The notes under the pieces: model-generated | What the model was told of the DNA's origin: nothing | The model's input: only the letters and a program-made list of their open reading frames with translations | Databases searched by the model: none | From: Treponema sp. | GTDB taxonomy: Bacteria; Spirochaetota; Spirochaetia; Treponematales; Treponemataceae | Direction: 5' to 3' | NCBI RefSeq assembly: GCF_024696245.1 | Contig: NZ_JAILGZ010000028.1 | Location: 1-33,381, forward strand | Length of the DNA: 33,381 bases | Part shown: positions 1 through 33,381 of the stretch, in pieces | Layout: every line of letters starts with the position of its first letter | Position numbering within the stretch: position 1 is the stretch's first letter | Translations under genes and position numbers: made by a program

Positions 1-500
1 CGGAATCCTTCGTAATTTAAAGGTTCCCATATAAGACGATTAAAGAGACTGCTCTTGGAAGAAAGCCTTGAACCCAGGGAATACAAATCATTCTGTGCAC
101 TGATAACTTTTGTACATGTAGTTTCTTTATAGGAATTCAAATCCATCCAGTAAGGAGTAAGTCCCATACTTTTTGCAGCAGAAGCTATAGCCATAGAAAT
201 ACGGTAATGACCAAAACCCATACGGATATTTCCAACAATGATTCCTTTTTTTGTATCAAAACCCTCCTCGTCATAAGGCAAACTGGAAATATAATGAGCA
301 TTACTTTCCGGACTACCAACAAGAATATTTTTTACACCAAGAAGATCACCGATGAATTTATTTTTCTGAATCCTGACAGCATAGTCTTTATCAGAGTCAT
401 CACCAAATTTTTTTATAAACTTTTTTTTGGATTTACAGGCTTTTTTATATGCTGAGTTTTCAATTCTGTTTCCAAAAATAAGTCTGGCCTTATCCTGCAT
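1..500 (-). CDS. Partial gene of unknown function, possibly glycosyltransferase-like (C-terminus outside window)
   Basis: An open frame runs leftwards from ATG at 500-498 to the window edge (about 166 residues) with no stop. A clear ribosome site (AAGGAG, 7 nt before ATG) decides the start. The N-terminus is Lys-rich. Residues around 91-113 read GNIRMGFGHYRISMAIASAA, a Gly-rich loop followed by a small-residue helix. This resembles the nucleotide-sugar GT-B entry motif (GxGHxxAA) of MGDG-synthase/MurG-like glycosyltransferases, but that is a weak motif match and I do not otherwise recognise the family. It starts 11 nt after the stop of the TetR gene, so it is very probably co-transcribed with it and is the likely regulated target. 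Confidence 0.7.
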   Translation of the reverse strand, partial: MQDKARLIFGNRIENSAYKKACKSKKKFIKKFGDDSDKDYAVRIQKNKFIGDLLGVKNILVGSPESNAHYISSLPYDEEGFDTKKGIIVGNIRMGFGHYRISMAIASAAKSMGLTPYWMDLNSYKETTCTKVISAQNDLYSLGSRLSSKSSLFNRLIWEPLNYEGF

Positions 501-511
501 AACAAACTCCT

Positions 512-1081
512 TTACATCACAATTCCATCTACAAGAATATTTACAATTTCTTCCAGACCCTGAGCATAAGAAATACCTGCCTTAACAAGAATATCTCTCT
601 GAAAAAACTGCTCCAGACTGGATTCCATCATCATTTTAAAGAGAAGGATATTTACCTTACGGATAACCCCTTCTTCCATTCCCTGATTTAAAAGCTGAAT
701 TGTTTTTTCCCAGCCATTCTCAAGCCGGTCTTCTACTTTTTTATAAATCTTTGGGAACTTATCTTTAAGAAGATAAAGCTGCTTAAAATCAATATCCTTA
801 TAACCTTCAGGCAATACACCCAGAATCTTACGAATCTTTTCTACAGTAGAAAGTTCCTTATCATTAAATACTTCGTTTTCGCTTTCTTTAATTGAATCAA
901 AACAATAATCAACCATTTCAAAAAACATGGTTTCTTTATCCGGAAAAACCTCATACAAAGTCTTTTTACTTTTACCAAGTTCAACTGCAACTTCTGACAT
1001 GGTAAATTTAAGACCTTTACGATTAAAAACTTTTATAGTACCCTCAAGTATCTCCCGTCTAAGTTCTTCTCTGTTATCCAT
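512..1081 (-). CDS. TetR/AcrR-family transcriptional regulator
   Basis: A DNA-binding repressor of 189 residues from the chosen start. The N-terminal helix-turn-helix (about residues 8-50: ILEGTIKVFNRKGLKFTMSE then VAVELGKSKKTLYEVFPDKE) has the classic TetR spacing, ending in the Y-x-x-F-x-x-K-E hallmark. The C-terminal helical ligand domain is not recognisable as a subtype. An in-frame ATG exists at 1114, but I chose ATG 1081 because it has an SD (AGGGGAAG, about 9 nt upstream) and because the longer form would place the palindromic operator (1099-1132) inside the coding region. The promoter and operator immediately upstream suggest autorepression. The downstream partial gene is 11 nt away. 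Confidence 0.9.
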   Translation of the reverse strand: MDNREELRREILEGTIKVFNRKGLKFTMSEVAVELGKSKKTLYEVFPDKETMFFEMVDYCFDSIKESENEVFNDKELSTVEKIRKILGVLPEGYKDIDFKQLYLLKDKFPKIYKKVEDRLENGWEKTIQLLNQGMEEGVIRKVNILLFKMMMESSLEQFFQRDILVKAGISYAQGLEEIVNILVDGIVM

Positions 1082-1098
1082 AATTTTCTTCCCCTTTA

Positions 1099-1132
1099 GA
1101 AACTTGGAAACCAAATTTGGTTTTCTAGTTTC
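1099..1132. promoter_or_regulatory. Palindromic operator for the TetR regulator
   Basis: A perfect 16-bp palindrome AAACCAAATTTGGTTT (1108-1123) is flanked symmetrically, 4 bp out on each side, by GAAAC (1099-1103) and its complement GTTTC (1128-1132). The 34-bp symmetric element covers the predicted transcription start and 5' UTR of the tetR gene. TetR-family repressors bind such dyads, often in their own promoters, so autoregulation is inferred. Confidence 0.75.
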
Positions 1133-1136
1133 CTAG

Positions 1137-1165
1137 AGTATAGCATGGTGATTTTCAGATAGCAA
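1137..1165 (-). promoter_or_regulatory. Sigma-70-type promoter of the tetR gene
   Basis: On the minus strand, TTGCTA (1165-1160) and TATACT (1142-1137) are separated by exactly 17 nt. The expected start near 1130 lies inside the palindromic operator at 1099-1132, so a bound repressor would block initiation. Confidence 0.7.
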
Positions 1166-1189
1166 GATTTTTTTTAGTAAATTTAAAAT

Positions 1190-1237
1190 AAAAAAGCCCT
1201 GCAGCTTATCCTTTTATATAAAGGTAAACCACAGGGC
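1190..1237 (-). terminator. Intrinsic terminator after the small secreted protein gene
   Basis: GCCCTG (1196-1201) and CAGGGC (1232-1237) form the base of an imperfect stem. On the minus strand it is followed by a T-rich tract (TTTTTTATTTT). It sits 21 nt after the stop of the 1259-1729 gene and upstream of the tetR promoter, separating the two units. Confidence 0.65.
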
Positions 1238-1258
1238 AAAAATTATTTTAGAACAGAA

Positions 1259-1729
1259 TTATTCCATGCTTAAAACAGTAAATACACTGCTATCAGGATT
1301 AAGGAATCCCTTAACTTTTACAGATTTTCCATCTTTTGCAGCCATATCCTTTACAGAAATACCTTTTCCAGGAGCTTTGTCACCTTTTTCTCCTTTAGGA
1401 GCTTTCTTTTCTGCTGTATTTTCTGCTGTATTTTCTGCCTTTTTATCTTCACTGTCGTCTTTTTTCATATCCTGGCCTTTTGGACCACCCATCATAGGAC
1501 CATTTCCGCCGGAAGTAAGTACATATACTTTCTTATCTGAAGTAACAAGTGTAATAATCTGGTTACCATCTTTTCCGGTAACTTTTATTTTACCTTCCAG
1601 TTCCAAAGTTTCCATTGCCTGCTTTTCCGGTCTGGATTTTGCATCATCAGCTTTCTTTGACGATTCAGCAAATACAAAAGAACCTGTAAATGCTGCCATA
1701 ACACATAAACATGCCATTAATTTTTTCAT
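1259..1729 (-). CDS. Small secreted Lys-rich protein of unknown function
   Basis: A 156-residue protein with a clear Sec signal peptide (MKK, hydrophobic core, probable cleavage at FVFA-ES near residue 21). The mature part has a short beta-rich segment (about residues 42-73, ETLELEGKIKVTGKDGNQII region) and a low-complexity Lys/Glu/Ala/Gly linker with the repeated unit AENT (about 97-125). A second beta segment ends the chain (KSVKVKGFLNPDSSVFTVLS). The two flanking segments could form one small beta fold around a charged insert. The family is not recognised. ATG 1729 has AGGAG 8 nt upstream. It is monocistronic, with its own terminator; a weak promoter guess (TTGTAC-17-TGTAAA upstream) is not strong enough to list separately. 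Confidence 0.8.
   Translation of the reverse strand: MKKLMACLCVMAAFTGSFVFAESSKKADDAKSRPEKQAMETLELEGKIKVTGKDGNQIITLVTSDKKVYVLTSGGNGPMMGGPKGQDMKKDDSEDKKAENTAENTAEKKAPKGEKGDKAPGKGISVKDMAAKDGKSVKVKGFLNPDSSVFTVLSME
1407..1438. repeat. Short in-frame tandem repeat, 12-bp unit
   Basis: The unit TTTTCTGCTGTA is present in two full copies (1407-1418, 1419-1430) plus 8 bases of a third. It encodes the repeated AENT segment in the linker of the secreted protein. Such repeats can change copy number by slippage without breaking the frame. Confidence 0.8.
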
Positions 1730-1913
1730 AAAATCACTCCTTAAAGCATATTCTGCAGGGTTTTCCCCTGTTTTATTAAGGAAATTTTACAACTGAAAGC
1801 TTTAAATTGTACAAAAAAGGCTTTATCTATTTGTTATTTACAGGCATATAATAAAAATTTATAGATTTTTTTCAGTGATAAATTTAACAGGTTGAACAAT
1901 TCAAATTCGGGTG

Positions 1914-3107
1914 CTATACTTTTTTTCTGTCAGAAACATGACTATTTCCCTGCTGTAGAGGGTGGGCTACGGCAGTTTCTTTGGAAATACCATAAGCATC
2001 TTTATTATCACCCCTGATTTCGGGGTTAATTAATTCAATCTTGTCATATCTTTTAAGCTTAAAAAACCCGGTTTCCCTTGCATGAGAGTCATCTTTCTTT
2101 GCTGAACACGGGATTCTGGACTTACCGTCACATAAAAGAAACCTGATTCTTCCGCTTTTATTAAGCATTCCCTCAGAAACTACTGTATAAAGGTTTTCTC
2201 CCTCATCTGAATGAAGGTCCGGGCTGTTTTTAAACATAAAATAAGTCATTTTTACGGAATTTCTGTCCAGTTTTGCACGACGGGCTAAATCCATAATAAG
2301 AGGTGCATTTTTTAAGGCATATTCACCATGACAGGTAATGTTTTCTCCGGCTTTTATTACAGGACACTGGTAACTTTTTGAACAGGGGCTGATTACACTC
2401 ATACCCTTTTCCACCAGCATATTTCTAAGCTCAATAAGGGAACGGCTGGTATTTAAAAGAGCCGGCTCCATTAAAAAAAGAATTCCATCAGGCAAAAGAT
2501 ATTTTACTGTCTCTTCAAGAAATTCCAGGCGTTTTTTCTGAGCATCTTTCTGGTTTTTCCACAGTTCATTAAGGGCATGACTCATAATCACCAGGTCATA
2601 TTTTTTTTCAAGACCTGAAGTGGTTTTACCGATTTCCTCAAAGTTCAGAATTTTAGTTTCTACATTAACCCCGGGAAGATTAGCTTCATAAATCTTCTTA
2701 GCAAGATTAAGGGCTTTTGATGAATAATCAGTCAGAGTTACACTAATTTTTTTTACACCCAGCTTTTTTAATTCATTACAAAGGGAAATACCTGCAGGTC
2801 CAGGGCCGCATCCTAAATCAAGAAGCTGTACCTGTCCGGAAAAAGTAATTTTATTTGAATTACAGGCTGTTTCAAAAGCATGGTGAACCTGAAGAAAGGT
2901 TACAGGCCAGTAATATAAAAGATAGGCACCAAGTAAATCGTTTTCCTGCATATAACCGGCACCGGCAAGCTCCCTTTTACCTGTAAGACCTCTTTGCAGA
3001 CGTAAAAGGGCATTACTTACCCGGTCCAGTTCCCGTGGAGAAAGAATCGAATTACCAGACCCCCTCCATATCTTTACAAGAGAGGGCATAAAATCCTGAA
3101 GATTCAA
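1914..3107 (-). CDS. Rsm22/METTL17-like ribosomal small-subunit methyltransferase-fold protein
   Basis: A 397-residue protein of the Rsm22 family (SAM-methyltransferase fold acting in small-ribosomal-subunit assembly). Seen: SAM-binding LLDLGCGPGPAG at 95-106; the family hallmark SHALNEL at 176-182; LFLMEPALLNTSRSLIELRN around 210-229; and cysteines C242, C248, C259 and C326 in the order that binds a [4Fe-4S] cluster in mitochondrial METTL17/Rsm22. The C-terminal 50 residues are polar and probably disordered. The start is TTG at 3107, 3 nt after the hslO stop and without a good SD, implying translational coupling. ATG at 3089, with AGGA just upstream, is an alternative six residues in. It is the last gene of the run starting at mtnN. 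Confidence 0.85.
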   Translation of the reverse strand: MNLQDFMPSLVKIWRGSGNSILSPRELDRVSNALLRLQRGLTGKRELAGAGYMQENDLLGAYLLYYWPVTFLQVHHAFETACNSNKITFSGQVQLLDLGCGPGPAGISLCNELKKLGVKKISVTLTDYSSKALNLAKKIYEANLPGVNVETKILNFEEIGKTTSGLEKKYDLVIMSHALNELWKNQKDAQKKRLEFLEETVKYLLPDGILFLMEPALLNTSRSLIELRNMLVEKGMSVISPCSKSYQCPVIKAGENITCHGEYALKNAPLIMDLARRAKLDRNSVKMTYFMFKNSPDLHSDEGENLYTVVSEGMLNKSGRIRFLLCDGKSRIPCSAKKDDSHARETGFFKLKRYDKIELINPEIRGDNKDAYGISKETAVAHPLQQGNSHVSDRKKV

Positions 3108-3110
3108 TTT

Positions 3111-4073
3111 TTACAGCTCAGAAACAGGAATGTTATAAACACTGGAACAGTTACGGCAGACAATTTCTATTGAATCCTTGCCGCTTTTCTTAATATCTTC
3201 GATTTCTGACTTTGGCAGATTACGAACATGACTAAGATAAAGTTCCTTTGAACATGGACATTCAAACTTTACGTCACGGCGTACTGCAATAGCAGGCTTA
3301 AATTCACGGAAAAGACCGTAAACCAGATCTTCTATAGTTCCATTTTCAGAAAACCACTGTCCCAAAGAAGGAGCTGCCCTAAAAGCAAGTTCTACCTTTT
3401 CTATAAGCTTTTCATCTGCTTTTTTATCAGACTGGGAATTAACAGCTTCTCCTGAATTATTAAAACCGCCTACTTCTGGTAATACCTGAAGGAACATACC
3501 CCCGGCACCAATAACACGGCCTTTTTTATCCATCTGAATACCAGTATTAAAAGCGGTCTGAATCTGTTCACTCTGATTAAAGAACCAGGCAAGATCCCTG
3601 GCAATATTTTTTGAATCTACGTCTACAGAACTTGTGTAGGGTTCCTTGTCAAATTCCCTGAGGGTAGACATTGTAATTGTACCATTGCCTAAAAATGGTG
3701 TAAGGTCCCAGCTTTCCAGAGGTTTATCTACAGGAATATGAAATTCATAAGGATAGCCCCGGACATAACCTGTAGAATCTGTCTCTATTGAAAAACCTTT
3801 TGCAGGACCATCTACTTCATAATGCCAGGTTTTATGTTCCTTTCCTTTCATTGTAGGAAGAAGAAGGGCACCGCAAAGGGCTGCCTGACCAAATACCATA
3901 GTTTCAAGTATACCAAGACCATGCTGGGCTCTTGCCTGATTTACAAAACGACTTCCATTAAAAAGTGCACCCCTGACACGGCCTTCTGCCATTACAAATA
4001 CTGCCATTTCATCTTTATGAATTGAATCAAGATGTTTCTCTAATTCTGCATCATTTAAACTCTGAAAAATCAC
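3111..4073 (-). CDS. hslO: Hsp33 redox-regulated chaperone
   Basis: A 320-residue cytoplasmic holdase chaperone switched on by oxidation. The C-terminal zinc/redox switch is complete: C272-P-C274 and C306-x-x-C309, i.e. CxC-x31-CxxC. The N-terminal fold shows typical Hsp33 segments (GRVRGALFN; ARAQHGLGILETMVFGQAAL; GAGGMFLQVLPE near 190-200). A short polar insert (GFNNSGEAVNSQSDKKADE) follows the GGMFLQVLPE strand. The start codon is GTG at 4073, supported by GAGG about 10 nt upstream. It lies 35 nt after the PII-like gene and 3 nt before the Rsm22-like gene, so it is expressed with both. An oxidation-sensing chaperone fits an anaerobe that meets oxygen or oxidants. Confidence 0.95.
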   Translation of the reverse strand: MIFQSLNDAELEKHLDSIHKDEMAVFVMAEGRVRGALFNGSRFVNQARAQHGLGILETMVFGQAALCGALLLPTMKGKEHKTWHYEVDGPAKGFSIETDSTGYVRGYPYEFHIPVDKPLESWDLTPFLGNGTITMSTLREFDKEPYTSSVDVDSKNIARDLAWFFNQSEQIQTAFNTGIQMDKKGRVIGAGGMFLQVLPEVGGFNNSGEAVNSQSDKKADEKLIEKVELAFRAAPSLGQWFSENGTIEDLVYGLFREFKPAIAVRRDVKFECPCSKELYLSHVRNLPKSEIEDIKKSGKDSIEIVCRNCSSVYNIPVSEL

Positions 4074-4108
4074 TGTTCTTTCCTCTTAAATTATTTAATA
4101 GATTAATA

Positions 4109-4750
4109 TCATTTTTTACCAAGAATTGTAAATTCATCTGCCGGTGAACAAAAGGCAATTCCAATTCCTGGCTGATTAAGGCAGGACAGATTTTTTACTG
4201 CTTCAAGTACTGCCTCTTTTTTATCAGCTTCTACTACTATAAGAAGCATTTCTTTTTCCGGAACAATATGCATTCCAAAAAAACGTTCATCTGTTTCTCT
4301 GGCAGTTCCCCTGGCATTAAGCACTGTACCACCGCCGGCACCTGCTTTTCTGGCTGCAGCCATTACATCATCTGCATATCCCCTGTTAACAATTACGGTT
4401 ATAAGTTCATTTGAATTGCCTGCCATGCCTTTTTCTCCTTCTACAAATTTTCCGCCTTTCATCAGGGCATCTACATCCGTACAGAATAATTCACCAAAAT
4501 TCTTTTGCTCATGACTGGTAGAAGCTATAATTGCCCCCCTGACGGATTCAAGAACATCTTCTTCTACAATCATCATTATTACATCTTTAGTACTTTCACC
4601 AAGACCAAGAACGGCCATAAAGTTAGACCTGGCAAGACCGCGGCCCATTAAAACCGTTCCACCCCTGCAGCCGCTTTCCATAGCAGCCCGGGTAAGTTTT
4701 TCTCCCTTGTCATGGGGAACAATACTTATCAACAATCTGAAACTGCTCAT
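4109..4750 (-). CDS. Tandem PII-like signalling protein
   Basis: A 213-residue soluble protein made of two PII-like (GlnB-fold) units, about residues 1-88 and 113-213. Each has the ferredoxin-like first strand (FRLLISIVPHDKGEKL; NELITVIVNRGYADDV) followed by a Gly-rich turn that is repeated almost exactly: GGTVLMGRG (30-38) and GGTVLNARG (140-148). PII proteins normally bind ATP/ADP and small effectors through such loops and gate membrane partners. The start ATG overlaps the stop of the DUF1538 gene (ATGA), so the two are translated together. The canonical T-loop uridylylation tyrosine motif is not evident, so regulation by ligand rather than uridylylation is more likely. The ligand is unknown. 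Confidence 0.85.
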   Translation of the reverse strand: MSSFRLLISIVPHDKGEKLTRAAMESGCRGGTVLMGRGLARSNFMAVLGLGESTKDVIMMIVEEDVLESVRGAIIASTSHEQKNFGELFCTDVDALMKGGKFVEGEKGMAGNSNELITVIVNRGYADDVMAAARKAGAGGGTVLNARGTARETDERFFGMHIVPEKEMLLIVVEADKKEAVLEAVKNLSCLNQPGIGIAFCSPADEFTILGKK

Positions 4751-6318
4751 TTAGCTTCCCTCGTCTTAATCTTAAAGAAAATGCCAAGTATCTGAATAGC
4801 AATCAAAGGTGTCATGGCAACCAGAGCTATAACTCCAAAAGCATCTACGGCAGGATTTCCCCCGCTGGCAGAACTGGCTCCCAGAGAAAAAGAAAGTATA
4901 AATGTACTTGTCATAGGTCCGCTGGCTACTCCACCAGAATCAAAGGCAATTCCGGTAAAAAGCTTTGGGCAGACAAAAGTAAGAAGGAGGGCAATTATAT
5001 ATCCTGGAATAAGTACATACCAGAGACTGAATCTAAAAAGTACCCTTGCCATGGATATACCAATAGCAATAGCCACACCTGTACTGAGAGCAATAATCAT
5101 AACCTTGCGCTTAATTGTTCCACCAGAAATACTTTCTACCTGATCCGTAAGAACCCAGACAGCAGGTTCTGCACAAACAACAACTGCACCAAAAATACAG
5201 CCTGTAAGCAAAAGTAAAACTATCTGCACTATACCCGGAATAAGCATGGATTTTTCTATCTGACCGGCAGCATTCAAAAGAAGAAGGGTTTTGTCACCGC
5301 TTATAGCGAGACTTCCTAAAACTTCTCCCAGTTTTGTACCTGCAGGCATAAAGCCACCTTTGGCACCGGATAAAAATGTTACCAGGCCGATAAAGCTTAA
5401 GATTAAACCCCTGACCATCCTTATTACCTGAAAAGGCGGCATCTTTATAAGGGTAAACTGAAAAAATGCTGCCATTATAATCAAAGGTAAAAGGGCACTG
5501 GAAACTTCTTTTATTACAGCAGGAAGTTCAGTCAGAAAAATACCCAGCCCCTCTGCCTGGTGAACAAGTGTACCCTCCTGACCGGCAGAAGCAGCTGAAT
5601 CTGTACCCATATTTGCAAGAATTATTCCATAAATACAAACTGCAAATACCGGACCGGCAGAAGCTATACCTGTAAGACCAAAACTTTCATCAGAAGAAGA
5701 GTTGTCCCTGCAGTCTTTACTGCTTTTTGCCCTAACTGCTGCAACACCTACACCTAAAGCCATAATAAAAGGCACTGTCATAGGTCCGGTAGTTGCTCCC
5801 CCGGAATCAAAGGCAATTCCCTGAAAATCCCTTGGAGTAACAAGAGCCAGTATAAAAATAAGAATATAAGAAATTATAAGTACAAGCCTGAGGGGAATGG
5901 AAAGAACTGTCCTCAAAATACCAAGACTTACAAAAAATCCTACCCCGGCGGCTATCATAAAAATAAGGCCCCATTTGGAAACAGCAGGATTTATTCCCCT
6001 AACCTGATCTGCAAGAACCTGAACATCCGGTTCCGCAATGGTAATCATAAAACCAATAAAAAATGCAGCTGTTAAAAGCAAAGGCAGGTTTCTTCTGGAA
6101 GTAAGGGCGGCACCACAGCGCTCACCTATTGGAAGAATACCTATATCAACACCAAGCAAAAAAAATGTGAGTCCAATAATTACAAGAATACCGCCTGTTA
6201 AAAAACGCAGAATGGTTGTTCCGTCTAAAGGAGCTACAGTCAGCCCTAAAAACAGAACAATCAGCATGACAGGCAGTACGGAAAACAAAGTCTCCCTAAG
6301 CTTTTGCTGCAAATTCAC
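4747..6318 (-). CDS. DUF1538 family integral membrane protein (two-repeat)
   Basis: A 523-residue polytopic membrane protein with two homologous halves. AEPDVQVLADQV (95-106) and AFDSGGATTGPMT (169-181) in the first half recur as AEPAVWVLTDQV (383-394) and AFDSGGVASGPMT (458-470) in the second. The duplicated FDSGG-GPMT loops between hydrophobic segments look like paired re-entrant or substrate-site elements of a transporter or channel; this is inference. The family (DUF1538) has no known substrate to my knowledge but often sits beside PII-like genes. Here its stop overlaps the PII-like start. The start codon is GTG at 6318, 24 nt after luxS, with only a weak SD. Confidence 0.85.
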   Translation of the reverse strand: MNLQQKLRETLFSVLPVMLIVLFLGLTVAPLDGTTILRFLTGGILVIIGLTFFLLGVDIGILPIGERCGAALTSRRNLPLLLTAAFFIGFMITIAEPDVQVLADQVRGINPAVSKWGLIFMIAAGVGFFVSLGILRTVLSIPLRLVLIISYILIFILALVTPRDFQGIAFDSGGATTGPMTVPFIMALGVGVAAVRAKSSKDCRDNSSSDESFGLTGIASAGPVFAVCIYGIILANMGTDSAASAGQEGTLVHQAEGLGIFLTELPAVIKEVSSALLPLIIMAAFFQFTLIKMPPFQVIRMVRGLILSFIGLVTFLSGAKGGFMPAGTKLGEVLGSLAISGDKTLLLLNAAGQIEKSMLIPGIVQIVLLLLTGCIFGAVVVCAEPAVWVLTDQVESISGGTIKRKVMIIALSTGVAIAIGISMARVLFRFSLWYVLIPGYIIALLLTFVCPKLFTGIAFDSGGVASGPMTSTFILSFSLGASSASGGNPAVDAFGVIALVAMTPLIAIQILGIFFKIKTREAK

Positions 6319-6342
6319 TGTCTAAACCTGTTATAAAATCTA

Positions 6343-6819
6343 CTATTTGTAGCAGTTATAGCCTTTTTCCTTTATGCCTTTAATCCACTGAGCTGCATAT
6401 TTCTTTGCATTTTCAAGGTCCATATCACGGTAATTACCGCACTGAATCTCGTTTGCTGCAGGAATATCCCCTTCCCAGTCTACTACTTTCTGAAAAACAG
6501 GAAGAAGATGTTCTGCAATAAAGCCTTCATCACGGTCTCCCCATACTGTAAAGTAAAAGCCTGTTCTGCAACCCATAGGGCTAAAATCAATTACGCCTTC
6601 AATTTCGTCACGAATATATTCTGCAACAATATGTTCAATTGTATGAATTGCACCTGTCGGCATAAATTCCTTGTTTGGCTGGGTAATACGGATATCAAAT
6701 TTTGTAACGATATCACCCTTTTCCCCAGTTTTCTTTGCTGCAAGACGTACAAAAGGTGCTGTAACCTTAGTATGATCAAGATTAAAACTGTCTACATTGT
6801 ATTTTTTAAGTTCTGCCAT
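6343..6819 (-). CDS. luxS: S-ribosylhomocysteine lyase (LuxS)
   Basis: A 158-residue enzyme that cleaves S-ribosylhomocysteine to homocysteine and DPD, the precursor of autoinducer-2. Metal ligands are intact: H59 and H63 in HTIEH and C127 in CGNYRDMDL. The catalytic Cys is C84 in GCRTGFY. The N-terminal NLDHTKV motif is present. Length is normal. ATG 6819 has a strong GGAGG site. It lies 38 nt after mtnN, whose product makes its substrate, and 24 nt before the DUF1538 gene. Confidence 0.98.
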   Translation of the reverse strand: MAELKKYNVDSFNLDHTKVTAPFVRLAAKKTGEKGDIVTKFDIRITQPNKEFMPTGAIHTIEHIVAEYIRDEIEGVIDFSPMGCRTGFYFTVWGDRDEGFIAEHLLPVFQKVVDWEGDIPAANEIQCGNYRDMDLENAKKYAAQWIKGIKEKGYNCYK

Positions 6820-6857
6820 ATAAAACCTCCGTTTATTTGCTTTATATCTGCCTTTAT

Positions 6858-7565
6858 TTAAATTCTTCCACAGATTGCACGAACAAGGGCTGCACTTAAA
6901 TTTGCGGCACTTTCTTCGTTAAAATCATAGGTTGATTCACCTGCATCATCGGCCATATCACTCATACACCTGATAATTACAAAAGGTGTTTTATATAAAT
7001 AAGCCGCATGAGCTATTGCTGCACCTTCCATTTCTACACAAGCCGGGTCACAGGCTGCCTTAATACGGGCCTTTATCTCTTTAGAAGAAACAAACTGATC
7101 TCCAGAAGCAATTCTGCCTGCCATAAGAGAGTGCCCCTCAGCCTCTTTTAATGAAGCAAAAGCCTCTTTTGCCGCAACAATCATAGCTGCATCTGCTGCA
7201 AAATCAGAACACTCCATCTGAGGGATTTCTGTAGCCTTGTATCCAAAACCTGTAGCATCCATATCGTGATAAAGGGCATCTGTAGACACAACAAAATCCA
7301 GCACCTTTAATCCATGAGCCATGGCACCGGCAATACCTGTATTTATAATATGGGTAACCTTAAATTCACAAATAAGAATCTGGGTACAAAGAGCCGCATT
7401 AACTTTACCTATACCTGACTGAACAATAACTACATCTTTTCCATCAAGCTTTCCTTCTACAAAGGTAAGACCCATGGATTTCTTTTCTGTTGAATTTTCA
7501 AGCAAAGACTTCAACGTTTTTACTTCAACGTTCATTGCACCGATAATTCCAATCTTATTTTGCAT
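6858..7565 (-). CDS. mtnN: 5'-methylthioadenosine/S-adenosylhomocysteine nucleosidase
   Basis: A 235-residue cytoplasmic enzyme that removes adenine from SAH and MTA, supplying S-ribosylhomocysteine to LuxS. Catalytic residues by family alignment are E14 (GAMNVEV), E180 (VEMEGAA) and D203 (SDMAD). SGIGKVNAA (50-58) and NTGIAGA are also present. ATG 7565 has AAGGAG 8 nt upstream. A 5-bp hairpin (TTGCG/CGCAA, loop GTATTT, about 7578-7593) runs into the ribosome site and may modulate translation. It is the first gene of the minus-strand run mtnN-luxS-DUF1538-PII-hslO-rsm22. No SAM or SAH riboswitch is recognisable in the short upstream region. Confidence 0.97.
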   Translation of the reverse strand: MQNKIGIIGAMNVEVKTLKSLLENSTEKKSMGLTFVEGKLDGKDVVIVQSGIGKVNAALCTQILICEFKVTHIINTGIAGAMAHGLKVLDFVVSTDALYHDMDATGFGYKATEIPQMECSDFAADAAMIVAAKEAFASLKEAEGHSLMAGRIASGDQFVSSKEIKARIKAACDPACVEMEGAAIAHAAYLYKTPFVIIRCMSDMADDAGESTYDFNEESAANLSAALVRAICGRI

Positions 7566-7633
7566 TTAATGTCACTCCTTGCGAAATACCGCAATATATG
7601 CAAAAAATTTCCAAAATTTTCTTTGAAAATCTA

Positions 7634-7662
7634 TTGACTACAATCAATTTCTTATATATTAT
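7634..7662 (+). promoter_or_regulatory. Strong sigma-70-type promoter facing right, no downstream gene on this strand
   Basis: TTGACT (7634-7639), a 17-nt spacer and TATTAT (7657-7662). The -35 box is embedded in TTGAC-TACA-ATCAA (7634-7647), one base from the CRP/FNR-family consensus TTGAT-N4-ATCAA, so the promoter may respond to such a regulator. Predicted start is near 7669. The next plus-strand gene begins at 8380, beyond a terminator. Confidence 0.7.
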
Positions 7663-7668
7663 CATCAT

Positions 7669-7741
7669 CAAGCAGTAAGAAAATCTTATACAAGAGCGGG
7701 CCGCTATTCTTCCTCCTTAAAGTGGCCCGCTTCTTTTTTTT
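7669..7741 (+). ncRNA. Candidate small regulatory RNA with anti-Shine-Dalgarno loop
   Basis: A predicted transcript of about 73 nt between mtnN and yhbY, both on the other strand. It has a promoter (7634-7662), a small 5' hairpin (TAAGA/TCTTA around 7676-7688) and a 3' intrinsic terminator. The terminator stem is GCGGGCCGCT (7696-7705) paired with AGTGGCCCGC (7721-7730) with one G-U pair, followed by TTCTTTTTTTT. The 15-nt loop (7706-7720) reads AUUCUUCCUCCUUAA, which contains CCUCCUUA, the anti-SD sequence of the 16S rRNA 3' end. There is no ATG inside the transcript. It ends about 10 nt from the yhbY stop, antisense to that gene's 3' flank. Function is inferred: base-pairing to ribosome binding sites. 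Confidence 0.6.
7696..7741 (+). terminator. Intrinsic terminator of the candidate small RNA
   Basis: A GC-rich stem of 10 bp (up to 12 with flanking A-U and G-U pairs) ends in a U-rich run on the plus strand. On the minus strand the stem is followed by TCTTGTATAAG, a poor U tract, so it does not serve yhbY well. No plus-strand gene lies upstream in the window. Confidence 0.8.
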
Positions 7742-7750
7742 AAATCCCTT

Positions 7751-8047
7751 TTACTTTAACTTAATAACTCTTTTTTCCGGATCCGGATTCTGTTTGTAAA
7801 GAATTGCTACATTACCAATTACACGTACAAGGGCAGCTTCACAGCTATCTGCCAGTTTCTGAGATAATTCAAGCTTTTCCTCTTTAAATTCATTGAACTT
7901 AACCTTTATAAGTTCATGATGTTCAAGACACTCAAGTGTTTTCTTTTCCAGTCCTTCGGTAACTCCACCCGCACCTACTATAACCAGGGGTTCAAGAGGG
8001 TTAGATAATGCTGTAAGGACCTTTCTCTGTTTGCTGTTTAATTCCAT
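7751..8047 (-). CDS. yhbY: YhbY/CRS1 (CRM-domain) RNA-binding protein
   Basis: A 98-residue single CRM-domain protein involved in large-subunit ribosome assembly in other bacteria. Seen: the N-terminal NSKQRKVLTALSNPLEPLVI segment, the GxxG-like loop VGAGGVTEGL (about 24-33), LIKVKFNEF and the C-terminal VRVIGNVAILYKQNP, all in the usual order and length. ATG 8047 has no SD. A possible promoter, ATGACA-17-TAATAT, ends 9 nt before it, so the mRNA may be almost leaderless. It is monocistronic; the candidate small RNA runs towards its 3' end. Confidence 0.95.
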   Translation of the reverse strand: MELNSKQRKVLTALSNPLEPLVIVGAGGVTEGLEKKTLECLEHHELIKVKFNEFKEEKLELSQKLADSCEAALVRVIGNVAILYKQNPDPEKRVIKLK

Positions 8048-8056
8048 AATAGGTAA

Positions 8057-8085
8057 ATATTATCAATTTCTTGCCCCCATGTCAT
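8057..8085 (-). promoter_or_regulatory. Possible yhbY promoter
   Basis: Minus strand ATGACA (8085-8080), 17-nt spacer, TAATAT (8062-8057). It ends only 9 nt from the yhbY ATG, which has no ribosome site. The -10 match is moderate. Confidence 0.4.
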
Positions 8086-8209
8086 TATAAAAGCCTTGTG
8101 CGGGCTTTATTGTGAATAATATCACAGTAAAAGGGTAAAAAATCATAAAACTGTACCCCTAAATTATAAAATAGTTGAATAATTGAGGGACCTGAAAAAA
8201 AATTTATTT

Positions 8210-8226
8210 TTTTTGTCACTGACAAA
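8210..8226. promoter_or_regulatory. Palindromic operator-like site upstream of nrdD
   Basis: TTTTGTCACTGACAAAA has two 8-bp arms around a single central C. It lies 67 bp upstream of the nrdD -35 box and about 160 bp upstream of yhbY. The dyad suggests a dimeric regulator; I cannot assign it to a known factor. Confidence 0.45.
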
Positions 8227-8292
8227 AGCTTAAAAGTAGCATAAATCCGTCATTTTGCGTTTTATGCAATATGTAATTGCCAAATTTAAATA

Positions 8293-8321
8293 TTGACTTT
8301 AACCACTAGCCCTAGTAGACT
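8293..8321 (+). promoter_or_regulatory. nrdD promoter with dyad in the spacer
   Basis: TTGACT (8293-8298), 17 nt, TAGACT (8316-8321). The spacer and -10 hold ACTAGCCCTAGT (8305-8316, arms ACTAG/CTAGT) and a direct repeat CTAGTA spaced by one helical turn (8312-8317, 8323-8328), which looks like a repressor site. Confidence 0.5.
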
Positions 8322-8328
8322 TCTAGTA

Positions 8329-8354
8329 TTCTTACGCTATATTTAGCGTAGGAA
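8329..8354 (+). promoter_or_regulatory. Leader hairpin upstream of nrdD
   Basis: TTCTTACGCTA (8329-8339) pairs with TAGCGTAGGAA (8344-8354) around a TATT loop: 11 bp with one U-G pair. It lies just before the ribosome site GGTGGG (about 8367-8372). It has no U tract, so it is not a terminator. It could stabilise the mRNA or serve as a protein-binding dyad. Confidence 0.55.
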
Positions 8355-8379
8355 CAATCAAAAAAGGTGGGAAAAATCA

Positions 8380-10557
8380 ATGAAAATCATCAAAAGAAGC
8401 GGTGCTGAAGTTGTCTTTGAAAGAGAAAAAATTGCTGATGCCATCAAAAAGGCCAATGAGCAGGTAGTAGATGCCAAAAAACTGAGTGAAGCCCAGATTG
8501 CTTCTATCGTTGATGATATTGAAATTGAGTGTCACAACACCGACCACGCCCTCAATGTAGAGGATATCCAGAACCTTGTAGAAAATGGAATCATGCAGAA
8601 TGGTGCTTTTGATGTAGCAAAACTTTACATCACTTACCGTTTCCGCCATGAACTTATGCGCAAGGAAAACACAACTGACAAACAGATTAAATCCCTGCTG
8701 GAAGAAAACAATGAAGAAGTAAAGCAGGAAAACTCAAATAAAAATCCTACTGTTGTATCCGTACAGCGTGACTATATGGCTGGTGAAGTTTCTAAAGACA
8801 TTACCCGCCGTTTCCTTCTTGATCCGGATATTGCAGAAGCCCATGACAATGGACTTATTCACTTCCACGATTCAGATTATTTTGCACAGAGAATGCATAA
8901 CTGCGACCTTGTAAATCTTGAAGACATGCTTCAGAACGGTACAGTTATCAGCGGTACTAAAATTGACCGCCCTCATTCTTTCAGCACTGCATGTAATATT
9001 GCTACACAGATTATTGCACAGGTTGCAAGCTGCCAGTACGGCGGACAGAGTATCTCTCTTGCACACCTTGCTCCTTTTGTAGACGTAAGCCGCCAGAAGT
9101 TTAAGAAAGAAATATCAGAAATGATAGAAACTACAGGACTTCACGTTTCAGAAGAACAGTACAACTACATGGTAAACCAGCGCCTTAAGGACGAAATCAA
9201 ACGTGGTGTTCAGACTATTCAGTATCAGGTAATTACCCTTATGACTACTAATGGTCAGGCTCCTTTTGTTACTGTTTTTATGTACCTTAACGAAGCTAAA
9301 ACAGAAGCAGAAAAAACTGACCTGTCACTTATTATCGAAGAAGTTCTTAAGCAGAGATACCAGGGTGTAAAAAACGAAAAAGGTGCATGGATTACTCCAG
9401 CCTTCCCTAAGCTTATTTATGTTCTTGAAGAAGACAATATTGAGCAGGGTTCAAAGTATTACTACCTTACAGAACTTGCAGCTAAATGTACTGCAAGACG
9501 TATGGTTCCTGATTACATTTCTGAAAAGAAAATGCTTGAACTTAAGATAGACAAAAAAGGTAACGGTAACTGCTATCCTTGCATGGGATGCCGCTCATTC
9601 CTTACTACATATATCGATTCTGAAGGAAAACCAAAGTACTACGGAAGATTCAACCAGGGTGTTGTTACAATTAACCTTGTAGATGTTGCTTGTTCTTCCG
9701 GTAAAGACTTTGATAAGTTCTGGCAGATTATGAAAGAACGCCTTGAACTTTGTCACAGAGCCCTTAGAATCCGTCATGAAAGACTTCTTGGAACCCGTTC
9801 AGATGCAGCTCCAATTCTCTGGCAGAATGGTGCTCTTGCCCGTCTTCCAAAGGGTGCTGTAATTGATGAACTTCTTTACGGTGGTTATTCAACCATTTCT
9901 TTGGGATATGCAGGTCTTTGTGAATGTGTTCAGTATATGACCGGTAAATCCCATACAAATCCTGAAGCAAAACCATTTGCCCTGGATGTTATGCATGCCC
10001 TTAATGATGCCTGCAAGATGTGGAAAGAAGCAGAAAACATTGATTATTCTGTTTACGGTACACCTCTTGAAAGCACAACATATAAGTTTGCTAAATGCCT
10101 TAAGCGCAGATTTGGTGTAATTCCTGGTGTTACAGACAAGAACTACATCACTAACAGTTACCATGTAAATGTTACAGAAAAAATCGATGCTTTTGCAAAA
10201 CTTACTTTTGAAAGCCAGTTCCAGGAACTTAGCCCGGGTGGTGCTGTAAGTTATGTTGAAGTTCCAAATATGGAAAACAACATTCCTGCTGTTATGACAT
10301 TGCTTAAGCATATATACAACAACATTATGTATGCTGAATTGAATACAAAGAGTGATTTCTGCCAGAAATGCGGATTTACTGGAGAAATCAAGATTGTTAA
10401 GGACAACGACGGCAAGCTTGTCTGGGAATGTCCTAACTGCAAGAACCGTGATCAATCAACAATGAATGTTGCACGCAGAACCTGCGGTTACATCGGAACA
10501 CAGTACTGGAACCAGGGTCGTACTCAGGAAATCCAGGAAAGGGTTCTTCACCTGTAA
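8380..10557 (+). CDS. nrdD: Anaerobic (class III) ribonucleoside-triphosphate reductase
   Basis: A 725-residue glycyl-radical enzyme that reduces NTPs to dNTPs without oxygen. Domains: N-terminal ATP-cone allosteric domain (about 1-95, KIIKRSGAEVVFEREKIADA onwards); a large catalytic barrel; a C-terminal zinc site C661-QK-C664 and C684-PN-C687; and the glycyl-radical motif RTCGY with G703. Length is normal. ATG 8380 follows GGTGGG. It needs the radical-SAM activase NrdG, but no nrdG lies next to it: the gene ends in its own terminator 24 nt downstream. The upstream region carries several dyads, so expression is probably controlled. Confidence 0.98.
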   Translation: MKIIKRSGAEVVFEREKIADAIKKANEQVVDAKKLSEAQIASIVDDIEIECHNTDHALNVEDIQNLVENGIMQNGAFDVAKLYITYRFRHELMRKENTTDKQIKSLLEENNEEVKQENSNKNPTVVSVQRDYMAGEVSKDITRRFLLDPDIAEAHDNGLIHFHDSDYFAQRMHNCDLVNLEDMLQNGTVISGTKIDRPHSFSTACNIATQIIAQVASCQYGGQSISLAHLAPFVDVSRQKFKKEISEMIETTGLHVSEEQYNYMVNQRLKDEIKRGVQTIQYQVITLMTTNGQAPFVTVFMYLNEAKTEAEKTDLSLIIEEVLKQRYQGVKNEKGAWITPAFPKLIYVLEEDNIEQGSKYYYLTELAAKCTARRMVPDYISEKKMLELKIDKKGNGNCYPCMGCRSFLTTYIDSEGKPKYYGRFNQGVVTINLVDVACSSGKDFDKFWQIMKERLELCHRALRIRHERLLGTRSDAAPILWQNGALARLPKGAVIDELLYGGYSTISLGYAGLCECVQYMTGKSHTNPEAKPFALDVMHALNDACKMWKEAENIDYSVYGTPLESTTYKFAKCLKRRFGVIPGVTDKNYITNSYHVNVTEKIDAFAKLTFESQFQELSPGGAVSYVEVPNMENNIPAVMTLLKHIYNNIMYAELNTKSDFCQKCGFTGEIKIVKDNDGKLVWECPNCKNRDQSTMNVARRTCGYIGTQYWNQGRTQEIQERVLHL

Positions 10558-10580
10558 TAAAGACAGATTATTCTGATAAG

Positions 10581-10611
10581 AGGGTCATTAGTTTTAATGG
10601 CCCTTTTTTTT
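10581..10611 (+). terminator. Intrinsic terminator after nrdD
   Basis: AGGGTCATTA (10581-10590) pairs with TAATGGCCCT (10595-10604) around GTTT: 10 bp with one G-U pair. It is followed by a run of T. Confidence 0.92.
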
Positions 10612-10688
10612 ATTTTAATCCTGCTGCCTTAATACACTACTGCCGTTTTTTACTTTCAAACAGGTTAAAAAATGCCGAAATTTCTTAT

Positions 10689-11657
10689 ATGTTCAAGTAT
10701 GTTTTAAAAAGATTATGCCTGATGCTCCTGAGCCTCTTTATTATTATGACCATGCTTTTTGTCCTTATACGCATGCTGCCAAACAGCGTAGAAAGCGTTC
10801 AGGGAGGCTATGACAAGGCTTTAAGCGACATGAGACAAGCCTGGGGCTACAACAAGCCTGTTTTAGTTCAATATGGTATTTTTCTTAAAAATGTTTTTAC
10901 TAAGTGGGACTGGGGTTTTTGTACAACTCTTGGAACCTTTCTTGAGCCTGTAGACGAATATTTAATGTCAAAACTTCCGGCAACTGTCTACCTGAATATT
11001 TTTTCACTTATTCTTTCTATTCCCATGGGACTAATTTTTGGAATTATAGCTGCTGTTAATAAAAATAAATGGCCGGATCATATAATACAGTTTTTTATAA
11101 TGCTTTTTATTTCCGTGCCATCTTTTGTTTATGCCTTTTTACTTCAATATTTTATTGGCTTTAAACTGAATCTCTGCCCCCTGGTTTTTGCATCCGGAAA
11201 TGACTGGTTTTCATGGACAATGTTCCATAGTGCCATTCTTCCGGTACTGGCTCTTTCTTTTGGTCCTATAGCAGGACAAATGAGGCTTATCCGTGCTGAA
11301 CTTACTGAATCCCTGACCAGTGACTATATGCTTCTTGCCGTTACAAAGGGTCTGTCAAAAAAACAGGCAACAGTTAAACATGCACTCAGGAATTCACTTG
11401 TGCCCCTTATACCAGGTTACCTTGCAGATTTTCTTTCTGTAATTGCAGGAAGTATGATTATCGAACAGATTTTTGCAGTTCCGGGAATAGGTAAAACCTA
11501 CCTGCTTTCCATTTCGTTAAAAGACTACAGCGTCTTTATGATGTGTTCCATGTTTTATATTTCCATAGGTCTGGCTGCAGGCATACTCTTTGACTTAAGC
11601 TACGGCTTTATTGATCCAAGAATCCGCATGGGAGGAAACAAAAGCAATGAATTATAA
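10689..11657 (+). CDS. oppB: Oligopeptide-type ABC transporter permease (OppB-like)
   Basis: A 322-residue inner-membrane permease of the peptide/nickel (DppB/OppB) family. N-terminal signature MFKYVLKRLCLMLLSLFIIM then a TM segment and IRMLPNS. The C-terminal half has the ABC-permease coupling loop (RAELTESLTSDYMLLAVTKG then LSKKQATVKHALRNSLVPLI) and the family ending FGIDPR-like YGFIDPRIRMG. It is the first gene of the oppBCDF operon and overlaps oppC by 11 nt. ATG 10689 has no clear SD. A 12-codon upstream frame (ATG 10672 to TAA 10707) overlaps the start out of frame. No substrate-binding protein gene precedes it. Confidence 0.93.
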   Translation: MFKYVLKRLCLMLLSLFIIMTMLFVLIRMLPNSVESVQGGYDKALSDMRQAWGYNKPVLVQYGIFLKNVFTKWDWGFCTTLGTFLEPVDEYLMSKLPATVYLNIFSLILSIPMGLIFGIIAAVNKNKWPDHIIQFFIMLFISVPSFVYAFLLQYFIGFKLNLCPLVFASGNDWFSWTMFHSAILPVLALSFGPIAGQMRLIRAELTESLTSDYMLLAVTKGLSKKQATVKHALRNSLVPLIPGYLADFLSVIAGSMIIEQIFAVPGIGKTYLLSISLKDYSVFMMCSMFYISIGLAAGILFDLSYGFIDPRIRMGGNKSNEL

Positions 11658-13131
11658 TCAGGACAATCCTTCAACAATAAAAATTGATAAATCTAAATTC
11701 ACTTTTGTGCATTTTAATAATGCCATGGCTGAACCAAAGATTCTTACTAAAGAATCAGGCTACTTTAAAGATGCCATGATCCGTTTTGCAAAAAACCGCG
11801 GCTCTCTAATTTGTTTTTTTATAATACTTCTCCTTGTTTTATACGCCATACTTGCTCCTGTTTTTTCCAGCTATTCCATTTCTGATAAAGACGGTTACTA
11901 TGCCTATGCTTCTCCAAAATGCAGCCTTTTTAAAAATACAGCTTTCTGGGACGGCTGTTCATCCATAGAAGTTAATGAACAAAACTTTGACTATCTTAAT
12001 AACATTCCCGGTGCAGTAAAAAAAGTTTATGGCAAAAAAACTTACAATGCTGCAAACATTCCTCAAGACTGGTACAAAATCAAAGTTGATGATTATGCAA
12101 AAGTAGGCTGGATAAAAAAATTACTTACTAAAGAAGAATATCAGGCTGCTAAAAATTATGAAGAAACAACAGGCATTCAGCTTTTTTATCCTGTTATTGA
12201 CCGCAGTAAAATCAAAAGTCCTGTTTACAAAAATGATCAGAATGCGTGGTTTGAAACAGATGACCATGGTTTTGCCATAAAAGATAAAGACGGAAATATT
12301 AAGGATATTTTTCTTTACGATAACACAGAAGGTAAAAATGAAATCCAATATTATATTTCCAGAATGGAAGGCACTCAGTTAGAAACCAGGGTTCTCTACA
12401 AAGAATGGTATAAATACGAAAAGGGAAAATATGCATCCTTTCTTTTTGGTGCAGATAATTCAGGCTATGATATTTTTACCCGACTTGCTTACGGTGCAAG
12501 ACTTTCTCTTTTACTTAGTATTTGTGTTGCAGCAATAAATCTTTTTCTGGGAATAATTATTGGCTCTCTTGAAGGATATTACGGCGGCACCTTTGACCTT
12601 ATTGCAGAAAGAATTAAAGAGATTTTATATCAGGTTCCTTCCGTAATACTTATGACTTTATTCCAGCTTTACTTTGCAAAAAAACTGGGGCCTGTTTTTT
12701 CTATGTTCTTTGCATTTATTTTCTTTGGATGGATAGGCACATCTTCTACTGTCAGGGCCCAATTTTACAGATTTAAGGGACAGGAATATGTAATGGCAAG
12801 CCGTACTTTAGGAGCAAAAGATTCCCGTCTTATCTTCAGACATATTTTTCCTAATGCAATAGGTTTTATTATTACAACAAGCGTTCTTACTATTCCAGGA
12901 GTAATTTTTTCAGAAGCAAACCTTACTTACCTTGGAATTGTAAATCTTCAGAGTGACACTATGTCTTCTGTAGGAACAATGCTAAACGGTGCCCAGGCTT
13001 CCCTTTCTACTCATCCTCACTGTGTATTTTTTCCGGCTGCATTTATTTCCATACTTCTTATTTGTTTTAATGAATTTGGGAACGGTTTAAGGGATGCATT
13101 TAATCCTTCATTAAGAGGAAGTGAAAAATGA
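11647..13131 (+). CDS. oppC: Oligopeptide-type ABC transporter permease (OppC-like) with large insert
   Basis: A 494-residue permease, partner of OppB. The start ATG 11647 is chosen because GGAGG lies 11 nt upstream; the longer frame from 11611 would overlap oppB by 47 nt. The first TM is at about residues 45-70. The C-terminal core (about 265-490) has the family features: YDIFTRLAYGARLSLLLSI, the coupling loop RFKGQEYVMASRTLGAKDSR, then IFPNAIGFI and FNEFGNGLRDAFNPS. Between TM1 and TM2 there is an unusually long, soluble, Tyr/Asp/Lys-rich segment of about 190 residues that should face the periplasm. OppC proteins are usually about 300 residues. Its stop overlaps the oppD start (ATGA). Confidence 0.9.
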   Translation: MNYNQDNPSTIKIDKSKFTFVHFNNAMAEPKILTKESGYFKDAMIRFAKNRGSLICFFIILLLVLYAILAPVFSSYSISDKDGYYAYASPKCSLFKNTAFWDGCSSIEVNEQNFDYLNNIPGAVKKVYGKKTYNAANIPQDWYKIKVDDYAKVGWIKKLLTKEEYQAAKNYEETTGIQLFYPVIDRSKIKSPVYKNDQNAWFETDDHGFAIKDKDGNIKDIFLYDNTEGKNEIQYYISRMEGTQLETRVLYKEWYKYEKGKYASFLFGADNSGYDIFTRLAYGARLSLLLSICVAAINLFLGIIIGSLEGYYGGTFDLIAERIKEILYQVPSVILMTLFQLYFAKKLGPVFSMFFAFIFFGWIGTSSTVRAQFYRFKGQEYVMASRTLGAKDSRLIFRHIFPNAIGFIITTSVLTIPGVIFSEANLTYLGIVNLQSDTMSSVGTMLNGAQASLSTHPHCVFFPAAFISILLICFNEFGNGLRDAFNPSLRGSEK

Positions 13132-14180
13132 ACGATGTAATTCTTAGTGTAAAAAATCTTACGGTTAATTTTAAAACTAACAACGGAACAGTTCATGCCG
13201 TTCGTAATATTTCTTTTGACCTGCACAGAGGAGAAACTCTGGCCATTGTTGGAGAAAGCGGCAGTGGTAAAAGTGTCACATCAAAAGCCATTCTGGGAAT
13301 TGAATCTCCCAATGCAAGTATTCCTCAGGGACAAATTATTTATGAAGGCCAGGACCTTTTAAGATTTTCAGAAAAAGAATTTAATAAAATCCGTGGAAAT
13401 AAAATTGCCATGATTTTTCAGGACCCAATGTCTTCCCTTGATCCAATAGTAAAAATTGGAAAACAAATTACAGAAAGTATTTTAGTAAATCATAAAAAAA
13501 CTTCATCAGAAAAAATGAGTAAAAAAGAAGCCTATCAAAAAGCTATTGCCATTATGAATGAAGTTGGAATTCCTGAAGCAGAAAAAAGATTTAATCAGTA
13601 TCCTTTTGAATTTTCCGGTGGTATGAGGCAGAGAATTGTAATAGCAATTGCCATAGCCTCCAATCCGGAAATACTTATTTGTGACGAACCTACAACAGCC
13701 CTTGATGTTACAATTCAGTCCCAGATTCTTCAGACAATAAAAAAACTTAAGCAGGAAAGAAATATGAGTGTTATTTTTATCACTCATGACTTAGGTGTAG
13801 TTGCAAATATTGCAGACTCTCTTACAGTAATGTATGCAGGTAAAATCGTAGAATATGGACCTTCAAGAGAAATCTTTTACAATTCAAAACATCCTTACAC
13901 ATGGGCTCTTCTTTCCAGTATTGCCGATCCTGATTCAGACCAGCCTCTGGAATTTATTCCTGGAACACCGCCGGATATGCGCTTTCCACCAAAAGGGGAC
14001 GCTTTTGCTTCAAGAAATAAATTCGCCATGGAAATTGATTTTGAAGAAGAACCACCTTTCTTTAAGGTAAGTAATAATCATTATGCGGCTACTTGGCTTT
14101 TACATCCTGATGCACCTCAAGTAGAACTACCTCCAAGAATAAAGCAACTAAAAGAAAAAGGAGCTGCTTATGGAAAATAA
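13128..14180 (+). CDS. oppD: Oligopeptide-type ABC transporter ATPase (OppD-like)
   Basis: A 350-residue cytoplasmic ATPase. Walker A GESGSGKS (about residues 42-49), Q-loop MIFQDPMSSLDP, signature FSGGMRQR, Walker B ILICDEPTTALDV and switch His ITHD. The C-terminal oligopeptide-transporter extension (PGTPPDMRFPPKGDAFASRN to TWLLHPDAP) is present and typical of peptide importers. ATG overlaps the oppC stop (ATGA). The end overlaps oppF by 11 nt. Confidence 0.95.
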   Translation: MNDVILSVKNLTVNFKTNNGTVHAVRNISFDLHRGETLAIVGESGSGKSVTSKAILGIESPNASIPQGQIIYEGQDLLRFSEKEFNKIRGNKIAMIFQDPMSSLDPIVKIGKQITESILVNHKKTSSEKMSKKEAYQKAIAIMNEVGIPEAEKRFNQYPFEFSGGMRQRIVIAIAIASNPEILICDEPTTALDVTIQSQILQTIKKLKQERNMSVIFITHDLGVVANIADSLTVMYAGKIVEYGPSREIFYNSKHPYTWALLSSIADPDSDQPLEFIPGTPPDMRFPPKGDAFASRNKFAMEIDFEEEPPFFKVSNNHYAATWLLHPDAPQVELPPRIKQLKEKGAAYGK

Positions 14181-15063
14181 TACAATCCTCAGCGTAAAAA
14201 ATATCTCAATGAATTTTCCTGCAAAAAGAGGCTTTTATAAAGCTGTCCGCAATATTTCTTTTGATATTAAAAAAGGAGAAACCTTTGGTCTTGTAGGAGA
14301 AAGTGGCTGCGGAAAAACTACAACAGGAAGATGTATTATTAATTTATACAAAGTATCTGACGGCCAGATTTATTTTAATAATGAACTTACTAACTCAAAA
14401 AATACTAAGCTTAAAATCAATCCAAAGATCCAGATGATTTTTCAGGACCCGGCAAGTTGTCTTAATCCAAGAATGACTGTCAGGGAAATTATCAGCGAAG
14501 GTCTTATTATTCAGGGATATAAAGATAAAAATCTCATTCAGAAAAAAGTTGACCAGGCTCTTATAAAAGTCGGTCTACTCCCTGAATATGCCGGAAGATA
14601 TCCTCATGAATTTTCCGGAGGTCAAAAACAGCGTATAGGAATTGCCCGTGCAATAATTATGGAGCCGGAATTAATAATTGCAGATGAACCTGTTAGCGCC
14701 CTTGATGTTTCTATAAAAGCACAGATAATTAATCTCCTTAATGATTTACGAAAAGAACTTAACATTGCAGTTTTATGTATAGCCCACGATCTTTCCGTAA
14801 CAAAATATTTTTCTGATAGAATTGCTGTAATGCATTCAGGAAAAATTGTAGAAACAGCACCTTCTGATGAACTGTTTAAAAATCCCCTTCACCCTTATAC
14901 AAAATCCCTTCTTAGTGCGATTCCTCTTCCTGATCCGGACGAAGAAGCTAAAAGAGAACAGATTATTTATAAAGAAGAAAAAGATTACAAAAATGCAAAC
15001 TTTAAAGAAGTAAGTCCTGAACATTTTCTTTTAACAGAAGAAGAAACACAGGGAGAAATATAA
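14170..15063 (+). CDS. oppF: Oligopeptide-type ABC transporter ATPase (OppF-like)
   Basis: A 297-residue ATPase, partner of OppD. Walker A GESGCGKT (about residues 41-48), Q-loop MIFQDPASCLNP, signature FSGGQKQR, Walker B LIIADEPVSALDV and switch His IAHD. The C-terminal extension is shorter than usual and lacks the Cys-rich end seen in some OppF. The start inside the end of oppD has AAAGGAG about 7 nt upstream. TAATG overlap couples it to the next small membrane gene. Confidence 0.94.
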   Translation: MENNTILSVKNISMNFPAKRGFYKAVRNISFDIKKGETFGLVGESGCGKTTTGRCIINLYKVSDGQIYFNNELTNSKNTKLKINPKIQMIFQDPASCLNPRMTVREIISEGLIIQGYKDKNLIQKKVDQALIKVGLLPEYAGRYPHEFSGGQKQRIGIARAIIMEPELIIADEPVSALDVSIKAQIINLLNDLRKELNIAVLCIAHDLSVTKYFSDRIAVMHSGKIVETAPSDELFKNPLHPYTKSLLSAIPLPDPDEEAKREQIIYKEEKDYKNANFKEVSPEHFLLTEEETQGEI

Positions 15064-15413
15064 TGATAAAGAAGTTTTTACTGTCTTTTATTTTTGCCTT
15101 ATCCCTGGGACTTGTAATTTTTTCACTGATATTCTTTCTGCAGTCTTCTTTTTCAGAATTTTCTTTAAAAAGAAATATAAGCGATTCTGCTTTTACAACT
15201 TCTGTTTTGTTATTTGCAGCTGCAGCGTTAAGACTTTTAAGAGGCAATGGATTTTTTAAGCCTTTCTCTTTTTTTAAGGAAAAAATATTTTGCCATTCAA
15301 ATCTCAGCTATCCTGAATTCTGCAATCAATACAGTCCTAAAAATAAATCTTCCCTGCATCTTTTTACCGCAGGAATTATTTTTTTTATAACTGCCCTTAT
15401 TCCACTTCTGTAA
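15063..15413 (+). CDS. DUF3899-like small membrane protein
   Basis: A 116-residue protein with three hydrophobic segments (about 5-27, 46-60 and 98-115). The central part, LKRNISDSAFTTSVLLFAAA then LRLLRGNGFF, matches my memory of the DUF3899 pattern (SDALF..G.....GGFFD), a family without known function. The ATG shares one base with the oppF stop (TAATG), so it is translated with the transporter and may be an accessory membrane factor. The last 17 bp overlap the 3' end of the convergent rluA-like gene. Confidence 0.75.
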   Translation: MIKKFLLSFIFALSLGLVIFSLIFFLQSSFSEFSLKRNISDSAFTTSVLLFAAAALRLLRGNGFFKPFSFFKEKIFCHSNLSYPEFCNQYSPKNKSSLHLFTAGIIFFITALIPLL

Positions 15414-16341
15414 AAGGACAGGACACTGTCATTTCTTTACCTGTTATGGGATGAGGAAAAGTTAAACTGCAGGCATGGAGCATTATTCGATTATAAGCTT
15501 TTCCACCATAAAGCTGGTCACCTAAGATTGGAAGCCCCATGCTTGAAAGATGAACCCTTATCTGATGAGTTCTTCCTGTATAAAGTCTGGCTTCAATTAA
15601 AAAATATTTTTTTCCCTCAAGTTCAATTTCTTTTAAAACTGTAAAGTCTGTTTTAGAATAAAGTCCGCCTTTACTTTCTGGAAGACTTCCCCATTTTGCA
15701 GCCTGACTTTTTCCGCTGATTCTTCCCATAAACATTTCTACAGTAAAATCGTTTTCCTGAAGTTTTTTATTTTTACTATCTCCACAAACAAGGGCATGAT
15801 AAATTTTACGGGCAGTATGCTGTTCAAACATATCATGGCAGGCTGCATTAACACTACGACTTTTTGTAAAAAGAATTACCCCGCTTGTATCACGGTCAAG
15901 TCTGTGTATAACTCCAACATAAGGTGGATTACGTAAAGATGTATTTTTACTATGAAGATATCTTATAACTGCAGCATGGAGATTATCACGACTTCCAACC
16001 ATTCCTGCTTCAGAAGGAAAATGAGATGGCTTATTTATTACAATAATATTTTCATCTTCAAACAAAACATTTTTTTCTGTCACTTCAAAAGCAATATCAT
16101 CAGGCTGTTTTTCAAAAAACAATTTATCTTCATCAAGACGAATCTTTACTCTGGCTCCCCTTCTTAAATTAAAGCCTGGAATTCTGCACTGGCTTTTATT
16201 TACATCAACAGCACCGGCAACAATAAGACGCCTGATTTTACTATTAGAAATTTCTTTACCTAAAGATTCCGGTATTTTTAATCTTAAAAATTCATCAAGA
16301 CGAATATTATTGTCTGCCATTAGTGAAATTATTTTTTCCAT
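15397..16341 (-). CDS. RluA-family 23S rRNA/tRNA pseudouridine synthase
   Basis: A 314-residue enzyme that isomerises specific uridines in rRNA or tRNA. An N-terminal S4 RNA-binding domain (about 12-70) precedes the catalytic domain. The motif HRLDRDTSG (146-154) holds the catalytic Asp D149. The binding motif ARLYTGRTHQIRVHLSSMG and the ending LHACSLTFPHPITGKE are present. The exact site (RluC or RluD class) cannot be told. ATG 16341 has no SD; a TACAAT box on the minus strand (16353-16348) ends 6 nt before it, so the mRNA may be leaderless. ATG 16320 is a second candidate start, also without SD. Confidence 0.93.
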   Translation of the reverse strand: MEKIISLMADNNIRLDEFLRLKIPESLGKEISNSKIRRLIVAGAVDVNKSQCRIPGFNLRRGARVKIRLDEDKLFFEKQPDDIAFEVTEKNVLFEDENIIVINKPSHFPSEAGMVGSRDNLHAAVIRYLHSKNTSLRNPPYVGVIHRLDRDTSGVILFTKSRSVNAACHDMFEQHTARKIYHALVCGDSKNKKLQENDFTVEMFMGRISGKSQAAKWGSLPESKGGLYSKTDFTVLKEIELEGKKYFLIEARLYTGRTHQIRVHLSSMGLPILGDQLYGGKAYNRIMLHACSLTFPHPITGKEMTVSCPFTEVE

Positions 16342-16388
16342 TAAAGCATTGTATCATATTCTTTAATTCAGTGTTACAATCCTTAACC
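16342..16388. promoter_or_regulatory. Divergent promoter region, two outward TACAAT boxes
   Basis: The 47 bp between the two divergent start codons contain ATTGTA (16348-16353), i.e. TACAAT on the minus strand, and TACAAT (16375-16380) on the plus strand. They are 6 and 8 nt from their start codons. The two boxes make an inverted repeat. The -35 candidates (TTGTAT, TTGTAA) are 20 nt away, longer than ideal. Confidence 0.5.
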
Positions 16389-17180
16389 ATGACAGAAAGC
16401 CTTAAAAACAAACTTATTGCCCTGGCAAACAAATACGAAAATAAAGATTTCCTTACAGCTGATCCTTCTAAGTTCATGCACCTTTATACAAACACTTCTG
16501 ATATTGAGTGTGCAGCTTTTATTTCTGCAAATCTCGCATTCGGCCGCAGGGAACAGATTTTAAAACATATACAAATAATTCTTGATGCAGCAGGTAAATC
16601 ACCATGCAAATGGATTTTAGATTCAGAGTATAAAAAGTTTTTTCCGCAGAACAATAAATCTTTTTACAGAATGTATTCCAATAATTCAATGCTTAGTTTT
16701 TTTGATACTTTGAATTCTATTCTAAAAAATCACAAAACCCTGGGAAACTTTATAAAAACTTTAAACTGTCAAAACCCTTCCCCGGATTTAATAAATTTAA
16801 AGGATTCAAAAGAAGAAATACATCTTTGTCATAAAATAGCAGCACTTTTTTCTCAGGACTGTAATCTTATTCCACACACAAAAGATTCAGCCTGTAAAAA
16901 AATAAATCTTTTTTTAAGATGGATGGTTCGTGATAATTCACCTGTTGATATGGGCCTGTGGACCTGGTACAAAAAAACAGATCTTCTTTTACCTCTGGAT
17001 ACCCATGTTATGAATCAGGCAACAGAACTAAAAATGCTTGCACCTACTTCCACAGGAAAAGTTCAGGCAGCTTCATTTAAAAAAGCAATCGCCCTTACCC
17101 GAAGCCTGCAGGAAGTTTTCCCTGACGACCCGGTTAAAGGCGACTTTGCATTATTTGGACTTGGTGTTAATTCTAAATAA
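16389..17180 (+). CDS. TIGR02757/DUF2400 family protein
   Basis: A 263-residue protein of a conserved but uncharacterised family. Recognisable features are FLTADPSKFMHLYTNTSDIE, FISANLAFGRREQILKHI, LFLRWMVRDNSPVDMGLW and LLLPLDTHVMNQA, then FALFGLGVN at the C-terminus. The W-M-V-R-x-x and DTH motifs recall helix-hairpin-helix DNA glycosylase-like proteins; that link is only suggestive. ATG 16389 is chosen over the in-frame ATG 16323 because the latter lies beyond both promoter boxes and inside the divergent gene. There is no SD. The end overlaps the convergent pectinesterase-fold gene by 8 bp. Confidence 0.85.
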   Translation: MTESLKNKLIALANKYENKDFLTADPSKFMHLYTNTSDIECAAFISANLAFGRREQILKHIQIILDAAGKSPCKWILDSEYKKFFPQNNKSFYRMYSNNSMLSFFDTLNSILKNHKTLGNFIKTLNCQNPSPDLINLKDSKEEIHLCHKIAALFSQDCNLIPHTKDSACKKINLFLRWMVRDNSPVDMGLWTWYKKTDLLLPLDTHVMNQATELKMLAPTSTGKVQAASFKKAIALTRSLQEVFPDDPVKGDFALFGLGVNSK

Positions 17181-18183
17181 TTTCTGCAAAAGGAGTGTCA
17201 TGCAAAATCAGATATCTGCTGGCATATCCTTTAAAGTAATCATCTTCTGTCATTAAATAAGATTTTACATTTCTCATAGATGTATCTGCATCTTCAAGAT
17301 TTCCACTCTTATCAATAACGCGGGTATTGTATTCCCTGAGACCACTCTTAAAATTGCCTCTAGGATAAACGGTAAGATTCATATCGTCATCCCACATAAG
17401 CTCTTCACTATAAAGATCACTTACAATGCAATTTACAAAAGCTATACTGTCCCAGTTTTTTAAAGAAGTAGCACTGCCTTTTCCCAGAGTTCGGGCAAGA
17501 TACATTTTTGAATGCTTACGCTTTTCTGCCATAAAAGTAGAATTATAAAAAATAAATCCCTTTTTATTTGCAAAAGCAGAACTTTTTACAACATAACCAG
17601 GATTGTCTCCACGATTGTCTTCTATAAGATGAATCCTGCAATCTTCAAAAAACGCTGTATCAACATCTCCATAAATAAAATCTACGTCTCCGCTGATATA
17701 ACAGTTCAAAAACCAGCTGAACCCTTTAAGACAAAGAGTATTCTGTTTTCCTTCAAAGCGCATGTCTTCTGCAAGCAAAGTTCCACTTGTATTGTTATAA
17801 GTAAAGGCTTCTGCACTGTCTCCAACAGGAGCATCTCCTTCCATAGTCTTTACATGAGTGTTAACAATAGAAAATCTCTTTAAAGTAACATTAGTAGTAT
17901 TAGGGCCAAGAACAAAAACACTTCTATTTTCAACACCACGATTAAACTGTTCACTGTTATCAGCCTGTAATACACATGATTCAGGGGGAACTCCAGGGGC
18001 AGCTTCCATAACAAGTGGATTTGAAAGATTGTAACGAATTACTTCATGATACACACCACTATCAAGAATGATGTGTACCGGCACAGTATTATCAATTGCA
18101 CCTGAGGTAATCATTTCTTTAATTTTCTTAAATGCCGCAGTAATAGCACCGGGTGATTTTGTATTAACGTTTAATTCTAACAT
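17173..18183 (-). CDS. Cytoplasmic pectinesterase-fold protein
   Basis: A 336-residue right-handed beta-helix protein of the pectin methylesterase (CE8) family. The nucleophile motif GDVDFIYG (165-172, Asp D168) and the Arg in YLARTLGKG (R231) are present. The acid/base position, usually QDTL, reads QNTL (Asn N148). There is no signal peptide, so the protein stays in the cytoplasm, unlike ordinary pectinesterases. The frame can be extended to TTG 18219, but that codon is part of the -35 box; ATG 18183 is 7 nt after the -10 box and has no SD, suggesting a leaderless mRNA. It may act on imported oligogalacturonides or another ligand. Confidence 0.85.
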   Translation of the reverse strand: MLELNVNTKSPGAITAAFKKIKEMITSGAIDNTVPVHIILDSGVYHEVIRYNLSNPLVMEAAPGVPPESCVLQADNSEQFNRGVENRSVFVLGPNTTNVTLKRFSIVNTHVKTMEGDAPVGDSAEAFTYNNTSGTLLAEDMRFEGKQNTLCLKGFSWFLNCYISGDVDFIYGDVDTAFFEDCRIHLIEDNRGDNPGYVVKSSAFANKKGFIFYNSTFMAEKRKHSKMYLARTLGKGSATSLKNWDSIAFVNCIVSDLYSEELMWDDDMNLTVYPRGNFKSGLREYNTRVIDKSGNLEDADTSMRNVKSYLMTEDDYFKGYASRYLILHDTPFAEII

Positions 18184-18190
18184 TACTACA

Positions 18191-18219
18191 ATTTTAAAAG
18201 ATTTTTCCCCAATTAGCAA
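18191..18219 (-). promoter_or_regulatory. Promoter of the pectinesterase-fold gene
   Basis: Minus strand TTGCTA (18219-18214), 17-nt spacer, TAAAAT (18196-18191). The expected start falls on or next to the A of ATG 18183, which implies a leaderless transcript. Confidence 0.65.
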
Positions 18220-18239
18220 ACTTTTTCTTTTAAAAAATT

Positions 18240-18953
18240 TTAATTTTCCCCAGAATATGTCTCAATATCATCCTTAAAAATATGATTTTGCATAAATCTG
18301 CCTACAAGACCTATAACAGGCCCAAGGAAAAAGACCATAATTACGGCTCCAATCATGGGAAGGTACAATTGACTGTCTTTTATAGTATATGGGCTTACAA
18401 TAAAGCCTATAATACAGGCAGAGGCATCATAACACATACGGAGAGGTGTAAAAGGAATCTTCTTGCAGCCTTTATTAATAATCTTTGGAATTGAATCATA
18501 AGGCGACAAACCCATTCTGGCATTCATATAAACTGCTGCACTGATAATAAAAAGAAAAATTGACAGTCCGAATACTAAAACATGAAGCCAGACTGGTGGA
18601 TTTGCAGCAAAACCGATTACATCATGAATACCTGTTGTTTTCCAAACCCATCTGAAAAAGTCAGCTATATAGCCGATAAAAATCATATTCTCAAGAGTAC
18701 CAAAACCAATAAGTTCCGGCGCAAAAATTATTGTAAGAATAATAAGGCTGGCATTAAGGATAAGCTCCCAGGTTCCAAAAGAAATACCAAGACGCTGACT
18801 TATGCTTTCATTCATAAAAGTAAAGGGATCACTGCCCCATCCCGCTTCAAGAAGGAGAGAGACAAATAATCCCATACAAAAAATTGATACTGATAAAATT
18901 GCTATTTTCTTAGAAAAATTAGGAACAAAAAACTGTTTAAGTGTAAATCTCAT
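18240..18953 (-). CDS. YczE/YitT-like integral membrane protein
   Basis: A 237-residue protein with five or so TM segments (about 16-38, 62-82, 120-145, 168-185, 195-218). The loop GWGSDPFTFMNESISQRLGI after the first TM and the later ARMGLSPYDSIPKI are the paired G-x-x-P/D-x-F/S motifs of the YczE/YyaS membrane family. Function is unknown. A consensus promoter lies directly upstream, with no ribosome site. The next gene on the strand, the pectinesterase-fold gene, has its own promoter beginning 21 nt after this stop. Confidence 0.82.
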   Translation of the reverse strand: MRFTLKQFFVPNFSKKIAILSVSIFCMGLFVSLLLEAGWGSDPFTFMNESISQRLGISFGTWELILNASLIILTIIFAPELIGFGTLENMIFIGYIADFFRWVWKTTGIHDVIGFAANPPVWLHVLVFGLSIFLFIISAAVYMNARMGLSPYDSIPKIINKGCKKIPFTPLRMCYDASACIIGFIVSPYTIKDSQLYLPMIGAVIMVFFLGPVIGLVGRFMQNHIFKDDIETYSGEN

Positions 18954-18963
18954 AGTAAATATG

Positions 18964-18991
18964 ATTATAACTACTGTTCCTAAAGTGTCAA
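18964..18991 (-). promoter_or_regulatory. Consensus promoter of the yczE-like gene
   Basis: Minus strand TTGACA (18991-18986), 16-nt spacer, TATAAT (18969-18964): both boxes match the sigma-70 consensus exactly. The -10 ends 10 nt before ATG 18953, so the 5' leader would be about 3 nt. Confidence 0.85.
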
Positions 18992-19004
18992 AGCGTTATA
19001 AAAA

Positions 19005-19310
19005 TCACAGGGCAAGTTTTTCTTTAAGCTCTCCGATTTTTAAGAGAATTGCACTTTTATCACTGCCATTATAACGGTCACAAAGTTTCTGTAATTCCAG
19101 AAGTTCTTTCTGAAAAGTCATAAGCTTTTCTACCGGCAGTTTTGAAACATGATATTCAATAAGAACACTTCCAGTACGCAAATTATGATCTATATTTTTT
19201 ATCGCTTCATGATTTTCTATAGCAGCTCTTAAAGCAGCACTTATTTCTCCATCCTTTAAAACTTCATCACGAATTCTGATTCTTCCTGGAAAAAAACTGG
19301 ATACGTTCAC
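19005..19310 (-). CDS. Small HMA-like domain protein of the metal ATPase operon
   Basis: A 101-residue protein whose N-terminal 60 residues have the ferredoxin-like HMA pattern: PGRIRIRDEV, then NIDHNLRTGSVLIEYH. The same pattern opens the ATPase next to it (PGRVRVRYQK, then VTVNMISASILIEYHD), so the two share an ancestral domain. It lacks the CxxC metal motif of classical heavy-metal domains, so it may act by protein contact rather than metal delivery. The C-terminal part is helical and Leu/Lys-rich. It starts 18 nt after the ATPase stop and is the last gene of the cassette. Confidence 0.85.
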   Translation of the reverse strand: MNVSSFFPGRIRIRDEVLKDGEISAALRAAIENHEAIKNIDHNLRTGSVLIEYHVSKLPVEKLMTFQKELLELQKLCDRYNGSDKSAILLKIGELKEKLAL

Positions 19311-19328
19311 AATTATTCCTCCATCCTT

Positions 19329-21410
19329 TTAATCTACAAGAGGTGTCATAGCTTTCATACTGATGGCTACAGTAGAAGTATTATGTAAAAGCGCAGCTGT
19401 TGCCGAAGGAATAATTCCAGCAAGACCAAGACCTATTAAAGCTGTATTAATTCCTACAATTGCTTTGTTATTTGCAGATATACGTTCCATAAGCCTGATA
19501 CCAATTTCCCTGAGTTTTGGCAGAGAAGACAAACCATCATCCGGTAAAAGAATGTCTGCTGTTTCGCTGGCAATAGAAGAAGCTGCCCCCATTGCAATAC
19601 CAACATCTGCAGAAGAAAGAGCTGGCGCATCATTAATTCCGTCTCCGATCATTACAACCTTATGACCATTTTTCTGAAGCTTCTTAATGTATTCAACTTT
19701 AGTATCAGGAAGAGCCTGTGAAAGATAATTATCAACACCTGCTTTTTCTGCAATAACTCTTGCGGTATTTTCTCCATCACCTGTTATCATGACAATGTTA
19801 CTTACCCCAAGTTTTTTAAGTTCAGCAAGAGCATCTTTTGATTCCTGACGAATCGGATCTTCTATAACAATAATTCCTGCAAGTTCACTGGCAATAGAAA
19901 AATACAAAAGTGAAGAACCTGTTTTTTGGTACTCAGCATCTGTATCTTTTGCTTCCTGTGTATAAGGAATCTTTTCATCATCAAAAATAAAGTGGGCACT
20001 TCCAATACGAAGCTTTTCTCCATTTAAAGACGATGCAATTCCGTGTGCAAGAATATATTCAACTTTAGTATGCTCTTCCTGATGATTAAGTCCCCTTTCA
20101 CTTGCTGCATTAACAACAGCCCTTGCCAGGGAATGAGGAAAGTGTTCTTCAAGACATGCAGCCAGACGAAGAACTTCATTTTCATCACGATTATTAAATG
20201 GAATTACCCTGACAACTTTAGGAGTTGATGCAGTTAAAGTTCCAGTCTTATCAAAAACAAAAGTATCTGCCTTTGCAAGATCTTCTATGAACTTACCACC
20301 CTTAGCCATAATTCCATTATTTGCACTGTCACGCATTGCACTAAGGACACAAATAGGAGCAGACAGTTTCATTGCACAGGAATAATCTACAAGAAGAGTT
20401 GATGCAGCTTTAGTAAAATTTCCTGTTAAAAAATATGTAGCACCGGCAAGAAGAAAATTATATTTTACAAGCTTGTCGGCAATTCTTTCTGCTTTAAGTT
20501 GAGAAGCAGCCTTTAAACTTTGAGAACGGTCTATCAACGAAACAATTTTATTTACTTTAGTTTCACCGCCGGCTGCTTTTACCTGAACAAGAATCTCTCC
20601 CTCTTCAACAATTGTAGATGCAAATACACTTGAATCTTTTGTCTTATGAACAGGAAGGGATTCTCCAGTCATGGAAGCCTGATTAACCATAGCTTCACCA
20701 TCATAAACAAGGCCGTCTGCCGGAATAACAGAGCCAGCCCTTACAACAACTATATCTCCGGATTTTAAAAGACCGGCACTTACTTCTACTTCTTCCCCGT
20801 CACGAATAATATGAACTTTTTCATTTGTAGTTAATAAAGAAGAAGCAAGACTGTCATAGGATTTTCTCTTTGTATAATCTTCCAGTGTTTCACCAATCTT
20901 TAACAGAAGTGAAATTGAACCGGCTGTATTAAAATTACCAGAAGAATATGAAAGCCCCAGGGCTGTTGCATCAAGGGTATCAGCACAAAAAAACTTACCC
21001 TGTGTCATAGCCCTAAATGCTTTTCCTGCATGGGGAATAAAATTCTTTGCAGCAAATATTCTTCTTAAAGGAAAAGGAAGAAGTCTCTTTGCATAGTGAA
21101 AGACTACCATTTCCAGCAAATCAGTAATAAGACTTTCCTGTACAGCAGCTCCCTGAACACCATTTAATAATTCAGGATTATTCAGATATTTTGAATCAAG
21201 CGCCCTTAAATAAGAAAGGGCAACTGCTTCTGAAATATCATGGTATTCTATAAGAATACTTGCTGAAATCATATTTACGGTAACTGAATCTATTCCTTCC
21301 TGAAGAGAAACAAGCATCTGAACAAGAGACGCCTGCTTTGAAGAAAGGAATCCTTTCTGATACCTGACACGAACGCGTCCAGGCAACTGATGTACAATTT
21401 GAAAAGTCAT
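19329..21410 (-). CDS. P1B-type metal-transporting ATPase without CPx motif
   Basis: A 693-residue membrane ion pump. In order: N-terminal HMA_2-like domain without CxxC (1-60); actuator loop MTGES (247-251); ion-site helix KLSAPICV (348-355), where P1B pumps usually have CPC or SPC; phosphorylation site DKTGT (D387); HP-loop HFPHSLA (423-429); TGDG (543-546); and hinge GDGINDAPAL (589-598). TM segments are fewer and less hydrophobic than usual in the first third. The missing CPx means metal specificity cannot be read off; Mn, Zn or Fe are all possible. It is flanked by DUF6110 upstream (32 nt) and the HMA-like gene downstream (18 nt), a cassette known from anaerobic bacteria. Confidence 0.92.
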   Translation of the reverse strand: MTFQIVHQLPGRVRVRYQKGFLSSKQASLVQMLVSLQEGIDSVTVNMISASILIEYHDISEAVALSYLRALDSKYLNNPELLNGVQGAAVQESLITDLLEMVVFHYAKRLLPFPLRRIFAAKNFIPHAGKAFRAMTQGKFFCADTLDATALGLSYSSGNFNTAGSISLLLKIGETLEDYTKRKSYDSLASSLLTTNEKVHIIRDGEEVEVSAGLLKSGDIVVVRAGSVIPADGLVYDGEAMVNQASMTGESLPVHKTKDSSVFASTIVEEGEILVQVKAAGGETKVNKIVSLIDRSQSLKAASQLKAERIADKLVKYNFLLAGATYFLTGNFTKAASTLLVDYSCAMKLSAPICVLSAMRDSANNGIMAKGGKFIEDLAKADTFVFDKTGTLTASTPKVVRVIPFNNRDENEVLRLAACLEEHFPHSLARAVVNAASERGLNHQEEHTKVEYILAHGIASSLNGEKLRIGSAHFIFDDEKIPYTQEAKDTDAEYQKTGSSLLYFSIASELAGIIVIEDPIRQESKDALAELKKLGVSNIVMITGDGENTARVIAEKAGVDNYLSQALPDTKVEYIKKLQKNGHKVVMIGDGINDAPALSSADVGIAMGAASSIASETADILLPDDGLSSLPKLREIGIRLMERISANNKAIVGINTALIGLGLAGIIPSATAALLHNTSTVAISMKAMTPLVD

Positions 21411-21442
21411 TATCTTACTCCGCTATTTTTTACTGTAGAGAA

Positions 21443-21661
21443 TTATGCATTCTTTGCACTTTCGGCTTTGGCTTCTGCCATAATGTCCTGTGCGTCTTCC
21501 TTTACAGTTTCTACAAATGTAGCGGCTTCATCTTTAAGCTTAAGTCCGGCTCCAATTACTTTAGAGCAAACTTTCTTAAAACCTGCTGTGCGGGCAACAG
21601 CAACTGCTACTCCACCAACTGCAACACCAATTGCAAAACAACCTAATTTACCAATAGTCAT
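21443..21661 (-). CDS. DUF6110-like small membrane protein
   Basis: A 72-residue protein. One N-terminal Gly-rich TM segment (LGCFAIGVAVGGVAVAVART) is followed by KKVCSKVIGAGLKLKDEAAT and an amphipathic Glu/Ala-rich helix (VKEDAQDIMAEAKAESAKNA). This matches the layout of DUF6110 proteins encoded beside HMA-type P-ATPases. ATG 21661 has GGAGG 6 nt upstream. It is the first gene of the metal-ATPase cassette; its upstream region carries the 24-bp dyad at 21702-21725. Confidence 0.8.
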   Translation of the reverse strand: MTIGKLGCFAIGVAVGGVAVAVARTAGFKKVCSKVIGAGLKLKDEAATFVETVKEDAQDIMAEAKAESAKNA

Positions 21662-21701
21662 TATGAACCTCCAGAATAAGATTACAAAAATATTATCACT
21701 A

Positions 21702-21725
21702 GTTACCTAAGTACCGCTAGGAAAC
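21702..21725. promoter_or_regulatory. Operator-like dyad before the metal-ATPase cassette
   Basis: GTT-A-CCTA (21702-21709), 8 bp, then TAGG-A-AAC (21718-21725): seven of eight positions in each arm are symmetric. CCTA/TAGG arms recall DtxR/MntR-family sites, which would suit a metal exporter or importer. It lies about 40-65 bp upstream of the DUF6110 start. The regulator is not in the window. Confidence 0.5.
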
Positions 21726-21806
21726 TTTTGTTGTAGTAGTGCAATCTAAATGAGAAAAAATCTCATTAAATTAACAACAAGATTTTAAAATTCTTAAAAA
21801 TTTTCA

Positions 21807-21824
21807 TAACATAAATTTATGTTA
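21807..21824. promoter_or_regulatory. 18-bp perfect palindrome upstream of the tannase-like gene
   Basis: TAACATAAATTTATGTTA equals its own reverse complement. It is 88 bp upstream of ATG 21912. Such a long perfect dyad in a promoter region suggests a dimeric regulator, although AT-rich sequence makes palindromes more likely by chance. Confidence 0.4.
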
Positions 21825-21911
21825 CATAAATCCTGATAAAAGGTTTTTCAAATAAAATAGATCTTAAAAGATTTTCAAGCCATTTTTTTTCAGTACATCA
21901 GGAGGCATAAT

Positions 21912-23720
21912 ATGTACAAAAATTTTTTTTCAGGGATAATAATCGCATCCCTGATCGCTGGAAGTACCGGCTTAACTTCATGCCAGAAAAAATCAGCGCC
22001 ATTACCAGATAAAAGTTACAATGAAACAATAAATCTAAAAGGCTGGTCTTATGTTAAAGAAGATAACGTATATTACAAAACAGGAATTATATATGTTTCA
22101 AAACCTGTAGACCTTAAATATCAAACTCTGGGCGTCTATATTCCGGGCCAGTTTGTAAAAGCAAAAAAAGATTCAGATGGAACTTACACTATCAAGGCTA
22201 TTCAACAGGAAGCAGCTTATGTAATGCCAGTTAACACTCCGGGCTATTCAGCATGTCCGGCACCAGAGTCTTATTCCCCAGACATAAAGGAATACACGGA
22301 TGCAGGTTTAATTTATCTGTCTGCAGGTGCAAGAGGAAGGGAACATGGTGCCCCACTTGGAGTTACCGATTACAAAGCAGCTATTCGATACATTCGTCAT
22401 AACAAGGAAATTCTTCCTGGTAATACAGATTTAATTTTTACTTTTGGTATGTCAGGAGGAGGAGCACAGTCTGCTATTCTTGGTGCAAGTGGTGATTCTG
22501 AACTTTACGACCCTTACCTGGAAGAAGCCGGTGCTATTATGACAGAAAGTGATTCTGTTACAGGAAGCATGGACTGGTGCCCTATTACTAATCTGAATGT
22601 GGCAAATGAGGCATACGAATGGGAGATGGGTTCTACAAGAAGTGATTTAAGTGAATTTGAAAAATATCTGTCGGAAGAACTGGGGCTGGCTTTCTGCTCA
22701 TACATTGATTCCCTTGAACTTAAGGATGAAAATGGAAATAAACTAACGTTAGTAAGCTATCAGGATTACCTTAAAAAGACCATCGAAGATTCACTGAATA
22801 CTTTTATTGCTACTACAGAATTCCCATACAATCCAGATAATAAAAATGGAATGCCAAAACCTGATATGGGACCTGGTAATGAACGACCGGAAGGTATGCC
22901 TGAAGATATGCCTGAAGGTAAACCCGGCAATAAACCGGAAGGCAAGCCTGCTGAATTTAAAGGCGGAAAGCCAGATGGAATGCCAAAGGATAAACCTGAA
23001 CAAAAGCCACAAACTAACGGTCATCAGCCTCCTTCTTTTGAAGAAAAAGACGGAATTCAGCGTAAAAATAAGAGCAGCAGCGGCCTTAACTTAAACAAAA
23101 CATTCGATAGTATAGAAGACTATATTGCAGCCCTTAATGAAAAAACAACCTGGGTTAAATACGATTCTCAAACTAAAAAAGCTTCAATCACCAGTATTCA
23201 GGACTTCTTTAAATACCTGAAGCCGGCTGTTAAATCAGTTGGAGCCTTTGACGACCTTAACGGAGACCAGGGAGAAAACATCCTTTTTGGGTATGGAGAT
23301 GGAAAGGGTGTTCACTTTGACAAATACATGACAGCCCTTCTTAAAGACACAATTTATTACCCGGCCTATGCTGAAGATATTAATAAAAAAGACTTCCTTG
23401 GAAAAAGTCTGGATTACAGAATGGACCTTTATAACCCTATGTATTTTCTTTCGTCATACTACAATGGATACGGCAAGTCTAAACCAGCAGCTTTCTGGCG
23501 CATTAGAAGCGGAATCTGCCAGGGAGATACAGCTATCAGTACGGAACTTATGCTTAAGCTTGCCCTTAAGAACTATGGACCGGGTATTAAAGATGTTGAT
23601 TTTGCAACTGTATGGGGTCTGGGACATACAGAGGCAGAAATTAAAGGAAAAGCTTCCAGCAACTTTATAGAATGGGTTTTAAAATGTGTTAATACATTAA
23701 ATACAAAAGAAAACAAATAA
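21912..23720 (+). CDS. Tannase/feruloyl-esterase-like alpha/beta-hydrolase lipoprotein
   Basis: A 602-residue exported esterase. Residues 1-24 form a lipoprotein signal (hydrophobic core, LTSC with C24). The nucleophile elbow GMSGGGAQ holds S181. Segments LIYLSAGARGRE, GASGDSELYDPYLEEAGAIM and SMDWCPITNLNVANEAYEWE match the bacterial tannase (TanB) type. The probable triad is completed by D539 (GICQGDTAIST) and H572 (WGLGHTEAE); their 33-residue spacing resembles known tannases. Between S181 and D539 there is a Gly/Met/Pro/Lys repeat insert (about 313-374). The substrate is probably an ester of a plant phenolic or polysaccharide. ATG 21912 has GGAGG. It is monocistronic with a strong terminator. 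Confidence 0.85.
   Translation: MYKNFFSGIIIASLIAGSTGLTSCQKKSAPLPDKSYNETINLKGWSYVKEDNVYYKTGIIYVSKPVDLKYQTLGVYIPGQFVKAKKDSDGTYTIKAIQQEAAYVMPVNTPGYSACPAPESYSPDIKEYTDAGLIYLSAGARGREHGAPLGVTDYKAAIRYIRHNKEILPGNTDLIFTFGMSGGGAQSAILGASGDSELYDPYLEEAGAIMTESDSVTGSMDWCPITNLNVANEAYEWEMGSTRSDLSEFEKYLSEELGLAFCSYIDSLELKDENGNKLTLVSYQDYLKKTIEDSLNTFIATTEFPYNPDNKNGMPKPDMGPGNERPEGMPEDMPEGKPGNKPEGKPAEFKGGKPDGMPKDKPEQKPQTNGHQPPSFEEKDGIQRKNKSSSGLNLNKTFDSIEDYIAALNEKTTWVKYDSQTKKASITSIQDFFKYLKPAVKSVGAFDDLNGDQGENILFGYGDGKGVHFDKYMTALLKDTIYYPAYAEDINKKDFLGKSLDYRMDLYNPMYFLSSYYNGYGKSKPAAFWRIRSGICQGDTAISTELMLKLALKNYGPGIKDVDFATVWGLGHTEAEIKGKASSNFIEWVLKCVNTLNTKENK
22848..23009 (+). repeat. Degenerate in-frame repeat coding a Met-Pro-Gly-Lys-rich insert
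   Basis: About 54 residues built from variations of the heptad-like units EGMPEDM, PEGKPGN, PEGKPAE and PDGMPKD. The segment sits in the lid region of the esterase and is expected to be unstructured. Similar codons recur, pointing to expansion by duplication. Confidence 0.7.
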
Positions 23721-23767
23721 GGCTTATATAAATAAGAGTGTTTTAATACAAGCTGATTAATAAAACC

Positions 23768-23803
23768 AAAACGGCTGTTTATAAATTAGACAGCCGTTTT
23801 TTT
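23768..23803 (+). terminator. Intrinsic terminator after the tannase-like gene
   Basis: AAAACGGCTGT (23768-23778) and ACAGCCGTTTT (23790-23800) form a perfect 11-bp stem with an 11-nt loop, followed by TTT. Confidence 0.93.
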
Positions 23804-23824
23804 ATAATTAAAGATTCAGTAAAT

Positions 23825-23868
23825 AAAAAAGGCTCCCCTCCAATTGACTAAGGAAGGAAGCCTTTTTT
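23825..23868. terminator. Bidirectional intrinsic terminator after tRNA-Val
   Basis: AAAAAAGGCTCCCCTCC (23825-23841) pairs with GGAAGGAAGCCTTTTTT (23852-23868) over 17 positions with several G-U pairs, and has T6 at either end. On the minus strand it lies 2 nt after the mature tRNA and so ends that transcript. It can also back up the terminator at 23768-23803. Confidence 0.88.
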
Positions 23869-23870
23869 AG

Positions 23871-23944
23871 TGGGCGGTGAGGGGATCGAACCCCCGACAG
23901 CCTGGGTGTAAACCAGGTACTCGTACCAGCTGAGTTAACCGCCC
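23871..23944 (-). tRNA. tRNA-Val (anticodon UAC)
   Basis: 74 nt on the minus strand. Acceptor GGGCGGT/ACCGCCC with discriminator A; D stem ACTC/GAGT; anticodon stem CCTGG/CCAGG around loop TTTACAC (anticodon TAC, reads GUA valine codons); T loop TTCGATC. CCA is not encoded and must be added. It has its own consensus promoter (23958-23986) and terminator. Confidence 0.97.
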
Positions 23945-23957
23945 GACGATGTATGAG

Positions 23958-23986
23958 AATATAGCAGTTAGGACTTTTTTTGTCAA
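23958..23986 (-). promoter_or_regulatory. Promoter of tRNA-Val
   Basis: Minus strand TTGACA (23986-23981), 17-nt spacer, TATATT (23963-23958). It ends 13 nt before the mature 5' end of the tRNA. Confidence 0.88.
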
Positions 23987-23999
23987 TAACCACTACTTA

Positions 24000-24794
24000 C
24001 TAAATACAAACCTGCAGGCAATGATAAAGAGGATGTTCAAAAACCTTAAAATCTGCTTCGTATATATTCTTAAGAAGTTCCGGCTTAAAAAGATCTTCCC
24101 TGCTGCCGGAAGCAAATGTATTATTTCTTCCCAGAAAAATGAATTTATCTGCATACCTGGCAGCTGTATTCAAATCATGAATACTGATTATCAGGCCGGC
24201 ATTTATTTTTACTGCATAATCCTTTATAAAAGTCAAAAGAGCATCCTGGTATGTAAAATCAAGATTAGCAACAGGTTCATCCAGCAAAATAAAAGCTGAC
24301 TGTTGAACAAGAGTTCTGGCAATCCGGACTTTCTGCCATTCACCACCACTTAATTCAAAAACAGATTTATCTGCAAGGCTGGTCAACTGTACCCCTTCCA
24401 GAACCTGATCTGTCACCATAAAATCCTCTTTAGAATAGATTCCACTAAAGCCGGTATATGAATATCTTCCCATTACAACCAGATCCCTTACAGAAAAATT
24501 CCACAGGGACTTTTCATTCTGCTTCATGTAAACGATTTTCCTGGCAGCATCCCGTCTTTTTAAGGTAAATACATCTTTTCCTTCTATTGTAACTGTACCC
24601 TTTTTCTTATGAGAAAGACCGTCCGGTATATAACCAGACATAAGACTAAGCAAAGTCGACTTTCCACTACCATTAGGGCCGCTTAAACAAATAAAATCTC
24701 CCTGCTCTACCTTAAAGTTTATATTTTTAAGAACCCAGGACTCTTTACAGCTTTTCCAGCTGGCATTCAGATTTTTAACCTCAAGAGTTGCCAT
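24000..24794 (-). CDS. FecE/BtuD-type ABC transporter ATPase
   Basis: A 264-residue ATPase of the iron-siderophore/B12 importer class. Walker A GPNGSGKST, signature LSGGEWQKV, Walker B FILLDEPVANLD and switch His SIHDLN are in order. ATG 24794 is chosen because GGAGG lies 7 nt upstream; the longer frame to 24839 starts inside the permease. It overlaps the permease end by 14 nt. Paired with the FecCD permease but without a substrate-binding protein in the window, so the substrate (iron chelate, haem or cobamide) is open. It ends just before the tRNA promoter without an obvious terminator. Confidence 0.93.
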   Translation of the reverse strand: MATLEVKNLNASWKSCKESWVLKNINFKVEQGDFICLSGPNGSGKSTLLSLMSGYIPDGLSHKKKGTVTIEGKDVFTLKRRDAARKIVYMKQNEKSLWNFSVRDLVVMGRYSYTGFSGIYSKEDFMVTDQVLEGVQLTSLADKSVFELSGGEWQKVRIARTLVQQSAFILLDEPVANLDFTYQDALLTFIKDYAVKINAGLIISIHDLNTAARYADKFIFLGRNNTFASGSREDLFKPELLKNIYEADFKVFEHPLYHCLQVCI

Positions 24795-25758
24795 GATTTT
24801 TCCTCCTGAGTAATAACGAAATAAAAAAAGGAACACCAATTAAAGCTGTTACTGTTCCAACCGGAATTTCCGCTGGAGCTATAACTAATCGGCATACAGT
24901 ATCTGAAACAAGAAGTATTACTGCCCCCATAATCATGGAAAGTGTCGTTACAGTCCTGCTCTTTTCTCCAAAGATGCGCCTTACTATATGAGGAGCTATT
25001 AAGCCCACAAAACCGATTGTTCCGCCGGCACATACAGCTGCAGATGTAGCAAGGGAACCCGCAAGAAGAACTGTAAAACGTAAACGCCCTACTTCTACAC
25101 CCATAGTAAAGGCACTTTCTTCTCCACAGGTAAGCAAATCCAGTTTAAGGGTACAGATTAAAAGTAAAACTGTACCTAAAAAAGCTGGTAAAAGTATGAT
25201 TTTTACTTCATTCCACCCTCGCCCGCTAAAACTTCCCAGCATCCAGACATACATTGAATGAAGGTGTTTATCATCAGCTGCAAGTATTATGGAAATAAAG
25301 GCAGAGTACAGGCTGGCCAAAGCTGTTCCGCATAAAAGAAGAGTTACAGTAACAGAAGCTCCTTTACGGTTAAAAGCAAGTATTGTAACAAGAAAACCTG
25401 CGCCTAAGGCACCGCACAAAGCCCCTATGTTCAAAAAAAGACCAGCTGTAGAAGAAAAAATGGCGCAGGCAATTACCGCACCCAGAGTCGAACCACCAGA
25501 CAACCCCATTATTCCCGGGTCAGCAAGTGGATTACGGAAAAAGCCCTGAAAAACTGCCCCGCTGCCTGCAAGCAAAGCTCCTGCTAAACAAACAAGAATT
25601 GTTCTCGGTAAACGGAGCTGAAAAAATATCAGCTTACTAAAATTATCTTCTGCAGAAAATAAATCCAAAAAATCGAGCCGCTGAGCTCCATACAATAATG
25701 AACAGAAAACAGCGGCTATAAAAATAAAGAATAAAATTAATGTCTTTATAATTTTCAT
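24781..25758 (-). CDS. FecCD/BtuC-type ABC transporter permease
   Basis: A 325-residue polytopic permease. Family features are LRLPRTILVCLAGALLAGSG, FRNPLADPGIMGLSGGSTLG (about 73-93), GSFSGRGWNEV, the coupling segment GGTIGFVGLIAPHIVRRIFG (about 242-262) and the end AEIPVGTVTALIGVPFFISL. About nine TM segments fit. Its ATG overlaps the stop of the S1-domain gene (ATGA), an unusual partner. The gene for a matching periplasmic binding protein is not seen. Confidence 0.94.
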   Translation of the reverse strand: MKIIKTLILFFIFIAAVFCSLLYGAQRLDFLDLFSAEDNFSKLIFFQLRLPRTILVCLAGALLAGSGAVFQGFFRNPLADPGIMGLSGGSTLGAVIACAIFSSTAGLFLNIGALCGALGAGFLVTILAFNRKGASVTVTLLLCGTALASLYSAFISIILAADDKHLHSMYVWMLGSFSGRGWNEVKIILLPAFLGTVLLLICTLKLDLLTCGEESAFTMGVEVGRLRFTVLLAGSLATSAAVCAGGTIGFVGLIAPHIVRRIFGEKSRTVTTLSMIMGAVILLVSDTVCRLVIAPAEIPVGTVTALIGVPFFISLLLRRKNHGNS

Positions 25759-26852
25759 TTCTTAAGAAGTGCTGCAAACGGATTATAAGAATAACCGTCA
25801 TCATCATTTGAGTGACTCTTCATATAATCATTTGCATTATCCTGTTCTTCATTAGAAACCACAGGACTAAGGGAAATACGTTTTTCTTCAGTATCAACTG
25901 AATCAACAACAACAGCCATCTTATCGCCAGCTTTATAAACCTTCTTAAGATTTGTATTGCGTTCTACATCCAGTTTTGAAATATGAACAAGACCATCTAC
26001 AGCAGGTGCAAGATTAATAAATACACCAAAATCTGCTACCCTGCTGATAACACCTTCGATTTCTGTTCCAAGAGGGAACTTTTCTTCAATTCCATCCCAT
26101 GGATCTTTTTCAAGTTCTTTTGTACTAAGACTTACACGTTCATGAGCCCAGTCTGTTTTAATTACTTTTGCTTCTACTTCCTGACCAACCTTTAAAACAG
26201 ATGCAACATCACTTACACGAACATGAGAGATTTCGCTTACTGGAAGCAATGCCTGGAATCCATTCAAATCAATAAAAGCACCATAGCTTTCAATTGACTT
26301 TACTTTTCCCTTTACAATTGCTCCAACCTGAATTGTTTCTGCAAGCTTATTGAGTTCTGCTGCAGCTTCTTCTTCAAGGAGAACACGATTGGAAACAATA
26401 ATATTTTTTCCTTCGTTTTTATATTCTGTAATCTTAAAAGTCTGATGTGTTCCTACATATTCAGCAGGTTCTTTTCTCTGACGGTAACCCATCTGTGAAT
26501 AAGGACAGAAAGCACGGGTGTTTCCAATCATTACTTCAAAACCGCCTTTAATTTCCTGACTAACTGAACCCTCTACAGGAATACCGTTTTTATAAGCATT
26601 TTCCAAAACTGACTTATCTGCTTTCTGACCGCTAAGCTTAGTTGTAAAATGAAGTTCATCATGTGAAGCACCGGCAAAATATACCTTTATGCTGTCCCCT
26701 TCCTTTACACTTACATTTCCGTTTTCATCAGCAAGTTCTGCTTTATCAAGAAAACCTTCGCTCTTAAGACCAAGATCTATAAAAATAGTATCGTTAGTGA
26801 TTGCAACAATTTTAGTTTCAATCATCTGACCTGGTTCATATAAATTTTTCAT
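25755..26852 (-). CDS. S1-domain RNA-binding protein (RpsA-like, four S1 repeats)
   Basis: A 365-residue cytoplasmic protein with four S1 folds at about 7-75, 90-160, 173-245 and 256-335. The third and fourth carry the strongest pattern (VKGKVKSIESYGAFIDLNGF; IEGVISRVADFGVFINLAPA, then DGLVHISKL). It is shorter than a standard ribosomal protein S1 (usually six repeats), so it may be an S1-like paralogue rather than rpsA itself. ATG 26852 has GGAG 6 nt upstream and a good promoter. The stop overlaps the FecCD start. Confidence 0.88.
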   Translation of the reverse strand: MKNLYEPGQMIETKIVAITNDTIFIDLGLKSEGFLDKAELADENGNVSVKEGDSIKVYFAGASHDELHFTTKLSGQKADKSVLENAYKNGIPVEGSVSQEIKGGFEVMIGNTRAFCPYSQMGYRQRKEPAEYVGTHQTFKITEYKNEGKNIIVSNRVLLEEEAAAELNKLAETIQVGAIVKGKVKSIESYGAFIDLNGFQALLPVSEISHVRVSDVASVLKVGQEVEAKVIKTDWAHERVSLSTKELEKDPWDGIEEKFPLGTEIEGVISRVADFGVFINLAPAVDGLVHISKLDVERNTNLKKVYKAGDKMAVVVDSVDTEEKRISLSPVVSNEEQDNANDYMKSHSNDDDGYSYNPFAALLKK

Positions 26853-26876
26853 TTACTACTCCAAAATTTTTTCAAT

Positions 26877-26905
26877 ATTTTAGTATTATTATTAAAGGTT
26901 GTCGA
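26877..26905 (-). promoter_or_regulatory. Promoter of the S1-domain/ABC importer operon
   Basis: Minus strand TCGACA (26905-26900), 17-nt spacer, TAAAAT (26882-26877), each one base from consensus. The leader would be about 18 nt and contains the SD. Confidence 0.75.
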
Positions 26906-26925
26906 GGTAATTATCAGCAGTCATT

Positions 26926-27891
26926 CTATTCAAAAAAGTACTTCCAGAAGTCTGTATCTTCCTGGCCGATTCTCCAGAAGCCGATTTTCTTTACTTCTAT
27001 TTTCTTAAAGGAATCCATTCTTTCTTTTAAAGAATCTGCATCATCATACCAGCCGGTAACAGTAATTTCCTTTTTAAATTTAAAATAAGGAATACCGCTT
27101 TCATCCCTCTGAACTTTATCAACTTTATTTTCTTTTTTAATTCTTTGAATTCCGGAATATAACCAGGCTCTTCCAAAATTTTCGTTCTGCCATGTACGGC
27201 CATAAAAAGGCATACCCATAATTATTTTTTCTTCTGGAATAACTGACTTTGCAAATTCCGCAATTCTGTTTGCCCATGGAATTTCTGCAATTGCACCAGG
27301 GGCAGATGTTGACCAGTGCTGATCATAAGCCATAATAAAAACACGATCTACATATTTTTCTATCGTAGCATAATCATAAACATCTTCAGTTATAACTTTA
27401 TTACGGGCAGGCACACAAACAGTAAACATCTTTTTCTTTCCTAAAGATTTTCGCAGGTCCTTAAGAAACTTTAAAAAATTAGCTGCATCTCTCTGGGGAA
27501 CATTTTCAAAATCAATCTGAACACCATCAAAATTTACTGATGCCTTTACAATACTCTTTATAAGTTTTTTTGAAACACCATAATCAGGGTCTATAGAAAA
27601 GTGTGTCAGGGAACGACCTTCACAGGTAATTACCAGATGTCTTCTACCATTATATTCAGGGATAATTTCTGAAGAAGGAAAGTGGGATATTTCACCATAG
27701 CAATTAACGTCACCGCTAAAAAAGCACAAATCAGTAACAGGCATTTTTTCCGGATCAAAAGAATCTGAATTACCGGGCAGATAATAGGCCCATATTTCTT
27801 CAAAGTGCTGCTGTTGTGGAGCCTGAGCAAATGTCAGGATTGACAGGCTAACGAACGTTAATAAGCACAATCTTTTCTTTAATATTCTCAC
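26926..27891 (-). CDS. Secreted glycoside hydrolase family 18 protein
   Basis: A 321-residue exported protein. Signal peptide residues 1-22 (LTFVSLSILTFA, cleavage before QAPQ). The GH18 active-site strand reads FDGVQIDFE (121-129), with D127 and the catalytic acid E129; the second Asp of the usual DxxDxDxE is Gln, as in some YaaH/SleL-like N-acetylglucosaminidases. Later conserved parts are FIMAYDQHW and IIMGMPFYGRTW. Role is probably in peptidoglycan or chitin-like GlcNAc polymer cleavage. The start is GTG 27891 with GGGAGG just upstream. It lies 24 nt after ftsK and is likely co-transcribed, which favours a cell-wall role. Confidence 0.9.
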   Translation of the reverse strand: MRILKKRLCLLTFVSLSILTFAQAPQQQHFEEIWAYYLPGNSDSFDPEKMPVTDLCFFSGDVNCYGEISHFPSSEIIPEYNGRRHLVITCEGRSLTHFSIDPDYGVSKKLIKSIVKASVNFDGVQIDFENVPQRDAANFLKFLKDLRKSLGKKKMFTVCVPARNKVITEDVYDYATIEKYVDRVFIMAYDQHWSTSAPGAIAEIPWANRIAEFAKSVIPEEKIIMGMPFYGRTWQNENFGRAWLYSGIQRIKKENKVDKVQRDESGIPYFKFKKEITVTGWYDDADSLKERMDSFKKIEVKKIGFWRIGQEDTDFWKYFFE

Positions 27892-27915
27892 AGTTTCCTC
27901 CCTAACGACTGTATT

Positions 27916-30900
27916 TTAAGGCATATGAATGATTTCTCTAGGTTTACTACCGTTTGCAGGACCTACAATTCCTCTTTCTTCCATCTCTTCTACAAGACGG
28001 GCAGCCCTGTTATAACCGATCGATAGTCTGCGCTGGATATAGCTTGCACTGGCTTTTCCTGCCTGAATAACTATATCAAGAGCTTTTTCATAAAGAGGGT
28101 CTTCCCCATCTCCAAATAAAGACATCTGTCCGTCTGAACCATCTTCTTCATCATCAACAAAGATTTCTTCGTCAATATATTCCGGTTCACCCCAGACATT
28201 CTTTACTTCGTTTACAACGTTTTCTACTTCCTGGTCAGAAACAAAAGCACCCTGAATACGTACAGGGAAAGGATCTGTTGAACTTGCATAAAGCATGTCT
28301 CCCTTACCAAGAAGTTTATCTGCACCCATCTGGTCAATAATAATACGGGAGTCCATTTTACTGGAAACCATAAAGGCAATACGACTAGGAATATTTGCTT
28401 TAATCAAACCAGTAATTACATCAACAGAAGGACGCTGAGTAGCAAGCACAAGATGAATACCAATAGCACGGGCCTTAGCTGCAAGACGGGCTACCGACTG
28501 TTCAAGCTGCTTGCCGGTTGTTGCCATAAGGTCTGCAAACTCATCAATTACTACAACAATATAAGGAAGCTTTTCTGTAGCAAGATGCTGTTCCTGAATC
28601 TTCTGGTTATAACCAACAATATCACGACAACCAAGACTCTTAAGAACTGCATAGCGGCGTTCCATTTCACACAGACAATACTGAAGTGCCTGCATTGCCA
28701 TCTTTGGTTCTGTAATAACAGGAGTAAGAAGATGACCAATACCATTATAAAGACTAAGTTCAACAATCTTAGGGTCAATAAGAATCAACTTAACTTCATT
28801 AGGTGAACGCTTAAAAAGAATACTCAAAATCATTGAGTTTACACAGACAGATTTACCTGCACCTGTAGAACCTGCAATCAAAAGATGAGGTGTCTTTACA
28901 AGATCCATAAGCTGAGTTTCGCCTTCAATATCTTTTCCTAAAACTACAGGAACAGCCATCTTTTTCCATTCAGGACGATTCTGTTCAATACATTCCCTAA
29001 AAGAAACAATGGCACGATTTTTATTTGGAACTTCAATACCAACTGCACGTTTTCCAGGAATTGGTGCAACAATACGAACTGATTTTGCAGCAAGACGAAG
29101 GGCAATATTATCCTGCAATGCCTGAATCTTACTTAAACGAACACCAGGAGCAGGCAGCATTTCAAACATTGTAACTACAGGACCTTTTCTGATTTCAGTT
29201 ACATTTGCTTCGATGTTAAATTCTTTAAGGGTTGCCATAAGGGAACTTGCAGCGTGTCTTGTCTCATCATCAATTTCCCAGTAAGCATTTTCTTCATATT
29301 CAGTTAATAAATCTGTAGAAATCTTATATGCCTTTCTACGGATTTTAGGAGTAACTTTTATAGGTGTAGTGTTTCCATTTTCGTCTGTAACAAGAGCTGT
29401 CTTTCCTTTAACTTCTACTTTTTCTACCTGAGCTTTTGCGTCTTCATCCATTTTAGAAAAAACAGAATCAAGGGAAGAAAGTATTGAGCCGGAAGATTTT
29501 TCTTCATCAGAAACTATTTCAGAAGTTTTTTTTTGAGCCCCTTCTTTTTCTTCACCGTCATTAACATCAGGCTCAGCAAAAGGGTCTTCAAAATCCATAG
29601 AAGGTTCTGAAACGTCATCCTGATCATCAACTTCTATATCAATTGCTTCTTCAAGATTTTCTTCATCTGAATCAACAGCAGCTTTATCCCCATCATCTGC
29701 TTCAAGGAAATCGTCTTTATCATCATCCTCTTCTTCAGAAATTTCTGCTTCTGCAGCATCTGTAATTGAATCAAACTTTTCCATCAAGCGGTTAACATTT
29801 GTATCTTTACGTTCAGAAACATTTTCTTCATTAAATTCTTCAAAAGGAATTTCGCTTTTAAATTCTTCAGGAGAATCTTCTTCCTGTTCAAAGGGATTTT
29901 CTTCTTCTTCATCCATCTGAAGGTTTTCACGTTCAAACTGGGCAATAATGTCATCTTCTGAATCATCTGCTTTTTCAAATTCAATTTTATTTGAATCAAG
30001 ATTCTGAAGATCTACAACTTTTATATCTTCCGGAGCAGAAAGATTAATAATGCCTGGGTATTTTTCTTCTTTTATTTCTTCTCTTGCTGACTCTTCTTCC
30101 TGCTCTTTTTTACTGTCTTTTTTATGTCCAAAAGAAAAAGTAAAGCCTTTACCTGTTTCTTTTTTTTCTTCTGCAGCTTCTTCACTTTCATCATCGTGTG
30201 AAATAAGCTTTTCAGGTTCAACTACAGATTCCTGAATTTCTGACTGAACTTCTTCTTTACTTTCGCTTTCTTCTTCAGAAGAATCGTCCTTCACATCACC
30301 ATTTTCATCTATAGACCAGATACTTTCGTATTTACGGGAAGGGCTTTCTGTATTTTCTATATCAAAAGCAGCCTTTTCTATTTCACGACGCTTCTGTCCC
30401 AAAAGACTTACTGAATCAAAATCACCATCAGCTTCAGCTGATTCTGAACTATCTTCATCTTCTACAGCTTCATCTTCTTTTTTATCTGCTGTTTCATCTA
30501 CAAAAGAAAGCCCTGTACTTTCTGAATCTTCATCAGAGCCATCCTTTTTTGTAAAAGGAAAATTCACATCAACAAGTTTGTCATGAAACTTTCCTGCAAG
30601 AACTACGGCAAGAAGATATTCAGTTGCAACAAGAAGAATTGAAACAATAACTGTTGTAATAATTTTTACAAAAGAAATAAGCCCAAAGTCTACTTCTGAT
30701 ATCTTACGGCATGTTCTTTCAGCAAAAACGAGGGTAAAAAATGGAATAATGCTTACAAAAAGAATACAGGCCTTTTGTACAGACCAGTTCTCCATAAAAC
30801 AAAAACAACCGGCTGTAAATAAAAATGCCGGAATTAATACTGAACAAACCCCGTATGCAGATACAATAAAGTTTCCAAAATTATATAAAAAGCCATCTAT

Positions 30901-31005
30901 GTTTCCTAACCCCAGAATTCCTGAAACTATGGAAACAGAAAAGAATGCTGCAATTATAAATAAAATAATTCCTGTAATATATGCGGTAACTTTTTCCTGT
31001 TTCAT
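27916..31005 (-). CDS. ftsK: FtsK/SpoIIIE DNA translocase
   Basis: A 1029-residue division-site DNA pump. N-terminal TM segments (about 8-30, 45-70, 78-95, 110-137) anchor it. A long, Glu/Asp/Ser-rich linker (about 155-525) follows. The motor has Walker A GSTGAGKS (712-719) and Walker B IVVVIDEFADL (816-826), with ATQRPSVDVITGLIKANIPS after it. The C-terminal gamma winged helix (about 966-1029, SYIQRRLSIGYNRAARLVEE) reads polar DNA signals. ATG 31005 has AGAGG 13 nt upstream, a long spacing. It is followed by the GH18 gene. Confidence 0.97.
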   Translation of the reverse strand: MKQEKVTAYITGIILFIIAAFFSVSIVSGILGLGNIDGFLYNFGNFIVSAYGVCSVLIPAFLFTAGCFCFMENWSVQKACILFVSIIPFFTLVFAERTCRKISEVDFGLISFVKIITTVIVSILLVATEYLLAVVLAGKFHDKLVDVNFPFTKKDGSDEDSESTGLSFVDETADKKEDEAVEDEDSSESAEADGDFDSVSLLGQKRREIEKAAFDIENTESPSRKYESIWSIDENGDVKDDSSEEESESKEEVQSEIQESVVEPEKLISHDDESEEAAEEKKETGKGFTFSFGHKKDSKKEQEEESAREEIKEEKYPGIINLSAPEDIKVVDLQNLDSNKIEFEKADDSEDDIIAQFERENLQMDEEEENPFEQEEDSPEEFKSEIPFEEFNEENVSERKDTNVNRLMEKFDSITDAAEAEISEEEDDDKDDFLEADDGDKAAVDSDEENLEEAIDIEVDDQDDVSEPSMDFEDPFAEPDVNDGEEKEGAQKKTSEIVSDEEKSSGSILSSLDSVFSKMDEDAKAQVEKVEVKGKTALVTDENGNTTPIKVTPKIRRKAYKISTDLLTEYEENAYWEIDDETRHAASSLMATLKEFNIEANVTEIRKGPVVTMFEMLPAPGVRLSKIQALQDNIALRLAAKSVRIVAPIPGKRAVGIEVPNKNRAIVSFRECIEQNRPEWKKMAVPVVLGKDIEGETQLMDLVKTPHLLIAGSTGAGKSVCVNSMILSILFKRSPNEVKLILIDPKIVELSLYNGIGHLLTPVITEPKMAMQALQYCLCEMERRYAVLKSLGCRDIVGYNQKIQEQHLATEKLPYIVVVIDEFADLMATTGKQLEQSVARLAAKARAIGIHLVLATQRPSVDVITGLIKANIPSRIAFMVSSKMDSRIIIDQMGADKLLGKGDMLYASSTDPFPVRIQGAFVSDQEVENVVNEVKNVWGEPEYIDEEIFVDDEEDGSDGQMSLFGDGEDPLYEKALDIVIQAGKASASYIQRRLSIGYNRAARLVEEMEERGIVGPANGSKPREIIHMP

Positions 31006-31082
31006 TATCTATGATACCTCTCTTTAATTATCGGCTTTAAATTTTTAAATTTAAGGAATTTCTTACCCCCGCCTTTACAAAC

Positions 31083-31111
31083 TTGCAGTATTTAATAAAG
31101 GCTTATATAAT
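31083..31111 (+). promoter_or_regulatory. Promoter of rsmI-flgM
   Basis: TTGCAG (31083-31088), 17-nt spacer, TATAAT (31106-31111). The -10 is consensus, the -35 keeps only TTG. It ends 6 nt before the GTG start, so the message should begin at or within a base of the start codon. Confidence 0.65.
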
Positions 31112-31117
31112 AGAAGA

Positions 31118-31843
31118 GTGTCGGAACTTTATATTGTAGGTACACCCATCGGAAACCTGGGTGATATAACATTCAGAGCAATTGAAACTTTTAAGTCAGT
31201 AGATGTAGTAGCAGCAGAAGATACTCGCCATACCCTGCAGTTACTGACCCATTTTGAGATCAGAAAGCCGTTAATAAGCTGCCGTTCCCAGAATGAATCC
31301 TTTGCTTCAGAAAAGATTATTTCCCTTCTTGATGAAGGAAAAACAGTTGCATACGCCAGTGATGCAGGTACCCCGGGAATCAGTGATCCTGGAGCTATTC
31401 TGGCAGGACTGGCCAGACAGGCAGGCCATAAAGTAATTCCGATACCAGGAGCCAGCGCCTTTGCAACATTAACCAGCGTAGCCGGTGCAGGTGGAAAAAC
31501 CCTTATTTTTGAAGGTTTTTTGTCGCCAAAACCAGGTAGAAGACGCTCAAGATTAAGAGAATTACTTGCAACAGGGGATGCAGTAGTTTTATACGAAAGT
31601 CCGTTCAGAATAGTTAAGCTTTTGACGGATATTGCCGATATTGAAGGTGATCGTCGTGTAGTTGTTGGCAGGGAACTGACTAAACTTCACGAAGAAATTA
31701 CAGAAGGTACGGCCAGACAGGTTCTTGAAGACTATTCTTCAAGAAATAAGGTACTGGGAGAGTTCGCAGTCTTTATTTCTGGTAATAAAAATGCTAAACT
31801 TTCTGCGGATGATTCCGATAATAATAGTGAGGTAGAACTATGA
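31118..31843 (+). CDS. rsmI: 16S rRNA (cytidine-1402-2'-O)-methyltransferase
   Basis: A 241-residue enzyme that methylates C1402 in the decoding centre of 16S rRNA. Motifs: LYIVGTPIGNLGDITFRA at the N-terminus, AAEDTRHT (about 33-40), YASDAGTPGISDPG and IPIPGASAFATL, then FEGFLSPKPGRRRSRL and YESPFRI. The start is GTG 31118 with no SD and a TATAAT box 6 nt before it, so the mRNA is probably leaderless. The stop overlaps the flgM start (ATGA). Confidence 0.96.
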   Translation: MSELYIVGTPIGNLGDITFRAIETFKSVDVVAAEDTRHTLQLLTHFEIRKPLISCRSQNESFASEKIISLLDEGKTVAYASDAGTPGISDPGAILAGLARQAGHKVIPIPGASAFATLTSVAGAGGKTLIFEGFLSPKPGRRRSRLRELLATGDAVVLYESPFRIVKLLTDIADIEGDRRVVVGRELTKLHEEITEGTARQVLEDYSSRNKVLGEFAVFISGNKNAKLSADDSDNNSEVEL

Positions 31844-32127
31844 TGATAGACAAGGTTGCAGGAGTAAATCCATTAAACAATTTGCAGGAAACAAAGCGTA
31901 CTAACAACGCTAAATCGGTCAGGTCTACATCTGATGAAATCAGTGTTTCTAAAGAAGCAAAAGCAATGAGTGATGCCTATTATCTTAACAAAGTTGCGGA
32001 AGAAACACCTGATGTTCGTACAGATCTTGTAGAACAGATTAAACAGAAGATTCGCGATCCAAATTATCTTAACAGTGAAACTATTGCAGCTACTGCAGAT
32101 CGCATTCTCAGTGCTTATGGTTTATAA
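31840..32127 (+). CDS. flgM: Anti-sigma-28 factor FlgM
   Basis: A 95-residue protein. The N-terminal half is polar and disordered (GVNPLNNLQETKRTNNAKSV, then STSDEISVSKEAKAMSDAYY). The C-terminal half has the sigma-28-binding helices (VRTDLVEQIKQKIRDPNYLN and SETIAATADRILSAYGL), typical of FlgM. It holds FliA inactive until the flagellar hook is finished. ATG overlaps the rsmI stop (ATGA), so its translation depends on rsmI. No sigma-28 promoter is seen before it. Start at the second Met is equally possible. An intrinsic terminator follows. Confidence 0.92.
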   Translation: MMIDKVAGVNPLNNLQETKRTNNAKSVRSTSDEISVSKEAKAMSDAYYLNKVAEETPDVRTDLVEQIKQKIRDPNYLNSETIAATADRILSAYGL

Positions 32128-32160
32128 TTCCGTAGCAAAAATGATTTAATAGCTTAAAAG

Positions 32161-32193
32161 AAAGACGGGATGATTAAATTCCGTCTTTTTTTT
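32161..32193 (+). terminator. Intrinsic terminator after flgM
   Basis: AAAGACGG (32161-32168) pairs with CCGTCTTT (32181-32188), and the stem is followed by a further run of T to 32193. Confidence 0.93.
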
Positions 32194-32240
32194 GGCATAA
32201 ATTTTATTTTAGTAAAAATAATTATAACTGGAGAAATAAA

Positions 32241-33381
32241 GTGGCAGACTTCAATTTTAGAATTTCACCAAATATTGTACTTGGAGCCTATACATCAACC
32301 CGTTTAGGTCAGTATGCACAGGAATACGGAAAAAAATTCATGGTTATTTTTGATCCTGTACTTAAAGAATCCGGTACTTCCCAGAAAATCCTAAAATCCC
32401 TCCAGGACAGAAGTCTGGATTACTTTACTTTTGACGAAATTCCAGTTACAGCTGATACAGAAATCATAGAAACAGCCCTTTCCCTTGCAAGACAGGCTCA
32501 TGTTCACGGTGTAATTGCTGCAGGCGGAGGAAAAACCCTTAATGTAGCAAAGGCTGTATGCACCCTCTATAACGAAAGCAAGTCCCTTTACGAATTTGCA
32601 GACGGAGAAATACCTACATCTGATCCGCTGCCCCTTATCTGCGTACCTACAACAATTAGAGATGACTTCCTTTTTATGGACAAAACCCCTCTTATCGATG
32701 CCCGCAGTTCTAAAATAAAGCTTCTCAAAAACAAAAATTCTTTATGTAAACTTGCTATATGGGATCCAAACCTTACAGTTTCCCTTACAGAAAAACAGAT
32801 AGCTGCCATGTCCCTTGAGACCCTTTGTCTTGCTGTAGAAGCTTACCTTAGCCCAAAAGCAACCTTCTTTAGTGACATGCTTATAGAAAAATCCGTACAG
32901 CTTATTTCTTATGCTATGGATGGTGCCCAGACTCTTACTGTTACAACTCCCCAGGAACTTCTTTTAGCTCAGGGAGGTTGTATGACAGCTCTGGCAGCAG
33001 CTACAAGTTCCATGGGACCGGCATCCCTTCTTGCTTTAACAATCAATTCAAGGTTTAAGATTTCCCGCTCCCTTACTTCTACAATTCTTTTCCCTTATGT
33101 AATTGAAGACGGTGCCAAATTTAAGAGTGACAAGCTGGCAGTTCTTGCAAAAATACTCAGGGCAGCCCCAGAAGATGCAGATGATGCAAAGGCAGCAGCT
33201 TTATTTGCAGATTATATCCGCCAGCATATTGCTAAAATGAATATTCCGGCACGTTTAAAGGAACTTTCCCTTGGTATTGAACAGCTTTCCCTTGCAGCAG
33301 AAGATGCAGGAGAAACTGAACTTATAAATGCCCTTCCTAGAAGCATGTCCAGTGATGCTTTATTTGAACTTATAAAGCAGG
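32241..33381 (+). CDS. Iron-alcohol-dehydrogenase/GldA-fold protein lacking metal ligands (partial)
   Basis: An open frame from GTG 32241 (GGAG 7 nt upstream) to the window edge, 380 residues without a stop. The dehydroquinate-synthase-like fold is clear: FNFRISPNIVLGAYTSTRLG, the nucleotide loop AAGGGKTLNVAKAV (94-106, GldA-like but Asn N101 replaces the usual Asp), VPTTIRDDF, and the helix SLETLCLAVEAYLS. Metal ligands are not conserved: the D/H pair of VDALTHAIEGY is E193/L197, and an ungapped 31-residue alignment to FucO places S262, L266 and R276 at H263, H267 and H277. It may therefore be a non-canonical dehydrogenase or a pseudoenzyme. Confidence 0.85.
   Translation, partial: MADFNFRISPNIVLGAYTSTRLGQYAQEYGKKFMVIFDPVLKESGTSQKILKSLQDRSLDYFTFDEIPVTADTEIIETALSLARQAHVHGVIAAGGGKTLNVAKAVCTLYNESKSLYEFADGEIPTSDPLPLICVPTTIRDDFLFMDKTPLIDARSSKIKLLKNKNSLCKLAIWDPNLTVSLTEKQIAAMSLETLCLAVEAYLSPKATFFSDMLIEKSVQLISYAMDGAQTLTVTTPQELLLAQGGCMTALAAATSSMGPASLLALTINSRFKISRSLTSTILFPYVIEDGAKFKSDKLAVLAKILRAAPEDADDAKAAALFADYIRQHIAKMNIPARLKELSLGIEQLSLAAEDAGETELINALPRSMSSDALFELIKQ

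Follow-up and report, generated by a model that had tools for sequence, protein, structure and literature searches.

A conserved promoter-terminator unit of the Treponemataceae predicted to encode a small RNA with an anti-Shine-Dalgarno loop

In a stretch of 33,381 nucleotides of Treponema sp. DNA (the window), a promoter is followed on the plus strand by a GC-rich stem-loop and a U tract, between the genes mtnN and yhbY. The loop of this terminator contains CCUCCUU, a sequence also found at the 3' end of 16S rRNA. This raises the question whether the locus is a small RNA (sRNA) gene in its own right and, if it is, what such a loop could do. On comparative grounds, the existence of an sRNA gene is near certain. 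We also consider it probable that its product is a stand-alone, trans-acting sRNA of the Treponemataceae, whose terminator loop pairs with strong Shine-Dalgarno sites and lowers translation.

The unit between mtnN and yhbY

The initial annotation placed a TTGACT-17-TATTAT promoter at 7634-7662 on the plus strand and a GC-rich stem with a U tract ending at 7741, with neither an ATG between them nor a plus-strand gene upstream. Direct reading and a promoter scan agree with the promoter. The terminator is made up of a 12-pair stem, a loop of 15 nt and eight U residues ending at 7741. Re-reading of the sequence and of the ORF list confirms that the RNA contains no ATG and that no plus-strand gene lies directly upstream. 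The features of the unit and its surroundings are collected in Table 1, where the start of the sRNA is predicted from the position of the -10 hexamer.

Table 1. Features of the predicted sRNA unit and its neighbours in the window
Feature	Positions	Strand	Basis
mtnN (MTA/SAH nucleosidase family), divergent neighbour	6858-7565	-	PF01048 match
Array TTGCGAAATACCGCAATATATGCAA upstream of the promoter, with three TGCR-like sites spaced by about 10 bp	7579-7603	+	Genome pattern scan
T run (7618-7620) and A run (7626-7629) resembling an UP element	7618-7629	+	63 non-redundant promoters
-35 hexamer TTGACT	7634-7639	+	Direct reading, promoter scan, 63 non-redundant promoters
-10 hexamer TATTAT, spacer 17 nt	7657-7662	+	Direct reading, promoter scan, relatives' promoters
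Predicted sRNA, start about 7669-7671, end within U tract	7669-7741	+	Covariance models R1/R2 match 7669-7738
Conserved single-stranded 5' element AGCAGTAA (family form AGCAGCAA)	7671-7678	+	Alignment, promoter comparison
Terminator stem, 5' arm GAGCGGGCCGCT	7694-7705	+	Fold and covariation
Terminator loop, 15 nt, AUUCUUCCUCCUUAA	7706-7720	+	Fold; core UCCUCCUU at 7711-7718
Terminator stem, 3' arm AGTGGCCCGCTT	7721-7732	+	Fold and covariation
U tract, 8 T	7734-7741	+	Direct reading
yhbY, neighbour	7751-8047	-	Pfam match

The predicted fold of the 76-nt RNA has an energy of -25.2 kcal/mol (z -4.4), and none of 200 shuffled sequences reached an equally low value. A terminator scan, which accepts only loops of 3-8 nt, did not report this one of 15 nt. 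An Rfam search gave nothing at cut-off for the unit, CcsR1 and LhrC being weak matches.

Conservation in the Treponemataceae

A nucleotide search of the genus found matches in 23 of 196 genomes. At these loci, the promoter is followed by a AGCAGCAA-like 5' element, a linker that varies and the terminator, in which the stem differs while the loop keeps CCTCCTT. Two covariance models of the RNA alone, with the promoter left out, extended this set. The first, R1, gave hits at E <= 0.1 in 110 of 200 genomes of the same genus; only the top of this list is trusted. The second, R2, was built from 43 members; at E <= 0.01 it matches 161 of 274 Treponemataceae genomes, spread over 14 of 20 genera. The background maximum is 36.1 bits (in 1.6 Mb of one treponeme genome, unit left out), and the lower part of the R2 list is therefore taken with caution. 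By hand count, scores of at least 50 bits remain in about 78 of the 274 genomes, and scores of at least 45 bits in about 96 genomes from ten genera. Among 345 genomes of the phylum, every match with E < 1e-3 falls in the Treponemataceae, and the few matches outside this family score 34-38 bits. From these comparisons, the predicted sRNA unit is present in at least ten genera of the Treponemataceae. Finally, a pattern combining promoter, element and CCTCCTT returned 34 stretches from a collection of species genomes. Of these, 32 are treponemal or spirochaetal and all carry the stem-loop; the other two (Chamaesiphon and a Chitinophagales MAG) are without a real terminator. By this pattern, the cultured oral species Treponema lecithinolyticum ATCC 700332 (L232) carries the unit.

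Some variation is seen within the family. Certain genomes have two copies of the unit (G011, with L048 and L084; G271; G267; G244). Longer members carry an extra hairpin, CUUCCGUUGGAAG, between the 5' element and the terminator (L188, L126, L129, L132, L134, L142). In a subtype from genus g19, known from closed 2.8-Mb genomes (L192, L193, L194, L210), ACACACAGAAAAGATACACATACTACTTC replaces AGCAGCAA, and the promoter and loop of the main type are kept.

Because the promoter is absent from the covariance models, its conservation is separate evidence for the unit. Of the 79 promoters scored in relatives, 74 have a spacer of 17 nt, and the set shows a -35 hexamer that is mostly TTGAC(A/T), a TATAWT-like -10 hexamer and a 5' element beginning about 6-8 nt past the latter. 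A pattern of promoter plus AGCAGCAA, from which the loop was left out, occurs at 16 places in 200 genomes, versus 2 for the reversed pattern, and 13 of the 16 coincide with covariance-model matches. Relative to the start of the -35 hexamer, 63 non-redundant promoters are T-rich at -16 to -14 and read AAAA at -8 to -5 (79-94% A); these phased runs of A and T resemble an UP element. The same 63 promoters do not bear out the CRP/FNR-type site TTGAC-TACA-ATCAA that had been suggested over the -35: no inverted repeat is conserved there, only TTGACW followed by T-rich sequence, and regulation of this kind was rejected.

The terminator stem varies in sequence in a manner that preserves its pairs. Two-sided changes are found at all 11 modelled pairs, in 103 cells in total, and 96.2% of stem cells are paired in the structure-fitted alignment. 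The covariation score is 0.666 versus 0.301 in shuffles, a value favoured by the fitting of the alignment to the structure; a MAFFT alignment of 10 sequences, not fitted in this way, shows an agreeing trend. G-U cells, which pair on the plus strand only, number 28, versus 2 A-C cells, which pair on the minus strand only; the RNA strand is therefore the plus strand. In the loop, CCUCCU is invariant in 43 of 43 members and the next U is present in 41, the remaining two being gapped. Judged from the alignment, the stem needs only to pair and the loop must read (U)CCUCCUU. A coding RNA was rejected, with only two short ATG ORFs across the 43 members.

The proposal of a candidate sRNA with its own promoter is thus borne out by the family-wide conservation of promoter, element and terminator as a unit. 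Relatives had been named as the place to check it, and there promoter and loop are retained while the stem sequence varies; the opposite outcome would have spoken against it.

Proposed pairing with Shine-Dalgarno sites and competing explanations

We propose that a strong sigma70-type promoter drives synthesis of an RNA of about 70 nt, the 3' half of which would be an intrinsic terminator exposing the (U)CCUCCUU loop. This loop would pair with mRNAs in which an A follows a strong Shine-Dalgarno sequence (AAGGAGGA) and, in competing with the 3' end of 16S rRNA, would reduce translation for a restricted group of mRNAs. We infer this mechanism by analogy to RepG and LhrC; such a mode of action is likely, the likeliest being that the loop serves as the seed that pairs with Shine-Dalgarno sites. 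The loop core UCCUCCUU is complementary to AAGGAGGA. In relatives, the 16S rRNA ends in GGATCACCTCCTTTCT and shares CCUCCUU with the loop. The identity to the 16S 3' end claimed in the initial annotation hence holds for these 7 nt but not for the next position, the eighth, where the loop has A and 16S rRNA has U. Beyond CCUCCUU, the loop can pair through one further U, which lies toward the start codon in the duplex.

How many mRNAs could be concerned? In a 1.6-Mb portion of the G044 genome (59% of it, about 1,490 ORFs), AAGGAGGA precedes a possible start in only 3 ORFs, and AAGGAGG does so in 14 further ones. The genome to which the window belongs has 15 AAGGAGGAA-N2-9-ATG sites, versus 6 for the reversed pattern. 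With AAGGAGGA sites so rare, the loop would select a small set of mRNAs rather than inhibit translation generally. Candidates in this genome include FlaG, FlgK, Frr, a cytidylate-kinase-like protein and two chemotaxis-receptor-like proteins. Five of its candidates have a homologue in the available 59% of G044, and there only FlaG (AGGAGGAA) and Frr (AGGGGGAA, with one G-U) retain a long site. Overall, the candidate lists of the two carrier species hardly overlap; either the mRNA-pairing step is thereby weakened or targets turn over. In addition, many start regions reach much the same pairing energy with a seed of 7-8 nt, and fecE and the GH18 gene, singled out earlier as the best-fitting targets in the window, are two among many genes with similar complementarity. 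In the 1.6 Mb of G044, the genes that pair best form a mixed list (FliQ, CsrA, SpoVG, KhpB, HydF, GlgC and others), and for this reason a motility regulon built on FlaG, FlgK and the two chemotaxis-receptor-like candidates was dropped. CsrA (L378:18825-19043), KhpB/Jag (L318:7261-7974) and SpoVG (L367:9095-9382) stand among the 20 best-pairing start regions of G044, which may be a coincidence.

The AGC-AGC-AAG form of the 5' element is ARN-like and hinted at dependence on Hfq. However, no match to PF17209 over cut-off was detected in the genome itself, in 6 genomes of the genus or in 4 of the order, in a search that placed 5 of 14 control genomes over cut-off; Hfq dependence was accordingly rejected. 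A Borrelia gene annotated as hfq has been called a misannotation (PMC10319736). Because no Hfq was detected, pairing would be chaperone-independent or aided by another protein.

The identity of CCUCCUU to 16S rRNA and the lack of conservation of targets between species could also be read otherwise, with a real sRNA whose main partner is a small-subunit protein, through mimicry of the 16S end, or another RNA, for which it would act as a sponge. We regard this as rather unlikely, because the flanking base that is kept is U where 16S rRNA has A (UCCUCCUU vs. GGAUCACCUCCUU), the loop reproduces nothing else of the 16S end, and known sRNAs with comparable loops pair with mRNA.

The genomic context bears on a further possibility. 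Sixty-six distinct units were compared. In 47, alignment shows mtnN to be divergent, 11 more were retrieved from regions upstream of mtnN, and 2 are chance matches; mtnN is divergent from 58 of the 64 genuine units. Many genomes devoid of the unit have another gene near the mtnN start, leaving no space for it. In the initial setting between mtnN and yhbY, mtnN is therefore the conserved neighbour, and yhbY adjoins only 6 of the 66 units. Upstream of the promoter, the exact TTGCGAAATACCGCAATATATGCAA array occurs once in its own genome. The corresponding TGCR pattern is found at 72 places in 63 of 200 genomes, versus 4 for the reversed pattern, and only some of the 72 coincide with the sRNA; in other genomes, the array is also seen away from it. 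The array is a probable control region common to the sRNA and the divergent mtnN. The RNA might act chiefly on mtnN, whose ribosome-binding site contains AAGGAG, or be a by-product of the common divergent control region. Both are improbable: the mtnN start region offers only weak pairing (-9.1 kcal/mol), loop and stem would not be retained in a by-product, and the unit persists in other contexts, in G031, G091 and G187. These three genomes are incomplete and mtnN was not found in them; the array is retained at their units, where mtnN is not adjacent.

The locus could also be read as an attenuator of transcription, as a leader, or as an ordinary yhbY terminator beside a chance promoter. The stem does lie directly past the yhbY stop codon, and promoter-like strings are common (7 in 1 kb vs. 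4.2 in shuffles). However, no downstream gene is conserved, yhbY is seldom adjacent, and the plus strand is the one that carries the promoter, the U tract and the G-U pairs. Conservation across genera contradicts these ideas, which are in effect ruled out.

Repression by a trans-acting sRNA thus remains the preferred reading. A more far-reaching version of it, which we hold to be unlikely, is that of an abundant, family-wide mimic of the 16S end, made from a promoter with UP-like tracts, which, without Hfq, competes with the ribosome for the few strong AAGGAGGA sites and connects mtnN-linked control of the methyl cycle or of growth to species-specific mRNAs. If it were true, the methyl-cycle or growth state (SAH/MTA recycling, mtnN) would set the translation of these mRNAs.

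Relationship to known sRNAs

No report of the treponeme sRNA was found in the open-access literature, and the family is apparently both real and not described before. According to a 2022 survey, six sRNAs were annotated for the phylum of spirochaetes, and in its list of species discussed Treponema pallidum is among the exceptions for want of annotated sRNAs (PMC9029176). With so few spirochaete sRNAs annotated so far, treponemes would gain an sRNA family with a defined promoter and covariation support. The family occurs in a cultured oral species and belongs to a lineage in which Hfq was not detected, and it opens post-transcriptional control without Hfq in spirochaetes to direct testing. A second putative RNA lies between miaB-like and resolvase-like genes (L085, L088, L098, L211; related forms in L079, L091, L081, L089). 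It has a TTTGTAAC-type upstream element, a terminator loop UUUUCCUCCUU and, in some members, CCUCCUU in the leader; it is possibly another anti-Shine-Dalgarno sRNA, of a different promoter class.

Trans-acting anti-Shine-Dalgarno sRNAs are a kind and not a homology family. The treponeme RNA shows two features of this kind, its own promoter and intrinsic terminator conserved as a unit and an unpaired, conserved C-rich seed. CJnc230 (FlmE) of Campylobacter jejuni, which regulates in flagellar gene expression, is likewise an sRNA with a putative anti-Shine-Dalgarno motif. However, it is processed from the flgE transcript and its CCUU motif is single-stranded between hairpins (PMC11187230). The CcsR or cuckoo RNAs of alphaproteobacteria (RF02791) combine fixed anti-Shine-Dalgarno loops with variable stems (PMC3927594). 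They differ by their motif, CCUCCUCCC, by their several hairpins or copies, and by their origin, since they are RNase-processed from the transcript of a DUF1127 gene with RpoH promoters (PMC10253847). The window scores 19.8 bits with CcsR1 against a gathering cut-off of 65.3, and membership was rejected.

Two systems are closer. LhrC of Listeria monocytogenes (RF00616) contacts lapB at its ribosome-binding region through C-rich motifs in the terminator loop and in a second loop (PMC4132741). In contrast to the treponeme RNA, LhrC has three UCCC sites, one of them in the terminator loop, another hairpin and a multicopy locus (PMC4132741); membership of RF00616 was rejected at 23.7 bits against a gathering cut-off of 110. 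RepG of Helicobacter pylori is an abundant intergenic sRNA that uses the C/U-rich loop of its terminator as pairing site (PMC8295292), and its terminator hairpin is by itself enough for repression (PMC8295292). RepG targets a G-repeat in the tlpB leader and has another sequence in another phylum (PMC8295292), whereas the loop of the treponeme RNA is the complement of the Shine-Dalgarno sequence and is kept in at least ten genera. By analogy, the treponeme RNA probably works most like RepG, and also like LhrC.
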